Notes under the pieces: model-generated
Databases searched by the model: none
The model's input: only the letters and a program-made list of their open reading frames with translations
Told to the model about the DNA's origin: nothing
Position numbers and translations under genes: made by a program
Assembly (NCBI RefSeq): GCF_002240055.1
Contig: NZ_CP016753.1
Span: 1,116,001 to 1,180,000 of the forward strand
Direction: 5' to 3'
Length of the DNA stretch: 64,000 nucleotides
Source of the DNA: Leptotrichia sp. oral taxon 498
Lineage (GTDB): Bacteria > Fusobacteriota > Fusobacteriia > Fusobacteriales > Leptotrichiaceae
Shown: piece by piece, positions 1-64,000 of the stretch
Numbering within the stretch: the stretch's first letter is position 1
Layout: each line of letters starts with the position of its first letter

Positions 1-300
1 AGAAAAAAAGCCATTGCATTAGGACAACAATACTTTGCCATTCAAACAAGAAAACAAGAAATTGCTGAAACTGATTTCAAAGAACTTTCAGAAGATGATA
101 GAAGATTAAAACTAAGAGAAGATGTAAAGGACTTTAATAAAAAATTGGCATTTGAAGCTCAAAATGTTGGTGTTCAGAATTTTACAAAATTCCAGAATTC
201 TGGTTATCAAGGATTGTACAACGGAGAAACAGCTGGAGATATAAAAAAAAGAAAAGCAAATAAAGAGCCTAATATGGCTCTTATTTTTCTATATTCTTAA
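1..300 (+). CDS. DinD-like DNA-damage-inducible protein, C-terminal part
   Basis: The reading frame is open at the window edge and ends at the TAA at 298-300. The visible 99 residues contain YFAIQTRKQE, LSEDDRRLKLRE and FQNSGYQGLYNGE, which resemble the conserved C-terminal half of the DinD (DNA damage-inducible protein D) family. DinD proteins are SOS-induced and act on RecA filaments in E. coli; that role is family knowledge. The last residues (about 88-99) are translated across a perfect terminator hairpin at 263-282, so the natural C-terminus may have been lost by a frameshift or truncation. The upstream part lies outside the window. Confidence 0.55.
   Translation, partial: RKKAIALGQQYFAIQTRKQEIAETDFKELSEDDRRLKLREDVKDFNKKLAFEAQNVGVQNFTKFQNSGYQGLYNGETAGDIKKRKANKEPNMALIFLYS
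263..288. terminator. Rho-independent terminator
   Basis: A perfect 7-bp stem (AAGAGCC at 263-269, GGCTCTT at 276-282) with a 6-nt loop is followed by ATTTTT. It overlaps the last codons of the DinD-like frame, which is one reason to suspect that this frame is truncated. It also overlaps the end of a short minus-strand frame (281-430). Confidence 0.75.
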
Positions 301-430
301 TAGCTGTTCCAATTTTTATTTTCAGAATTTTCAAATCCTGAAGTTTCATTTCTTCCAGCTCTATAGTTTTAATTTCTTTTAAATTCCGAATATCTTTTTC
401 ATCTAAGTTTTTGATTTTTAAATTTTTCAT
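281..430 (-). CDS. Small hypothetical protein (49 aa)
   Basis: A minus-strand frame of 49 codons starts at the ATG at 430-428, with a good ribosome binding site (GGAG, 7 nt upstream). The product is rich in Lys, Leu, Ile and Glu (starts MKNLKIKNLDEKDIRNLKE), looks helical, and has no signal peptide or membrane segment. I recognise no family. The frame ends inside the terminator hairpin of the convergent DinD-like gene. It may be a real small protein or a remnant; the Shine-Dalgarno sequence is the only positive evidence. Confidence 0.35.
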   Translation of the reverse strand: MKNLKIKNLDEKDIRNLKEIKTIELEEMKLQDLKILKIKIGTAIKNIEK

Positions 431-440
431 TTTAACTCCA

Positions 441-469
441 TTGTATTTTCAAGTTATCTGTGATAAAAT
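441..469 (+). promoter_or_regulatory. Candidate sigma-70 promoter
   Basis: TTGTAT (441-446) and TAAAAT (464-469) are separated by 17 bp. The promoter would drive a short transcript of about 110 nt that ends at the terminator at 556-589 and contains no convincing reading frame. Confidence 0.4.
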
Positions 470-475
470 GGTATA

Positions 476-589
476 TGGAAGTCAATTAAATATCGTTCTA
501 AAAACGTGTGGTTAAGATTAGTGCGTACTTTCGCACCATAAAGTAGTTTTGTTTATATCAATCCTTACGGTATTGATATTTTTTTTTAG
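476..589 (+). ncRNA. Possible small non-coding RNA
   Basis: Between a plausible promoter (441-469) and a strong terminator lies about 110 nt without an open frame. It holds a perfect small hairpin (GTGCG at 521-525 with CGCAC at 532-536). The terminator is an 8-bp stem (ATATCAAT at 556-563, ATTGATAT at 573-580) followed by nine T. I recognise no known RNA family. No 30-40 nt tandem repeats are present, so it is not an obvious type III antitoxin. Nothing else is visible between this point and the pseudogene at 648. Confidence 0.3.
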
Positions 590-647
590 AATATTTTAGA
601 AAAAATGAGGAGAAAATTATAAATAAAAAAATAAAGAAAAAGTAAAT

Positions 648-1061
648 AACATTACAAATAATGTCCAATCTAATGATATTTCTGTTCCGTCTAAATCTAA
701 CTCAGAAAAAAAGAATATGAAATAAAAGATATAGATGTTAAAAGAGAATTTAACAGCCTATATAAAAGGAACTTTGGTTAATACTGGAGGAGAAAAAGGA
801 CATTTTTTAAAAATTTCGATTCCTTGTTATGATGATGCTGGAAATGAATTGGGAAATGCACAGACAGAAGATACAGTTGACAATGTTGAAGTAAATGGAA
901 AGTGGGAATTTAAAGCTGCATTCATGGGAACAAAGCTAGAAAAATGTGATGTCGAACAAGCGAAAGTATCAGGATTAAAAAAAAGAAAGCTTTATAATTT
1001 AAGAATCTTTTTGCAATTTTTATTTTTGTATGTTTTTAAAAATTTTTTTCAAATAAAATAG
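648..1061 (+). pseudogene. FxLYD-domain protein remnant
   Basis: The open part (735-1061, 108 codons) encodes an FxLYD-like beta domain: a GTLVNTG strand, SIPCYDDAGNELG and GKWEFKA match the pattern of these extracytoplasmic domains. Upstream in the same frame, a Ser/Asn/Lys-rich linker can be read from 648 (starts NITNNVQSND) but is cut by TAA and TAG before 735. No signal peptide, lipobox or ribosome binding site remains. The last 28 residues are basic and hydrophobic and look unrelated to the domain. This is best read as a decayed gene for a surface protein; a functional short product from 735 is unlikely. Confidence 0.55.
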
Positions 1062-1079
1062 AGTGGCTATGACCACTCT
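1060..1079. terminator. Bidirectional terminator
   Basis: A perfect 7-bp stem (AGAGTGG at 1060-1066, CCACTCT at 1073-1079) lies between convergent genes. On the minus strand it is followed by a T-rich stretch (ATTTTATTT), so it most likely ends the asd/ABC transporter operon. Confidence 0.7.
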
Positions 1080-1098
1080 GAAATTATATTTAAATTTA

Positions 1099-1845
1099 TT
1101 ACTTTTTCAACATTCTAAATAAAAATTCTTTCGTCCTATTGTGTTTTGGTTTCTCAAAAATAATTTCTGGCTTATCATCTTCTAGAATTATCCCTTGATC
1201 CATGAAAACTACTCTACTTGAAACATCATGAGCAAAATCCATTTCGTGTGTAACAACGATCATTGTAAGTCCACTTTTGGCTAAATCTTTCATTACTTTT
1301 AAAACTTCTCCAACCATTTCAGGATCTAGTGCAGATGTTGGTTCATCAAATAGTAGTACTTCTGGTTCCATTGACAAGGCTCTTGCAATTGCAACCCTTT
1401 GCTTTTGACCACCTGAGATTTGATTTGGTTTTGCATTAATAAATCTTGACATTCCAACTTTTCCTAAAAATTTTTTTGCCACTTTTTCAGCTTCTTGCCT
1501 AGTTCTTTTCAAAACTTTCATTTGTCCAATAACGCAGTTATCTAGGACACTCAAATTATTGAATAAATTGAATTGCTGAAAGACCATTCCAACTTTTTCT
1601 CTCAACTCAACCAAAGGAACATCGCCATTCAATACATCTTTTCCGTGGATTAAGATTTGCCCACTAGTAGGCGTTTCTAGTAAATTTATACATCTTAAAA
1701 GCGTAGATTTTCCACTTCCAGAAGAACCTATTATACTCACGACTTCTCCTTCGTGTACATTAAAGTTTATATCTTTTAAAACCGTTCTATTCCCAAAATC
1801 TTTTCTTATATTCTTAATTTCTATTACTTTTTGTTTATCTGACAT
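1099..1845 (-). CDS. Amino acid ABC transporter ATP-binding protein
   Basis: This 248-residue ATPase of the polar amino acid uptake (GlnQ/ArtP) family powers import through the fused permease encoded just upstream. Walker A is GSSGSGKST (residues 40-48), the Q-loop lies in VFQQFNLF (about 88-95), the signature is ISGGQKQR (about 143-150), Walker B is LLFDEP with the D-loop SALD (about 164-174), and the H-loop His is in VVTHE. All motifs are intact and the length is normal. Its start overlaps the preceding stop by one base, with an AGGAG site inside that gene, so translation is probably coupled. Its operon with asd behind a lysine riboswitch suggests lysine or another basic amino acid as substrate; that is inference. 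Confidence 0.95.
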
Positions 1846-3416
1846 TATTTCTCTCCTTCTTCAACTTCTTCTAAAAATTCAAATGTTTGAGGCCCATCTA
1901 TTTTTTTCTCAAGTTGTTTTAGAAGTAGTGATAATGTAAATGTTAAGAAGAAGTAAATCACACTTGTTATGATAAATACTTCATAGTATCTCGAATATGT
2001 TCCTGCAACAGATTTTGAAATAAAGAATAATTCTGTAACGCTGATTACGTTTAGTACAGAAGTATCTTTAATATTTACAATAAATTCATTTCCAATCATC
2101 GGTAAAATATTTCTAAACATTTGTGGGAAAATTATGCTCTTCATTGTTTGGAAATTTGTCATTCCAATCGCTTTTGCGGCTTCAAATTGCCCTTTATCAA
2201 TTGAATCAATTCCACCTCTTATAATCTCACTCATATAAGCTCCAGTATTTATCGAAACAATAAACAACGCAGCCACAATTGGAGATAAATTTAATCCAAA
2301 CACTTGCGACAATCCATAATAAATTACCATTGACTGCACCATCATCGGAGTTCCTCTAAACACTGCAATATATATTGCAAATAATTTATTTAAGATATAA
2401 AATCCTGCTTTTTTGGCTTTAGAAGTTCTGTTATCTGCTTCAGCTTCCACTTGTCTTGACAAGGCAACCACCATTCCAATTAAAAATCCAACCACAGTTC
2501 CTGTTAATGAAATAAATAGTGTCATAATTGTCCCTTTAACAAATTGATGCCAGTTTTTTTGAATAAAGAATGCAACCCATTCAAAAAATGATCTTGAAGT
2601 ATTCCCAGGTTGTGTTTTTATCGCCTTTTCCATTATTTTTTGTCTTGCTTTTGGAGTCAAATCTTCATCAAGTATTTTATTTACTTTCTCTTCTAATTCT
2701 GTATTTCCCAGTTTCATTCCAATCGCAACATTTACTTCTGAAGTTTCATACTTAAATCCTGTATTTTTATCAAATGATATAAATGTTAAATTTGGATTTG
2801 AATATTGAGCTGCCATCGCTCCTGGTCTTTCTGATACATATCCATCAATTTTATTGGAATTTAGAGCAACTATCATCGCTGGGAAACTTTCCATCGCAGT
2901 CTGCTTACTAACACCTTTCATTTGATCAATTACATCATAGTGCAATGTGTTTAACTGTCCTGTAATTCTTGCTCCCGAAAAATCATTGATTGATTTTGCT
3001 TTAGCATATTTTCCATTTTTCTTAACAACTACTACTAAATCTGATTCATAATACGGTTTGGTAAATAATAGACTTTGTTTTCTTTCAGGCGTTGCCGACA
3101 TACCAGCTATTACTAAATCAACTTTCCCAGATGTCAGCGCGGGTCCTAACAAAGCATCCCATTCTGTTTTTACTATTACTAACTTTTTCCCTAATTTTTT
3201 AGCTATAACTTTAGCTATTTCAACATCGTAACCGCCACAGTATCCACCATTAGTTGGTACTGCACCATTTTTATTCGTGTCTTGGAACCAGTTGAATGGA
3301 GCGTACCCACACTCCATTCCCACTTTAATTTCATTACTTGCACTATACCCTGTTACGAATGTCAACATAAAAATTAAGAATACTATTAATCTACTTTTTA
3401 TCTTGTTCATTCTCAT
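1845..3416 (-). CDS. Fused substrate-binding protein / ABC permease for amino acids
   Basis: This is a 523-residue fusion of the GlnP type. Residues 1-26 form a signal peptide, about 29-268 form a solute-binding domain of family 3 (SBP_bac_3), and about 285-515 form a BPD_transp_1 permease with several membrane helices. The EAA loop that docks to the ATPase is visible as [15 protein letters not shown]. Binding protein and membrane channel are therefore one polypeptide, held in the cytoplasmic membrane with the receptor outside. It starts 8 bp after asd and overlaps the ATPase gene by one base. Substrate cannot be read directly; the operon and the displaced lysine riboswitch favour lysine or a basic amino acid. 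The start could also be the second Met (residue 3). Confidence 0.93.
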
Positions 3417-3424
3417 TTTTATTC

Positions 3425-4426
3425 TTACAATGCTCCTTCTTTAATTAATGTTTCGGCAATTTGAATTGTATTTGTTGCCGCACCTTTTCTTATGTTGTCT
3501 GCAACTACCCATAAATTTAATCCATTATCAACAGTATCATCTCTTCTTATTCTACCAACATAAACTTCATCAGTATCTTGTGCTGTTATTGGCATTGGAT
3601 AAACTTTGTTTTTACCATCATTTTGAACGATTACACCTTCTTTTTCTTCAAATGCTTTAACTACATCTTCTAATTCAAAAGGTTTTTCCAATTCAACATT
3701 TACAGAAACTCCATGTCCAAATTTAACTGGAATTCTAACACAAGTTGCTGTAACTTTTAAATCTGGTAAACTTAAAATTTTTCTTGTTTCATTTATCATT
3801 TTTTCTTCTTCTTTTGTATATCCATTTTCTAAAAATACATCAATGTGTGGCAATGCATTGAAAGCTATTTGATGAGGGAAATTTGTTGATGGTTTTCCTT
3901 GTAAATTATTTTCTAAATCATCTAATCCTTTTTTTCCAGCTCCTGCAACTGCTTGATAAGTTGAGTAAATTACTCTTTTTAATCTATATTTATCTTGCAA
4001 TACTTTTAAAATTGGCATTACTTGAATTGTTGAACAATTTGGGTTTGCAATAATTCCTCTGTGATTTTTCAATGCTTCTGGATTTGCTTCAGGTACAACT
4101 AAAGGAATGTCTTTATCCATTCTCCAAGCACTACTATTATCCACTACTACAGCACCTTTATCTCTAAATTTAGGTGCGAACTCTTTAGAAATTCCTCCTC
4201 CTGCTGAGAATAAAGCTACATCAATATCTTCTTTAATATTTTCGTCTTTCAATTCGATTACTGTGTATTCTTTTCCTCCCCAATTTACAACTTTTCCAGC
4301 CGATCTAGCCGATGCATAAAGATATAAATTTTCCACTGGGAAATTTCTTTCTTTTAATACTTTTAAAAATGTTTGCCCTACTAATCCTGTTGCTCCAACT
4401 ACTGCTACGTTATATTTTTTACTCAT
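3425..4426 (-). CDS. asd: Aspartate-semialdehyde dehydrogenase
   Basis: Asd reduces aspartyl phosphate to aspartate semialdehyde with NADPH, the branch point to lysine/diaminopimelate, threonine and methionine. The 333-residue product has the N-terminal nucleotide-binding loop GATGLVGQ (11-18), the catalytic Cys131 in NPNCSTIQ, and the RIPVKFGHG segment with the active-site His. It matches the family in length. A strong AGGAGG site precedes the ATG. It is the first gene of an operon with the amino acid ABC transporter. Its native control was probably the lysine riboswitch at 6453-6621, now separated from it by a 1.75 kb IS element; a promoter at 4487-4515 now sits directly upstream. Confidence 0.96.
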   Translation of the reverse strand: MSKKYNVAVVGATGLVGQTFLKVLKERNFPVENLYLYASARSAGKVVNWGGKEYTVIELKDENIKEDIDVALFSAGGGISKEFAPKFRDKGAVVVDNSSAWRMDKDIPLVVPEANPEALKNHRGIIANPNCSTIQVMPILKVLQDKYRLKRVIYSTYQAVAGAGKKGLDDLENNLQGKPSTNFPHQIAFNALPHIDVFLENGYTKEEEKMINETRKILSLPDLKVTATCVRIPVKFGHGVSVNVELEKPFELEDVVKAFEEKEGVIVQNDGKNKVYPMPITAQDTDEVYVGRIRRDDTVDNGLNLWVVADNIRKGAATNTIQIAETLIKEGAL

Positions 4427-4480
4427 TATACTTTCTCCTCCTAGTAATTTTTATTATTTATTAAAAATTTTGTTTTTACT

Positions 4481-4544
4481 GGTTAAATTATATCACAAAA
4501 ATTTTATTTTTTCACTTTTTTTTAGAAAAAAGCAATTCATTTCC
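4481..4544 (-). repeat. Fossil left end of an IS200/IS605 element
   Basis: Read on the minus strand, this segment contains AATGAATTGCTTTTTT, a TAAAAAAAA stretch, a GAAAAAA stretch and GTGATATAATTTA. These come in the same order and almost the same spacing as the left ends of the two IS copies (6190-6260 minus, 7828-7885 plus). The outermost 45 nt of a normal left end are missing. The remnant abuts the right end of IS copy 1. Confidence 0.6.
4487..4515 (-). promoter_or_regulatory. Promoter upstream of asd, resembling an IS left-end promoter
   Basis: On the minus strand GTGAAA (4515-4510) and TATAAT (4492-4487) are spaced by 17 bp, 60 bp upstream of the asd start. The same arrangement (TTGAAA, 17 bp, TATAAT or TACAAT) occurs in the left ends of both IS200/IS605 copies, and the surrounding sequence aligns with those left ends. 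Confidence 0.6.
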
Positions 4545-4546
4545 TA

Positions 4547-4661
4547 AGTGAACTACTCCCGCTTTTAGAAGCGGGAGCTTCTTGGGAAGTATCTGCTTTT
4601 GCTAGCCAAATATATTTACCAAGCTCTTCGGGTAGTTCCTACCCTGTCTTCTTTTATTTTC
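4547..4661 (-). ncRNA. Right end and putative omega RNA of TnpB copy 1
   Basis: After the tnpB stop, the minus strand carries two strong hairpins: GGGTAG/CTACCC, and a 9-bp stem with CTCCCGCTT and AAGCGGGAG (4556-4577). The IS right end follows. In studied TnpB systems this region forms the guide scaffold, and the sequence just outside the right end is the guide. Here the guide would begin about TAGGAAATGAATTGC, i.e. fossil left-end sequence. The exact boundary is uncertain by one or two bases. Confidence 0.55.
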
Positions 4662-5759
4662 TTAATATTTCAACATCGCTTTTCCAATGTTTCTTATATT
4701 CAATGCCGCATTGTAATCTCTGTCAATTTCAATTCCACAGCACTCACATTTATAACTTCTTTCTGATAATTTCAGCTCCTCTTTAATATTTCCACATTTA
4801 CTGCAAGTTTTCGACGATGGAAACCACTTATCTATCTTCAAAAATTGTTTCCCTAAAAACATCAACTTGTACTCAAGCATTTTCAAAAACATTCCCCATC
4901 CATTGTCTCCTACACTTTTACCAAAATTTAATGCCTGACTTATCCCTTTCATATTCAAATCCTCAACAACCACAGCATTATACTCTTTAGATAATTTTTT
5001 CGATAATTTATGTAGAAAATCTCTTCGACAATTTTTGATATACTCATGCAATTTTGATATTTTTGATTTTTGCTTATACCAATTTTTAGAAAATTTCACT
5101 TTTCTTGACAATGATTTTTGTAATTCTTTCAATTTTTTCTCCAATATCCTAAAATATCTTGGATAATCAGCCCTTTGGTTTTCAGAACTGACAAATAATT
5201 CAGACATTGAAAAATCAAGTCCAATCACTTTATCATTACTTGGATTTTTTTTGATTTCTTTTTCAAATTTCGTCAAAATAGAAACATAGTAATTTCCATT
5301 ACTGTTTGTCAATGTTACCGACTTTATTCTGTAATCCTTTGGCATTTCTCTATGATATTTCAATTTGACTTTTTTCAATTTTGGCAAAACCAAATATTTG
5401 TTTTCTTCAATTCGTATCGAATTATTCACACAATTTGTCGTGTAACTTTTAACATTATTCTTTTTAGATTTGAACCTTGGAAACTTCGCTCTTTTCTGAA
5501 AAAAATTTGTAAACGATCGTTTTACATTCAATTGAGCATTTGAAAGTGCCAGACTGTCCACTTCTTTTAAAAATTGATTTTCACTTTTCAAACTGGCAGG
5601 TGTAATTATTTTATTTTTTCCAGTTTCTTCATAAAATTTATTTGCAGCATATAAAATCGTATTGTAAACAAAACGAACACATCCAAAAGTCTTATTTATC
5701 AATAATTCTTGTTCCTTATTTGGGTAAATTCTATATTTGAATGCTAAATTATATTTCAT
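4662..5759 (-). CDS. tnpB: RNA-guided endonuclease TnpB (IS605 OrfB), copy 1
   Basis: This 365-residue TnpB belongs to the IS605 OrfB family, compact RuvC nucleases guided by an RNA from the transposon right end. It begins with the usual NLAFKYRIYPNKEQ helix-turn-helix. The RuvC acidic residues are D182 (GLDFSMSE) and E266 (VVVEDLNM), with the third in IDRDYNAALNI (346-354). The zinc knuckle uses C319/C322 and C338/C341. A strong AAAGGAGG site lies 4 nt after tnpA. It differs from copy 2 (7949-9046) at only a small number of residues. All catalytic residues are present, so it is likely active. Confidence 0.95.
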   Translation of the reverse strand: MKYNLAFKYRIYPNKEQELLINKTFGCVRFVYNTILYAANKFYEETGKNKIITPASLKSENQFLKEVDSLALSNAQLNVKRSFTNFFQKRAKFPRFKSKKNNVKSYTTNCVNNSIRIEENKYLVLPKLKKVKLKYHREMPKDYRIKSVTLTNSNGNYYVSILTKFEKEIKKNPSNDKVIGLDFSMSELFVSSENQRADYPRYFRILEKKLKELQKSLSRKVKFSKNWYKQKSKISKLHEYIKNCRRDFLHKLSKKLSKEYNAVVVEDLNMKGISQALNFGKSVGDNGWGMFLKMLEYKLMFLGKQFLKIDKWFPSSKTCSKCGNIKEELKLSERSYKCECCGIEIDRDYNAALNIRNIGKAMLKY

Positions 5760-5763
5760 AAAA

Positions 5764-6162
5764 TTACACCTCCTTTTGATTTTGAATATATTTTTTAATT
5801 ATCTCTAACGGTGCACCTCCAACACTTACAACTAAGTAACTTCTACTCCAAAAATATTCTTCCCACAATCTTCCCCTTATTTCAGGAAATTCTTTTTTTA
5901 TCAACCTGCTGGAAGCACTTTTGTAAGTATTTACAAACTTAGAAAGTTCAGTATTAGGCATAGCATTAATCAACATATGAATGTGATCAACATCATGTTC
6001 CCATTCTTTAAGAACAATGTTATACTTCGGACATATTTTTTCAAAAATCTCTTTCAATCTATTAGAAATTTCATCATTAATTACTTCTCTTCGATACTTT
6101 ATACAAAAAATCATATGATAATTTATATCAAATACTGAATGATAATTGCTATTATATGACAT
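5764..6162 (-). CDS. tnpA: IS200/IS605 transposase TnpA (Y1 HUH)
   Basis: TnpA is the single-strand DNA transposase that cuts and joins element ends through a covalent phosphotyrosine. The 132-residue protein has the HUH metal site H60-I61-H62 in DVDHIHMLI and the nucleophile Y125 in KKYIQNQ. The family length is about 130-155, so it is complete. Its promoter (6199-6227) sits inside the IS left end and tnpB follows by 4 nt. It is the only tnpA in the window and could in principle also mobilise the tnpA-less copy 2. Confidence 0.95.
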   Translation of the reverse strand: MSYNSNYHSVFDINYHMIFCIKYRREVINDEISNRLKEIFEKICPKYNIVLKEWEHDVDHIHMLINAMPNTELSKFVNTYKSASSRLIKKEFPEIRGRLWEEYFWSRSYLVVSVGGAPLEIIKKYIQNQKEV

Positions 6163-6198
6163 TATTATTACCTACTTTTATATTATTTCACTGAATAA

Positions 6199-6227
6199 AT
6201 TATATCATAAATATATCCTTTTTTCAA
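6199..6227 (-). promoter_or_regulatory. tnpA promoter inside the IS left end
   Basis: On the minus strand TTGAAA (6227-6222) and TATAAT (6204-6199) are spaced by exactly 17 bp, 37 bp upstream of the tnpA start. The equivalent elements in copy 2 are TTGAAA and TACAAT. Confidence 0.75.
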
Positions 6228-6382
6228 TTTTTTTTACAAAAAAAAGCAATTCATCTCCCGCTTGTAGAAAGCCTACGACTTCTTGCTATCTTTTGTTAAA
6301 TGAAAAAACTTCTTGCCAATATTTGTTAGAGTTCAAAAATTTCATATTTTTACAAAATTTCCTTTTCTAAAAGTTTTTTTAT

Positions 6383-6416
6383 ATAAATAAAAAATGCTGA
6401 TAACGAACATCAGCAT
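6383..6416 (-). terminator. Terminator of the lysine riboswitch
   Basis: A perfect 8-bp stem (ATGCTGAT at 6394-6401, ATCAGCAT at 6409-6416) is followed on the minus strand by TTTTTTATTTAT. It lies about 40 nt after the aptamer, as expected for a riboswitch that controls transcription termination. Confidence 0.85.
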
Positions 6417-6452
6417 ATAAAATATATAATCTAAAATAAAATCACATTTATA

Positions 6453-6621
6453 TATCTGACAGCTCACCATTACATGTTATAATGGCAGTTCTATAGATAT
6501 TCTCCATAGACCCAGCAGCAAAGTTCATCACTCTTCCTGCTTCGGCGATTTCCCCTTTCAAATTATTTCATTGAATTGACTTTCTCAATAAATCTACTCT
6601 TAAAAACCGCGCCTCTATCTT
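6453..6621 (-). promoter_or_regulatory. Lysine riboswitch (L box)
   Basis: Read on the minus strand from 6621 to 6453, the segment carries, in the right order, the conserved blocks of the lysine aptamer: AGAGGCGCGG, AGAGTAGATT, GAAAGGGGAAATCGCCGAAG, CTGCTGGG, ACTGCC and GGTGAGCTGTC. A consensus promoter precedes it and a terminator follows it. In other bacteria it turns off lysine synthesis or uptake genes when lysine is high. The next genes downstream on this strand, beyond the IS element, are asd and the amino acid transporter, so these were most likely its original targets. The rest of 6301-6832 shows no gene. Confidence 0.88.
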
Positions 6622-6626
6622 GTAAC

Positions 6627-6655
6627 ATTATACTAAATTTTTTTTAACTTGTAAA
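6627..6655 (-). promoter_or_regulatory. Promoter of the lysine riboswitch leader
   Basis: TTTACA (6655-6650) and TATAAT (6632-6627) on the minus strand, spaced by 17 bp, place the transcript start a few bases before the aptamer. Confidence 0.8.
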
Positions 6656-6832
6656 CAGTTCAAAGAAAGTTTTTTCTTAATATAGAAATATCAAATATAA
6701 AAAAGTCTACATTTTACTTTCTTTCTTTTTAAAAAAGTAATGAAAATTATCAAAATACATATTTAATCAAAATTTATTTTGTTAAATATTAATATTATTT
6801 AAATAATTTTTTCTAATTTATTAATAATTAAT

Positions 6833-7357
6833 TTAGTCAATTTCAAAATCTAATATTTCCCCTGTATTTGCATCAATTTTATATTCTTTTTTAGTATTTC
6901 CTTCTATAAGATCTACTTCATAGACCAGCTTTCCTTTTTTTCTTTCAAGTTCGATACTTTTGAAAGTTGCATTTGGAGCTTGTTTTTTTGCTATGCTTTT
7001 TGCCTGCTCAACTGAAATTTTTGTATTTGTTATCGCAGGATTTAGTTCATCATCATCTGTATCTGTTTTTGCTCTAAAAATCTTCCCTGTATTTGCATCA
7101 ATTTTATATTCTTTTTTAGTGTTAGTGTTTCCTTCCCACAATTCAATGTCATATACAGATCCTCTTTTTGTATTTTCTAATTTCACTTTTTTTAATTGTC
7201 CATTCGGTGTATTTTTTTTAGCGATTTTGACAGCTTCTTCCCGACTGATTTTTGTTGCAATATTTCGATTATTTGAAGTTGCACCGTATGCAAGTAATCC
7301 TCCTAGTAATAAAAAACTTAAAATTCCTGTTTTAAAAAAATTTTTTTGATTTTTCAT
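6833..7357 (-). CDS. Exported protein with two PepSY domains
   Basis: This is a 174-residue protein with a signal peptide (about 1-27, hydrophobic core LSFLLLGGLLAYGA). Two tandem PepSY repeats follow (about 37-95 and 108-173). Each has the pattern A..IAKK.AP(N).. , a Y(D/E)(I/V)(E/D)L.EGNT strand and KEYKIDANTG at its end. PepSY domains are thought to bind or restrain peptidases or act as envelope sensors; the exact job here is unknown. An 11-bp direct-repeat operator upstream (7472-7504) matches one upstream of the PAP2 gene next to the two-component system at 14.3-16.3 kb, so the gene is probably in that regulon. Confidence 0.85.
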   Translation of the reverse strand: MKNQKNFFKTGILSFLLLGGLLAYGATSNNRNIATKISREEAVKIAKKNTPNGQLKKVKLENTKRGSVYDIELWEGNTNTKKEYKIDANTGKIFRAKTDTDDDELNPAITNTKISVEQAKSIAKKQAPNATFKSIELERKKGKLVYEVDLIEGNTKKEYKIDANTGEILDFEID

Positions 7358-7471
7358 AGCACCATCTCCTTATAATTTTTTTTATTTTAAATATCAAAAT
7401 TATATCTTTTTATTTTTTTAAATAAAGATATAATATTCTTGATATAACTATAATATCATAAAAAAGATATT

Positions 7472-7504
7472 TTTTGAATGAATTTAAACTGAATAAATTT
7501 TATA
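7472..7504. promoter_or_regulatory. OmpR/PmrA-type direct-repeat operator
   Basis: Three adjacent 11-bp units start at 7472 (TTTTGAATGAA), 7483 (TTTAAACTGAA) and 7494 (TAAATTTTATA). Eleven-base spacing is typical for OmpR/PhoB-family regulators. On the minus strand the repeats lie upstream of -10-like sequences (TATGATATTATAG) in front of the PepSY gene. The same repeats and downstream context occur at 14269-14301. Confidence 0.55.
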
Positions 7505-7645
7505 AAAAAGAAACTTGAAAAACTGAAATTTGTCTTTTAAAAGATTTTAGCTATTATTCTCTAAATTTTAAATTATTTAACATATTTTATGCTTAAAAAT
7601 TATAAATTAATCGGTACATACATAAGAAAATTTGCAGTAGCAAGA

Positions 7646-7719
7646 TTTTTAATTTTTTCTTTAAACAGATATTTACTTTGTATATGATTAATGTTAAAAT
7701 AATAAAAAAGAAAGGAATA
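7646..7719 (+). repeat. Duplicated promoter region, copy A
   Basis: This about 74-bp stretch is nearly identical to 10419-10495. It includes a promoter (TTTACT at 7672-7677, 17 bp, TAAAAT at 7695-7700) and a GAAAGGAAT ribosome binding site. At the second copy it precedes a toxin-like gene. Here the following frame is cut by IS copy 2. Apart from this repeat and the operator at 7472, 7358-7745 shows no gene. Confidence 0.8.
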
Positions 7720-7745
7720 GAAGTTGGAATAAACAAAAATTCATT

Positions 7746-7796
7746 ATGGATGACTATATGCCAGATGAAATGTATAGATTATTTAACAAAAGATAG
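7746..7796 (+). pseudogene. Start of a gene cut by IS copy 2
   Basis: A short frame (begins MDDYMPDEMYRLF) follows the duplicated promoter region and runs straight into the IS left end at about 7783, where it stops after four more codons. The distance from the GAAAGGAAT site is long, so the true start is uncertain. It looks like the 5' end of a gene whose remainder is gone. Confidence 0.3.
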
Positions 7797-7852
7797 CAAG
7801 AAGTCGTAGGCTTTCTACAAGTGGGAGATGAATTGCTTTTTTTGTAAAAAAA

Positions 7853-7881
7853 TTGAAAAAAGGATACACCTATGATACAAT
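7853..7881 (+). promoter_or_regulatory. Left-end promoter of IS copy 2
   Basis: TTGAAA (7853-7858) and TACAAT (7876-7881) are spaced by 17 bp. In this tnpA-less copy the promoter drives tnpB directly. Confidence 0.6.
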
Positions 7882-7948
7882 TTTTGTGTAAAATATTGAA
7901 GAGAAGTCATTAAAAATAATATTCAAAATCAAAAGGAGGTGTAATTTT

Positions 7949-9046
7949 ATGAAATATAATTTAGCATTCAAATACAGGATTTATCCAAATAAGGAGCAGG
8001 AATTATTGATAAATAAGACTTTTGGATGTGTTCGTTTTGTCTACAATACGATCTTGTATACTGCTAATAAAATTTATGAAGAAACCAGAAAAAATAAAAT
8101 AATTACACCTGCCAGTTTGAAAAGTGAAAATCAATTTTTAAAAGAAGTGGACAGTTTGGCACTTTCAAATGCTCAATTGAATGTAAAACGATCGTTTACA
8201 AATTTTTTTCAGAAGAGGGCAAAATTTCCAAGGTTCAAATCTAAAAAGAATAATATTAAAAGTTACACGACAAATTGTGTGAATAATTCAATACGAATTG
8301 AGGAAAACAAATATTTAGTTTTACCAAAATTGAAAAAAGTAAAATTAAAATATCATAGAGAAATACCGAAGGATTACAAGATAAAGTCAGTAACATTGAC
8401 AAACAGTAATGGAAATTACTATGTTTCTGTTTTGACAGAATTTGAAAAAGAAATTCAAAAAAATCCAAGTAATGATAAAGTAATAGGACTTGATTTTTCA
8501 ATGTCTGAATTATTTGTCAGTTCTGAAAACCAAAGGGCTGATTATCCAAGATATTTTAGGATGCTGGAGAAAAAATTGAAAAAATTACAGAAATCATTAT
8601 CAAGAAAAGTGAAATTTTCTAAAAATTGGTATAAGCAAAAAGCGAAAATATCAAGATTACATGAATATATTAAGAATTGCCGAAGAGATTTTTTGCATAA
8701 ATTATCGAAAAAATTGTCTGAAGAATATAATGCTGTGGTTGTTGAGGATTTGAATATGAAAGGGATGAGTCAGGCATTAAATTTTGGTAAAAGTGTAGGA
8801 GATAATGGATGGGGAATATTTTTGAGGATGCTTGAGTATAAGTTGATGTTTTTAGGGAAACAATTTTTGAAGATAGATAAGTGGTTTCCATCATCGAAAA
8901 CTTGTAGTAGATGTGGAAATGTTAAAGAGGAACTGAAATTATCAGAAAGAAGTTATAAATGTGAGTGCTGTGGAATTGAAATTGATAGAGATTACAATGC
9001 GGCACTGAATATAAAAAATATTGGAAAATTGATGTTGAAATATTAG
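7949..9046 (+). CDS. tnpB: RNA-guided endonuclease TnpB (IS605 OrfB), copy 2
   Basis: This 365-residue TnpB is nearly identical to the product of 4662-5759, with scattered conservative changes (e.g. KFYEETGKN versus KIYEETRKN). The RuvC residues D182, E266 and the DRDYNAA motif (346-352) and the zinc knuckle C319/C322, C338/C341 are intact, so it is probably functional although its tnpA is gone. The start is supported by AAAGGAGG at 7935-7942. Retention of an intact nuclease in a non-autonomous element fits the view that TnpB helps the element persist by cutting empty sites. Confidence 0.95.
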   Translation: MKYNLAFKYRIYPNKEQELLINKTFGCVRFVYNTILYTANKIYEETRKNKIITPASLKSENQFLKEVDSLALSNAQLNVKRSFTNFFQKRAKFPRFKSKKNNIKSYTTNCVNNSIRIEENKYLVLPKLKKVKLKYHREIPKDYKIKSVTLTNSNGNYYVSVLTEFEKEIQKNPSNDKVIGLDFSMSELFVSSENQRADYPRYFRMLEKKLKKLQKSLSRKVKFSKNWYKQKAKISRLHEYIKNCRRDFLHKLSKKLSEEYNAVVVEDLNMKGMSQALNFGKSVGDNGWGIFLRMLEYKLMFLGKQFLKIDKWFPSSKTCSRCGNVKEELKLSERSYKCECCGIEIDRDYNAALNIKNIGKLMLKY

Positions 9047-9161
9047 GAAAATAAAAAAAGACAGGGTAGGAACTACCCGAAGAGCTTGGTAAATATATTT
9101 GGCTAACAAAAGCAGATACTTCCCAAGAAGCTCCCGCTTCTAAAAGCGGGAGTAGTTCACT
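9047..9161 (+). ncRNA. Right end and putative omega RNA of TnpB copy 2
   Basis: The stretch holds the same two hairpins as copy 1 (GGGTAG/CTACCC at 9064-9078 and CTCCCGCTT/AAGCGGGAG at 9131-9152) and ends at GTTCACT. The flank just outside, beginning CGTTTTATATATG, would be the guide, and differs from that of copy 1. Confidence 0.55.
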
Positions 9162-9293
9162 CGTTTTATATATGATTTTTATAATTTTACAAAATTTTTT
9201 GATTTTATTTTTTGGAATTGGAATTGAAGTTAAAGAAATTAAATAGAATTACTTATTTTAAGTTAGTAAAAGAGAAGGAAATAAAAAAAGGTA

Positions 9294-9587
9294 ATGACAG
9301 AAACTTTTATAAATGGAACTTATGGAATAAGTGGATTTCTTAATGTAGGAATGAGTGTAGGACTAAAAAATCCTCTTTTGCCTGAAAAAATCAGTATAGA
9401 TTTAGAAAAAATAATTAAAAAAGAAATAGAAAATGCAATAAAAAGTCAATTAAAATTAAGTAAAATTACTGATTCAAAAAAAGTAAATTTAAAGATGCAA
9501 AAAGCAATAAAAGTTCCTGATAACATAGCTAAATTTTTAAATTTATTACCAAATCCATCTAATTTGTGGAGGGCTATCACAAAATGA
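9294..9587 (+). CDS. Probable C-terminal fragment of a polymorphic toxin
   Basis: This 97-residue product begins with a Gly-rich, beta-type stretch (NGTYGISGFLNVGMSVG) like the tail of haemagglutinin/CdiA-type exoproteins, followed by a Lys-rich helical part (about 32-75). It has no signal peptide and is too short to be a complete exported toxin. It overlaps the next gene by four bases (ATGA), the usual toxin-immunity pairing. I read it as an orphan toxin C-terminal module; the toxin activity cannot be named. It lies 130 bp after the right end of IS copy 2. Confidence 0.45.
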   Translation: MTETFINGTYGISGFLNVGMSVGLKNPLLPEKISIDLEKIIKKEIENAIKSQLKLSKITDSKKVNLKMQKAIKVPDNIAKFLNLLPNPSNLWRAITK

Positions 9588-10099
9588 ATAATAATTTATT
9601 TACAAAAATTTTTATATTTATTTGGCTTTTTAGTTTTTTATTTATTTTGATTACATTAATAAGTTTAGGTGCTTTTAAAGAAGATATTGATGTTAAAAAT
9701 ATTAAAGATAAAATTTTAGAATATATTGATGAAAAAGATACGGAAATATATTTAGAAAATCAAAAAATAGAAGGTAAGGAAAAAGAGATAATAAATGAAA
9801 TTTTTACAGGAGAAAATTACGATGTTTCTCCGTTTCAAGAACAAGTATCTAGCGATCTTAAGGATATGAAAGGAATTGAAATAAAATTAAAGAGAAAAAA
9901 TACAGAAATAAATTTTGAAATATTTAAAAATTTTGATTGTGTTGATAGTAAAGATTCAAAAGGAAATATTTGTGATATGGATGACATACTAAAAATTAGT
10001 TATAATGGTCAAATTAAAAAAATAAACCTTTATGTTGCAGATGAAGCAAATGAAATTTTAAAAAAATATTGTACCCAAAATTTTGGACAATCAAATTAG
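9584..10099 (+). CDS. Membrane-anchored hypothetical protein, candidate immunity protein
   Basis: The start at 9584 is chosen over an upstream frame start (9566) because GGAGG lies 10 nt before it and it overlaps the previous stop. The 171-residue product has one N-terminal membrane helix (about 8-30, rich in Phe, Ile, Leu) and an acidic outer or cytosolic domain containing two Cys (in FDCVD and NICDMD) and one near the C-terminus. No family is recognised. Coupling to the preceding toxin-like frame makes an immunity role plausible. Confidence 0.5.
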   Translation: MNNNLFTKIFIFIWLFSFLFILITLISLGAFKEDIDVKNIKDKILEYIDEKDTEIYLENQKIEGKEKEIINEIFTGENYDVSPFQEQVSSDLKDMKGIEIKLKRKNTEINFEIFKNFDCVDSKDSKGNICDMDDILKISYNGQIKKINLYVADEANEILKKYCTQNFGQSN

Positions 10100-10187
10100 T
10101 TTTCTTTAATATAAATTTCAAATATAATACTGCATTTTTTAAATAAATTAGATGATGTATTTTCTAAACCAGTTTTCAAAATTTTAA

Positions 10188-10221
10188 AATAATCATTGTT
10201 GTAAGACAGCGGTTATTTTTT
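10188..10221 (+). terminator. Probable terminator
   Basis: AATAATC (10188-10194) pairs with GGTTATT (10211-10217), one mismatch, followed by TTTT. It would end the toxin/immunity pair 9294-10099. The remaining intergenic stretch (10222-10418) shows no gene that I can support. Confidence 0.45.
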
Positions 10222-10418
10222 GCCTATATTTTTATAAATTCCAAATAATTAATGTAAAAGATTTTGATTATATCAAATTCGCCTATATAACCTCTACAAG
10301 TCAAAATTTTCATTTGAGGCATAGTTTTTTTTTTACCGAAAATTGACTTTTTGAGCTGTTTGGATGTTATATGAGCTTTTAAAATGATATTTTTTAAAAT
10401 TTATAATAAAAGTTAAAA

Positions 10419-10495
10419 TTTTTAATTTTTTTCTTTAAGCAGATATTTACATTTGTATATGATTAATGTTAAAATAATAAAAAAAGAAAGGAATA
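10419..10495 (+). repeat. Duplicated promoter region, copy B
   Basis: This is near-identical to 7646-7719, including a TTTACA and TAAAAT promoter pair (18-bp spacing) and the ribosome binding site GAAAGGAAT. It drives the toxin-like gene at 10501. Confidence 0.8.
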
Positions 10496-10500
10496 TTAGT

Positions 10501-11769
10501 ATGGCAAACAGCAATTTCTTTGGACAGTTAAGAGAAACTAGACTTTCTGAGACTGTAGAAAATATTGCTGGTGAAAGGTTGAAAGTCGCAAGTACTCAAA
10601 ATGAGATTAAATCAGCTTTTGAAGAGGCATATTCTGATTTAGGTTATAAGGCTGAAATTAAATTTAGTACACCAGAAGAAACTCCTGAATTAAAAGACAA
10701 AGCAGGAACTGCTTATGTTTCATCTACTGGAGTACATACGATGATAATAAATATAAATGCCAAAGAAAATAGTACAAAATCGGGGCTTATTGGAACAATT
10801 TCGGAAGAAGGGAGTCATATTATAAATGGAGCCAAAGGAAGACAAATAGAAACAGGAACTGAAGAAAAAGGACTAGAAAGTACAAGAAGAGCAACTAATT
10901 CATATTTTCAGGATAAGTATAAGGATGACAAGACTACTATTTCTATGAAATCTGATGGCGCTATTGATACTAGTAAATTGGGAGTTAATGTTGGAGATCG
11001 TCCAGAATATGAAGATATTTTCACTATAAAAAATTCTTTATATAAAGGATTAAGCGATAATCAAATAGTTGAAAAGGTTGGTAAAGATTATAATTGGGAA
11101 GGAGTTAATTATCGAAATTTAGTAGAAGAAATAATGCAAAAAGATCATGATAATTCACTATTAAGTTATATTAAAGATCATGTTGGAGAAAAAATAACAA
11201 TAGCAGTTATTTCAACTTTAGCAAGGAAATATTTAATTGGAAAAGGATTTTCTGATGCAGCTGCAACAAAAGCAGGAGGTTGGATTGCATTTGGATTATT
11301 TACAGTTAATGAAGTAAGTAAATTGAAAGAATTTAGAAATTTTGGTTCAAATGGTAGAGCAGCTTTAATTTTAGCATTAGGAAAAGAAAGAGAGAGATTT
11401 AATAGTGCTGTAAAGGCAGCAAGTTGGGAAAGTAATTATATAAAAAATAATTTTTATAATGGAGCAAAGAAAATTGAGAATGAAAATAATTTTGATATAT
11501 TTTACCAAACTGAATATTTATTATGGCAACAAACATATGAAAAATGGCCAAAAGAACATCAAGAATTTTTTAAAAATGCTATAAATGCTTCAGGAAAAGG
11601 TAAGGAATTAAATACTATCATAAAATCTCAAAAAAGATATTACAGATTTATAAATAGTGGATATTATAAAAATTCAAATGGTAAAAATATCTATTATCCC
11701 GCTGGAAGTCCTAATTGGTATAATAGAAGAAATGGAGAAACTAATTGGAATGTTTGGAATAGTTTTTAA
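10501..11769 (+). CDS. Polymorphic-toxin-like protein (C-terminal module of a CdiA/FHA-type exoprotein)
   Basis: The ATG at 10501 is preceded by AGAAAGGA at the right distance, so the longer frame from 10453 is not used. The 422-residue product has no signal peptide. Its first half carries the conserved pre-toxin region seen at the end of fusobacterial haemagglutinin-like exoproteins (GTISEEGSHI at about 100-109, then ETGTEEKGLESTRRATNSYF). A hydrophobic stretch follows (about 236-268, IAVISTLARKYL and AGGWIAFGLF), then a Trp/Tyr/Asn-rich C-terminal domain (about 300-422) that is probably the toxin. The toxin class is not recognised. Its end overlaps a small membrane gene. Confidence 0.55.
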   Translation: MANSNFFGQLRETRLSETVENIAGERLKVASTQNEIKSAFEEAYSDLGYKAEIKFSTPEETPELKDKAGTAYVSSTGVHTMIININAKENSTKSGLIGTISEEGSHIINGAKGRQIETGTEEKGLESTRRATNSYFQDKYKDDKTTISMKSDGAIDTSKLGVNVGDRPEYEDIFTIKNSLYKGLSDNQIVEKVGKDYNWEGVNYRNLVEEIMQKDHDNSLLSYIKDHVGEKITIAVISTLARKYLIGKGFSDAAATKAGGWIAFGLFTVNEVSKLKEFRNFGSNGRAALILALGKERERFNSAVKAASWESNYIKNNFYNGAKKIENENNFDIFYQTEYLLWQQTYEKWPKEHQEFFKNAINASGKGKELNTIIKSQKRYYRFINSGYYKNSNGKNIYYPAGSPNWYNRRNGETNWNVWNSF

Positions 11770-12019
11770 ATTCATAAAAAATAATGAATATGTATATTAT
11801 TCATTGTATTCAGTGTTAAGTTTAGCAATAATATTTATATTTTATAAATATATAAAATTATTTGAAAAATTTAATGATTTAAAAAAAATATTTTTATGGT
11901 ATTTAGTATTCTTTGGAATTTATGGACCTTATAAAAAATTAAAAGTTAAAAATTATTTAATTAGATTTTTAATATCGACATCTATTTTAGTTATAATTTC
12001 AATAGGTGATAAGCTATGA
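11750..12019 (+). CDS. Small membrane protein, candidate immunity protein
   Basis: The frame is open from 11657, but the start is probably the ATG at 11750, with GGAG upstream, giving 89 residues and a 20-bp overlap with the toxin-like gene. Two to three membrane helices are visible (SVLSLAIIFIFY, IFLWYLVFFGIYG, LISTSILVIISIG). No family is recognised. The overlap suggests an immunity partner for 10501-11769. Confidence 0.45.
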   Translation: MFGIVFKFIKNNEYVYYSLYSVLSLAIIFIFYKYIKLFEKFNDLKKIFLWYLVFFGIYGPYKKLKVKNYLIRFLISTSILVIISIGDKL

Positions 12020-12237
12020 AAATATTAATTGTAATTATTTTTTACTTAAGGATATTTATTTTGATTAAATTGTTGTTTTTATCTAATTCAAATATTCCAA
12101 AAGAAAATGAAATATATACATATTTAAAATTTGTAAATTTTGAATATACGTTATTAATTTTTAGTAATGACAAAAAAAATATATTGAATTTGTTTATAAA
12201 TATTTGCTTTCTCTTTTGGCTTTTAAAAATTATGTAA
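12016..12237 (+). CDS. Small hydrophobic protein
   Basis: This 73-residue frame starts at an ATG that overlaps the previous stop (ATGA), with AGGTGA 8 nt upstream. It has an N-terminal membrane helix (about 3-23) and a second near the C-terminus (about 56-72). It is extremely AT-rich and of unknown function. It could be a second immunity-type membrane protein or a fragment. Confidence 0.4.
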   Translation: MKILIVIIFYLRIFILIKLLFLSNSNIPKENEIYTYLKFVNFEYTLLIFSNDKKNILNLFINICFLFWLLKIM

Positions 12238-12266
12238 ATATATTCTAAATTATATACATATAAAAA

Positions 12267-12478
12267 ATGTATCAAGGAATAACTTATGAAAATTATAAAA
12301 TAATTGAAGAAAAAGGAAGTATTTGTAAATTAGTTGATAAAGATTTTCCACTTTCTTCTAGAACAATAATACATCTTATAAAAAAAATATCTGATAATAT
12401 GCAGTAGCACGAATATTAAATAACGATAGATATATGGTTATTGATAACGTTACAGAACATTTGATGAAAAAATTATAA
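12267..12478 (+). pseudogene. Frameshifted small gene remnant
   Basis: A frame of 46 codons (begins MYQGITYENYK, ends at TAG 12405-12407) is continued in another frame by a stretch starting ARILNNDRYMVIDN and ending at TAA 12476-12478. Together they would make about 70 residues of plausible globular protein, so a single frameshift near 12400 is likely. I do not recognise the family. Apart from this remnant and a repeat at 12578, the region 12238-12575 shows no gene. Confidence 0.35.
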
Positions 12479-12575
12479 TAGATGATTAATGATATAATTC
12501 CTACTCATTTAATAATAAAAAATTCAGACACATTAATCGAAAAGCAAATTTTAATACCAAACAAGTTTAAAATTT

Positions 12576-12893
12576 GTGAGAGTGTCCAAAATTTTGTGTA
12601 AACTCATGAAAAATGGAATCTTAGATTTTTCAAGTAATGGAATAGGAATTGGATTAAGTGCAGAAGCATTTGCTGGAATGGGAACAGAAGGAATGGGGGC
12701 ATCATCAAATTATTCAACAGGAGTAAGTGCTTGGAAAGATTTTAGTGGGAAAATGGCAAACATGATATCAAACAAAATAGAAAAATTAAAAAAAGATTAC
12801 AATTTAACAGGACTTACTAACGAAGCAATGAAATATTTAAAAGGACATAAAAAAGATATTGAGAAACTTTTTAAAAAGAAAGGAAAAAGGTAA
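12576..12893 (+). CDS. Toxin C-terminal fragment (haemagglutinin-like)
   Basis: The frame opens at a GTG (12576) inside the IS-end-like repeat; the native reading probably starts later (ATG 12606) or was once part of a longer gene. The product has a Gly/Ala/Ser-rich stretch (GIGIGLSAEAFAGMGTEGMG) typical of the end of exported haemagglutinin-like proteins. A Lys-rich helical tail follows (about 63-105). With no signal peptide it is an orphan C-terminal module. Its organisation resembles 9294-9587, and a small membrane protein gene follows 8 bp later. Confidence 0.4.
   Translation: MRVSKILCKLMKNGILDFSSNGIGIGLSAEAFAGMGTEGMGASSNYSTGVSAWKDFSGKMANMISNKIEKLKKDYNLTGLTNEAMKYLKGHKKDIEKLFKKKGKR
12578..12605 (+). 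repeat. IS-end-like repeat, copy 1
   Basis: The stretch GAGTGTCCAAAATTTT followed by GTGTAAACTC recurs with few changes at 13351-13378 in the same orientation. A related palindromic form lies at 16284-16310. Such sequences look like ends of a lost insertion sequence. They bracket the toxin-like fragment and membrane gene between them. Confidence 0.45.
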
Positions 12894-12901
12894 ATACTAT
12901 T

Positions 12902-13309
12902 ATGCAATTAAAAATAAAAAATAATATTTTTTTAATGCATTATGATTATGTTACGATATGGATTAATCAAGAAAAATATAATTTAAAATATAATTTTGAA
13001 ATTACTAAAAATATTTTAAACACGGATGAGAAAATAGAAATTGTATATGCTATTTTTTCAAGAAAAAGTAAAAAAATATACATAAGTTGTAAAAACAAAG
13101 AAGTATTGAGTTTATCTTTAAAATTAAATTTATTTAGTTTAATTTTAGATATAATTAATTTTATTATGCATATTTTGATATTTATGATAGCTTTTACTAT
13201 TTTTTCATCTGGCTTTAATTGCTTATTTTTTATAGTGATCTATATATTTTTTAGTTTTTTTATAAATTTCTTCTTAGCAGTAAAAAGAATAAGTTTAGTA
13301 GAAAATTGA
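12902..13309 (+). CDS. Membrane protein, candidate immunity protein
   Basis: This is a 135-residue product. Residues 1-75 form a soluble, Lys/Asn/Tyr-rich domain and two membrane helices follow (about 79-100 and 104-124), rich in Phe and Ile. It starts 8 bp after the toxin-like fragment. No family is recognised; position and topology suggest immunity. There is no clear ribosome binding site, so it may depend on the upstream frame. Confidence 0.4.
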   Translation: MQLKIKNNIFLMHYDYVTIWINQEKYNLKYNFEITKNILNTDEKIEIVYAIFSRKSKKIYISCKNKEVLSLSLKLNLFSLILDIINFIMHILIFMIAFTIFSSGFNCLFFIVIYIFFSFFINFFLAVKRISLVEN

Positions 13310-13350
13310 AAAATAAAGTGAGATGTTAAGATGTAAGTAAAATGCAACAA

Positions 13351-13378
13351 GAGAATGTCCAAAATTTTATATAAACTC
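13351..13378 (+). repeat. IS-end-like repeat, copy 2
   Basis: GAGAATGTCCAAAATTTT followed by ATATAAACTC is a direct repeat of 12578-12605. It lies just before a terminator and after the last membrane gene of the cassette region. Confidence 0.45.
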
Positions 13379-13396
13379 AAAATATAATATATGGTG

Positions 13397-13425
13397 CAGG
13401 ATGATATTTTTATCATCCTGTTTTT
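13397..13425. terminator. Bidirectional terminator
   Basis: A perfect 10-bp stem (CAGGATGATA at 13397-13406, TATCATCCTG at 13411-13420) with a TTTT loop is followed by TTTTT. It separates the toxin cassette region from the convergent PAP2 gene. Confidence 0.85.
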
Positions 13426-14152
13426 AAATTTCTATTTTTTTATTTTTATAATTTAAAGTATTTGCCATTATATCTTTTTTTAAGATTCCAATATTTGTTT
13501 TTCTGTCATAAGAAAATAATCTTGTTTTTCTAATTCTTTCTTTATTCTCAAACATCTTTTTATGCACAAATTTTGCGATAAAATATGAAAGAATAACACT
13601 TGCAACAACATCAGTAGTCCAATGACGCACCAAATAAATACGGCTCATTCCTACTAAAATTCCCAAGATGAATAACGGTATTTTTATTGCTTTGCTTTTT
13701 ATGATAAAAGATAAAATCCAAATTGTTCCCCAAATAGTAATTGTATGTCCTGATGGAAAAGATACATAACTTCCTTTCCAAAATGAACTATTTTTAATCA
13801 AAGTCATTATTCCATAAAATTTATCAGGATTTATAGTTATCGACGGTCTTGCTCTTGCGAATAACACTTTCATTATATTCAATATAATTTGAGTAGAAAG
13901 CAAAGTAAAAATTACTGCTAAAATATATTTTTTTAAAAAATTATATTTCTGTTTATTGATTAAAAAGAATGATAGCAATACAACTGTAAGCATTAATTCC
14001 AAATATCCTTCTCCAAGTTTAGTAATTAAACGAAAAAATTTTTCAATACTTTCTGAATGTTTAAAAATGCTGAAATTTGAATTATAAGATAAATGTTTAA
14101 AAAAGAATTTATCTACAGAAAAAATATAATTTGTTAGTTTCAATTGCATCAC
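13424..14152 (-). CDS. PAP2-family membrane phosphatase
   Basis: This 242-residue integral membrane protein has the three-part phosphatase signature of the PAP2 family: a K...ARARPS motif, the PSGHT motif, and SRIYLVRHWTTDV (S-R-x5-H-x3-D). Several membrane helices surround these motifs. Members dephosphorylate lipid phosphates such as undecaprenyl pyrophosphate or phosphatidylglycerol phosphate, or modify lipid A; the substrate here is unknown. It is divergent from the two-component genes, and an 11-bp direct-repeat operator (14269-14301) lies upstream of it. It is therefore a likely regulon member. Confidence 0.9.
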   Translation of the reverse strand: MMQLKLTNYIFSVDKFFFKHLSYNSNFSIFKHSESIEKFFRLITKLGEGYLELMLTVVLLSFFLINKQKYNFLKKYILAVIFTLLSTQIILNIMKVLFARARPSITINPDKFYGIMTLIKNSSFWKGSYVSFPSGHTITIWGTIWILSFIIKSKAIKIPLFILGILVGMSRIYLVRHWTTDVVASVILSYFIAKFVHKKMFENKERIRKTRLFSYDRKTNIGILKKDIMANTLNYKNKKIEI

Positions 14153-14268
14153 ATCTCCTTCTTTATTTTTATTTTAGATAATTAGTAATTTCTAAATTTA
14201 TATATTCTTATTTTTATAAAACCAAGATATAATATTTTCGATAAGTAATGGTATCATAAAAAACAAAT

Positions 14269-14301
14269 TTTAAACTGAATTTAAACTGAATAAATTTTAG
14301 A
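14269..14301. promoter_or_regulatory. OmpR/PmrA-type direct-repeat operator
   Basis: Two identical 11-bp units TTTAAACTGAA (14269-14279 and 14280-14290) and a third partial unit (14291-14301) lie between the divergent PAP2 and response regulator genes. The TTTAAA-N5-TTTAAA pattern is close to a PmrA box (YTTAAK-N5-YTTAAK). The same sequence stands in front of the PepSY gene (7472-7504). Between repeat and minus-strand gene both sites share TTTTTTATGATA and TATTAT elements. Confidence 0.6.
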
Positions 14302-14323
14302 AAGGAAAAAATAGAAGAAAAAA

Positions 14324-14971
14324 ATGGGAAAGATATTAGTTGTTGAAGATGATAAAAAAATATCGAGAATTTTGAAATTACAGCTGGAGCGAAAAAATCA
14401 CGAGATTACGATAATTGAAAATGGGATTGATGCTTTGAATGAAATTGATAAAAAGAGGGATTTTTATGATCTGATGCTTTTGGATTTGGGACTTCCTTCG
14501 ATGGAAGGAAATGAAGTTTGTAAAAATGTTAGAAAAATATCAGAAGTTCCTATAATTGTTGTTTCTGCGAAAAATAATACGGAAGAAAAAGTTGAATTAT
14601 TAAAATCAGGAGCGAGCGATTATGTTACAAAACCTTTTGATTTTTTGGAGCTTGATGCAAGAATTGACATAAATATTAGAAAAGAAAAAATTTCTGAAAT
14701 CGTTTATAAAACTTTAAAGTTAAATACATAAAATTATTCTGTTTATTTGGAAGAAACTCCTGTTTTATTGACAAAAACAGAATTTGAGCTGGTTAAACTT
14801 TTGACTGAGAATAAAGAGGAAATTGTTTCACGGGATAGAATTGTTGAAAAAATATGGGGTTGGGATGCAAGCGACAATCTTCTTGACAGCACAATAAAAA
14901 AAATTAGGCAAAAATTGGGAAAAGAAAAAATTAAGACTGTGAGAGGAATTGGGTATATTTTAAAAATATGA
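14324..14971 (+). pseudogene. OmpR-family response regulator with an in-frame stop
   Basis: The receiver domain is intact (residues 1-120, acidic pocket VVEDD, phosphorylated Asp54 in LLDLGLP, Lys in YVTKPFDF). After KLNT a TAA (14729-14731) stops translation. The same frame continues with NYSVYLEE and a complete winged-helix Trans_reg_C domain up to 14971 (LLTKTEFELVKLL, WGWDASDNLLDSTIKKIRQKLG, GIGYILK). Only one base change separates this from a normal regulator of about 215 residues. The DNA-binding half could restart at the TTG at 14747, but no good ribosome binding site is seen. It is either a recent nonsense mutation or a sequencing error, or possibly two separate proteins. Confidence 0.8.
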
Positions 14972-16281
14972 AAAAAATAAGATTAAAAAAAATAAAAGAC
15001 AAAATAATTTTTGCAAATACGGTAAGTCTAGTTTTTATCTTGTTTATAATTATCTTGGGAATGACCATATTTTTAATTCATAAAGCTGTTGAAGCTGAAA
15101 CTAAAGAAATGGATAAACTTGTCTTATCTGCCATTGAAAAATTAAATAATGTTCCGATTGATAAGTTGAAACAGACTTACAAAAACTACGATTATGCCGA
15201 TAAACAATACATTTCTCTTGCAGTTGAAAAAAATGGGAATTTCATTTATTTGACAGACGACGAAAATCATTCGGATTTTAAGAAAATTGAAGAGAATAAA
15301 CTTGAAACAAAATGGGACAGATTTGTCTACAAAAGAATTTACACCGTGAATAATACAAAATATTATGCAATAAGAAATTTTAAATTTATGGAAGCACATG
15401 AAATCTTGTATGTTATGCTTGTAATGTTTGTTTTAATCACAATTTCGATTATTATAATTTCAAAAATTGTAGCAGAATATGTATTAAATCCGTTGTCAAA
15501 TATAATTTTTCAAAGTAAGGAAATAAATAATCATAATATTGATGCACAATTGACCAAAACAAGAGATGACGAAATTGGAGAATTGATTGATGTGTTGAAT
15601 GAAACTTTTAAGAAAAAAGAGGAGATTATAAAGAGTCAAAAGACTTTTTCTTCTGACGTGTCGCACGAATTAAAAACGCCACTTGCCATAATGAAAGCTT
15701 ATTTAGATATATTAGAATGGGGAAAAAATGACAAAGATTTATTAAATGAAGCCATTGAAAATTTGAATCTTGAGGTAAAAAATATTGAAAGAATAATAAA
15801 TACATTATTTTTAAGTTCTAATCTCGAAAAAATTACTATTAAAAAAGAAATTATTGATGTAAAACAACTTTTTGAAAAAATAAAAAAAAATTATGAACTT
15901 TTGAATATCAAAAGGAAAATTTTAGTAAAATCCGATGGCAATGTGAATATTTTTGTTGATAAAAACTTAATTTCAGAAGTTTTACGTGGATTGATTGACA
16001 ATAGTATAAAATATTCTGTCGGAAATATTGAATTAATTGCTAAAGAAAATAAAATGGCTGAAGTTATCGTAAGAAATTATGGAGAAGGAATTCCTGAAGA
16101 AGAAAAGAAAAAACTGTTTAATCGTAATTTTCAAGGGAAAAACGCTAAAAAAGGAGCAGGATTTGGACTTTCAATTATAAAAGATATAATTTTGTTAAAT
16201 GACGGCGAAATTTATTTAGAAAATAGAGAAAATGGACTTGATGTAAGAATGATATTTAAAAAAATTGAATTTGAAAAATAA
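14968..16281 (+). CDS. Sensor histidine kinase
   Basis: This 437-residue kinase has two membrane helices (about 17-37 and 147-168) flanking an extracytoplasmic sensor of about 110 residues. A HAMP segment follows (about 169-220), then the H-box SSDVSHELKTPL with phospho-acceptor His233, and a HATPase_c domain with N-box DNSIKYS and G-box GAGFGLS. Its ATG overlaps the stop of the response regulator (ATGA), so the two were translated together. The partner regulator carries an in-frame stop, so signalling may be broken or re-routed. The sensed signal is unknown; PAP2 and PepSY neighbours suggest the cell envelope. Confidence 0.92.
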   Translation: MKKIRLKKIKDKIIFANTVSLVFILFIIILGMTIFLIHKAVEAETKEMDKLVLSAIEKLNNVPIDKLKQTYKNYDYADKQYISLAVEKNGNFIYLTDDENHSDFKKIEENKLETKWDRFVYKRIYTVNNTKYYAIRNFKFMEAHEILYVMLVMFVLITISIIIISKIVAEYVLNPLSNIIFQSKEINNHNIDAQLTKTRDDEIGELIDVLNETFKKKEEIIKSQKTFSSDVSHELKTPLAIMKAYLDILEWGKNDKDLLNEAIENLNLEVKNIERIINTLFLSSNLEKITIKKEIIDVKQLFEKIKKNYELLNIKRKILVKSDGNVNIFVDKNLISEVLRGLIDNSIKYSVGNIELIAKENKMAEVIVRNYGEGIPEEEKKKLFNRNFQGKNAKKGAGFGLSIIKDIILLNDGEIYLENRENGLDVRMIFKKIEFEK

Positions 16282-16283
16282 AA

Positions 16284-16310
16284 GAGAGTATGCAAAATTT
16301 TGACACTCTC
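16284..16310. repeat. Palindrome resembling fused IS ends
   Basis: GAGAGT (16284-16289) pairs with ACTCTC (16305-16310), and the centre CAAAATTTTG is itself a perfect palindrome. The halves resemble the repeats at 12578 and 13351. It may be an excision scar of an IS or a miniature element. It may also end transcription between the convergent kinase and GNAT genes, although the T-run is weak. Confidence 0.4.
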
Positions 16311-16339
16311 AAATAAAGTTACTTATTAATAGCTTTTTT

Positions 16340-16810
16340 TTAATTTTTTTCAATACATCTCATCAAATATCTTTTTACATTGTCTCCATATTCATTTTCC
16401 AAATTTTCCACAATTTTAAAATTTAATTTTTTATAGATTTTTTGTGCGGCAAAATTGTCAATATCAACGGTTAGTTCAAATTTTTTAATTCCTATTTTTT
16501 TTAAATATTGAATTGTATATTCCAAAAGTTTCGTTGCGTAGCCTTTTTTTTCAAATTTTGGAACTGTAGAAACTCCGTAGATGTAAGCTAATTCTTTGTC
16601 AAAACTGCTAAGAACTTCGATTACTGAGATAAGTTCTTCCTTTTCATCATCTGTCATCGCAACAAAAACTTTTCCATATTTTGCAAATGGCTTTATATTC
16701 CAATTTCCAACCGTCGCTTCTCCAAATACTTCATTTTCGTGTTCTACTATTTTAAACAGCAAATCTGAATCTTTTTTCGCATCTAAAACTTTTATTTTAT
16801 AGTTTTCCAT
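16340..16810 (-). CDS. GNAT-family N-acetyltransferase
   Basis: This is a 156-residue protein with the GNAT fold. Motif A (acetyl-CoA pyrophosphate loop) is visible as VSTVPKFEKKGYATKLLEY (about 81-99), preceded by ELAYIYG, and motif B lies near AAQKIYKKLNFK (about 121-132). The substrate (amine, peptide or ribosomal protein) cannot be told. It is a single gene after a short T/C-rich leader and is not obviously in an operon with truA (120 bp gap). Confidence 0.88.
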   Translation of the reverse strand: MENYKIKVLDAKKDSDLLFKIVEHENEVFGEATVGNWNIKPFAKYGKVFVAMTDDEKEELISVIEVLSSFDKELAYIYGVSTVPKFEKKGYATKLLEYTIQYLKKIGIKKFELTVDIDNFAAQKIYKKLNFKIVENLENEYGDNVKRYLMRCIEKN

Positions 16811-16930
16811 AAACCTTCCTTCCTTTCTTTTTTACTTTAATTTTCTTTTCTATCTTATCTTATTTTATCTTTTCTTCTCTTTTTAATTTAATTTAATTTA
16901 TTCGATTGAATTAAGTTATAATTTAAAATT

Positions 16931-17668
16931 TTAATAATTAACTTTATATAAATATAGTCCTTCAGAACGAGACAATATTTTTTTACAGTTTTCATCTGGA
17001 TTTTCAAGTCTTTTTTTTATATAGTCAATATTTTCTTTTCCAAAATAAATAGAAAGCGCTGAGCCAATCATTATTCTAACCATTGTTTTCAAAAATCCAT
17101 TTCCACAAATCTCAATTTTTATTGCATCATTTTCAGAGTAACATTTTATGTAAAAAATTTCTCTCACAGGATTTCTATACGCCTTATCTTTTTTCATAAA
17201 ACTGCTGAAATTATGAATTCCAATAAATTCATCCATAATTTTTTGAAACTTTTTTATTTCAATTGATTTTGTAATCGGCGTGACATAAGAACTCTCAAAC
17301 GGTGTAATTTTATCTTCTAGTTTCATAATGTAGAGATAAGTACGACTTTTTGCATCAAATCGAGCATTAAATGTATCAGAAACCTCGTTTATTGCTAAAA
17401 TTTTTATCTCGCCTTTTAAACTTTTATTAAGCTGTCTTTTTATTGGCTCAATCGGTATATTTTTGTCAATAAAAAAATTCGATACTTGCTCATAAGCGTG
17501 AACGCCTTTATCTGTCCGCCCCGATGAAATCATATTTATTTCTTGAGAAAAAGTATTTTTTATAATCTTTTCAATTTCTCCTTGCACAGTTTTTTGTAAT
17601 TTTTGTCTTTGAAAACCAGAAAATTTACTTCCATCGTATTGGTAAATTATTTTTATGTTTTTTTTCAT
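16931..17668 (-). CDS. truA: tRNA pseudouridine synthase A
   Basis: TruA converts uridine to pseudouridine at positions 38-40 in the anticodon arm of many tRNAs. The 245-residue product has the catalytic Asp53 in SSGRTDKGVHA, the N-terminal YDGSKFSGFQRQ strand and the C-terminal GNGFLKTMVRIMIG motif. Length and motifs fit the family. It appears to be transcribed alone on the minus strand. Confidence 0.95.
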   Translation of the reverse strand: MKKNIKIIYQYDGSKFSGFQRQKLQKTVQGEIEKIIKNTFSQEINMISSGRTDKGVHAYEQVSNFFIDKNIPIEPIKRQLNKSLKGEIKILAINEVSDTFNARFDAKSRTYLYIMKLEDKITPFESSYVTPITKSIEIKKFQKIMDEFIGIHNFSSFMKKDKAYRNPVREIFYIKCYSENDAIKIEICGNGFLKTMVRIMIGSALSIYFGKENIDYIKKRLENPDENCKKILSRSEGLYLYKVNY

Positions 17669-17892
17669 ATTTTTTTTCTTTTCTTTCTTTCTTAAAAAAA
17701 ATTATTATTTTAATTATTATTTTATTCTTTTTAAAATGGTATAACATATTTTAAAATAAGTCAAGAAAAAATAACTTTCATATTTTTAATTTTTCTTTTA
17801 TTGTGATAATCAATTTTTTATGTTATACTTTTTTTATAGTTTGTAATTAATTTTGCAAATATGAAAAAAATTTAATAAATGGAGGAAGAGTT

Positions 17893-18882
17893 TTGAAAGT
17901 GAAAAATAAATTGTTATTTTTTTTTATGAATTTATTATTTAGTGTATGTGCATTTACTGTTGAAAGTAATGAAGTCATTATTCCGAAAGGGTTAAAACCT
18001 GGTGATACAATAGGATTAGTTGCGCCTGCTAATTATAAAGGAGATAATGCAATGTATGAAGTTGAATATTTAAGAAATAGAGGCTTTAATATAGTTTTTG
18101 GAAGATCATTTGATTCAAAGTGGTATGGATTTGGAGGGAATGACGCTGTGAGAGCAAAAGATATAAATGATATGTTTGCAAATCCTAGAATTAATGCGAT
18201 TTTTGCAATTAGAGGAGGATATGGAGCGATCAGATTTATTGATAAGTTAAATTATGATGTAATTAAAAAAAATCCTAAAATTATTTCTGGATTTAGTGAC
18301 ATCACAACTTTATTACTTGCAATTAATGAAAAAACAGGACTTGTAACTTTTCACGGACCGATGGCGGATAATTTAAAAGAAATTCCATCAACAACAGAAA
18401 ATTCATTTAATAAAGCATTTATGAGCAATTCTTCGTATAATTTATTGGATTTTGACAACAGTTATACAATTATGAAAAGTGGGCGTGGCAGTGGAAGAAT
18501 AACAGGTGGAAATTTGTCGTTAATTGTTGCGACTTTGGGAACCGACTACGAAATAAATACAGATGGCAAGGTTTTATTTTTGGAAGAAGTGAATGAAGAT
18601 AGCTATCGTGTAGATAGAATGCTACAGCAGCTTAGGTTAGCTGGAAAATTTAAAAATCTAAAAGGGATAATAATAGGAGATTTTAGAAATCCTAAAAAGG
18701 CTGATCCAACTGATATGAGCATAGATGAAGTTTTTTACGACAATTTTGGAAAACTTAACATTCCAATAATCAAAGGGTTAAAATCAGGGCATGTAAGACC
18801 ATTTATTACGATTCCTATTGGAGCAAATGTAAAAATTGACACATATAAAAGAGAAGCGATTATTGAAAAATCAACTAAATAA
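17893..18882 (+). CDS. Exported LD-carboxypeptidase (peptidase family S66)
   Basis: S66 enzymes cleave the L,D-bond releasing the terminal D-Ala of murein tetrapeptides (LdcA), or cleave related compounds (MccF). The 329-residue protein has a signal peptide (about 1-24), the AIRGGYGAIRF loop (105-115), the Ser nucleophile 135 in SGFSDIT, the Glu in LFLEEVNEDSYRVDRML and the His in GLKSGHVRPF. The TTG at 17893 is chosen because GGAGG lies 7 nt upstream. A signal peptide is unusual, since LdcA itself is cytoplasmic, so this form would trim murein peptides from outside the membrane. It is a single gene ending at a strong terminator. Confidence 0.9.
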   Translation: MKVKNKLLFFFMNLLFSVCAFTVESNEVIIPKGLKPGDTIGLVAPANYKGDNAMYEVEYLRNRGFNIVFGRSFDSKWYGFGGNDAVRAKDINDMFANPRINAIFAIRGGYGAIRFIDKLNYDVIKKNPKIISGFSDITTLLLAINEKTGLVTFHGPMADNLKEIPSTTENSFNKAFMSNSSYNLLDFDNSYTIMKSGRGSGRITGGNLSLIVATLGTDYEINTDGKVLFLEEVNEDSYRVDRMLQQLRLAGKFKNLKGIIIGDFRNPKKADPTDMSIDEVFYDNFGKLNIPIIKGLKSGHVRPFITIPIGANVKIDTYKREAIIEKSTK

Positions 18883-18890
18883 AAAAATAA

Positions 18891-18925
18891 AACTGTCAAT
18901 AAGTTTATTGACAGTTCTTTTTATT
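18891..18925. terminator. Bidirectional terminator
   Basis: A perfect 11-bp stem (AACTGTCAATA at 18891-18901, TATTGACAGTT at 18906-18916) is followed by CTTTTTATTTT. It serves the convergent S66 peptidase and DUF3298 genes. Confidence 0.92.
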
Positions 18926-18939
18926 TTAGGTTTTTATAG

Positions 18940-19611
18940 TTATTGCTGAATGTTAAGAAGACCTATTAGATCTTTAAATAAAAATGGAATAAATGCTTGT
19001 CCATCGGCAAAATTAGTTCCTAAATTTTTGTTATAAACTAAAATTAGAGCATCATCTTCTAGATAAAAATTTGTTTTTTTAGAAACTCCTTTAAATCTTG
19101 TTTCATCTGATTTTTGCAATCCTAATTCTGCAAATTTACCAGTAATCAAATTTTCCAATTCTTTTTCATAACCAGGAAAAAATAAATCTTTTAACAATAA
19201 TGGCTTACCACTTTTGACATTGAACGAAATACCATCAGTTTCTTTAGACAACATTCCGACTTTTGAATTTTTTTCAACTGCATCAAAAGCAACACTCACA
19301 AAATAACCATTATTTCCAGTTACTCTTGAAGTAACAGTATAGGTTTTGTCTTTAGTTGATTTAAATTCTTGAATAAATTTTTCCATTGATTTATTCATCT
19401 GTCTGACAACATCTGATTTTTTACCTGTGAATGCAAAATATTCAACTCTTGATTTTCCTAAAATTTTTGTTCTTTTTAACGGAGTTATACCACTTTCTGA
19501 TTTGGCATCAAAGTTTGTAAATGTAAAAGTTGTATCCACTTTTTCTTTTTGTTTCGCAAATGACAAGTTAAACATAAGCAATGCCATGAATAACAATGTT
19601 AGTTTTTTCAT
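18940..19611 (-). CDS. Exported DUF3298-type protein
   Basis: This is a 223-residue product with a signal peptide (about 1-19, cleavage after SFA). The body resembles DUF4163/DUF3298 proteins (RsiV-like extracytoplasmic domain): SYTVTSRVTGNNGYFVSVAFD-like strands, GKPLLLKDLFFPGYEKEL, and the terminal FYLEDDALILVYNKN...FIPF pattern. The RsiV relation suggests binding of a ligand such as lysozyme or a peptide, but there is no anti-sigma N-terminus here. It stands alone, divergent from the gene at 19780. Confidence 0.65.
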   Translation of the reverse strand: MKKLTLLFMALLMFNLSFAKQKEKVDTTFTFTNFDAKSESGITPLKRTKILGKSRVEYFAFTGKKSDVVRQMNKSMEKFIQEFKSTKDKTYTVTSRVTGNNGYFVSVAFDAVEKNSKVGMLSKETDGISFNVKSGKPLLLKDLFFPGYEKELENLITGKFAELGLQKSDETRFKGVSKKTNFYLEDDALILVYNKNLGTNFADGQAFIPFLFKDLIGLLNIQQ

Positions 19612-19699
19612 TTTATAATCACCTCAAAAAAATTTTTTTCATTTGCTATATTATATACTAAAATTTACAAATAATCAAATATATTATTTTTTCATTTGC

Positions 19700-19728
19700 T
19701 TGACATGGTCTTTAAAAATTATTATAAT
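19700..19728 (+). promoter_or_regulatory. Sigma-70 promoter
   Basis: TTGACA (19700-19705) and TATAAT (19723-19728) match the consensus exactly with 17-bp spacing, 50 bp before the gene at 19780. Confidence 0.85.
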
Positions 19729-19779
19729 TGAAAAGCGAGAGAAATTTTAAGAATAAAAAAAAGGACGGTATAAAAATTA

Positions 19780-20793
19780 ATGAAAAAAATAGGCTTACTT
19801 ATACTTGTTATGCTTAGTTTAGTAATAATGACAAAATTTGTAAAAGTGGAAAAAGTCCAAAAAAATGTCAAAACGAAAGAACAAGTACTGCTTGAAACTA
19901 ATAAAGTAAAATATAACAAACATATAAGATTTTATAATAGAATCTTGAGTATAGACAAAGGATTGCTATATTATTTTGAAGATGCAGGAATGGAACGAAC
20001 AATTGACAGGTCGCAGTCAGAAGATATAGAGTTAAATATTCCAATAGATCAGGAGTTTATAAATAAATTAAAAACTTTAGAAGAAAGTAATGATAAAAAA
20101 GATGATTTGGATAAAAAAGCAATAGCTATGTTACCAGTATTAGAAAAGATGTTGCCTATAAGTGAAAGTATGAAAAATTATTATAAAAATAAACAATATC
20201 TAAAAGATAATTTTTCATTGGGAGAAAATTTACATGGACAATTATTAGATAACCTTGAAAAATACAATAGTGTTGCGAAAGCTTATAAAGAAGCCTTTGA
20301 GAAAAAATCAAAAGAAGTAAAAAATTTGATGGAAAAAGATTATGACAAAAGAAAATTTTTCATTACATATAGGCAGTTAGTTTATATAGATAGTGGAGAA
20401 GATTTTATAAATGAAATTCGTAGGCAAAAATTAGATGCAAGCAATTTTACAATTAAAGGAAATGATAAAGATTTAAAAAAAATATTTGATAAAATCGACA
20501 AGTCACTATTAAAGCTTGAAAAAAGTGTAAAAAATGGAAAACAGATGAAAAAAGAAGGGTTTGACTTAAACGACCATAATGTATTCATCACAAAAGCCAA
20601 GATTTTTAAAGATTCTGCAAATAGATTTATAACAAGGATTAAGAAAAAAGAAAAAGCAACTTACTCATCAGTAAGTGATGGATTTTATGCGCAAACAGAA
20701 GAAGGGACACCAGAAAACGTAGTAGCAACATTTAATGAAGTTGTAAAAGAGCATAACAGACTCTTGGCGAAACAGTTAAAAAATAAAAAATAA
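19780..20793 (+). CDS. DUF3829-like exported protein
   Basis: This 337-residue protein has an N-terminal hydrophobic segment (about 3-19) that could be an uncleaved anchor or signal peptide; no lipobox Cys is seen. The rest is highly charged and helical, with a KYNKHIRFYNRILSI start, LDNLEKYNSVAKAY in the middle and FNEVVKEHNRLL at the end, in the style of DUF3829 (YiiG-like) proteins. Function is unknown. It has a consensus promoter and its own terminator, so it is a highly expressed single gene just before the rRNA operon. Confidence 0.6.
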   Translation: MKKIGLLILVMLSLVIMTKFVKVEKVQKNVKTKEQVLLETNKVKYNKHIRFYNRILSIDKGLLYYFEDAGMERTIDRSQSEDIELNIPIDQEFINKLKTLEESNDKKDDLDKKAIAMLPVLEKMLPISESMKNYYKNKQYLKDNFSLGENLHGQLLDNLEKYNSVAKAYKEAFEKKSKEVKNLMEKDYDKRKFFITYRQLVYIDSGEDFINEIRRQKLDASNFTIKGNDKDLKKIFDKIDKSLLKLEKSVKNGKQMKKEGFDLNDHNVFITKAKIFKDSANRFITRIKKKEKATYSSVSDGFYAQTEEGTPENVVATFNEVVKEHNRLLAKQLKNKK

Positions 20794-20800
20794 AAAATAT

Positions 20801-20829
20801 CTTGTGAAGTCAGTTGTTGATTTTACAAG
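20801..20829 (+). terminator. Terminator
   Basis: CTTGT...ACAAG stem (20801-20805 and 20825-20829, extended by A-T pairs) followed by eight T. It ends the DUF3829-like gene. Confidence 0.6.
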
Positions 20830-20903
20830 TTTTTTTTATACATTTTAATGTTACACTTGATTATATGTTATTCCCAATTTAAAAAATTTTTTTAAAAAAA
20901 GAG

Positions 20904-20932
20904 TTGACAACGGAAATTTTTTTTGATATAAT
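20904..20932 (+). promoter_or_regulatory. rRNA operon promoter
   Basis: TTGACA (20904-20909), 17 bp and TATAAT (20927-20932) form a perfect consensus promoter about 140 bp before the 16S gene, with an A/T-rich UP-like tract upstream. Confidence 0.92.
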
Positions 20933-21069
20933 ATATTCCGTCGATTGGGAAAAGGTCGGCGGAAGGACAATGGAAAGAGAAGAAGAAAAAGCAGAGTGAT
21001 AGATAAGAAAATAGAAGTCAAGGCTTAGCAATAGGCCTCGTCAAGGAACAATAAGGTGAAATATAATGT

Positions 21070-22581
<1,512 letters not shown>

Positions 22582-22619
22582 CTAAGGAGCATGTTTTCCT
22601 GCACTTCTTCTTTTGATTT

Positions 22620-22696
<77 letters not shown>

Positions 22697-22705
22697 TTAC
22701 TTTTT

Positions 22706-22781
22706 GGGGATATAGCTCAGTTGGGAGAGCGCTGCCCTTGCAAGGCAGAGGTCAGCGGTTCGAACCCGCTTATCTCCACCA
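22706..22781 (+). tRNA. tRNA-Ala (TGC)
   Basis: This is a 76-nt cloverleaf 9 nt after tRNA-Ile, with acceptor GGGGATA/TATCTCC (one G.T pair), anticodon TGC and encoded CCA. An Ile-Ala pair in the spacer is common in bacteria. Confidence 0.96.
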
Positions 22782-22850
22782 ATTTTAAGGACAATGGGAA
22801 ATGAATAGTAGGTAAAAGATTACAACAAAATAGATTATTCTGTTTGATAA

Positions 22851-25751
<2,901 letters not shown>

Positions 25752-25801
25752 ATCTTTTGCTTGCCTGCTATTTATTTCCCATTGCCCTTTACATCCATTC
25801 T

Positions 25802-25917
25802 TGTTTGGTGACCATTGCGGCAGGGATACACCCGGTGACATCCCGAACCCGGCAGTTAAGTCTGCTTGCGCCTACGATACTTGGCATGTGCCAGGGAAAA
25901 TGGGCAGTCGCCAAACT
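25802..25917 (+). rRNA. rrf: 5S ribosomal RNA
   Basis: It is about 116 nt long. The closing stem is GTTTGG with CCAAAC and the interior carries the conserved CATCCCGAACCCGG block. It lies 50 bp after 23S in the usual order. Confidence 0.95.
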
Positions 25918-25930
25918 TTTCTTTTTCTGC

Positions 25931-26007
25931 GTCTCCGTAGCTCAGCTGGTTAGAGCATCTGACTGTTAATCAGAGGGCCGCTGGTTCGAGCCCAGCCGGG
26001 GACGCCA
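25931..26007 (+). tRNA. tRNA-Asn (GTT)
   Basis: This is a 77-nt cloverleaf 13 nt after 5S, with acceptor GTCTCCG/CGGGGAC, anticodon GTT, discriminator G and encoded CCA. It is the last gene of the rRNA operon. Confidence 0.95.
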
Positions 26008-26014
26008 TTTTTTA

Positions 26015-26043
26015 TTGAAAAACTAAGAAAGATATGTTATAAT
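26015..26043 (+). promoter_or_regulatory. Promoter of prfA-prmC
   Basis: TTGAAA (26015-26020) and TATAAT (26038-26043), 17 bp apart, directly follow tRNA-Asn, 50 bp before prfA. Confidence 0.75.
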
Positions 26044-26093
26044 AAAAATTGTTGGAAGTAGAAAAAGAGAAAAAATAGGAGTGAAAAATAAAT

Positions 26094-27173
26094 ATGTTTC
26101 AAAAATTAGATGATGTTGTTTTAAAACATAAAGAACTTACGGATTTACTTATGAGTCCCGAAGTTACTAGTGATCCTAAAAAAATTATGGAATATAATAA
26201 GGCTTTGAACAGTATTGATGAAGTGGTTCAAAAATATACTTATTATAAAGAGCAAAAAGAAGAAATGGAAAATCTTAAAGAAGATTTGAAAACAGAAAAA
26301 GATCACGAGATGAAAGAAATGATGTTGGAAGAAATTCATTTGATTGAAGAAAAGATTCCTATATTAGAAGAGGAATTGAAAGTACTTTTATTACCTAAAG
26401 ATCCTAATGATGACAAAAACGTTATTATGGAAATTAGAGCAGGTGCGGGTGGAGATGAAGCTGCACTTTTTGCTTATGATATATTTAGAATGTTTATAAG
26501 ATATGCTGAGAGAAATCGTTGGAAAACAGAAATTATTGATAAAAGTGAAATTGGAGTTGGTGGACTAAAAGAAGTGACTTTTCTTATTAAGGGGCATGGA
26601 GCTTATTCGAGATTAAAATTTGAAAGTGGGGTTCACAGAGTTCAAAGAGTTCCTGCGACTGAGTCTTCTGGAAGGGTTCATACTTCAACAATTACAGTTG
26701 CAGTGCTTCCTGAAATTGATGATGTGAGCGAAGTTGAAATTAATCCAAGTGATTTAAAAATTGATACTTATAGATCGAGTGGAGCGGGTGGACAACATGT
26801 AAACACTACAGATTCAGCGGTTAGAATTACACATTTGCCGACAGGGCTTGTTGTTACTTCCCAAGATGGGCGTTCACAAATTAAAAATAAAGAAGCTGCG
26901 ATGAAAGTGCTGGCTTCAAAACTTTATGAAATGGAATATGAAAAACAGAGAAAAGAAGTGGAAAATGAAAGAAGATCTCAGGTGGGAAGCGGTGATAGAT
27001 CTGAAAAAATTAGAACTTATAATTTTCCACAAGGAAGAGTTACAGATCATAGAATTAAATTGACTTTGCATAGACTTGAAGCAGTTTTGGACGGAGATTT
27101 GGACGAAATGATTGATGCACTGATTGCTTATGACCAGGCTGAAATGCTTAAAGCTGTTGGTGATAATGAATAA
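26094..27173 (+). CDS. prfA: Peptide chain release factor 1
   Basis: RF1 reads UAA and UAG stop codons and triggers peptide release in the ribosome. The 359-residue protein has the stop-codon-reading PAT tripeptide (187-189, in [12 protein letters not shown]), which marks RF1 rather than RF2. It also has the GGQ motif (232-234, [13 protein letters not shown]), whose Gln is methylated by PrmC. That enzyme is encoded by the next gene, which overlaps by 8 bp. Length and domains are normal. Confidence 0.97.
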
Positions 27174-28269
27174 ATTGCTTGATATATTAAATAAATCTGT
27201 TGAGTATTTGAAAAAAAAACGCATAAAAGATGCAAGATTAAAGGTCGAAAGTATTTTTTCAGAAGTATTGAAAATGCCAAGAATAATGCTTTATGCAAAT
27301 TTTGAAAAGGAACTTTCGCAGTTTGAAATTAATAAAATAAAAGAAAAATTGACTGATGCATTAAAAAGAAATAAAGATATTTCGAGTTCAATTGAAGTTA
27401 AAGATGACGATAGTTTAAAAAGTTTACTTGTTAAAAGTGTTGATTTTTTAAAAAAAAATCATGTGAATGAAGCTAAGCTAAAAGCGGAAATTATATTTTC
27501 AAGCGTTTTGGAAATTGAGAGAATGATGCTTTTTACGAAGTATAATGAGAAAATATCTAAAGAAAAAAAAGATAAATTAAGAAAATTTATTTCAAAAGTT
27601 GGGAAAGAAAATTTTCCGATACAATATCTTTTAAATGAACAAGAATTTTATGGAAGAAAATTTTATGTGGATAAGGGTGTATTAATTCCACGTCAGGATA
27701 CTGAAGTTTTGGTTCAAAAAGCCATTGAAATTTTAAAAAAAAATGGAAAAGAAAATAAAAATTCAAAAAAAATACTTGATATTGGCTGTGGAAGTGGTAT
27801 AATAGGAATAACAATAGCGTTAGAAATCGAAAATAGTTATGTTTTAGGTGTAGATATATCGGAAAAAGCATTGGAAACATCTGAAAAAAATAAAAAAATG
27901 CTGAATTCAAAAAACATAAAATTTATAAAATCGGATTTGTTTGAAAATGTCGAATTCAATAGTTTTGACATGATTGTGTCAAATCCGCCGTATATTTCTT
28001 TAGGTGAAATGGGAATAATGTCTGATGACACTTTACACGAACCGAGCGAAGCACTTTTTGCAGAAAATGATGGATTATATTTTTATTTGGAAATTTCTAG
28101 TAGAGCTAAAGATTATTTGGCAGAAAATGGATTTTTACTTTTTGAAATTGGATTTAGGCAAGGCTATAAAGTGAAAGAAATTATGGAGAAATTTGGATTT
28201 AGAAATATTGAAATCATTGAAGACTTAAATGGAAACAATAGAGTTATAATTGGACAGAAAAATTCATAA
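27166..28269 (+). CDS. prmC: Release factor glutamine methyltransferase with a duplicated N-terminal domain
   Basis: PrmC methylates the GGQ glutamine of release factors. The catalytic part is standard: SAM loop [12 protein letters not shown] and the NPPY motif in [12 protein letters not shown]. The start at 27166 gives 367 residues, far above the usual 275-290. The excess is an extra N-terminal helical domain. Residues about 6-60 ([20 protein letters not shown], then IFSEVL) and about 85-145 ([20 protein letters not shown], then IFSSVL) are clear copies of each other. The second copy runs into the normal [16 protein letters not shown] linker. The longer frame from 27124 lies inside prfA and is rejected. 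Confidence 0.95.
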
Positions 28270-28362
28270 ATATTTTGGTTTAGAAACAAGCCATTTATCT
28301 TGTGATAAAAAAACAGTTTCAAAAAAATTAAATTGAAAAAATAAAAAAGAGGAGATGAGTTA

Positions 28363-29367
28363 ATGATTAGTGACAGGAAAATCATAAAAACAGCAGGAAT
28401 CTTATTATTAGGACTTACATTATCAGTATCAGCGTTTGGAGGACAAGTAAAATCTGCAAGTGGAAATTCTCAATTAGAAAATTTAATAAAAAATCAATAT
28501 AATAATCAAAGTATCAATTTAAATGTAAATAGCAGCGTAAAAAATATGCAACAGACTGGAAGTTATACAAAACCAAGCACCACAGAATTTATTTCTACTA
28601 CAAATGGAAAATCTCAAGATGGAATGCCTGAATTAAAATTGACTAGAGAGCAATTGCTGTCAGTTGCAAACAAAATTTTTCAAAATGAAACAGGCGGTTC
28701 GGTAAGTAATTTAGTTGACTGGAATGATGGAGAAAATTTTCCTTCGCTTGGAATAGGTCATTTTACTTGGTTTAAAGCTAGTGGTGGAAGAAGTGGATTT
28801 GGAGACAGCCTTCCTGATATGGTTGCTTATTTTAGAAGCAAAGGTATTAAATTGCCGAAAATTTTAGCAGAAAATAGATTTTCACCTTGGGAAAGTAAAT
28901 CTGAACTTATGAGCAAAAAATCCAGAGGAGATAAAGATATTCAAGAATTAATTTCTTTTTTTGATAATACAAGAGATATTCAAGTGATGTTTATTTATGA
29001 AAGATTAAAATCCTCATTAGGAAAAATGTTAAATGCATCATCAAACAAAGAAAATTTAAAAAATCAATTTAATAGAATGGTGGAAACCCCCAACGGACTT
29101 TATGCTCTAATAGATTATGTCAATTTTAAAGGAGAGGGATTGTCAGGCGTTTCTTCATACAATAATGTTGCTTGGGGACTAAGACAAGTACTGGAAAATA
29201 TGAAAGGAACGGCTACAGGTCAAAGTGCTTTAGTAGAATTTAGTAATTCTGCAAAATATGTACTACAAAGAAGAGTAAAAAATGCACCAAGAAATGAAAG
29301 CAGATGGTTACAAGGCTGGTACAACAGAGTCGATACTTACAAGACATTTGTAATAGGTAGTTTATAA
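28363..29367 (+). CDS. Exported protein, possibly lysozyme-like
   Basis: This 334-residue protein has a signal peptide (about 1-26), a Ser/Asn/Thr-rich linker (about 30-88) and a C-terminal domain (about 90-330). The domain contains KIFQNETGG (105-112) followed by FPSLGIGHFTWF (126-137). A Glu followed by a GIGHF-type turn recalls muramidases of the T4 lysozyme type (E...IGYGH), so E109 may be catalytic; this is inference. Trp-rich C-terminus (RWLQGWYNR). A good GAGG site precedes the ATG. It lies alone between prmC and queA and ends at a strong terminator. Confidence 0.6.
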   Translation: MISDRKIIKTAGILLLGLTLSVSAFGGQVKSASGNSQLENLIKNQYNNQSINLNVNSSVKNMQQTGSYTKPSTTEFISTTNGKSQDGMPELKLTREQLLSVANKIFQNETGGSVSNLVDWNDGENFPSLGIGHFTWFKASGGRSGFGDSLPDMVAYFRSKGIKLPKILAENRFSPWESKSELMSKKSRGDKDIQELISFFDNTRDIQVMFIYERLKSSLGKMLNASSNKENLKNQFNRMVETPNGLYALIDYVNFKGEGLSGVSSYNNVAWGLRQVLENMKGTATGQSALVEFSNSAKYVLQRRVKNAPRNESRWLQGWYNRVDTYKTFVIGSL

Positions 29368-29375
29368 TTTTTTTT

Positions 29376-29409
29376 GGCAGAGACTTTTTTAGTTTCTGCC
29401 ATCTTTTTT
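29376..29409 (+). terminator. Terminator
   Basis: A 9-bp stem (GGCAGAGAC at 29376-29384 with GTTTCTGCC at 29392-29400, one G.T pair) is followed by ATCTTTTTT. It separates the exported protein gene from queA. Confidence 0.88.
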
Positions 29410-29446
29410 AATTCATAAAAAATTTAAAAATAAAAAGGAGAAAAGA

Positions 29447-32400
29447 GTGAAAATATCAGATTTTGATTTTGAATTGCCAAAGGAATTAATTGCACAAAAA
29501 GCAATGGAACCTAGAGACAGTTCCAAACTTTTAGTATTAGATAAAAAAGAAAAAACGCTTGAACACAGACATTTTTTTAATATAATTGATTATTTGAAAA
29601 AAGGTGATGTGCTTGTCATAAATAGGACAAAAGTTATTCCTGCAAGAATTTTTGGACATAAAAAGTTGTATGGAGATGAAATTGGGGCTTTGATGGAATG
29701 TTTTTTATTAAATAGTGCAAGAACACTCGCGACGCAAGGAGTGAGATGAATTGCACGAAAATTTTAGTAAGCATATAGGGAAACTTGTATGTAGACACGG
29801 AGCAAAAACCGTGCAACAAAGAAACTGAACTGCTGGGAACTCTTAAAGCTAGTATAACCACAACATAATACCTAAGTGAGAATATATGGTATAAGTGTGA
29901 TGGTGGCGAAAGCAGAAAAAATATACTAGATGGTGCAAGGTTAAATCCTAAACACTGAGCCATATAGAAAGGTATACAATAGACAATCAGCAGCTAATCC
30001 TGAAAAGGAAAGTTCAACGACTATCCCTCGTGAGGGGAGTACAATACAAGCGATTGGTATTGGAAGTGGTTTCGCCTAAATCTTAGGTAGTAACAAATAT
30101 AATTGTTATGAATATAAGATATGGATAAGATATAGTCTGTGCTTGTTAGAGATAACAAGAAGTTCAAGATATTCTTTTCTCCTTAACTTGTTAAGGAGTG
30201 AAAATATTAGGAGAACTGCATAAGTAGTAGCGCACTTATGTGAACGACGCTTCCCACTGTTGTGGGGTTTTAAAAACTTTAAAAATATTTAAAAATAAAT
30301 AAAAGATATTACTTTTTTGACAGATAAAATGTAGAATGCATGGTATAATATCTCTGATGAAAAGGAGGTGATTATATATGTATTTAACATTAAAACAACA
30401 GGTAAAACATCTTAGCAAAAAGGAGTTTAGGAATTTAAAATATTTATCTCATATAGCCAAGAACTTAACTAATGAAGCTATATATAATATTAGACAGTAT
30501 TATTTTAACAAGAAAAAGTATTTAAGTTATAATGAAAACTATAAAATGCTTAAAAATAGTGAGAACTATAAGAAGTTAAATTCTAATATGGCTCAACAAA
30601 TTCTAAAAGAAGCAGATGGAAGTTTTAAATCATTTTTTGGGCTTTTAAAACTTGCTAAGAATGGTCAATATGATAATAAAAAAATAAAATTACCTAAATA
30701 TCTTGCTAAAGATAGTTTTACAACTCTTGTTATAGGTTTTGTTAGATTAAAAGATGGTATGCTGATAGTTCCTTATTCAAATTCATTTAGAAAGACACAT
30801 AAGGAAATCGCAATAAAACTGCCACCAGTATTAAAAGGCAAGAAGATAAAAGAGATTAGAATAATGCCAAAACAACATTCTAGGTACTTTGAAATTCAAT
30901 ATACTTATGAGGTAGAAGAAGTTCAAAGGGAATTAAATAAAGAAAATGGACTAGGAATAGATTTAGGTATAGATAATCTTTGTACTTGTGTAACTAATAA
31001 TGGAGCATCATTCCTAATAGATGGTAGAAAATTAAAATCTATTAATCAATACTATAACAAGACAAATGCAAAATTGCAAAGCATAAAAGATAAGCAAAAG
31101 ATTAAGCGGACAACATTAAGGCAAAAGAGAATAGCTAGAAGGAGAAATAATCGCATAGAAGATTATCTTTCAAAAGCAGCAAGAATAATTATAAATTATT
31201 GTCTTAATAATGATATAGGAAAAATAGTTCTGGGATATAACGAGAATTTTCAAAGAAATTCAAATATAGGAAGCATAAATAATCAGAACTTTGTAAATAT
31301 ACCATATGGAAAATTAAGAGATAAATTAATATATCTATGTAAACTATATGGAATAGAATTTAAACTGCAAGAAGAAAGTTATACATCAAAAGCAAGTTTC
31401 TTTGATGGAGATGAAATTCCGATATATGATAAAGAAAATCAAAAAGAATATATATTCAGTGGAAAAAGAATAAAAAGAGGACTATATCAAACAAGTAAAG
31501 GCTATCAATTAAATGCAGACTGTAATGGAGCATTAAACATATTAAGAAAAAGTAAAGTTGTGGACTTAAGCGTCCTATACAATAGAGGTGAGCTGAACAC
31601 ACCTAAAAGAATAAGGGTAGTGTAAAGCTATCAAACTTCTTAGAAAATTTTTAAATATTCTTAAAGATTTTAGAACCCTGCGACTTTAGTCGTGGGAGGT
31701 TCAGTAAAAAGATATGATTTGAAAACTTGGGAAGTCTTGCTAAAACCTGCCAAAAAGTTGAAAATAGGACAGAAAATTGTGTTTAGCGAAGGACTACTGG
31801 AAGCTGAATTAATTGAGATTAAAGAAGACGGAAATAGAGTTTTGAAATTTGAATTTGAGGGAAATTTTGAAGAAATATTGGATAAATTGGGAGAGATGCC
31901 GTTACCACCTTATATAACTGAAAAACTTTCAGATAAAAATCGTTATCAGACAGTTTATGCAAAACAAGGAGAATCAGTTGCAGCACCAACTGCAGGGCTT
32001 CATTTTACAATGGAACTGCTTGAAAAAATAAAGAAAAAAGGAGTCATTTTGACAGAAGTATTTTTGGATGTTGGACTTGGGACTTTTAGACCTGTGCAAG
32101 TTGAAGATGTGACAGAGCATAAAATGCACAGTGAAAAATACTGGATTCCTGAAAAAACTGCAAAAATTGTAAACGAAGCTAAAAAAAATGGGAATAGAAT
32201 TATCGCGGTTGGGACAACTTCGGTGAGAACATTGGAATCTTGTGTAGATGAAAATGGTAAACTTCTTCCAAAAAATGGAGCTACAAATATTTTTATCTAT
32301 GGAGACTATAAATTTAAAATTGTCGACGCGATGATTACTAATTTTCATTTGCCAAAATCTACACTTGTTATGCTAGTTTCAGCATTTGCTGGAAAAGATT

Positions 32401-32480
32401 TTGTGTTTTCTGCATATAAGGAGGCGATTAAAGAAAAATACAGATTTTATAGTTTTGGAGATTCAATGTTTATATATTAA
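29447..32480 (+). CDS. queA: S-adenosylmethionine:tRNA ribosyltransferase-isomerase, split by an IStron
   Basis: QueA makes epoxyqueuosine in tRNA anticodons. Exon 1 is 29447-29708 (GTG start, AAGGAG 6 nt upstream; residues 1-87 include [13 protein letters not shown] and [14 protein letters not shown]). Exon 2 is 31705-32480 ([51 protein letters not shown]). Removing 29709-31704 joins TTTTTTAT to TAAAAAG, completes a Leu codon and gives ECFLLKRYDL in frame. The result is 1038 nt or 345 residues, the normal family length. Without splicing the protein stops at 29749. The gene is therefore probably functional only through RNA splicing. Confidence 0.93.
29709..30260 (+). ncRNA. Group I self-splicing intron core
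   Basis: P1: exon TTTAT (29704-29708) pairs with the guide GTAAG (29767-29771), giving the required U.G pair at U29708.G29767. The pairing continues into the intron (TAAA with TTTA, GTGCAA with TTGCAC). P4: CTGCTG (29830-29835) with CAGCAG (29988-29993), inside a Q element AATCAGCAGC. P7: GACTA (30019-30023, in R element GTTCAACGACTAT) with TAGTC (30133-30137, in S element AAGATATAGTCT). A hairpin CATAAGT/ACTTATG near 30215-30240 fits P9. P, Q, R and S occur in the right order. The 3' splice site is the G at 31704. No homing endonuclease or reverse transcriptase is encoded. Confidence 0.9.
30378..31625 (+). CDS. tnpB: TnpB nuclease of the IStron (IS605 OrfB, lacking the usual zinc knuckle)
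   Basis: This 415-residue TnpB is of a different lineage from the two other copies here. RuvC Asp195 ([13 protein letters not shown]) and Asp381 ([11 protein letters not shown]) are present. The middle motif reads [11 protein letters not shown], so the catalytic Glu (E289 or the E333 region in EESYTSK) is not certain. The CxxC zinc pairs of typical TnpBs are absent: SYTSKAS is followed by GKRIKRGLY, as in a known OrfB subgroup. AAAGGAGG precedes the ATG. It is inside the intron, so the mRNA and the guide scaffold compete with splicing. A terminator-like CCCAC/GTGGG hairpin lies upstream at about 30253-30270. Confidence 0.93.
   Translation: MYLTLKQQVKHLSKKEFRNLKYLSHIAKNLTNEAIYNIRQYYFNKKKYLSYNENYKMLKNSENYKKLNSNMAQQILKEADGSFKSFFGLLKLAKNGQYDNKKIKLPKYLAKDSFTTLVIGFVRLKDGMLIVPYSNSFRKTHKEIAIKLPPVLKGKKIKEIRIMPKQHSRYFEIQYTYEVEEVQRELNKENGLGIDLGIDNLCTCVTNNGASFLIDGRKLKSINQYYNKTNAKLQSIKDKQKIKRTTLRQKRIARRRNNRIEDYLSKAARIIINYCLNNDIGKIVLGYNENFQRNSNIGSINNQNFVNIPYGKLRDKLIYLCKLYGIEFKLQEESYTSKASFFDGDEIPIYDKENQKEYIFSGKRIKRGLYQTSKGYQLNADCNGALNILRKSKVVDLSVLYNRGELNTPKRIRVV
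31626..31704 (+). ncRNA. Right end and putative omega RNA 3' part of the IStron
   Basis: A nested hairpin is formed by GAACC (31673-31677) with GGTTC (31698-31702), and CGAC (31681-31684) with GTCG (31689-31692). It ends two bases before the 3' splice site. By analogy with TnpB systems this is the guide scaffold. The guide would be the start of queA exon 2 (TAAAAAGATATG...), i.e. the empty queA site, with TTTAT as the adjacent motif. Confidence 0.6.
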
Positions 32481-32507
32481 AAAACGAGCCGTGTGCTCGT
32501 TTTTTTT
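32481..32507. terminator. Bidirectional terminator after queA
   Basis: A 9-bp stem (AAAACGAGC at 32481-32489, GCTCGTTTT at 32495-32503) continues into a T-run on the plus strand. On the minus strand it ends in TTTTTT and may serve the convergent TetR gene. Confidence 0.9.
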
Positions 32508-32528
32508 GTATGAAAGAAGTCTAAATGT

Positions 32529-32545
32529 AGAGATGGGGCGTCTCT
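32529..32545. other. Isolated hairpin
   Basis: AGAGATG pairs with CGTCTCT around a GGG loop, with one T.G pair. There is no T-run, so it is not a typical terminator. It lies between queA and the TetR gene; role unknown. Confidence 0.35.
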
Positions 32546-32678
32546 TCTAGACACCTATTTATACCATATAAATGTGGATTTGTCAAATGAATTAAAAGTT
32601 TTAAAAGTCAAAATATTTTTTTGTTTTTTTAAGATATTTTAATAAGATTATAAAATTTATATTTTTTATCTATTTTCA

Positions 32679-33512
32679 TTATTTTTTATAAGTATTTTTG
32701 AAATAGTTATTCAAAGCGCCATAAACATTTCCTAAATTTTCCATTTTTTCTATTTCTTCCATGTCAGGTTCTTTAAAATCTTCGGTATTATCTTTGTTTT
32801 TTTTTGTTTCTTCGATACTTTTTAAATTATCGGAAAAGTTTTGAGAGATGGAAATTTCTTCTGAAAAATTATTCTCATCTTTTAATTTTTTTGTTTCAAT
32901 TTCAACTTTCGTTTTTTTGATTTCTGGCTTTTCTTTTTTTTCATAAATTTTAAAGGTCTGATCAAAAAAAATAAAAAAATCATTTATTGCATTTTCTTCT
33001 TTTTCAGTTTTTAAAAGAAGAATTGTCCCCTCAAAAATCGCAATTAAAATTCTGGCTAAACTTTCGGGAGGAATGTCAGAAAACTTTTCCAAAGAAGAAT
33101 ACTTTAGAGTTGTTATAAAAAAAGAAAATCGCAATTCTATTTTTTGGTAAGATTTAACGAGTTCTTCTCGAATTTGATTATTTATATCAGACAATTCCAG
33201 TGACAAATTCCCAAGTGGACTTCCGCCATGAAATCTATTGTTCTTTATATTTTCAAAATATTTTTGAAAAAAATCTCTAAATTTTGAAATTGACAAATCA
33301 TTTACAATTGTGTTAAAAAAATTTATCAAATTTTCAGTATGATATTTTATTACTTCAAATAAAACTTCTTCCTTTGTTGAAAAAAATTTGTAAAAATAGT
33401 CATTTGGAATTTTACATTCCTGAAAAATATCAGTTAATTCGGTATTCAAATACCCTTTATAATAAAATAATTTAGCACTTTGCTGAATTATAATTCTTTT
33501 TTTTCTTTTCAT
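32679..33512 (-). CDS. TetR-family transcriptional regulator with a long C-terminal tail
   Basis: This 277-residue protein has an N-terminal helix-turn-helix (about 8-50, SAKLFYYKGYLNTELTDIFQ). A regulatory domain follows (about 60-190) with GGSPLGNLSLELSD, a motif of the YcdC/AcrR-like subgroup. A normal TetR ends near residue 190. Here about 85 charged residues follow, rich in Lys, Glu, Asp and Asn and probably disordered (KKTKVEIETKKLKDENN and so on). No divergent target gene is obvious, so the ligand and regulon are unknown. Confidence 0.85.
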   Translation of the reverse strand: MKRKKRIIIQQSAKLFYYKGYLNTELTDIFQECKIPNDYFYKFFSTKEEVLFEVIKYHTENLINFFNTIVNDLSISKFRDFFQKYFENIKNNRFHGGSPLGNLSLELSDINNQIREELVKSYQKIELRFSFFITTLKYSSLEKFSDIPPESLARILIAIFEGTILLLKTEKEENAINDFFIFFDQTFKIYEKKEKPEIKKTKVEIETKKLKDENNFSEEISISQNFSDNLKSIEETKKNKDNTEDFKEPDMEEIEKMENLGNVYGALNNYFKNTYKK

Positions 33513-33788
33513 AAAAGTTTTCCTTTCTTAAAAAACAACCCTTTAGTGATTATCTTATAATATATTTCAGATCATAAAACAAATTTAACACTAAAAAATT
33601 GACTAGCATGCCATTATTAGTATACTAAAAAAATTAATTATTAGCAAGAAAAAAAATTTTATTTATTTTATTAAAATAATTTAAAAAATAAATTTTTAAA
33701 AATTCTATTTTAAAAATAAGATAAATAGGTTATAATATAAAAGAATAAAATTAGAAAAATTTATAATAAAAAATTAGGAGGAAAAATA

Positions 33789-34709
33789 ATGTCAATATTA
33801 ATTTTTGGACATAAAAATCCAGATACGGATACGATTTGTTCGGCATTAGCTTATGCTGAATTAAAAAATAAACTTGGGAAAGATGTAAAACCTGTGAGAT
33901 TGGGAGAACTTAATGAAGAGACAAAATTTGTTTTGGACTATTTTAAAGTTGGAAAACCTGAACTTGTGACGAATGTCGCTGGGGAAAAAATCATTTTGGT
34001 GGACCACAACGAAAGAACTCAAACAGCCGATGGATTTGAAGAAGCAAAAGTTTTGGAATTGATTGACCATCACAGAATTTCTAACTTTAACGTGGACGAA
34101 CCACTTTATGCGAGAGTTGAGCCAGTTGGATGTACTGCTACAATAATCTTAAAATTATTTAAAGAAGATAATTTAATACCTTCAAAAGAAGTAGCAGGAC
34201 TTATGTTAAGTGCAATTATTTCTGACACATTGTTATTTAAATCACCAACTTGTACTCCACAAGATACAAATGCAGGGCTTGAGTTAGCGAAAATTGCTGG
34301 AGTTAATCCAAACGAATATGGACTTGAAATGTTAAAAGCTGGAACTGCATTAGGTGATAAAACAGAAGCTGAATTACTTACAATGGATATGAAAATTTTT
34401 GAAATTGATGGACAAAAAATTGGTGTGGCACAAGTAAATACTGTTAATGAAGCAGAATTGCTGGAAAATAAAAAAGCGTTACTAACAGAAATTAACAATA
34501 TTATTTCTAAAGAAAACTTGAAATTTTTCATGTTTGTAATTACAAATATTTTGTCAAATGATTCTGTTGCAATTGTTGAGGGGAATGGAGATGCAGTTAT
34601 TGAAAAAGCGTTTGGACAAAAAGTGGAAGATAACGAAGTTGTTTTAAAAGGGGTAGTTTCTCGTAAAAAACAAATTGTTCCACCTTTGACAAAAGCTATT
34701 CAAGATTAA
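33789..34709 (+). CDS. ppaC: Manganese-dependent inorganic pyrophosphatase (family II)
   Basis: PpaC hydrolyses pyrophosphate and so pulls biosynthetic reactions forward. The 306-residue DHH-family enzyme shows GHKNPDTDTICSALAY (7-22, metal ligands His and Asp), ILVDHNERTQ, the DHH motif in ELIDHHRISNF and the C-terminal SRKKQIVPPL substrate loop. Length is normal. AGGAGG precedes the ATG. It is followed at 24 bp by a small gene and a cyclophilin on the same strand. Confidence 0.95.
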   Translation: MSILIFGHKNPDTDTICSALAYAELKNKLGKDVKPVRLGELNEETKFVLDYFKVGKPELVTNVAGEKIILVDHNERTQTADGFEEAKVLELIDHHRISNFNVDEPLYARVEPVGCTATIILKLFKEDNLIPSKEVAGLMLSAIISDTLLFKSPTCTPQDTNAGLELAKIAGVNPNEYGLEMLKAGTALGDKTEAELLTMDMKIFEIDGQKIGVAQVNTVNEAELLENKKALLTEINNIISKENLKFFMFVITNILSNDSVAIVEGNGDAVIEKAFGQKVEDNEVVLKGVVSRKKQIVPPLTKAIQD

Positions 34710-34733
34710 ATTTTAAGACAGGGAATAGAAAAA

Positions 34734-35081
34734 ATGGCGATAGTTAAATTAAAAAAAAGAGAAGAGTTGAAGATACTTTTTGCGGTCAGAATGCCTGAAA
34801 TTGTGTCAGAACTTTATAAAGAAATAAAAAATAAGAAAATAGCTAATTCAAAATTAAAAGAGATTTTGAACATAAAGAAAGACAGAGTTATTAATATTAT
34901 TGAGTTAGTTGATAGCTTTGAAAATATTTTTTCAGTGCTTGTAATTTATGACAATATTTTAACAGAAAAAGAGCTTTTAAAATATGATTTGGAAATTGAA
35001 AGTATTAATTTTAGAATTTTGGATTTAAATTTTAACGGTAAAATTGAGATGGAAAAAATTATTGAGAGCGTTAAAGGTTAA
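34734..35081 (+). CDS. Hypothetical protein
   Basis: This is a 115-residue soluble protein without signal peptide or membrane segment. It has an N-terminal Lys-rich region and a helical middle (VSELYKEIKNKKIANSKLKE), and ends in beta-type sequence (VLVIYDNILTEKELLKYD, NFRILDLNFNG). I recognise no family. It sits between ppaC and the cyclophilin gene, 14 bp before the latter, and is probably co-transcribed. Confidence 0.6.
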   Translation: MAIVKLKKREELKILFAVRMPEIVSELYKEIKNKKIANSKLKEILNIKKDRVINIIELVDSFENIFSVLVIYDNILTEKELLKYDLEIESINFRILDLNFNGKIEMEKIIESVKG

Positions 35082-35094
35082 AAAAGGAGGATTT

Positions 35095-35736
35095 ATGAAA
35101 TTAAGAAAATTGACATTGTTAGTCGGTGCAATGATGTTGTTTGTATTAAATATAATAAATGCAAAAAACATAAAAGTTGGTGAAAAGACAAAAGGAGAAA
35201 AAAATTTTGAAAAAATAATGAAAAAATTTGACTTGGAAGCTACAATTCACACAACAAAAGGAGATATTAATGTATTTTTGTATCCTGAAGCAGCTCCTGT
35301 AAATGTGGCAAATTTTGTGTTTTTAGCAAAAAAAGGATTTTATGATGGATTGACTTTTCATAGAGTTATTCCAAATGGAATTGTGCAAGGTGGAGATCCA
35401 AAAGGAGACGGGACTGGAAGTGCTGGATATAATGTCGACGATGAATTTGTAGATTGGTTAAATTTTAATAATAGTGGGATGTTAGCTATGGCAAATTCAG
35501 GAGAAAATACGAATGGGAGTCAATTTTTTATATCATTACAAGGAATGCCATCTCTTAATGGAAAGCATACTGTAATTGGTAGTTTAAAAACAGGTTCTGA
35601 TCTAGCGATTGCAAAAGTTATAAGACAGGGGGACAAAATTTTGAGCATTGATATAAAAGGGAAAAAAGTTGATGACTTTTTGAGTTATTTTTCTGTAGAA
35701 ACAGCTGACTGGGAAAGCAAGATGCAAAATAATTAA
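35095..35736 (+). CDS. Exported cyclophilin-type peptidyl-prolyl isomerase
   Basis: The ATG at 35095 follows AAAGGAGG and gives a 213-residue protein with a signal peptide (about 1-23); an earlier start at 35044 lies inside the previous gene. The cyclophilin domain spans about 50-190: VNVANFVFLAKKGFYDGLTF, HRVIPNGIVQGGDPKGDGTG with the catalytic Arg, GMLAMANSGENTNGSQFFI, and the LNGKHTVIG motif. It would catalyse proline isomerisation and assist folding outside the cytoplasmic membrane. Confidence 0.93.
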   Translation: MKLRKLTLLVGAMMLFVLNIINAKNIKVGEKTKGEKNFEKIMKKFDLEATIHTTKGDINVFLYPEAAPVNVANFVFLAKKGFYDGLTFHRVIPNGIVQGGDPKGDGTGSAGYNVDDEFVDWLNFNNSGMLAMANSGENTNGSQFFISLQGMPSLNGKHTVIGSLKTGSDLAIAKVIRQGDKILSIDIKGKKVDDFLSYFSVETADWESKMQNN

Positions 35737-35756
35737 ATATTAAATAAAGTAAACGA

Positions 35757-35791
35757 AAAAGATTGCCTTAAATTTTTAGCAATCTTTTTTT
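35757..35791. terminator. Bidirectional terminator
   Basis: AAAAGATTGC (35757-35766) pairs with GCAATCTTTT (35779-35788), followed by T. It lies between the convergent cyclophilin and peptidase C26 genes. Confidence 0.9.
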
Positions 35792-35818
35792 ATATTATTT
35801 TTTACATTTCCTTATTTT

Positions 35819-36568
35819 TTATATCTCATCTTTTTTCTTGCTTTTTACATAATCAATAAATTTTTTAAATATTTTGTGGGCATATTTATCTGCAGCTGAC
35901 ATCATTTCAGGATGCCACTGGATTCCTAAAATAAGATTTTGTGTATTTAAATTTTCAATCGCTTCAATAACTCCGTCGCTACTTTTAGCAATCGGCTTAA
36001 ATCCAGGTGCTATTTTATTTATAATCTGATGATGAAAGCTGTTTACAAATCCAATTCCACTCTCAAAAATATCGTTTAAAAAACTATTTTTATCAATTGA
36101 AATTGAGTGAGTAAAGACATTCCATTTAGCTTTCTGAAAATGTTTAATTGAAATATTTTCTGCATATGATAAATCTTGATGTAGCGTTCCGCCAAATATA
36201 ACATTTATTAACTGGTGTCCACGGCAAATTCCTAAAATAGGCTTTTTTAATTTTTCTGCAGTTTTTATTAGGATTGTATCAAAGTGGTCTCTATCTGGAA
36301 AAATCTCACCAAGCTTTTCCTTGGGCTCTTCTCCATAAATTAGCGGAAACACGTCGTTTCCTCCTGACAAAATAATAGCGTCAACATTTTTTACCATTTC
36401 TTCAATAACTTCATCGTCTGTGTTGAATGGCAAGACATATGGAACTCCTCCAGCACGAATAACAGAATCAATGTAGTTTTGATCTAAAGAACTGCGCTTA
36501 TATCCTGCAAAAAGACCATTTTCAAGATGTGTTGTACTTCCTGAAATACCTATGAGTGGTTTTTTCAT
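35819..36568 (-). CDS. Gamma-glutamyl-gamma-aminobutyrate hydrolase family protein (peptidase C26)
   Basis: This is a class I glutamine amidotransferase-like hydrolase (PuuD type) that cleaves gamma-glutamyl amides. The start at 36568 (MKKPLIGISG) follows GAGG and gives 249 residues; the longer frame from 36748 adds an implausible hydrophobic stretch. The nucleophile Cys lies in GICRGHQLINV and the His/Glu in IQWHPEMM. SGGNDVFPLIYGE and HHQ segments match the family. No polyamine genes are adjacent, so the true substrate is open. Confidence 0.9.
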   Translation of the reverse strand: MKKPLIGISGSTTHLENGLFAGYKRSSLDQNYIDSVIRAGGVPYVLPFNTDDEVIEEMVKNVDAIILSGGNDVFPLIYGEEPKEKLGEIFPDRDHFDTILIKTAEKLKKPILGICRGHQLINVIFGGTLHQDLSYAENISIKHFQKAKWNVFTHSISIDKNSFLNDIFESGIGFVNSFHHQIINKIAPGFKPIAKSSDGVIEAIENLNTQNLILGIQWHPEMMSAADKYAHKIFKKFIDYVKSKKKDEI

Positions 36569-36830
36569 ATTTTTTTCTCCTCTTTTTATGTTATATATAT
36601 TAATTTGTAGCTTAATTTTAACATATTTGCAAGTAAAATACAATTTTAGACAAAATTCTACAATAAAAAAATTCTTAATTTTTAAAAAATTCAAAATATT
36701 GATAAAACTAAAAAAATATAGTATAATTAATAGATTAAAGAAGTTCAATTTCTGAAAATCGCATAAATAAATTAATAAAAAAATTTTGTGAAAAATAATG
36801 TTAAAAAAATTAAAAATATGGAGGTAGATT

Positions 36831-37913
36831 ATGTACTCATTGGATAAACAGCTAGTTTTGGAAGATGGCAGTGTGTATAAAGGGTATGGAATTGGTGCAG
36901 ATATAGAAATGGCGGGAGAGGTTGTATTTAATACAGCGATGACAGGGTATCAGGAAACGCTTTCAGATCCATCATATAACGGACAAATTATTACATTTAC
37001 ATATCCACTAATCGGAAATTATGGTATAAATAGAGATGATTATGAAACTATTAATCCTAGCATAAAGGGAATAGTTACACGTGAAATATGCAGAAAACCT
37101 TCTAATTTTAGAAAAGAATTTACTTTGGATGAAGTGCTAAAAGATTTGAATATTCCAGGAATTTCCGGGATTGATACAAGAAGTCTGACAAAAAAGATTA
37201 GAGAGCACGGAACAATAAAAGGAATTATTACAGGGATTGAAAAAGATGCGCAAAAAGTTGCAGAAAGTTTGAGAAAAAATAACTTGCCAACTAATCAAAT
37301 TGAACAAGTGTCGACAAAAAAGGCATTTTTGTCTTCAGGGCTTGGAAAAAGAGTTGTGCTGATTGATTTGGGGATGAAATCTGGAATTATGAGAGAGCTT
37401 AATTTAAGAGGCTGTGACATTATCGTTATGCCGCACGATGCAAGTGCAAAAGAGATTTTAAGGCAAAAACCAGATGGAATAATGCTAAGTAATGGACCTG
37501 GGGATCCTGTAGATGTGCCAGAAACAATTAGTACAATAAAAGATTTAATAGGAAAAGTTCCAATTTTTGGAATTTGTATGGGACATCAGCTAATTTCACT
37601 AGCTTGTGGGGCAAAAACATATAAGTTGAAATTTGGACATAGAGGGGCTAATCAGCCTGTGAAAAATCTAATTACTGGAAAAGTTGATATTACAGCGCAA
37701 AATCACGGCTATGCAGTTGATATTGACTCGCTTAAGGATACAGATTTGGAGCTTACTCACATTGCAGTAAATGACGGGACTTGTGAAGGTGTCAGACACA
37801 AGAAGTATTCGGTATTTTCAGTGCAATATCATCCAGAAGCGTCACCTGGACCACACGATCCGAACTACTTGTTTGACCAATTTATTGAAAATATGAAAAA
37901 ATATAAATATTAA
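36831..37913 (+). CDS. carA: Carbamoyl-phosphate synthase small subunit
   Basis: CarA releases ammonia from glutamine and channels it to CarB for carbamoyl phosphate, precursor of pyrimidines and arginine. The 360-residue protein has the N-terminal CPSase small domain (LEDGSVYKGYGIGA, FNTAMTGYQETLSDPSY). The GATase domain follows, with Cys in FGICMGHQL, and the His/Glu pair in QYHPEASPGPHD. GGAGG precedes the ATG. carB follows after 130 bp. Confidence 0.96.
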   Translation: MYSLDKQLVLEDGSVYKGYGIGADIEMAGEVVFNTAMTGYQETLSDPSYNGQIITFTYPLIGNYGINRDDYETINPSIKGIVTREICRKPSNFRKEFTLDEVLKDLNIPGISGIDTRSLTKKIREHGTIKGIITGIEKDAQKVAESLRKNNLPTNQIEQVSTKKAFLSSGLGKRVVLIDLGMKSGIMRELNLRGCDIIVMPHDASAKEILRQKPDGIMLSNGPGDPVDVPETISTIKDLIGKVPIFGICMGHQLISLACGAKTYKLKFGHRGANQPVKNLITGKVDITAQNHGYAVDIDSLKDTDLELTHIAVNDGTCEGVRHKKYSVFSVQYHPEASPGPHDPNYLFDQFIENMKKYKY

Positions 37914-38043
37914 ATATGAAAAAGTATATATAATTTTTTAGAAAATATTCTTAAATAAAATGTAACATATTTAAGAGAAACTTTTTTAAATAAAATAAAA
38001 ATTGAGAATTACTATTTTAAAAAGATTAGGAGTTGTTAAAAAA

Positions 38044-41000
38044 ATGCCAAAACGAAAAGACATAGAAACAATATTAGTAATTGGTTCAGGACCAATAATA
38101 ATAGGACAAGCTGCGGAATTTGACTATGCGGGAACACAAGCTTGTCTGTCACTTCGGGAAGAAGGGTACAAAGTAATACTTGTAAATTCAAATCCAGCGA
38201 CTATTATGACAGATAAGGAAATTGCAGACAAAGTATTTATCGAGCCTTTAACTGTAGAATTCGTTTCAAAAATTATTAGAAAGGAAAGACCAGATGCATT
38301 GCTTCCCACGCTTGGCGGACAAGTTGGACTAAATCTTGCTGTAGAACTTCACAATTCAGGAGTTCTTTCAGAATGTGGAGTGGAACTTTTAGGGACAAAG
38401 CTATCTTCTATTAAACAGGCTGAGGACAGGGAACTTTTTAGAGATTTGATGAATGAGTTAAACGAGCCTGTGCCAGAATCGGACATCATTCACAATCTTG
38501 AACAGGCTAGAGAATTTGTTTCAAAAATTGGGTATCCAGTAATTGTCAGACCTGCTTTTACAATGGGTGGAACAGGTGGAGGAATCTGCCATAACGATGC
38601 TGAACTTAAAGATATTGTAAGTAATGGGCTTCGTTATTCGCCAGTGACTCAATGTCTTTTGGAAAAATCTATTGCGGGATATAAAGAAATTGAGTATGAA
38701 GTTATGCGAGACAGCAATGATACGGCAATTGTAGTCTGCAACATGGAAAATATTGATCCGGTTGGTATTCATACAGGGGATTCAATAGTTGTGGCACCAT
38801 CGCAGACATTGACAGATAGAGAATATCATATGTTAAGAGATGTTTCATTAAAAATAATAAGAGCATTAAAAATTGAAGGTGGATGTAATGTGCAGTTGGC
38901 ACTTGATCCAAATTCATTTAAATACTATATAATCGAAGTAAATCCGAGAGTTTCCCGTTCATCAGCTCTAGCTTCCAAAGCTACAGGTTATCCAATCGCA
39001 AAAATTGCAGCAAAAATCGCAGTTGGACTTACGCTTGATGAAATTATAAACCCTGTTACAAAAAATTCTTACGCTTGTTTTGAGCCATCACTAGATTATG
39101 TCGTAAGTAAAATACCAAGATTTCCATTTGACAAATTTGAGAAAGCTGATAGACATTTGGGGACTCAAATGAAAGCAACTGGAGAAGTTATGGCAATTGG
39201 GAGAACTTACGAAGAAAGTTTATTAAAAGCAATTCGTTCGCTTGAATATGGAGTTCATCATCTAGGACTTCCAAACGGAGATGAATTTCAGTTGGAATAT
39301 ATTTTGCGAAGAATTCAAAAAGCTGGAGATGAAAGACTATTTTTCATTGGAGAAGCGCTAAGACGGGGAGTTACACCTGGTAATATTCACGAAATGACAA
39401 AAATAGATATGTTTTTCCTTGATAAAATGAAAAATATTATTGATATTGAAGTGGAATTAAAAGCAAATGTTGGAAATCCTGATGTACTTTTATTTGCCAA
39501 AAAATTTGGATTTTCGGACAAAGTTATTGCACATCGTTGGAATACGACTGAAGAAGAAGTTTACAAGCTTCGTGAAGAATATAGTATTAAGCCAGTTTTT
39601 AAAATGGTAGATACTTGTGCTGCAGAATTTAAGTCAGAAACACCTTATTTTTATTCAAGCTACGAAGATGAAAATGAGAGTATTATTGGAGATAAGAAAA
39701 AAATTGTTGTATTGGGATCAGGACCAATTAGAATTGGACAAGGAGTGGAATTTGACTATGCGACAGTTCATGCTGTAAAGGCAATAAAAGAAATTGGATA
39801 TGAAGCAATTATTGTAAATAATAACCCTGAAACAGTTTCAACTGACTTTTCAATTTCAGATAAACTTTACTTTGAACCGCTTACAGAAGAAGATGTTATG
39901 GCAATTATTGAATTAGAACAGCCTGAAGGAGTCGTAGTTCAATTTGGAGGACAGACTGCGATAAATCTTGCTGAAAAATTGGATAAGCACGGAGTAAAAA
40001 TACTTGGAACTGCACTTGAAGAAATTGATAACGCTGAAAATAGAGATAAATTTGAAGCATTACTTCATAAATTAAACATTCCACAACCGCTTGGAAAAAC
40101 TGCGTTTGATACAGAAACAGCTGTAAAAAATGCTGCGGAAATTGGTTATCCTGTGTTAGTAAGACCGTCTTATGTACTTGGAGGTCGTGCGATGGAAATC
40201 GTTTACAGGGAAGAAGAGTTAAGACATTATATGGAAAATGCTGTAAAAGTGTCGCCTGATCATCCAGTTTTGACAGATAGATATTTAGTTGGAAAAGAAA
40301 TCGAAGTGGATGCGATTTGTGATGGAGAAACTGTTGTAATTCCTGGAATAATGGAGCATATCGAAAGAGCGGGAGTTCACTCTGGAGATTCAATTGCTGT
40401 TTATCCGCCACAAAGTTTGTCACAAGAGCATATTGACACATTAGTTGATTATACAGTTAGACTTGCAAAAGGACTTAATATAGTTGGACTTCTTAATATT
40501 CAGTATGTAATCAGTCACGGAGAAGTTTTTGTTCTGGAAGTAAATCCAAGAAGTTCGAGAACTGTGCCATTCTTGAGTAAAATAACAAAAGTTCCGATGG
40601 CAAACTTGGCTATGAAAGGAATTTTGGGAGAATCATTGGCTTCTAAGGGTTATAAAACTGGATTGATACCTACTGGAGATAAAGTATATACAAAAGTTCC
40701 GGTATTTAGTTTTCAAAAATTAAAAGATGTGGATACAACACTTGGGCCTGAAATGAAATCAACTGGAGAAGTTATGGGAAGTGATGAAAGCCTTGAAAAA
40801 TCACTTTACAAGGGATTAATTTCTGCGGGAATAAAAGTAAAGGATCAAGGAAGTGTGCTATTTACAATAAGTGGCGTGGCAAAAGAAGAAGCGTATAAAC
40901 TTGCTCAAAGATTTTCAAATTTGGGATACAATTTGATGGCGACTGAAAAAACAGCTCAGTACTTTAGAGACAGAGGACTTAGAGTAGAAACTGTCGGAAA

Positions 41001-41226
41001 AATTAATGAAAATAAATACAAACACAATGTGCTTGACGTAATTTACAAAGGTCATGTGGATATGATTATCAATACCGCAGCTAAGAAAAAAAGTGCGACA
41101 ACTGACGGATTTAAAATTAGACGAGCTGCGAGTGAACAGGAAATTGCGTGTCTAACTTCACTTGACACAGCTGATGCGCTATTAAAGGTGCTGGAATCTA
41201 TTTCATTTAATGTAGCATCGATATAA
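38044..41226 (+). CDS. carB: Carbamoyl-phosphate synthase large subunit
   Basis: CarB carries out the two phosphorylations and the condensation that make carbamoyl phosphate. The start at 38044 ([20 protein letters not shown]) is preferred over the TTG at 38002; it gives 1060 residues, normal for the family. Two homologous ATP-grasp halves are visible (first with [17 protein letters not shown], second with [16 protein letters not shown] near residue 560). The C-terminal MGS-like allosteric domain runs from about 930. All domains are intact. Confidence 0.96.
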
Positions 41227-41290
41227 AATAAATTTTTTCAAAAAGAAATAATTTGAAAAAGTTTTTAAAAATAAAAAAATTGGAGAAAAG

Positions 41291-42040
41291 ATGGAAAAAG
41301 ACAAAGTTTCAATTATAATTCCAATGTATAATGCAGAAAAGTTTATCGCAAGAGCAATAGAAAGTGTGTGCTCACAAACTTATCAAAACTGGGAGCTGCT
41401 TATAATAAATGATAAATCGAAGGACAAAAGTTTTGAAATTGCGAATGAGTTTGCAAAAAAAGACGACAGAATTAAAATTGTAGATTCAAAAGAAAATGTC
41501 GGAGTTGTGAGAGGAAGAAATCAGCTGATAGAAAAGGCAACTGGGAAATATATTGCTTTTCTTGACGCTGATGACTTTTGGCACAAAAAAAAATTGGAAA
41601 AGCAGATAAATTTTATGAAAGAAAAGGGTGCCGCTATAAGTTGCACTGAATATACGAGAGTTAGAGAAGACGAAACAAAAATAAACGAAGTTGTCATAAA
41701 AGAGAAGATTTCTTACAAAGATATGCTAAAAAATAACTATCTAGGCTGTCTTACGGTGATTTATGACGCACAAAAATTGGGAAAAAGATATTTTAAGCAG
41801 AGAGATAAAAATGAAGATTATGTGCTGTGGCTGGAAATTGTAAAAGAAGTAAAAGTAATTTATGGACTTAAAGAAAATCTGGCATTTTACAGAGTTTTGG
41901 ACAATTCTCGCTCGAGTAATAAATTTAAAACAGCAAAAGTCAGATGGGAAATCTACAGAAATGAAGAAAAATTATCATTTTTTAGTGCGATTTACTATTT
42001 CATTCACTATGCTTTTTTTGCGTTAAAAAAAAGTAAATAA
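41291..42040 (+). CDS. Family 2 glycosyltransferase
   Basis: This 249-residue GT-A enzyme begins with VSIIIPMYNAEKFIARAIES, typical of GT2. Nucleotide-sugar binding residues follow in IINDKSKD and the DxD motif in FLDADDFWH. It lacks membrane segments apart from a weakly hydrophobic C-terminus. Such enzymes build surface polysaccharide or lipid-linked glycans. Donor and acceptor cannot be read from the sequence, and no other glycan genes are adjacent. The HAD gene follows at 28 bp. Confidence 0.92.
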   Translation: MEKDKVSIIIPMYNAEKFIARAIESVCSQTYQNWELLIINDKSKDKSFEIANEFAKKDDRIKIVDSKENVGVVRGRNQLIEKATGKYIAFLDADDFWHKKKLEKQINFMKEKGAAISCTEYTRVREDETKINEVVIKEKISYKDMLKNNYLGCLTVIYDAQKLGKRYFKQRDKNEDYVLWLEIVKEVKVIYGLKENLAFYRVLDNSRSSNKFKTAKVRWEIYRNEEKLSFFSAIYYFIHYAFFALKKSK

Positions 42041-42068
42041 ATTTTTGAAAATAAAGAAGGAGGAAGAA

Positions 42069-42743
42069 ATGGGGGAAAAATTTTTTGACGAAATTGAATT
42101 GTTTTTATTTGATATGGACGGCTTGCTATTCGATACAGAAACAATCTATGTGGAATATGGACATGAAGTGGCTAAAGAAAAAGGTTATACAATAACAAAG
42201 GACATTGTGGAAAAAACATCAGGTGTTACAAATGACAAAGCAAGAATATTGTTCAAGGAAGCATTGGGACAAGATTTCCCATATGATGAAATGATGGGTA
42301 CCGTTAAAAATTATATACTGGAAAAAGCTCTAAAAGGGGAAGTTCCGCTAAAACTTGGTGCGTTGGAATTACTTGAATTTTTGAAGAAGAATAATAAACA
42401 GATGATTTTGGCAACTTCATCGGATTTACATTTGGCAGAAGCATTGACGGAAGGAAAGGACGTAAAAAAATATTTTTCTCATTTAATAACTGCGGAAGAT
42501 GTCGTTCACGGTAAACCTGATCCGGAAGTGTTTTTAATAAGTGCCGAAAAAGCTGGAGCATCTCCTGAAAAAACAGTTGTATTTGAAGATTCGTTCAACG
42601 GAATAAGGGCAGCGCACGCAGCTGGAACATTTCCCATTATGGTGCCAGATAAATTGAAACCGACTGATGAAATTTTAAAATTGATTTATAAAAAATTCGA
42701 CAATTTATTGGAAGTGCTTGATTACTTTAAGGAAAAGCAATAA
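42069..42743 (+). CDS. HAD-superfamily hydrolase, beta-phosphoglucomutase-like
   Basis: The ATG at 42069 follows AAGGAGG; product 224 residues. The HAD motifs are LFDMDGLLFDTE (motif I, nucleophile Asp), ILATSSD (motif II), the Lys in HGKPDPEVF (motif III) and VVFEDSFNGIRAA (motif IV). The helical cap between motifs I and II places it with subfamily IA phosphatases and mutases acting on sugar phosphates. Substrate unknown. It is probably co-transcribed with the GT2 gene and ends at a strong terminator. Confidence 0.9.
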   Translation: MGEKFFDEIELFLFDMDGLLFDTETIYVEYGHEVAKEKGYTITKDIVEKTSGVTNDKARILFKEALGQDFPYDEMMGTVKNYILEKALKGEVPLKLGALELLEFLKKNNKQMILATSSDLHLAEALTEGKDVKKYFSHLITAEDVVHGKPDPEVFLISAEKAGASPEKTVVFEDSFNGIRAAHAAGTFPIMVPDKLKPTDEILKLIYKKFDNLLEVLDYFKEKQ

Positions 42744-42772
42744 ATTACTAAAAAGTAAATGGAAATTGATTA

Positions 42773-42816
42773 ATAGAAGTTATTTTAGGAAAATTAAGAT
42801 AACTTCTATTTTTTTA
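42773..42816 (+). terminator. Terminator
   Basis: ATAGAAGTTAT (42773-42783) pairs with ATAACTTCTAT (42799-42809), followed by seven T. It ends the GT2-HAD unit. Confidence 0.88.
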
Positions 42817-42848
42817 TAAAAATTCTTTTTTTAAGAGATTCAAATTAA

Positions 42849-42877
42849 TTGAAAAAAACTAATAAATATAGTAAAAT
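42849..42877 (+). promoter_or_regulatory. Probable purA promoter
   Basis: TTGAAA (42849-42854) and TAAAAT (42872-42877) are separated by 17 bp, about 100 bp before purA. Confidence 0.55.
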
Positions 42878-42950
42878 AAATAGTAAAAAGATAAAATTTT
42901 AGTAAGGTAGATTTTTTAGTTTTTTACGGTTCAGTTTTTTTAAGGAGTAA

Positions 42951-44279
<1,329 letters not shown>

Positions 44280-44364
44280 AAATTTTTGAATTAATTGAAA
44301 TCTATAAAAATATAAGAGAATAAAAGATATCTTTTGAAATTAACTTTAAAGAAAGGAATGATTA

Positions 44365-44853
44365 ATGAAAAAATTATTATTAGTATTGATGTTAGTTATA
44401 GGAGCAATTTCATTTTCAGCTAAAGCGCAAAATAGTAAAAAATCAAAAATTGATAAAACTGTGAGTGAAAGTGTTGCACAAAATTTATCTTTTGATACAA
44501 TTACTTTAAAATTAGTTGGACAAGGATTATCGAAAGATGATGAAAATAAAATAGAATTAGAATATGAAAATTTTAAGGCAATTGGAAAAAATAAAAAAGT
44601 TTATACAGAAAAAGATTTTCAAGTAAATGGTAAAAAGCCAAGAATTATAATAAGTAAAATAGTTTCTACCAAAATGATAAGAAATTTTATTGAAAGTGAT
44701 GAAGAAATACAAATAATTGGATTTTTAGACGAAACTAATGAAAGAGATAAAGGAATTAGATATAAACCATTTGATGTTAAATTTACTGAAAATCAAGATT
44801 GGGTAAAGAAAATTTATTTTAAAGATGGAGTAATTTATATTTGGGATAATTAA
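44365..44853 (+). CDS. Exported hypothetical protein
   Basis: This is a 162-residue protein with a signal peptide (about 1-21, cleavage after AKA). The mature part is charged and probably beta-rich (SFDTITLKLVGQGL, RIIISKIVSTKMI, IQIIGFLDE, IYFKDGVIYIWDN). No family is recognised. A GAAAGGAATG site precedes the ATG. It is the first of three small exported protein genes between purA and purB, all in the same direction. Confidence 0.65.
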   Translation: MKKLLLVLMLVIGAISFSAKAQNSKKSKIDKTVSESVAQNLSFDTITLKLVGQGLSKDDENKIELEYENFKAIGKNKKVYTEKDFQVNGKKPRIIISKIVSTKMIRNFIESDEEIQIIGFLDETNERDKGIRYKPFDVKFTENQDWVKKIYFKDGVIYIWDN

Positions 44854-44886
44854 TTTTATAATCTTTTGTCAAGAAAGGAATGAGAA

Positions 44887-45570
44887 ATGAAAAAAGTTTT
44901 AATTTCAATTGTATTTTTAATTTCAATAGATATATTTGCAGATATTAATAGTGAAATAAAAAATTTGAAGCAACTTAAAGTAGATAATGAATTTATTGAA
45001 GGATATAAAAAGGCAGTAAATGAATTTTCTTCTACGAAAAAATTATCTGACAAATATATGGCAGAATATCTTAATATCGGTATGATTTATTTAAAAAATT
45101 CAAAATATGATGAAGCAATAGAGCTGTATAATAGAATTTTAAAAAGTAATTTAAAAAATGTAAGTACTAATTATTGGGCTTATTATGGAATTTCATCAGC
45201 GTATTTTTACAAAAAGAATTTTAAAAATTCATTTGAGTATGGGAAAAAAGCGATAGAAATGGATATTAAGCAGAAAAAAGAATTACCGTTCATTCCAAAA
45301 GATAAAATGGAAGATTATAGAAGAAGAAATTTAGCAGAAAGAACTTTTTTATCAGGGTACTCACAAGAAAAATATGAAGAAATATTAAATATATTTTTAG
45401 AAACAATCAAAGACGAAAATTATAAAAATGTCATTTCAAAAGATGAGATAATAATAAAAGCGTTAGTGAGTGCAACGATGCAAATCAGGAAAAAAGATGA
45501 AAAACTTTCTGATAAGTATTTGAAAGAATTAGAAAAGTTAAAAATTTTTAAAGTTGTCAAAGTTGATTAA
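44887..45570 (+). CDS. Exported TPR-like protein
   Basis: This is a 227-residue protein with a short signal peptide (about 1-18). Helical pairs follow in TPR style: EYLNIGMIYLKNSKYDEAIELYNR (60-83) and YYGISSAYFYKKNFKNSFEYGKKAIEMD (about 100-127). TPR modules mediate protein contacts; its partner is unknown. AAGAAAGGAATG precedes the start, as in the gene before. Probably a periplasmic adaptor. Confidence 0.7.
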   Translation: MKKVLISIVFLISIDIFADINSEIKNLKQLKVDNEFIEGYKKAVNEFSSTKKLSDKYMAEYLNIGMIYLKNSKYDEAIELYNRILKSNLKNVSTNYWAYYGISSAYFYKKNFKNSFEYGKKAIEMDIKQKKELPFIPKDKMEDYRRRNLAERTFLSGYSQEKYEEILNIFLETIKDENYKNVISKDEIIIKALVSATMQIRKKDEKLSDKYLKELEKLKIFKVVKVD

Positions 45571-45602
45571 AAAAGTAAAATTTGTGTACATGAAGGAGAA
45601 TT

Positions 45603-45803
45603 ATGAATAAAATGTTAATTATATCATTTTTAGTTTTAGGAATTTTATCATATTCTTCTGAATTTCAAATAATAACATGTTGTGAAAATTGTTATCGTAA
45701 AAACTCAAAAATAAAAAATAAAAATTATGATTGGGACAAATTAGGGACTGAATTTAACTGGAATTTAGGTTCAGAGTATAAATTTACAGAGAAAGGTAAA
45801 TAA
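45603..45803 (+). CDS. Small exported Cys-containing protein
   Basis: This is a 66-residue product with a signal peptide (about 1-18) and a mature part of about 48 residues. It contains a Cys cluster (TCCENC) and two Trp. AAGGAG precedes the ATG. Function unknown; it could be a small secreted peptide, metal-binding factor or fragment. It lies 22 bp before purB. Confidence 0.5.
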   Translation: MNKMLIISFLVLGILSYSSEFQIITCCENCYRKNSKIKNKNYDWDKLGTEFNWNLGSEYKFTEKGK

Positions 45804-45825
45804 AAATAACTAGGAGGAATTAGAA

Positions 45826-47268
45826 ATGTCAGATATGAGCATATATTCAAATCCGTTGGCGGAGAGATATTCGAGTAAGGAGATGTTGCATATTTTTTCA
45901 CCTGAGTTTAAGTTTAGAACTTGGAGAAAATTGTGGATAAATTTGGCTGAGGCTGAAAAAGAGCTTGGGCTTGATTTTATTACTGATGAACAAATTGAGG
46001 AACTTAAAAAATATAAAGATGATGTGGATTTTGAAGTTGCAGCAAAATTTGAGAAAAAGTTAAGACACGATGTGATGGCTCATGTGCATACTTATGGAGA
46101 ACAGGCGAAAAATGCAAGAAAAATTATTCATTTGGGAGCGACAAGTGCATATGTTGGGGATAATACTGATTTGATTCAAATTAAGGAAGGGCTTTTGGTT
46201 GTTAAAAGAAGAATGCTTACTTTGATTGAAAAAATGAGAGATTTTGCATTGGAATATAAAGACTTGCCGACTTTAGGATTTACTCATTTTCAAGCGGCAC
46301 AACTTACAACGGTTGGAAAAAGAGCGACATTGTGGCTTCATTCTTTGCTTCTTGATTTTGAAGAATTGGAATTTAGATTAGAGCACTTGAGATTTAGAGG
46401 AGTTAAAGGGACTACTGGGACTCAGGCTAGTTTTAAAGAATTATTTGAAGGAGATTTTGAAAAAGTAAAACAGTTGGATGAATTGGTTACTGAAAAAGCT
46501 GGGTTTAGCAAAAAACAAGGTGTTTCAGGACAAACTTATGATAGAAAAGTGGACGCACAAATCTTGAATTTATTGTCAAATATTGCTCAGTCTTCACATA
46601 AATTTACAAATGATTTTAGATTGTTGCAACATTTGAAAGAATTGGAAGAACCGTTTGAAAAAAATCAAATTGGGTCAAGTGCGATGGCATACAAGAGAAA
46701 TCCAATGAGAAGTGAAAGAATTTCATCACTTGCAAAATATGTAATTTCAAGCTCACAAACAGGTGCATTAGTTTTTGCAACACAATGGTTTGAAAGAACG
46801 CTGGATGATTCTGCAAGCAAGAGACTTTCGATTCCACAAGCATTCTTGGCAGTGGACGCAATTTTGATTATTTGGCTTAACATTATGGATGGAGTTGTTG
46901 TTTATCCGAAAGTAATTGAAGCGAATATTCAAAAGGAATTGCCGTTTATGGCGACTGAAAACATTATTATGGAATCAGTGAAAAAAGGGATGGATAGACA
47001 AGAAGTTCATGAAATCATAAGAGAACTTTCAATGGAAGAAACAAAGGAAATTAAGTTGAATGGAAATCCCAATAGATTAATTGACAGAATTATAAAAGAT
47101 GGTAGATTAGGACTTAAAGCAGAAGATATGGAAGGAATCTTGGTTTCTGCTAATTATACTGGATTTGCTGGTCAGCAGACTGAGGATTTTGTGAAAAATG
47201 AGATTAATCCGATTTTGGATAGATATAAGGATGAGATTGTTGAGGATAGGGAGGAATTGAGAGTTTAA
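45826..47268 (+). CDS. purB: Adenylosuccinate lyase
   Basis: PurB releases fumarate from SAICAR and from adenylosuccinate in purine synthesis. The 480-residue protein belongs to the fumarase/aspartase superfamily: HLGATSAYVGDN, TQASFKELFEGDF, and the signature loop QIGSSAMAYKRNPMRSERI with the catalytic Ser. The length fits the longer PurB type. AGGAGG precedes the ATG. Its stop overlaps the start of the GIY-YIG gene by one base, an unusual coupling of a purine gene to a nuclease gene. Confidence 0.95.
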   Translation: MSDMSIYSNPLAERYSSKEMLHIFSPEFKFRTWRKLWINLAEAEKELGLDFITDEQIEELKKYKDDVDFEVAAKFEKKLRHDVMAHVHTYGEQAKNARKIIHLGATSAYVGDNTDLIQIKEGLLVVKRRMLTLIEKMRDFALEYKDLPTLGFTHFQAAQLTTVGKRATLWLHSLLLDFEELEFRLEHLRFRGVKGTTGTQASFKELFEGDFEKVKQLDELVTEKAGFSKKQGVSGQTYDRKVDAQILNLLSNIAQSSHKFTNDFRLLQHLKELEEPFEKNQIGSSAMAYKRNPMRSERISSLAKYVISSSQTGALVFATQWFERTLDDSASKRLSIPQAFLAVDAILIIWLNIMDGVVVYPKVIEANIQKELPFMATENIIMESVKKGMDRQEVHEIIRELSMEETKEIKLNGNPNRLIDRIIKDGRLGLKAEDMEGILVSANYTGFAGQQTEDFVKNEINPILDRYKDEIVEDREELRV

Positions 47269-48128
47269 TGAAAAAAAGAGGAAAAAATATAAATGTATTT
47301 CTTATGGATGGTGATTCTAACGGAAGAATAAAATGCACCTTATCGAATTGGACAGGAGTAGCATATAAAATTCCAAGAATTGAATTGGAGAAATGCAAGG
47401 ATAGAAAAGAATTAAAACAAAGTAGTGTATATTTTTTATTTGGTACATCTGATGACAATGAAGATTTTGTTTATATAGGAAAAGCAGGTTCAAGAAATAA
47501 TGGGGAAGGTATTTTAGATAGACTTCAGGAACACAATAGAAATATAAAAAATGAAGAATGGAAAGAATATTGGAGAGAAGCAGTTGTTTTTACTACTTCA
47601 AATCATTCTTTTGGGCAAACAGAAATAGGATATTTGGAACATCATTTTTATGAGTTGGCTAAAAAATCTAAAAGGTATGCTACTAAAAATTCAAATTCAA
47701 CTAATCCTGGAAACATTACCGAAGAAAAAGAAAGTGAATTAGAGGAATACATAAATTATGCAAAAATAATAATAGGTGTATTAGGGTATAAAGTATTTAA
47801 ACCATTAAATGAGATTGGAATTAATAATCATAATTATGAAAAAGAAATTCTTTATTTGAAAAATTCAAAAGTAGAAGCAAAATGTAGACAAAGTTCAGAA
47901 GGTTTTGTTCTTTTAAAAGGAAGTAAGATAAGTAAGGAAGCTAAAAATTCTTTAGGTCCAAATTTAATTAAACGTAGAGAAAAAGTAAAAAATAATATTT
48001 TAGAAGAAGATATGTTATTTTCTAGTATTAGTTCTGCAGCAAAATTTGTTTTGGGTTATAGTGTAAATGGTTGGGATGTATGGAAAAATAAAGAAGGAAA
48101 AACGTTTAAAGAAATAAATAATTCATAA
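47268..48128 (+). CDS. GIY-YIG nuclease family protein with a DUF4357-like C-terminus
   Basis: This is a 286-residue protein. The GIY-YIG core appears as SVYFLFG (about 52-58) and FVYIGKAGS (66-74), with downstream Arg (LDRLQEH) and Glu (GYLEHHFYE) at the usual spacings. The C-terminal part (about 210-280; SSEGFVLLKGSKIS, SISSAAKFVLGYSVNGWDVWKN) matches DUF4357, a DNA-binding-like domain often joined to such nucleases. Its ATG overlaps the purB stop. It and the Vsr-like gene after it may be remains of a restriction-modification island; no methylase gene is present. Confidence 0.85.
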   Translation: MKKRGKNINVFLMDGDSNGRIKCTLSNWTGVAYKIPRIELEKCKDRKELKQSSVYFLFGTSDDNEDFVYIGKAGSRNNGEGILDRLQEHNRNIKNEEWKEYWREAVVFTTSNHSFGQTEIGYLEHHFYELAKKSKRYATKNSNSTNPGNITEEKESELEEYINYAKIIIGVLGYKVFKPLNEIGINNHNYEKEILYLKNSKVEAKCRQSSEGFVLLKGSKISKEAKNSLGPNLIKRREKVKNNILEEDMLFSSISSAAKFVLGYSVNGWDVWKNKEGKTFKEINNS

Positions 48129-48167
48129 AAAACTTGAAAATAATAAAAGATCATTAGGAATAAAAAA

Positions 48168-48665
48168 ATGAAAAAGAAAAAAACTCTCACAAGAAACCAG
48201 AACATGGCAAGAATAAAATCTAAAAATACTAAACCTGAAATTTATATTCGGAAATTGCTTTATAAGATGGGATATAGATACAGAGTAAACTATTCACAGC
48301 TTCCAGGAACACCTAATATTTTTATTTTGAAATATAATACTGCGATATTTGTAAATGGATGCTTCTGGCATAGGCATGAAAATTGTAAAATTGCAACTTT
48401 TCCTAAGACACATGCTGAATATTGGGAAAAGAAGTTTAGGAGAAATGTAGAGAGGGATATTGAGGTTCGTGAGAATCTTTTTGAGATGGATATTAGTGTT
48501 ATTACGATTTGGGAATGTGAAATTAATAAAATGCAGCGAAATGAAGAATACAAGGAAAAATATTTGAAAATTTTGAAGGACAGGATTGAAAGAGTCTTTA
48601 ATTATGAAGAAGAGGATATTTCGATGCAGATGGAAGTTGCAGAGGAAAGTGGGAAATATACTTAA
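48168..48665 (+). CDS. Vsr-like very short patch repair endonuclease, active-site variant
   Basis: Vsr nicks T:G mismatches arising from deaminated 5-methylcytosine. The 165-residue product fits the family: ARIKSKNTKPEIYIRKLL (14-31), FVNGCFWHRHENC (61-73, metal-site His and zinc Cys) and WEKKFRRNVERD. The catalytic Asp of the LPG.PD motif (D51 in E. coli) is replaced by Asn50 (LPGTPNIFI). This may abolish activity. Vsr genes usually lie next to a dcm-type cytosine methylase, which is missing here. It could be a decaying gene or a form that binds without cutting. Confidence 0.85.
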   Translation: MKKKKTLTRNQNMARIKSKNTKPEIYIRKLLYKMGYRYRVNYSQLPGTPNIFILKYNTAIFVNGCFWHRHENCKIATFPKTHAEYWEKKFRRNVERDIEVRENLFEMDISVITIWECEINKMQRNEEYKEKYLKILKDRIERVFNYEEEDISMQMEVAEESGKYT

Positions 48666-48883
48666 ATTTTCTATAATTATCAGGCTATGGAAAATATTGC
48701 CTCGAATATTTTTTTAATTGAAGTAGTCATAATTTTTGGATTCGGTTTTATTGTAAGCTAAGTTCAAAATTGTGGCTATTTTTTAGAATATATCCAATTT
48801 ATTGGAATTGATTTAGAATAAATAAAATATAAAATTAGGAAGAATTTTTGTAAATAAAAATTTAAGTAAGTTTGAAAAATTAA

Positions 48884-48912
48884 GTATAAAAAAAATACCC
48901 CCTAAAAGGTAT
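48884..48912 (-). terminator. Terminator of the tRNA operon
   Basis: On the minus strand ATACC (48912-48908) pairs with GGTAT (48899-48895), extended by weak pairs, and is followed by seven T. It lies 34 bp after tRNA-Phe. The stretch 48666-48883 holds nothing I can name. Confidence 0.7.
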
Positions 48913-48945
48913 CATATCTACTTGTATGTTCTTACTAATTAAACA

Positions 48946-49021
48946 TGGTGCCCAGACGCGGAATCGAACCACGGACACAGGGATTTTCAGTCCCTTGCTC
49001 TACCGACTGAGCTATCTGGGC
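48946..49021 (-). tRNA. tRNA-Phe (GAA)
   Basis: This is a 76-nt cloverleaf with acceptor GCCCAGA/TCTGGGC, anticodon GAA and encoded CCA. It is the third gene of a Val-Asp-Phe operon. Confidence 0.96.
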
Positions 49022-49025
49022 TAAA

Positions 49026-49102
49026 TGGCGGAAGTGACGAGACTCGAACTCGCGACATCTTGCGTGACAGGCAAGCACTCTAACCAGCTGAGCTACACCT
49101 CC
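49026..49102 (-). tRNA. tRNA-Asp (GTC)
   Basis: This is a 77-nt cloverleaf with acceptor GGAGGTG/CACTTCC, anticodon GTC, discriminator G and encoded CCA. It lies 4 nt from tRNA-Phe. Confidence 0.96.
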
Positions 49103-49110
49103 AAAAAAAA

Positions 49111-49186
49111 TGGTGGTCACAATTGGGCTCGAACCAATGACCCCCTGCTTGTAAGGCAGGTGCTCTCCCAACTGAGCTATGCGACC
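49111..49186 (-). tRNA. tRNA-Val (TAC)
   Basis: This is a 76-nt cloverleaf with acceptor GGTCGCA/TGTGACC, anticodon TAC, discriminator A and encoded CCA. It is the first gene of the tRNA operon. Confidence 0.96.
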
Positions 49187-49209
49187 ATCACATTATTTAT
49201 TACTTGCTT

Positions 49210-49238
49210 ATTATATCAAATAAAAACTAAAATGTCAA
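49210..49238 (-). promoter_or_regulatory. Promoter of the tRNA operon
   Basis: TTGACA (from 49238 down) and TATAAT (49215-49210) on the minus strand match the consensus with 17-bp spacing, 24 bp before tRNA-Val. Confidence 0.9.
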
Positions 49239-49398
49239 CACTTTTTTTGAAATTTTTATGTAATTAAAAAAAACTTTATTGTATAATTAAGTGCAACAAA
49301 AAAGTAAAAATTATTATAAAGAAAATTTAAAGATTATTTAATATAAAAACTGAGAGTTATAGTTTAAAATTATAAAAAGGAAAAAAGGAGAAATAATA

Positions 49399-49896
49399 AT
49401 GAAAAGAAATAAAAAATTGATTATGACAATTTTATTAGTAATGGGCGTAAGTTATATTGGAAATGCAAGAATAAAAAATAGAAAATTTAAAAATATAGAA
49501 AAAACTTCAGTTGAATTGAAAAATATAAAGAGTAATTCAAAAGAACTAAATAGCCAAGAATATGCAAAAATTTTGGAAAATTTTAGAAAAAAAGCTGATA
49601 AATATCTTGAAACTGGAGATAAAATTCAGCTTGTGGACGATTATATAAATGACATTGAAGATGCTAAAGTTTCTAAAAAGGCATTGAAAGATAATTATGA
49701 TGCTGATAAAGAGACTTTTGGGATTGTTGAAGTGGCAATATTTATGAAAAGCTCGTATTCAGATGGAGAAAACGCTAAAAAATTGACAGATGAAGATTAT
49801 AAAAAAATGCAAGAAAAGTTTGTAAAAACAAATAAATTTAAACAGTTGGAGGGATATGTAGAAATACAGCCAGTACAACCACTACAAAATAAATAA
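49399..49896 (+). CDS. Exported hypothetical protein
   Basis: This is a 165-residue protein with a signal peptide (about 1-23, core IMTILLVMGVSYIGNA). The mature part is helical and charged (YAKILENFRKKADKYLETGD, YINDIEDAKVSKKALKDNYD). No family is recognised. AAGGAG precedes the ATG and a strong terminator follows, so it is a monocistronic gene. A periplasmic role is inferred from the signal peptide only. Confidence 0.65.
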   Translation: MKRNKKLIMTILLVMGVSYIGNARIKNRKFKNIEKTSVELKNIKSNSKELNSQEYAKILENFRKKADKYLETGDKIQLVDDYINDIEDAKVSKKALKDNYDADKETFGIVEVAIFMKSSYSDGENAKKLTDEDYKKMQEKFVKTNKFKQLEGYVEIQPVQPLQNK

Positions 49897-49900
49897 TAAA

Positions 49901-49940
49901 AAAGCTCAGATTAAAGTAAATTATCTGAGTTTTATTTTTT
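49901..49940 (+). terminator. Terminator
   Basis: AGCTCAGAT (49903-49911) pairs with ATCTGAGTT (49923-49931, one G.T pair), followed by TTATTTTTT. Confidence 0.88.
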
Positions 49941-50150
49941 TATAGAAACAATTATATAAAAGATTTTCATTTTTAATAACTTTTCATAATAAAATATTAA
50001 AAAAATATATAATATAATAAATAGTTATGATATAATAAACAAAAGCAAAGTGTAATTCTAAAAATTTATGTAAATTTAATAAAAAAATAGAAAAATTAAT
50101 AAGATAAAAAAATTAAGAGAATAAAAAGATAAAAGGATAAAATAGAAAAA

Positions 50151-51491
50151 ATGGAGTTTAAAGAAAAAAATTTTTTTAAAAAAGGTAAAATTAAAGATAA
50201 TCAAATTGAAGATATGAAAATTGTCACTAAAAATATGAGTTTGAAAAAAATTTCAGAAAGTGAGATATTTTTTGTTCCGCTTTTGCAACATAAGGGAGAG
50301 AGAGCTTTTGAGATTGTGAGAGTTGGTCAAGAAGTTAGAAAATATGAGAAAATAGCACAAGGTTATGGAAGTATTTCGGCAAATGTTCATTCGCCTGTTT
50401 CAGGGAAAGTTATTAGAATTATGAAAAATTTTTTGCCTGATGGAAGCAAAGTTAGAACGATAATTATTGAAAATAATTTTAAGGAAGAGCGAGTAAAACT
50501 TGTAAAAAGAAATATGAGAGAGCTTCAGATGGCAGGAAGTGAAGAAATTTTAAAAATTATTGAAGAGGCTGGAATTGTAGGGCTTGGTGGGGCAGGATTT
50601 CCTACGGCATCTAAATATGATATAAAACTTGAAAAAATTGATACATTTATTATTAATGGAATGGAAAGTGAGCCATATTTGACAGCGGACTATTTGCTTA
50701 TGAAAAATTATGCAAAAGAGATTTGCCGTGGAATTAAAGTGGCTGAGAAAGTTTTAAGACCAAGACATATGGTTATCGCAATCTCAGAAAAAAATAAGGA
50801 GTTAGTCAGTGTTTTTGAGAGAATGGCAAGAGAAGTGAACATAGATTTGCAAATTAAAATTTTGTCAGCTGATTATCCACAAGGAAGTGAAATTTTATTA
50901 ATTGATAAAATTACTGGGAAAAAAATTCAAAAAGGGAAATTGACTATTGAAAGAGGAGTCATTGTGAGTAATGTTGGAACAATTAAGGCAATTTATGACG
51001 CTTTTTTTAATGGAAAACCTTTAATTGAGAGAATTGTCACAATTTCAGGAGAAGAAGTTCCAAATGCTGGAAATTATAAAATTAGAATTGGAACGCCACT
51101 GGTTCACATAGTTGATTCTTTGAATATCACAAAAACAGATAAAATTATTTTTGGCGGACCGATGATGGGAAATAAAGTGAAAGAACCCAGTACGCCAATT
51201 ATTAAAGGAACCTCTGGAGTTATATTTTTAAATGAAGAAAAAATTGAGTCAAAAAATTGTATTTCGTGTGGAAAATGTGTTGAAGTTTGTCCGATGAACT
51301 TAATTCCTTTTGACTTTTCAAAATATTATGAAAAGGTAAGGTATGTTAAAATGTTAAATGCAAATATTTTTAATTGTATTGAGTGCAGTGCTTGTGAATA
51401 TGTTTGTCCATCTAGAGTGCCTTTGATTGAGAGTATTAAAAATGGAAAAGAAATTTTGGTGGAACTTATCAATTTGGAGGTGGAAAGTTAA
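50151..51491 (+). CDS. rnfC: Rnf electron transport complex subunit C
   Basis: RnfC is the NADH-facing subunit of the ion-pumping Rnf complex, which links ferredoxin and NAD. The 446-residue protein has a biotin-like HSPVSGKV segment (residues about 83-90) and the NADH/FMN-binding loop GLGGAGFPTASKYD (about 144-157). An SLBB-like region follows, then two 4Fe-4S clusters (C370-ISCGKCVEVC and C409-IECSACEYVC). All ligands are present. It is followed after 3 bp by rnfD. No rnfG, E, A or B genes follow, unlike a complete rnfCDGEAB operon. Confidence 0.93.
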   Translation: MEFKEKNFFKKGKIKDNQIEDMKIVTKNMSLKKISESEIFFVPLLQHKGERAFEIVRVGQEVRKYEKIAQGYGSISANVHSPVSGKVIRIMKNFLPDGSKVRTIIIENNFKEERVKLVKRNMRELQMAGSEEILKIIEEAGIVGLGGAGFPTASKYDIKLEKIDTFIINGMESEPYLTADYLLMKNYAKEICRGIKVAEKVLRPRHMVIAISEKNKELVSVFERMAREVNIDLQIKILSADYPQGSEILLIDKITGKKIQKGKLTIERGVIVSNVGTIKAIYDAFFNGKPLIERIVTISGEEVPNAGNYKIRIGTPLVHIVDSLNITKTDKIIFGGPMMGNKVKEPSTPIIKGTSGVIFLNEEKIESKNCISCGKCVEVCPMNLIPFDFSKYYEKVRYVKMLNANIFNCIECSACEYVCPSRVPLIESIKNGKEILVELINLEVES

Positions 51492-51494
51492 TTT

Positions 51495-52826
51495 ATGGAT
51501 GAAAAATCTCTGATGGAAGAAATTTTAGGAATACGCTCTAAAAAAGATAGGGGAGAAACTCTCTTATTTGAAGATGAAACTGAGAAAAATCCTAAGTCTA
51601 ACGAAGATAAAAAAAAAGAAGAAAAAGATAATTTAAGAAAAAAAAATAAGAAAAAAGGCAAAGAAAAAGAAATTTTGAAAAAGGAAAAAGAAGAAAAAGA
51701 ACTGTTGGAAAAAGCAAAAAAAATGTTAAAAATCGCATCAGACATAAAATCTAAAAAAAGATTTTTTTCTCCGTTTATTTACGCTAGTGATACTGTGGAA
51801 AAAATAATGATAGATGTTATTTTGGCATTACTTCCAGCTATTTTAGTTTCAATTTTTTTATGCGGAATAAAATCGCTTTTATTAATCTTGATTTCAGTTG
51901 TTTCAACAGTTTTGACAGAAAAAATCATCACAGCAGTTTTTTTAAAAAAAGAAAAAAATTCGATAAAAGATTTTTCGGCGGTAGTCACAGGAATAATATT
52001 TTCTTTGACACTTCCAGTTTTTGTGCCATATTATTTTGCAATTTTTGGCGGAGCGTGTGCTGTCATTTTTGGAAAAATGTTATACGGCGGACTTGGAAAA
52101 AACTTGTACAATCCTGCAGTTGTTGGAAAATTTTTTGTATTAATATTTTTTGAGAAAGTATTTTTAAAATTTAAATTTTCAAATGCAAATTTCCAAATTT
52201 TAAATTTAAAATTATTCGGAAATTTTTTGGATTCATCATTCACAAGATTTTTGGACGGTTTGATTTTAAGTCGGTCAAACTCAATCGGAACTTTTTCTGG
52301 AATGACATTAATTTTCGGGGGAATTTATTTAGTTATAAAAAAAAGAATATCCCCGTCCACTCCTTTGAGCTTTTTTTTGTCGTCAATAATTTTATCATTT
52401 TTTGTCCCTGAAATATCTAAAATTCCAATAGGAGAGATATTGCTAGTTGGAATTTTTATGGTGGCGGATATGCCTACAACTCCTGTTTTTTTGATTGGAA
52501 AAATATATTTTGGAATGATGTTGGCACTTGTATCATCAATACTTTTATCACAAAAAGTTCAAAACGAAGTGCTGTTTTATGCAATAATAATTTTAAATAG
52601 TTTCACTCTGCTTATAAATAAGGTACTAAGACCAGTCACTTTTGGAAAAAATTTAGAAATTGAAGCCATAAAACAGTTTTTACAGTTAATTGTGTTGACA
52701 TTTTTGATTGTAGCTGCAACTATTATTTTGATAAACTTATATAATTTTGGATTATTTAAATATTTGATTTATGGTTATAGCATAATTATGATTATTACTG
52801 CATTTATTTTCTTGAAAAACGATTAA
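51495..52826 (+). CDS. rnfD: Divergent Rnf complex subunit D with an N-terminal extension
   Basis: This is a 443-residue NQR2/RnfD/RnfE-family membrane protein. The first about 90 residues are an unusual, highly charged Lys/Glu coiled-coil-like extension. Membrane helices follow from about residue 100, with GGLGKNLYNPAVVGK (conserved GG.G.N.FNPA) and GGIYLVIKKRI. The (S/T)GAT(P) motif that carries the covalent FMN Thr in RnfD and NqrB is not visible between these blocks. The protein may therefore lack the flavin. It is followed by no further rnf gene. It may work with subunits encoded elsewhere or have taken another role. Confidence 0.85.
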   Translation: MDEKSLMEEILGIRSKKDRGETLLFEDETEKNPKSNEDKKKEEKDNLRKKNKKKGKEKEILKKEKEEKELLEKAKKMLKIASDIKSKKRFFSPFIYASDTVEKIMIDVILALLPAILVSIFLCGIKSLLLILISVVSTVLTEKIITAVFLKKEKNSIKDFSAVVTGIIFSLTLPVFVPYYFAIFGGACAVIFGKMLYGGLGKNLYNPAVVGKFFVLIFFEKVFLKFKFSNANFQILNLKLFGNFLDSSFTRFLDGLILSRSNSIGTFSGMTLIFGGIYLVIKKRISPSTPLSFFLSSIILSFFVPEISKIPIGEILLVGIFMVADMPTTPVFLIGKIYFGMMLALVSSILLSQKVQNEVLFYAIIILNSFTLLINKVLRPVTFGKNLEIEAIKQFLQLIVLTFLIVAATIILINLYNFGLFKYLIYGYSIIMIITAFIFLKND

Positions 52827-52939
52827 TATTATAGTCATAGGAAATTAAAAAAATATATTGATTTAAGAAAATTTATTAAATAGTGGAAATAGGGATATTT
52901 TTAGGATTTGTAAATTAATTTGAGAAACTGTAAAATAAA

Positions 52940-52977
52940 AAAGCTATTCAGAAATAGAAACTATATTCTGAATAACT
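52940..52977 (-). terminator. Terminator
   Basis: TATTCAGAA (52945-52953) pairs with TTCTGAATA (52966-52974), flanked by further A-T pairs. On the minus strand it ends in CTTTTTTATTTT, so it serves the gene at 52985-53221 and may also end rnfCD. Confidence 0.8.
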
Positions 52978-52984
52978 TTCCTTT

Positions 52985-53221
52985 TTAGTCGGCTAAATAC
53001 ACATCGGTTAATTCTAAGTTATGGTAACCTGACCCAGTAAATTCAACTGTCCAATATCCATCATAAAATAATGTTCCAAAGGGATCACCTTTAAAATGAA
53101 ATGTTTTTCCAGTATCAGCACTTACACAAGTGTTTCTTGATGTAACAGAACATCTTTCAACATATCTAGAAAATCCTAAAACTCCAAATAAAAGAAATGC
53201 CGATAAGATAATTTTTTTCAT
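52985..53221 (-). CDS. Small exported hypothetical protein
   Basis: The ATG at 53221 is chosen because GGAG lies upstream and the signal peptide then begins MKKIILSAF. The product has 78 residues: a signal peptide (about 1-18) and a beta-type mature part with two Cys (ERCSVTSRNTCVS) that could form a disulphide, and aromatic residues (GTLFYDGYWTVEF). No family is recognised. Confidence 0.55.
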   Translation of the reverse strand: MKKIILSAFLLFGVLGFSRYVERCSVTSRNTCVSADTGKTFHFKGDPFGTLFYDGYWTVEFTGSGYHNLELTDVYLAD

Positions 53222-53381
53222 AAAAATCAACTCCATTTATTAAAATATATTTTTCACATAATTTGCTATATTATATCCTAAAAAATAAAAAAAAACAATA
53301 GGAAATTTATATTTAATCTTGCTTAAATAAAATTATGTGGTAAACTAATAGTGAAAAAAATTTTGAAAGGGAGTAAAAAAG

Positions 53382-54926
53382 ATGAGAGTGATTATATTTT
53401 ATGGACTTATTATTCTAATTGTTCTTGGACTTGTTTTATCATTGTTTGCTTATGTGAGAGTGCCGAATGATAAAATGGCGTTTATTTCAGGATTTAGAAA
53501 AAGAATGGTTAGCGGAAGACTTGCATTTTATGTGAGAGCTTTTGAGAGAGTCGATTATCTTGATTTGGCAGTATTTTCTGTCGATGTGGATACAAAGCAG
53601 TTTGTGCCTACCAATGATTTTATTAATATAAAAGCTGATGCAATTGTAAAATTGCAGGTGGGAACGGCACAGGAGATAATGCTTATTGCAAGTAAAAATT
53701 TTTTGAATAAAAATCATGAGTATATGAGTAATGCGATAAAAGATGTTCTGGAAGGTAATTTAAGAGAAATTATCGGACAGATGAATTTAAAGGATATGGT
53801 TCAAAATCGAAAAGTTTTTAATCAGAAAGTTGAAGAAAATGTAATTGACGATTTGAGAAAGATGGGACTTGAGCTAAAATCGTTTAATGTACAGTCGTTT
53901 ACTGATGAAAAGGGAGTTATTGATAACTTAGGAATTGAAAATACAACTAAAATTTCAAAAGATGCAAGTATTGCAAAAGCCAATTCAGAAAAGGAAGTTG
54001 CGATTGCGAAAGCACAGGCTTATAAAGAAGCGCAGGATATTGAAATAAAAACTCGGGAAGAAATTGCGGAAAAGCAAAATGCACTGAAAATTAAACAAGC
54101 GGATTTGAAAATAGAAAGTGATACAAAACAAGCTCTTGCAGATATAACTTACGATATTCAAAAAGAAAAAAACCGTAAAGAGTATGAAGAAGTTATAGGA
54201 GATGCAAATTTCACTCAGCAAGATCAAGCAATTCGTGCAAATAAAGCAAAACTTGAAAGTGAAATTAAAATTGATCAGCAAATAAAAGCCGATGCAAAAT
54301 TGTACAATATGACAAAAGACGCTGAAGCAAGATTAGTTGAAGAACAAAGACAAGCAGATGCTGAACTTTATAAACGGCAAAGACAAGCTGAAGGAATAAA
54401 ATTACAGGCTTTGGCAGAGGCAGAGGCAAAGAAAATTCAGGCGGAAGCAGAAGCAAATGCAGTAAAAATTAAAATGTTAGCAGAGGCTGAAGGAATAGAA
54501 GCTAGAGGTAACGCTGAAGCTGGTGCAAAAGAAAAAATGTTGCTTGCAGAAGCTAGAGGTAAAAAAGAAACATTATTAGCAGAAGCAGAAGGACTTGATA
54601 AAAAAGCGGAAGCAATGAAAAAATACGGAGAAGCAGCAGTTGCAGAAATGTACTTTAAAGCACTTCCTGAAGTTGCAAAAAATGTGGCAGCGCCATTAAA
54701 CAATATTGATAAAATAACAATGTACGGAGACGGAAATACAAGCAAATTGATTTCTGACATCACTCAAAGTATCGGAAAAATCAATGATGGAATTTCTGAT
54801 GGAGCAGGCATTGATATAAAATCGCTGCTTGCAGGATTTTTGGGCGGAAAAGTGCTGGATAGTATTAAAAAAGATGATGTCGTTAGAAAAGGAAAAGAAG
54901 GTGAAGAAGAGAACAATAAGGGATAA
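53382..54926 (+). CDS. Flotillin-like SPFH-domain protein
   Basis: This is a 514-residue protein with an N-terminal membrane anchor (about 4-25). An SPFH/Band 7 domain follows (about 30-190; RVPNDKMAFISGFRKRMVSGR, VFSVDVDTKQFVPTNDFI). Next comes a long Ala/Glu/Lys-rich coiled coil (about 200-410, repeated AEAEAK- and QAD-type segments), and a C-terminal oligomerisation region. It is close to the YqiK/FloT type. Flotillins scaffold membrane microdomains. No NfeD-like partner gene is adjacent. It ends at a strong terminator. Confidence 0.9.
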   Translation: MRVIIFYGLIILIVLGLVLSLFAYVRVPNDKMAFISGFRKRMVSGRLAFYVRAFERVDYLDLAVFSVDVDTKQFVPTNDFINIKADAIVKLQVGTAQEIMLIASKNFLNKNHEYMSNAIKDVLEGNLREIIGQMNLKDMVQNRKVFNQKVEENVIDDLRKMGLELKSFNVQSFTDEKGVIDNLGIENTTKISKDASIAKANSEKEVAIAKAQAYKEAQDIEIKTREEIAEKQNALKIKQADLKIESDTKQALADITYDIQKEKNRKEYEEVIGDANFTQQDQAIRANKAKLESEIKIDQQIKADAKLYNMTKDAEARLVEEQRQADAELYKRQRQAEGIKLQALAEAEAKKIQAEAEANAVKIKMLAEAEGIEARGNAEAGAKEKMLLAEARGKKETLLAEAEGLDKKAEAMKKYGEAAVAEMYFKALPEVAKNVAAPLNNIDKITMYGDGNTSKLISDITQSIGKINDGISDGAGIDIKSLLAGFLGGKVLDSIKKDDVVRKGKEGEEENNKG

Positions 54927-54952
54927 TCTTTTTATTAAAAATATTTAAAGAT

Positions 54953-54991
54953 AAAAAAAATCACGATTATTGATTTGATTGTGATTTTTTT
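54953..54991 (+). terminator. Terminator
   Basis: The stem AAAATCACGATTA with TGATTGTGATTTT (about 54957-54988, two G.T pairs) is followed by a T-run. Confidence 0.85.
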
Positions 54992-55025
54992 AGTATAATT
55001 TAAAATTTTGTATGAAATTTAGTTT

Positions 55026-55108
55026 AAAAAAATATTTTGAAAATTGAAATAGCCTCTGTTTTTTGATATAATTTATTCATAAAGTAAAAATTTTAGGAAT
55101 AATCGAGG
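55026..55108 (+). repeat. Duplicated promoter region, copy 1
   Basis: This roughly 80-bp stretch is almost identical to 55588-55671. It contains TTGAAA (55044-55049) and TATAAT (55067-55072) spaced by 17 bp and TTTTAGGAATAATC before the next gene. It drives the gene at 55139. Confidence 0.85.
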
Positions 55109-55138
55109 TTAGAAAAATATAAAAAGGAGAAGTAAAAA

Positions 55139-55564
55139 TTGGATGATAAAAAATTAATGATTTTGGAAGAAAAATTAAAAAATGAGTTGTCAGAAGATAA
55201 AATAAATTATATAAACAAATATAAATTAAAATTAAATGATAAAAGGCAATGGATGACGACTAAAAATAATGTTCCAGAAAGAGTCTATTTTTCGCATAAT
55301 TTTATCTTGAAGAATACGATATTAGAAGTTATTTTTAGAAAATATCAGCTATGTTATGCAAAATTAAAATACTTCAGAGAAAACCTTGATAAATTTTCAT
55401 ATTTTAAATATGATCCAAAATTAGGATTTATTGAAACAGAATTTTGGGATATTGAATTCTTTTGTCATAAAAAATCTGGGAAATATATTGACTTGAGATA
55501 TTTGCAACAAATAACAGAAATAGAGGTATTTTTAGAATTTGTGAACTGGCTTGAAAGTTTATAG
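55139..55564 (+). CDS. Hypothetical protein
   Basis: This is a 141-residue soluble protein starting at a TTG (GGAG 9 nt upstream), since no in-frame ATG stands near the ribosome binding site. It is rich in Lys, Tyr and Phe (FRKYQLCYAKLKYFRENLDK; FIETEFWDIEFFCHKKSG). There is no signal peptide or membrane segment, and no family is recognised. It shares a duplicated promoter with the CorA-type gene downstream, so the two are likely expressed alike. Confidence 0.6.
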   Translation: MDDKKLMILEEKLKNELSEDKINYINKYKLKLNDKRQWMTTKNNVPERVYFSHNFILKNTILEVIFRKYQLCYAKLKYFRENLDKFSYFKYDPKLGFIETEFWDIEFFCHKKSGKYIDLRYLQQITEIEVFLEFVNWLESL

Positions 55565-55587
55565 GATAAAAAAGTCATTTGGATATT

Positions 55588-55671
55588 AAAAAATATTTTG
55601 AAAATTGAAATAGCCTCTGTTTTTTGATATAATTTATTGATTAAAGTAAAAAATTTTAGGAATAATCAAGG
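55588..55671 (+). repeat. Duplicated promoter region, copy 2
   Basis: This is a near-copy of 55026-55108 with TTGAAA (55605-55610) and TATAAT (55628-55633), 17 bp apart, just before the CorA-type gene. Conservation runs from before the -35 element to the start of the leader. Confidence 0.85.
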
Positions 55672-55680
55672 AAGGTTGCT

Positions 55681-56586
55681 ATGATAAAAAGAATAGATAC
55701 AAAAAGTGGGAAAACAATTTCTTACGTATATAATTTGAAAGATGAAGATTATAGAATTGTGTCTGAAAGATTGGAGATGGATGAGGAAAAGATAAAAAAT
55801 GTAATTGATGAAGAAATTTTTACTCCGAGGATCTCAAAATCAGACTGGGAAATTTATAAATTGTATTATCCGACTGTGAAGAAACCTGTGATAGATAAAG
55901 AGGTTACATCTTACGAAATTAATCCAATTGTAATTTGTATGAGGGAGAATAAGGTTGTTATTTTAGATGATGACTATTTTGAAGATTTTTATAATTTTGT
56001 TGAAGAGTATGCTGAATTGAGAGATGATATTCTTGAGGAAAATCGTTTTTTTCTAAATATGCTTCATAAAATTTCTCAAAGTCTTTATAAATATGTGCGA
56101 ATTTTGATTGGAGAACATGACAAGATTGAAACAGTTTTGAGGGAGCAGCAAAGCAATGAAAAATTGATTTCATTATCAGAAGTGGAGCAAGGTTTTTATG
56201 TTTACAATATTGCTATGAGAAACTTGAATTATGTTGTTGAAAATTTGAAAGAGGATGAGCAATTTTCTCAATATGAAGAATATATGACAAGAATTTTGCA
56301 GGAGATAAACTTTACACTTGATTTATCGTCTTCATACTGTGAAATCTGTAAAACAACACGAGAAACATATTCATCATATATTGGCAATAATATGAATATC
56401 ACAATGAAAGTTTTGGCAGCGGCGACAATACTAATTACAGTTCCAAATATGATTTTTGGATTTTACGGAATGAATGTGAAGTTGCCGCTTCAAGATACAG
56501 GATTTTTTGCACTTGGAATAATTTTTGTGATAATGGTGGCTTTGATGGTTGTATTGTGGAAGTATTTGAAAAAGAAAGTTTTGTAA
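55681..56586 (+). CDS. CorA-family divalent cation transporter
   Basis: This is a 301-residue protein with a large cytoplasmic N-terminal domain (1-235). A long helix leads to two membrane helices (about 240-262 and 273-295). The signature YGMNV follows the first helix in MIFGFYGMNVKLP; GMN forms the Mg2+ filter in CorA. Transport of Mg2+, Co2+ or Ni2+ is family knowledge. It has its own promoter, copied from that of the preceding gene. Confidence 0.92.
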   Translation: MIKRIDTKSGKTISYVYNLKDEDYRIVSERLEMDEEKIKNVIDEEIFTPRISKSDWEIYKLYYPTVKKPVIDKEVTSYEINPIVICMRENKVVILDDDYFEDFYNFVEEYAELRDDILEENRFFLNMLHKISQSLYKYVRILIGEHDKIETVLREQQSNEKLISLSEVEQGFYVYNIAMRNLNYVVENLKEDEQFSQYEEYMTRILQEINFTLDLSSSYCEICKTTRETYSSYIGNNMNITMKVLAAATILITVPNMIFGFYGMNVKLPLQDTGFFALGIIFVIMVALMVVLWKYLKKKVL

Positions 56587-56706
56587 AATATAAATGTAGT
56601 ATAAAACAAAAAAAAATTCCCACAATATTAAGATTTGTATTTACTTATTGAAAAAATCTATAATGAAAATCTTATTGTAAGATTAAATAAAGGTTGAAAA
56701 AATAAG

Positions 56707-56748
56707 CTGCACCTAAAATTTTGGACATAAACAAGATTAGAGGTGCAG
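56707..56748. repeat. Inverted repeat, possible IS remnant
   Basis: CTGCACCT (56707-56714) and AGGTGCAG (56741-56748) form a perfect inverted repeat around AAAATTTTGGACATAAAC, a sequence type often seen at insertion sequence ends. There is no transposase and no T-run. The rest of 56587-56902 shows nothing I can name. Confidence 0.4.
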
Positions 56749-56902
56749 TCCAAAGAATAATATTTAGTTTAAATCAAGAATAGTCTATTTAAAAAAATGT
56801 ACATTTAAACTAATAACATATTTTCAAGAAATATTTTAAATTAAATCAAAACAAATAACTTTATCAATCAAAGTATTCTTTTAAGAAAAAGTTTAAATAA
56901 GT

Positions 56903-57646
56903 TTATAATTGTGCTGTTGGGTAAAGCGTGATTTCGTTCATGCTAACTTCTTCTGGCAAATCAATCGCAAATTTTACAGCTTCGGCAACTATTATAGGAT
57001 CTGCTCCAATTGTGTCGTAAAGAAATTCAATTCTTTCCTTAATTGCTTTATTTGTGATACGTGTTGCAAGTTCAGTTCTGAATGCTCCTAAATATAAAGT
57101 TGTTGTACGGACATTCATTTTTTCATTGGCACTTTCTTTTCTTAGTACTTCCATTAGTGCTTTTACACCGTGTTTTGTGGCACAGTATACTCCTGCTCCA
57201 AGATATGTGTTTAGTCCAGCAACAGAAGATGTGCTAATAACATGTCCAGATTTTTGCTTGATAAAATGTGGAAGTACAGCTTCAATACCATTTAAGACAC
57301 CTTTTAAGTTCACATCTATCATTTCATCCCATTCACTATTTTTTAGTTCTGACAATGGTGCGTTTGGCATTAATCCCGCATTATTGAAAATAACATCTAT
57401 TTTTCCGTATTCAGAAATTGCAAAATCAACCAATGCTTTTACTTCCTCTCTTTTTGACACATCTGTCACTTTGTAAGCTGCTTCTCCTCCTTTTTCCTTT
57501 ATTTCAGCAACAGCTTGCTGTAATTTGTCTTCATTTTTTGCAGCAAGTACGACTTTTGCGCCACTTTCTCCTAGTAATTTTGCAGTAGCTTTTCCAATTC
57601 CTGAAGAAGCTCCTGTAACAATAACGACTTTGTTTTTAACAGCCAT
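56903..57646 (-). CDS. Short-chain dehydrogenase/reductase
   Basis: This is a 247-residue SDR of the YdfG-like group, cytosolic. The cofactor loop is VTGASSGIGKAT (10-21), the NNAG motif lies in IFNNAGLMPNAPL, the catalytic Ser is in ISTSSVAGL and the Tyr/Lys in YCATKHGVK. Members oxidise or reduce hydroxy acids and other small alcohols with NADP; the substrate is not clear. It is divergent from a GntR regulator that may control it. Confidence 0.92.
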   Translation of the reverse strand: MAVKNKVVIVTGASSGIGKATAKLLGESGAKVVLAAKNEDKLQQAVAEIKEKGGEAAYKVTDVSKREEVKALVDFAISEYGKIDVIFNNAGLMPNAPLSELKNSEWDEMIDVNLKGVLNGIEAVLPHFIKQKSGHVISTSSVAGLNTYLGAGVYCATKHGVKALMEVLRKESANEKMNVRTTTLYLGAFRTELATRITNKAIKERIEFLYDTIGADPIIVAEAVKFAIDLPEEVSMNEITLYPTAQL

Positions 57647-57689
57647 TTTAAATCATCTCCTTTGAGTAGTTAATTTTTCTTGCAAACTT

Positions 57690-57717
57690 ATTATAACATA
57701 TCTTTTTAAAAAGTCAA
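57690..57717 (-). promoter_or_regulatory. Promoter of the SDR gene
   Basis: On the minus strand TTGACT (57717-57712) and TATAAT (57695-57690) are spaced by 16 bp. The 150-bp region shared with the divergent GntR gene is the likely operator site. Confidence 0.65.
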
Positions 57718-57821
57718 TACATATATATAGATGTTTTGGAAAATAAAAAAGATATATTCTGGTTGTTATTTTAAATAAATTAAAGTATAATATATTAATT
57801 ACTATGGAAAGGTATTGCGAA

Positions 57822-58529
57822 ATGAGTAAATATAAGGAAGTTTATGAAAATATAAAAAAACAAATAAAAGATGGAAAATTAAAGTCAAAAGACTACTTAA
57901 AAAGTGAGGCTGATTTGGCGATAGATTATTCCTGTTCGGTACTTACTGTTAGAAAGGCACTTGCATTATTGGAGTCTGAGGGATATATTCAAAAAATAAA
58001 GGGAAAAAAGTCGATTGTGCTGGAAAAAGGAGATTTGAAAAATATTTCGCTTACTTCGATACAGACGTTTCAAGAATTGAATAAGATAAAAAATATAGAT
58101 GTCAAGGCAAATTTAGTTAGTCTATACATAGTACAAGGTGCCGAGGAACTAATGGAAAAATTTAATGTCTCTAAAACGGCTGATTTTTATAAGGTTGTTC
58201 GTACTTATTCTTTGGATGGTGAAGTTGTGCAGTATGCCATTTCTTATTTTGATAGAAAAATCGTCACTTATTTAAATGATGAAATAGCCAGTAAATCTAT
58301 CTATGAATATCTGGAAAATGAACTAAATTTAAAAATATCCTATTCAAGGCGGGAAATAAAGTTCAGAAGTGCAACAGATGAAGAAAGACGGTATATAAAT
58401 CTGGAAAATATTGACAGAGTTGTAGTTATTGAAACTTATGCTTATTTATCTAACGGAAATCTTTTCCAATATGAAACAATAACTTATCATCCTGATAAAT
58501 TTACTTTTACGGCAATTGCTAAAAGATAG
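57822..58529 (+). CDS. GntR-family transcriptional regulator (HutC type)
   Basis: The ATG at 57822 (MSKYKEVYENIKK) is favoured over 57804 because AAAGG stands 8 nt upstream; product 235 residues. The winged helix-turn-helix lies at about 3-68 (YLKSEADLAIDYSCSVLTVRKALALLESEGYI in pieces) and a UTRA ligand domain at about 90-230 (KVVRTYSLDGEVVQYAISYFD). UTRA domains sense small metabolites, often sugars. It is divergent from the SDR gene and upstream of the pectate lyase; either could be a target. Confidence 0.9.
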   Translation: MSKYKEVYENIKKQIKDGKLKSKDYLKSEADLAIDYSCSVLTVRKALALLESEGYIQKIKGKKSIVLEKGDLKNISLTSIQTFQELNKIKNIDVKANLVSLYIVQGAEELMEKFNVSKTADFYKVVRTYSLDGEVVQYAISYFDRKIVTYLNDEIASKSIYEYLENELNLKISYSRREIKFRSATDEERRYINLENIDRVVVIETYAYLSNGNLFQYETITYHPDKFTFTAIAKR

Positions 58530-58553
58530 TTGCTAAAAATTGAAATATGAAAA

Positions 58554-58700
58554 AATATTGACCTTTTTATTTATGTATTATATTATGTACATATATGGAA
58601 AGAGTAATTTTTATGACAAATACAAATGTAACTAATTTAAGAAAAACTTTATTTTCTTGTTTAGAATAAGCAATTGATTATAATGATTTAATGTAAATGC
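58554..58700 (+). pseudogene. Remnant of a YefM antitoxin gene with its operator
   Basis: The promoter, operator (TATGTATTATATTATGTACATA) and first 18 codons (ATG 58613; MTNTNVTNLRKTLFSCLE) match the intact antitoxin locus at 60210-60330. A TCA codon has become TAA (58667-58669). The frame then still reads AIDYNDLM before another stop, after which homology ends. The rest of the antitoxin and the toxin are missing and a pectate lyase gene follows. Confidence 0.8.
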
Positions 58701-58740
58701 AAAGAGAGGATACTTTAGTAAAATGTAAAGGAGACAAAAA

Positions 58741-59979
58741 ATGAAAAAAATAGTTTTAGTAATTAGTTTAATGATTTCTTTAATCTTGTGTTCGGCTGAA
58801 AAAACTGATTTTATACGAGAAGTATTAGCTAAAAATGATGGATTTGCTTCAGAAGGTAAAGGAACTACGGGTGGAACTCAAGCTGTTCAGAAAAATATAT
58901 TCAAAGTTACAAATAAGAAAGAATTTGTTGCAGCACTTGGAAACAGAAAAAATACGGAACCTAAGATTTTGATGATATATGGGACAATAGATTTTGATAC
59001 AGATGATAATGGTAAGAGTTTAAAGATGGAAGATTATATGGCTAAAGGGTATGATTTTCAAAAATATTTGGAAACTCATGCTTCTAAAAGTTCAGCATCT
59101 AAAAGTTTGAAAGAAGATCAGGAAGCAAAAAGAGAACAATCTCAAAAAAATCAAAGTAAAAGTATTACAGTCCATGTTCCTGCCAATACAAGTATAATTG
59201 GGATTGAAAATGCAAAATTAAAAGGTGTAGATTTAGTCCTAGATTCTAATAATATAATTATAAGAAATATAATGTTCGAGTCCCCTTATGATTATTTTCC
59301 ATCATGGGATCCAAAAGATGGAAAAGAAGGTAACTGGAATTCCGAATATGACAGTATTTCAATAAAGGGCGGTACTCATATTTGGATAGATCATTGCCAT
59401 TTTCAAGATGGACCTGAAACTATTGAAAAATATTTTAATCGTAAATATGAGCATAGGGATGGTTTAATTGACATATCAAATCAATCAGATTATATAATTT
59501 TGTCATATAATATTTTTGAAAATCATAATAAAGCGATTTTGATAGGAAATAGTGATTCAAAAATGACAGATGAAGGGAAATTAAATGTAACTTTGCATCA
59601 TAATTATTTTCATAATTTAGTTCAAAGAGCACCAAGAGTGAGATTTGGAAAAGTTCATGTATATAATAATTATTATCAATCAGACAATAAAAATAGTGAA
59701 TACAGTTATTCTTATTCTTTAGGAGTTGGAAAAAATTCAAAAATATATGCTGAAAACAATGTTGCAGAAGTAAAAGGCAAAGATTATAAAGATTTTGTAA
59801 AAGTCTTTGGTGGAAAAGAACTTACAACTATTAACAATATTTTCAATGGACAAAAAATTGATAAATTTAATGAAAGTTTATCAAAAGTGAATTGGGTTCC
59901 TACATTATATCAAAAAATAGATGCTACAAATGAAGTAAAAGATAAAGTTTTAAATAATGCGGGAATATTTAAAAAATAA
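58741..59979 (+). CDS. Exported pectate lyase (polysaccharide lyase family 1)
   Basis: This is a 412-residue protein with a signal peptide (about 1-18). The right-handed beta helix of PL1 shows TSIIGIENAKLKG, NIIIRNIMFE, the WIDHCHF motif (Ca2+ site), DISNQSDYIILSYN and the catalytic Arg region RAPRVRFGKVHVYNNYY. A Lys/Ser/Gln-rich insert is seen at about 115-140. It would cleave polygalacturonate by beta-elimination outside the cell. AAAGGAG precedes the ATG. It stands between a decayed and an intact toxin-antitoxin copy, with no pectin uptake genes nearby. Confidence 0.93.
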   Translation: MKKIVLVISLMISLILCSAEKTDFIREVLAKNDGFASEGKGTTGGTQAVQKNIFKVTNKKEFVAALGNRKNTEPKILMIYGTIDFDTDDNGKSLKMEDYMAKGYDFQKYLETHASKSSASKSLKEDQEAKREQSQKNQSKSITVHVPANTSIIGIENAKLKGVDLVLDSNNIIIRNIMFESPYDYFPSWDPKDGKEGNWNSEYDSISIKGGTHIWIDHCHFQDGPETIEKYFNRKYEHRDGLIDISNQSDYIILSYNIFENHNKAILIGNSDSKMTDEGKLNVTLHHNYFHNLVQRAPRVRFGKVHVYNNYYQSDNKNSEYSYSYSLGVGKNSKIYAENNVAEVKGKDYKDFVKVFGGKELTTINNIFNGQKIDKFNESLSKVNWVPTLYQKIDATNEVKDKVLNNAGIFKK

Positions 59980-60053
59980 AATGTAGTTTGTTTTAATTGA
60001 AATAAAAAATATATAATAAATAATTGATAAAATAATAAAATAATAAAAATTGT

Positions 60054-60132
60054 TAAGGATTAGTTTTTGCATAATGTGAAAGCTAATCTTTTTTAATTTT
60101 CATATTTATTTATTAAGTTATAACTGATAAAA
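60054..60132 (+). repeat. Direct repeat with terminator, copy 1
   Basis: About 79 bp, near-identical to 60783-60860. It includes a terminator hairpin (GATTAG ... CTAATC followed by TTTTTT) and the downstream sequence TTAAGTTATAACTGATAAAA. It ends the pectate lyase unit. Confidence 0.88.
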
Positions 60133-60209
60133 AATTTTTTAAAAATTGAGAGTACAAGCATTTCTGTATAAACAAACTAAAAAATAAAAATAAAGATATG
60201 AAAAAAATC

Positions 60210-60243
60210 TTGACTTTTTTATTTATGTACTGTATTATGTACA
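60210..60243 (+). promoter_or_regulatory. Promoter and operator of the YefM-YoeB operon
   Basis: TTGACT (60210-60215), 17 bp and TATTAT (60233-60238) form the promoter. An inverted repeat with TGTACT (60226-60231) and TGTACA (60238-60243) flanks the -10 box. YefM operators of E. coli are known to contain TGTACA cores, so autorepression is expected. Confidence 0.8.
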
Positions 60244-60264
60244 TAGGTGAAAGGAGTGATTTTT

Positions 60265-60513
60265 GTGACAAATACAAATGCAACTAATTTGAGAAAAAAT
60301 TTATTTTCTTATTTAGAATCAGCGATTGACTATAATGATGTTATTAATGTGAATACAAAAAAAGGAAATGCAATTATTATTAGTGAAGCTGAATATAACG
60401 GTTTACTAGAAACTTTATACTTGCTGTCAGATCCAAATATGAAAGAAAAGATTGAAACTGCAAAGAATGCTACTAGTGATGATTATGAGGTTTTGAATGG
60501 TAGAAGAATATAA
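60265..60513 (+). CDS. yefM: Antitoxin, Phd/YefM family
   Basis: The GTG at 60265 is chosen because GGAG stands 8 nt upstream; an earlier GTG (60247) lies before that site. The 82-residue protein starts TNTNATNLRKNLFSYLESAI and has the conserved NVNTKKGNAIIISEAEYNGL block of YefM. YefM binds its own operator with the N-terminal part and neutralises the toxin with the flexible C-terminus. The toxin gene overlaps its last 17 bases. Confidence 0.93.
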   Translation: MTNTNATNLRKNLFSYLESAIDYNDVINVNTKKGNAIIISEAEYNGLLETLYLLSDPNMKEKIETAKNATSDDYEVLNGRRI

Positions 60514-60772
60514 GATTTATATTTTAAAGAAAGCTAATAAAGACAAGGAGAAAATAAAACAATTTCCAGCATTAAAAAATAATGTAGATAAATTGATAAA
60601 TCTTATAAAGAAAAATCCTTTTCAAACGCCACCATCTTACGAGATCTTAACGAAAGATTTGAGGGGATATTATTCAAGAAGGATTAATAAGCAACATCGA
60701 CTTGTATATGAAGTTATTGAAGAAGAAAAAAGAATAAATATTATCAGTATGTGGACACATTATGAATTTTAA
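60497..60772 (+). CDS. yoeB: Toxin, YoeB/Txe family mRNA interferase
   Basis: This is a 91-residue RelE-fold toxin that cuts mRNA at the ribosome. The typical YoeB features are LINLIKKNPFQTPPSYEILTKDLRG in pieces, YYSRRINKQHRLVYEV (substrate-facing Arg and the HRLVY block) and the C-terminal WTHYEF with the catalytic His/Tyr. Length is close to the 84 of E. coli YoeB. It overlaps the antitoxin, and a terminator follows within the repeat at 60783. Confidence 0.93.
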   Translation: MVEEYKIYILKKANKDKEKIKQFPALKNNVDKLINLIKKNPFQTPPSYEILTKDLRGYYSRRINKQHRLVYEVIEEEKRINIISMWTHYEF

Positions 60773-60782
60773 TGAGTTAAAT

Positions 60783-60860
60783 AAGGATTAGTTTTTGCAT
60801 AAAGTGAAAGCTAATCTTTTTAAATTTTTATATTTATTTACTAAGTTATAACTGATAAAA
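60783..60860 (+). repeat. Direct repeat with terminator, copy 2
   Basis: This near-copy of 60054-60132 carries the same terminator hairpin directly after yoeB. Together with the remnant at 58554 it shows that a whole toxin-antitoxin unit was duplicated in tandem. Confidence 0.88.
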
Positions 60861-60949
60861 TTATAAAAAAAGATATTTTTGTTAAATATAGCTGATGAAA
60901 ATATTGATTTTTAATTTTTTATAAGTTATAATTGAAAAGAGGTGATAAG

Positions 60950-62158
60950 ATGTTAAAAAGAGATGAGTATATAAAACAAATAGTACCTTTTATTGATAAA
61001 GATGTGATAAAGGTTTTGACAGGAATAAGGAGAAGTGGAAAATCGGTTATGTTGAAACTTTTAATGGAAGAATTGAAAAATAGAGGAATAAATGAAAATC
61101 AGTTTATTTATATTAATTTTGAAAATTTGAAATATAGAAATCTAAAAAATTATGAGAGATTGTATGATTTTATTTTAAATAAAGTTGATGATAAATATAA
61201 GAGCTACTATATTTTTTTAGATGAGATTCAAGAAGTGGAAGAATGGGAAAGATGTGTGAACTCTTTGAGGGTGGATGAAGACTTTAATTTTGATATTTAT
61301 ATCACAGGTTCAAATGCTAAGCTGCTTTCAGGGGAACTTTCGACATATCTGGCTGGGAGGTATATTGAGTTTGTTGTGTATCCGTTTTCATTTAAAGAGT
61401 TTTTTGAAATTATACAGGAGAAAAATCAAGAAATAAAAGTCAAAGAAGCATTTCAAAAATATGTAAAATTTGGAGGAATGCCGTTTCTTCATAATTTGGA
61501 TTATAATTTTGAAGCAAGTATGCAATATTTACAGGATTTGTATGCTTCCATTATATTAAAGGATATTACCCAGAGAAATAATATTAGAGATACAGATTTG
61601 CTAGAAAGAATAATAAATTATATTGTTATGAATATTGGAAATACATTTTCAGCGACATCAATTTCTAAATTTTTTAAAAGTGAGAATAGAAAAGTGGCAA
61701 CAGAAACAATACTGAACTATATAAAGGCATGTGAAGAGGCATTTTTAATTTATAGAGTTGCTAGAAATGATTTATTAGGAAAAAAGATACTGAATGTGAA
61801 TGAAAAATATTATATAGCTGATCATGGAATAAGAGAAGCTATAATGGAAAATAATCAGAAAAATATAAATCAAGTGTTGGAAAATATTGTGTATTTTGAA
61901 ATGCTAAGAAGAGGATATAATATAAAAATTGGAAAGGTAGATAATTTTGAAGTAGATTTTGTCTGTAAAAAAAATGATGAAACGATATATATTCAAGTAA
62001 GTTATTTATTAGCTTCAGAAGATACAAAAGAAAGAGAATTTTCAGTTTTAGAAAATATTAAAGACAATTATCCAAAATATGTGCTGTCGATGGATGAATT
62101 TGATATGTCAAGAAATGGGATAAAGCATGTAAATTTGATAGAATTTTTAGTAAAATAA
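60950..62158 (+). CDS. AAA ATPase with a DUF4143 domain
   Basis: The ATG at 60950 follows GAGGTGA, giving 402 residues; the TTG at 60932 is rejected. The P-loop is LTGIRRSGKSVML (about 25-37), Walker B lies in YYIFLDEIQEVEEW (about 86-99) and the sensor is YITGSNAKLL. The C-terminal DUF4143 part contains the PD-(D/E)XK-like VDFEVDFVCKKNDETIYIQVSY segment in pieces (KIGKVDNFEVDFVCKK). These proteins are common, mobile-associated ATPases of unknown role. It directly follows the toxin-antitoxin locus. Confidence 0.88.
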   Translation: MLKRDEYIKQIVPFIDKDVIKVLTGIRRSGKSVMLKLLMEELKNRGINENQFIYINFENLKYRNLKNYERLYDFILNKVDDKYKSYYIFLDEIQEVEEWERCVNSLRVDEDFNFDIYITGSNAKLLSGELSTYLAGRYIEFVVYPFSFKEFFEIIQEKNQEIKVKEAFQKYVKFGGMPFLHNLDYNFEASMQYLQDLYASIILKDITQRNNIRDTDLLERIINYIVMNIGNTFSATSISKFFKSENRKVATETILNYIKACEEAFLIYRVARNDLLGKKILNVNEKYYIADHGIREAIMENNQKNINQVLENIVYFEMLRRGYNIKIGKVDNFEVDFVCKKNDETIYIQVSYLLASEDTKEREFSVLENIKDNYPKYVLSMDEFDMSRNGIKHVNLIEFLVK

Positions 62159-62320
62159 GCTAACCGTAAAAATTGAATAATTGTAAAGAACAATATTGAT
62201 TAAAAATAATATTTTTCAGTATTTTTTGTTATATAAAATAGTGTTGCTAAAAGAAAAAAAGTAGGTATACTTATAGTAGAATAAAAACAATAAATAATAA
62301 AAGAGAAAGGAATGGTAATG

Positions 62321-62986
62321 ATGGAAATAAACAAATTTATCGATCATACAATTTTGAAGGCGAGTACTACGAGAGAAGATGTAAAAAAATTATGTGAAGA
62401 GGCTAAAAAGTATGGATTTTATTCAGTTTGTGTAAATGGGGCGAATGTTGAATATGCTTTTAGTCAAGTTAAAGACAGCGATGTGAAAGTCGCAGCGGTA
62501 GTTGGGTTTCCTTTGGGAGCGATGGCAACAGATGTGAAGGTGTTTGAAGCGAAAAAGGCGATTGAAGATGGTGCTTCAGAAATTGACATGGTTATTAATA
62601 TTGGAGCATTAAAAGATAAGGACTATGAATTGGTGGAAAACGAAATTAGAAGAATTAAAGAAGCAATTGGAAAAAATGTTTTGAAAGTGATTATTGAAAC
62701 TTGCTATTTGACTGATAAGGAAAAAGTGAAGGCTTGTGAATTGGCTGTTAATGCGAATTCTGATTTTGTGAAAACTTCGACAGGTTTTGGAACTGGAGGG
62801 GCTACATTTGATGATGTGGAACTTATGAAAAAAGCAGTTGGAAATAAGGCAAAAGTTAAGGCAAGTGGTGGAGTGAGAGACTTTGAAACTGCGAAAAAAT
62901 ATATTGAACTGGGTGCTGAAAGATTAGGAACAAGTTCTGGAATTGCGATTGTGACTGGGGCTGAGAACGAAGGTTCTGGATACTAA
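62321..62986 (+). CDS. deoC: Deoxyribose-phosphate aldolase
   Basis: DeoC splits 2-deoxyribose 5-phosphate into glyceraldehyde 3-phosphate and acetaldehyde during nucleoside use. Three ATGs stand in a row (62312, 62318, 62321); the last is 9 nt after AAAGGA and gives MEINKFIDHTILKAST, 221 residues. The Schiff-base Lys is in FVKTSTGFGTGG, the other Lys in KVKASGGVRD, and the Asp in EIDMVINIG. No other deo genes are adjacent. Confidence 0.95.
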   Translation: MEINKFIDHTILKASTTREDVKKLCEEAKKYGFYSVCVNGANVEYAFSQVKDSDVKVAAVVGFPLGAMATDVKVFEAKKAIEDGASEIDMVINIGALKDKDYELVENEIRRIKEAIGKNVLKVIIETCYLTDKEKVKACELAVNANSDFVKTSTGFGTGGATFDDVELMKKAVGNKAKVKASGGVRDFETAKKYIELGAERLGTSSGIAIVTGAENEGSGY

Positions 62987-63024
62987 ATTTTTAGATTTTC
63001 TTAAATAAAAAAGAGGTGGGAAAG

Positions 63025-63846
63025 ATGAAATTTAAAAATTATTTATTTTTTGTGTTTTTACTATTAATTTCTGTAATTAGTTTTGGAAAAAATACGAATG
63101 CTCAAGAAATTTTATTGACTGATAACGGTGTAATTTTAAATTTAAGAGGGATTTTTAAGATGGATTGGGACAAAAGTGATCCAGATGTTCCTTGTTTTGC
63201 AACAGGATATGGTGAAATGCTATTTTATCCTGAAAATAAGGATATTGTGAATGGGAAACCCTTAGTTTTGAGGCTTAGAGATTTTGACTATAATAATCCA
63301 GATGTGAATGTGGATTATGAAAAGGAAGCAGCTAAGGAAGAAAAAATTATTACTGAAACATTGAAGAAAAATTTTCCAGAAGAATACAAAAAAATGCAAA
63401 AAATTAGTAAAGGGAAATTTGAAGTTCCAGCGACAGTTAAGATAAAAAAGGTTTTGCCTTATACAGAATGTGATTTTACGACTGTTTACGCTTATGCTAC
63501 AGAATTAAAGAGAGTTGATGGTGCGAAATCGAAAATTACTGAAGTTAAAACAAAAAAATCAAAGGATTTTGAAGAAGAGTTTGCAGATCCTAATGAACCT
63601 TTTGATTTGAAAAAATATAAAGTGAGTTCAAAGGATGGATATGCGAATTTGCGTGAAAAACCGACAACAAGCTCAAAAATTATTTCAAAAATGGATAATG
63701 GAGCTATTGTAAAATATATTACAAAATCTGGCGACTGGTATTATATTTTTGATGTTGAATATCCTGATGAGAGTAATAAACTCTCAAAAATAAAGGAATA
63801 TCGAGGTTTTATTCATAAAAGCCAGTTGAAAAAATATGTTGATTAA
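63025..63846 (+). CDS. Exported SH3b-domain protein
   Basis: The ATG at 63025 follows GAGGTGG, giving 273 residues with a signal peptide (about 1-22). The N-terminal domain (about 25-190) is of unknown type (LRGIFKMDWDKSDPDVPC, GYGEMLFYPENKD). A bacterial SH3 domain follows at about 205-270: DGYANLREKPTTSSKII, IVKYITKSGDWYYI, and GFIHKSQLKKY. SH3b domains bind cell wall peptides. It may be a wall-associated or periplasmic protein. The remaining bases to 64000 show nothing I can name. Confidence 0.8.
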   Translation: MKFKNYLFFVFLLLISVISFGKNTNAQEILLTDNGVILNLRGIFKMDWDKSDPDVPCFATGYGEMLFYPENKDIVNGKPLVLRLRDFDYNNPDVNVDYEKEAAKEEKIITETLKKNFPEEYKKMQKISKGKFEVPATVKIKKVLPYTECDFTTVYAYATELKRVDGAKSKITEVKTKKSKDFEEEFADPNEPFDLKKYKVSSKDGYANLREKPTTSSKIISKMDNGAIVKYITKSGDWYYIFDVEYPDESNKLSKIKEYRGFIHKSQLKKYVD

Positions 63847-64000
63847 AAATTTGAAAATACAAAAATTTTATACTAAATACCATTTGAAAAATAGGAAAAT
63901 ATTTTATTTATTTTCTTGAAAAGAGTCTTGCTCTCTTGTTAAATAGAATTCATATCTAATGGGAAATAGTATGGAAATATAGAAAAAGGAAGAGAAAAAA

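What the first reader, a model, noticed from the sequence alone, without database searches (positions are those of the whole stretch)
29709..31704. An IStron sits inside queA, and precise group I splicing would restore QueA
A 1996-bp insertion splits the tRNA modification gene queA. It joins a group I intron (P, Q, R and S elements in order, P4 and P7 pairings, internal guide GTAAG) to a tnpB gene and an IS605-type right end. The U.G pair marking the 5' splice site falls exactly at U29708, and the terminal G at 31704. Joining these ends gives a seamless 345-residue QueA. So a transposon that disrupts a gene in DNA would be silent in RNA. IStrons are known (CdISt1 of Clostridioides difficile and clostridial relatives). 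One placed in a housekeeping gene of a Fusobacterium, with a TnpB lacking the usual zinc knuckle and no tnpA, looks little described.
Basis: partly seen in the sequence, partly recalled or inferred. Interest (0 to 1): 0.92.

Follow-up and report, generated by a model that had tools for sequence, protein, structure and literature searches.

The report
Self-splicing transposon inside tRNA-modification gene queA
A jumping gene that carries its own self-removing RNA (an IStron) has landed in a tRNA-modification gene; the kind is known, but in several relatives of this bacterium it is common, sits in genes only in the reading direction, and in one of them splits the only copy of a DNA-replication gene, which strongly suggests that the self-removal works.

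Summary
A 1996-bp element (29709-31704) splits queA; joining 29708 to 31705 gives a 345-residue QueA, and the relative G011 carries the same site empty. The element is a group A IStron: a group I intron whose core is backed by covariation across 62 introns, a 415-residue TnpB, insertion after TTTAT, 3' end TTCAG. IStrons in Fusobacterium and Leptotrichia are already in print (PMC1924603, PMC4227781), so the kind is not new. Less described: this TnpB has no zinc finger and its catalytic glutamate seems moved.

The comparative evidence for splicing is strong. Of 52 copies with both ends, from 8 genomes, 46 lie in ORFs of 100 aa or more, all sense, none antisense (matched-control P about 1e-5). 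In G016 the only dnaB is split inside Walker B. queA is split in 4 of 13 genomes of the genus, at three sites. Split queA shows dN/dS 0.06. There are no RNA data, and this copy sits in the reading phase rarest among the insertions.

The parts
29447..29708 (+). queA exon 1 (262 nt, GTG start), ends UUUAU|
   Evidence: Pfam Queuosine_synth profile positions 1-82; empty site in G011
29709..31704 (+). IStron, 1996 bp: group I intron + tnpB + IS200/IS605-type right end
   Evidence: ends shared by 52 copies; empty site
29704..29708 (+). TTTAT target / TAM-like pentamer; 5' strand of P1
   Evidence: 51 of 52 copies follow TTTAT
29767..29771 (+). internal guide sequence GUAAG; pairs with UUUAU, U.G at the 5' splice site
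   Evidence: helix 1, 91.3% of cells paired, no double changes, so the pairing rests on conservation, not covariation
29715..29756 (+). outer part of P1 (29715-29720 with 29751-29756) and the left-end hairpin inside it; also the IS left-end palindrome
   Evidence: 86.5% and 60.0% of cells paired
29821..30073 (+). P3 pseudoknot helix: 29821-29825 with 30069-30073
   Evidence: 100% of cells paired, 4 of 5 pairs with double changes
29830..29993 (+). P4: 29830-29835 with 29988-29993; P5 29849-29855 with 29923-29929 lies inside
30019..30137 (+). P7 (G-binding site helix): 30019-30024 with 30132-30137; P7.1, P7.2 and P8 between
   Evidence: P7 invariant but for one G-U cell; P7.2 (3 pairs) and P8 (5 pairs) with double changes; P8 78.4% of cells paired
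30142..30240 (+). P9, P9.1, P9.2
   Evidence: 97-100% of cells paired
30265..30296 (+). 5' arm of the inverted repeat that encloses the ORF region (3' arm 31647-31678)
   Evidence: 90.6% match of the reverse complement over 32 nt
30378..31622 (+). tnpB, 415 aa, RuvC-fold protein; D195, E333 (alternative position), D381; no zinc finger
   Evidence: Pfam PF01385, PF07282; model aligns to ISDra2 TnpB 8exa, Z 20.6, rmsd 5.5, 321 aligned; median dN/dS 0.166 among 34 copies
31520..31704 (+). right end: candidate guide-RNA (omega RNA) scaffold and right-end hairpin; 3' splice site after G31704
   Evidence: fold z -3.0, 2 of 200 shuffles as stable; post-ORF region 97% conserved among 34 copies
31705..31724 (+). 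first 20 nt of exon 2 = predicted guide segment of TnpB, matching the empty queA allele beside TTTAT
   Evidence: inference from TnpB biology; sequence
31705..32480 (+). queA exon 2 (776 nt)
   Evidence: Pfam Queuosine_synth profile positions 85-322

Best explanation
The insertion is a group A IStron, one of three copies in this genome and of dozens in related genomes. At the RNA level its 5' part folds into a group I ribozyme (subclass IA2 by its extra P7 and P9 helices) that cuts after U29708 and joins it to 31705, restoring a 345-codon queA message (shown: anatomy, empty site, covariation; inferred: the reaction itself). At the DNA level it is an IS200/IS605-type passenger without its own tnpA, inserted after TTTAT and probably moved in trans by a Y1 transposase. 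Its TnpB, with a right-end guide RNA that reads into exon 2, probably cuts empty TTTAT-flanked alleles and so keeps or copies the element (inferred from known TnpB biology). Because insertions splice out, sense insertions in genes survive, and even dnaB can carry one.
For: Exact empty site and 345-residue QueA. Structure: 46 of 106 pairs with double changes, P3 pseudoknot fully compensated between two intron families. 46 of 52 copies with both ends are in ORFs >=100 aa, 46 sense and 0 antisense (the longer of the two ORFs decides); TTTAT sites on the same strand in the flanks, host gene excluded, are 900 sense, 260 antisense, 523 neither, giving P 8.5e-6 for 46 of 46 and 2.3e-5 for the 42 independent sites. 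The sole DnaB of G016 is split in Walker B (name recalled); the joined 478 residues align end to end with intact DnaBs of three relatives. Other hosts, named from Pfam domains of single exon pieces, include SmpB, RuvB, UvrB, Mfd, RecG and MutL. queA dN/dS G000-G011 is 0.059 over 336 codons; on the G000 branch 25 synonymous and 9 nonsynonymous changes over 207 and 801 sites. tgt and queH are present. Reading phase favours the two phases that meet UAA or UAG within two codons of the element start (41 of 46, P 0.0003), as expected if translation must stay out of the ribozyme. TnpB is under purifying selection. CdISt1 variants splice in all cases tested, and in vivo splicing of BcISt1 is reported, in PMC4227781 (section 20 part 1; passage of section 18).
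Against: No RNA evidence. This copy is in reading phase 1, the rarest (5 of 46), where translation would run 13 codons into P1. It carries a 25-nt P8-loop extension shared by only three other copies. 6 of 52 copies are not in an ORF >=100 aa, and two copies also have an antisense ORF >=100 aa, shorter than the sense one. The dN/dS averages over a branch on which the insertion may be recent. The sense bias is partly due to local co-orientation of genes (78% of coding TTTAT sites on that strand are sense). The DnaB copy has one P4 mismatch. The glutamate of TnpB is not in the canonical place, so nuclease activity is uncertain. Among the four TnpA loci of G000 none showed ends like those of the IStron.
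Confidence: 0.87

Rival explanations
1. The element is an ordinary disrupting insertion: the intron in this copy does not splice usefully and queA is dead in this strain.
For: queA is usually dispensable (recalled); 4 of 13 genomes of the genus have it split, as a tolerated gene might; the copy lies in the disfavoured reading phase; no RNA data.
Against: No other stop or frameshift in either exon; dN/dS 0.06; the family is sense-only in genes and splits a single-copy dnaB; apart from a loop extension and a two-base insertion, no departure from the conserved ribozyme columns.
Confidence: 0.12
2. The gene is restored in DNA, not RNA: IS200/IS605 transposases excise without a scar, and a fraction of cells carry intact genes.
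For: The ends are scarless, no target duplication; Y1 transposases exist in 8 of 8 genomes searched.
Against: The assemblies show the occupied allele; it would not explain covariation in the ribozyme, sense-only orientation or a split dnaB; the four TnpA loci of G000 did not show matching ends.
Confidence: 0.04
3. The sense bias reflects insertion mechanics (TTTAT on the lagging-strand template plus co-oriented genes) rather than splicing.
For: IS605-type insertion prefers the lagging-strand template (recalled); in G016 the copies are + below position 1.0 Mb and - above 1.6 Mb; local genes are 78% co-oriented.
Against: The matched control already contains this effect and still gives P about 1e-5; two G013 copies oriented against the trend (L127, L129) are nevertheless sense in their genes; it cannot explain survival with split dnaB.
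Confidence: 0.05
4. The two queA halves are translated separately (the 3' half from GTG at 31692) and work as a split enzyme.
For: An ORF 31692-32480 with a GTG start five codons before the junction exists.
Against: No sign of a dedicated start; the 5' half has a 13-codon tail; does not explain the family-wide pattern; the 3' exon frame of dnaB has no start codon within the element.
Confidence: 0.02

Closest known systems
LbISt1 of Leptotrichia buccalis and FnISt1 of Fusobacterium nucleatum (group A IStrons)
   Same: Group IA2 intron, IS200/IS605 tnpB, truncated or missing ORF A, end TCAG, scarless insertion, same phylum.
   Different: FnISt1 inserts after TTGAT (PMC1924603, PMC4227781). Its TnpB-like frame keeps an IENL motif, which I recall as typical of the canonical glutamate, and G005 has no match to the window TnpB at E<=1e-20. 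The introns of the two families are 64-72% identical.
CdISt1 of Clostridioides difficile and BcISt1 of Bacillus cereus
   Same: Ribozyme plus IS; splicing reported in PMC4227781.
   Different: CdISt1 targets TTGAT and some copies keep ORF A; BcISt1 is group B, IS607-type, GG target, CGG end.
TnpB / omega-RNA nucleases (ISDra2 TnpB, 8exa, 8h1j) and Cas12f
   Same: Fold (8exa Z 20.6, rmsd 5.5, 321 aligned; Cas12f 8dzj Z 23.1, rmsd 5.5, 348 aligned), RuvC D195 and D381, conserved structured right end.
   Different: No CCCC zinc finger, which ISDra2 TnpB has (PMC10097598, passages); Gly286 where the canonical Glu would end strand 4; Glu333 at the alternative position.
TnpBs and Fanzors with alternative catalytic glutamate (Ealt), PMC10711439 (passages)
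   Same: Glu six residues before the position of the first zinc ligand (E333, S340), the spacing given there.
   Different: DLG, not DPG, in RuvC1; zinc ligands absent; bacterial, inside a group I intron.

Membership tests
IStron, group A (features from PMC4227781) | Group I intron core with P3-P8, plus P7.1/P7.2 and P9.1/P9.2 of subclass IA2 | tested here: met
   18 helices counted, (P9.0 and P10 were not part of the structure)
IStron, group A (features from PMC4227781) | Inserted downstream of TTGAT, ATTAT or TTTAT | tested here: met
   51 of 52 copies follow TTTAT
IStron, group A (features from PMC4227781) | 3' end TCAG | tested here: met
   52 of 52; confirmed for this copy by the empty site
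IStron, group A (features from PMC4227781) | No target site duplication; precise empty site | tested here: met
   G011 queA
IStron, group A (features from PMC4227781) | IS component after P9.2 and a GAACGA-type motif, ORF flanked by an inverted repeat | tested here: met
   GAACGA at 30242-30247; inverted repeat 30265-30296 / 31647-31678
IStron, group A (features from PMC4227781) | IS200/IS605 ORF B (tnpB) | tested here: met
   PF01385 and PF07282, fold
IStron, group A (features from PMC4227781) | Self-splicing that restores the host message | not testable with these tools
   Needs RNA; supported indirectly
TnpB RNA-guided nuclease | RuvC D-E-D triad | tested here: inconclusive
   D195 and D381 invariant, canonical Glu replaced by Gly286, E333 invariant at the Ealt position in 27 of 27 aligned; geometry not measured
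TnpB RNA-guided nuclease | CXXC...CXXC zinc finger (in many, not all, TnpBs per PMC10711439) | tested here: not met
   No CxxC pair; the Pfam TNB domain still matches
TnpB RNA-guided nuclease | Structured guide RNA at the right end | tested here: inconclusive
   Fold z -3.0, 97% conserved after the ORF; no RNA evidence
Rfam RF00028 Intron_gpI | Score at or above the gathering cut-off | tested here: not met
   No hit at E<=1; the related IStron L111 and the introns in L119, L223 and L104 are missed too, so the model does not reach this group

The most novel reading that the evidence does not exclude
In some members of this genus IStrons are so numerous (at least 19 copies in G013, 13 in G016) that a gene as basic as the replicative helicase dnaB depends on ribozyme splicing of a transposon. 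The elements form a clade whose TnpB has lost its zinc finger and moved its catalytic glutamate. They recur at identical sites in orthologous genes of different species; for queA (G010, G013) and a DUF956 gene (G015, G002) the elements are 95% and 92% identical while the host genes are 79% and 77%, which does not fit simple inheritance. That is what RNA-guided homing by TnpB, with transposition in trans by an intron-less IS605 with a matching left end, would produce.
Probability: 0.4. Interest if true: 0.72.

Novelty: new member of a known kind. Interest (0 to 1): 0.52.

Why it matters
It gives a natural experiment on whether a self-splicing transposon is really silent: dozens of insertions, sense-only in genes, one in a gene a cell should not be able to lose, plus reading-phase rules that tie translation to splicing. 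It also offers a TnpB with an apparently altered active site and no zinc finger inside a system where splicing and guide RNA must compete for the same 3' end.

Tried and rejected
Rfam at gathering and at E<=1 gave no group I hit; the yardstick L111 is missed as well, so nothing was concluded from it.

P10 pairing of the 3' exon: the queA site scores 5 of 5, but the 52 sites average 2.6 against 2.6 for 1956 TTTAT sites in the flanks, so P10 is not a selected feature.

PDB sequence search with the TnpB alone gave nothing, and with a 12-row profile only three weak FtsX hits; the fold search succeeded.

I considered that the window TnpB might be a dead repressor because the canonical Glu is missing; the invariant E333 and dN/dS 0.17 argue against it, without proof.

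Guanylate kinase as evidence: in G013 the only copy follows an IStron that splits its start codon as AT|G. I do not lean on it, because all of the coding part but two bases lies downstream and its frame stays open 28 codons into the element, with one TTG.

Shared sites: besides the queA and DUF956 pairs, L094/L108/L117 share a site in a glucosamine-6-phosphate isomerase-like gene; there elements (93.6-94.0%) and hosts (91.3-97.4%) are about equally diverged, so inheritance is possible. The partners are nearest relatives for queA only (ranks 1 and 2; 43 and 46 for DUF956). Gene conversion between copies is not excluded, and the expected number of chance coincidences was not computed in a call.

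The counts rest on a subset: searches scored at most 18 candidates per genome, and one search lists further tnpB copies in G013 that I did not fetch. 'Copy' means an intron match of 500 nt or more from base 1 plus a right end; one of the 52 (L130) is internally deleted to 1172 bp, and 46 of 52 have a tnpB frame of 414 codons or more. Dropped before the count: L092 at 8565 (no right end found), L125 (intron deletion), the L114 copy at 3777 (match starts at 38), fragments L144-L147, and ten TTGAT-type introns. L142 (queA of G013) was added because I was looking at queA; without it the count is 45 of 45 sense. The phase and +1-base tests were not corrected for shared sites. Pfam was run on pieces of 40 of the 46 host genes (one per shared site; the window's queA); 33 of 40 hit a family. 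Intron-less IS elements were not tested as an orientation control, and right ends of the IS605 helpers were not located.
Full report
What was checked. The window is G000:C1:1116001-1180000 of a 2.15-Mb single-contig genome. By inference it is a Leptotrichia: G005, in the same genus, has 2,465,610 bases, the size I recall for L. buccalis, and carries a TTGAT IStron of about the length printed for LbISt1. queA is interrupted at 29708/31705. Both parts match PF02547, the joined frame is 345 codons, and the intact gene of G011 has the same DNA across the junction. The element runs 29709-31704, with ends shared by 52 copies in eight genomes: TTTAT before 51 of 52, TTCAG at the end of 52 of 52. Three of the 52 are in this genome.

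Ribozyme. I aligned these 52 introns with ten from a second, TTGAT-type family, 64-72% identical to the window copy. A structure written from the window copy was counted on all 62: 93.8% of cells paired, 46 of 106 pairs with changes on both sides, 0 of 500 shuffles as good, slid controls 34-42% paired. The P3 pseudoknot is GAAAC/GUUUC in 52 and CUGCU or CUACU with GGCAG or GGUAG in ten, all paired. P7 is invariant but for one G-U cell. P1 places U29708 opposite G29767. The weak parts are the left-end hairpin (60% of cells) and P8 (78%), where copies differ in loop size. Against columns conserved in 90% of rows, the window copy departs only by a 25-nt P8-loop extension, shared with three other copies, and a two-base insertion.

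Does it splice? There are no RNA data, so I looked for what selection shows. (1) 46 of 52 copies lie in ORFs of at least 100 aa once the flanks are joined, and all 46 are sense. In the window, TTTAT sites on both strands are 189 sense, 307 antisense, 219 neither. The stricter control, TTTAT on the element strand in the flanks with the host gene left out, is 900, 260, 523; P is 8.5e-6 for 46 copies and 2.3e-5 for 42 independent sites. (2) Host genes, searched by single exon pieces (40 of 46, plus the window's queA), include by their Pfam domains Mfd, RecG, MutL, UvrB, RuvB, SmpB, methylenetetrahydrofolate reductase and DnaB. G016 has one DnaB, split by a copy; a third, weak DnaB_C match there (32.6 bits, 457-aa frame) has a counterpart in each of the other three genomes searched, beside their intact DnaB, and I take it for a RadA-like protein. 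Joined, the split DnaB is 478 residues, without stops, and aligns end to end at 57-60% identity with intact DnaBs of three relatives; the junction lies in DFMLIDYLQLI, the Walker B segment (motif name recalled). DnaB is essential in the bacteria where this was tested (recalled). (3) queA exons show dN/dS 0.059 against G011 over 336 codons; polarised by G013 the G000 branch has 25 synonymous and 9 nonsynonymous changes. The age of the insertion on that branch is unknown. (4) Reading phases of intragenic copies are 12, 5 and 29 for phases 0, 1 and 2, against 429, 251 and 366 control sites, P 0.0003. In phases 0 and 2 the ribosome stops at UAA or UAG within two codons of the element start; in phase 1 it reads 13 codons. 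PMC4227781 (section 20, part 1) proposed such a rule from in-frame insertions. The queA copy is in phase 1, which is a result against easy splicing here.

queA as a repeated target. queA is split in 4 of 13 genomes of the genus (G000, G010, G013, G016) and has one uninterrupted frame in the other nine. The sites are three: codon 88 here, codon 280 in G016, and one shared site near the 3' end in G010 and G013. tgt and queH are present in all four.

The IS part. The 415-residue TnpB matches PF01385 and PF07282. A model from 27 relatives (mean pLDDT 79.5) aligns to ISDra2 TnpB 8exa with Z 20.6, rmsd 5.5, 321 aligned, and to Cas12f 8dzj with Z 23.1, rmsd 5.5, 348 aligned. It has no CxxC pair. D195 and D381 are invariant in 27 of 27; the residue at the end of the RuvC-II strand is Gly286, invariant, and E333 is invariant. 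ISDra2 TnpB uses D191, E278 and D361 and has a CCCC zinc finger (PMC10097598, passages). PMC10711439 (passages) defines an alternative glutamate six residues upstream of the zinc-finger motif; E333 to S340 fits that spacing. TnpB evolves under purifying selection (median dN/dS 0.166 over 561 pairs of 34 copies). The 3' region is conserved and folds better than shuffles (z -3.0). By analogy with TnpB biology its guide would be the first bases of exon 2, which target the empty allele next to TTTAT but not the filled one; splicing would cut the guide off, a conflict described in Zedaveinyte et al. 2024 (recalled; the paper is not held, and was seen only as a reference entry).

Mobility. The window element carries no tnpA. 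G000 has four Y1 transposases, one at window 5776-6138 on the minus strand, and the DNA within 1.5 kb of them showed no match to the IStron ends. G013 and G002 hold intron-less IS605 elements (tnpA, then tnpB) after TTTAT with left ends 85% and 78% identical to that of the IStron over 52 and 51 nt; their right ends were not located. PMC4227781 (section 20, part 1) thought mobilisation in trans unlikely because no IStron with intact ORF A was present; an intron-less helper is not considered in the part I read.

Distribution. Relatives of this TnpB at E<=1e-20 occur in 11 of 98 genomes of the phylum, in 7 of 13 of the genus. A related IStron, with TTTAT and TTTCAG ends and a TnpB 66% identical, lies in an IMG/VR contig (L223). 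Of 23 TnpB relatives found, only this one had the ribozyme motifs upstream (L086, L216 and L223 had less than 3 kb upstream to look at, and the motif test is a simple pattern).

What is known. IStrons were reported from F. nucleatum in 2007 (PMC1924603, passages) and surveyed in 2014 (PMC4227781: abstract, sections 14, 15, 16, part 1 of 20, passages). That survey lists FnISt1, FnISt2 and LbISt1, all group A with truncated ORF A, TTTAT among the targets, 58% of insertions intragenic. The terms orientation, antisense and sense strand do not occur in its main text, nor does queA. A search of the held library for IStron with queA or dnaB found one paper with IStron and dnaB, PMC4853749, where dnaB carries an intein, not an IStron (passages). 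The listings show no title on this TnpB lineage; the library lacks most subscription journals, so this is weak evidence of absence.

Verdict. A new member of a known kind, in an unusually informative genus. Changes after re-reading the calls: guanylate kinase is no longer used as support, and the trio of shared sites is left out of the homing argument; the odds were kept because the dnaB and orientation results carry them.

Noticed in passing
L092 1594-2968, L109 2319-3689, L114 2083-3565 (G015, G010, G016): One gene, cobalamin-biosynthesis reductase-like by eye, holds two TTGAT-type introns without long ORF about 0.9-1 kb apart in three genomes; in G016 a TTTAT IStron follows directly.
   Followed up: partly
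G000:C1:1317920 (L008, L145): A minimal element of about 45 bp: TTTAT followed by the left-end hairpin fused directly to the right-end hairpin, ending TTCAG; it resembles the palindrome-type decay products of IS200/IS605 mentioned in PMC4853749.
   Followed up: no
52 insertion sites: The first base after the target is A 23, G 13, T 10, C 0 in intragenic copies, against T 422, A 260, G 217, C 147 in coding control sites, P 3e-5; unexplained.
   Followed up: partly
window 5776-6138, minus strand: A Y1 (IS200-type) TnpA gene, one of four near-identical copies in the genome.
   Followed up: partly
L223 (IMG/VR contig 3300012991_000413): An IStron of the same TTTAT kind in a viral-collection contig, near tRNA genes.
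   Followed up: partly
L090/L102, L107/L142 and L094/L108/L117: Identical insertion sites in orthologous genes of different species.
   Followed up: partly
L131 (G013): The only guanylate kinase gene follows an IStron that splits its start codon as AT|G.
   Followed up: partly
window 6452-6625, minus strand; 21070-26004: A lysine riboswitch and a complete rRNA operon with tRNAs.
   Followed up: no
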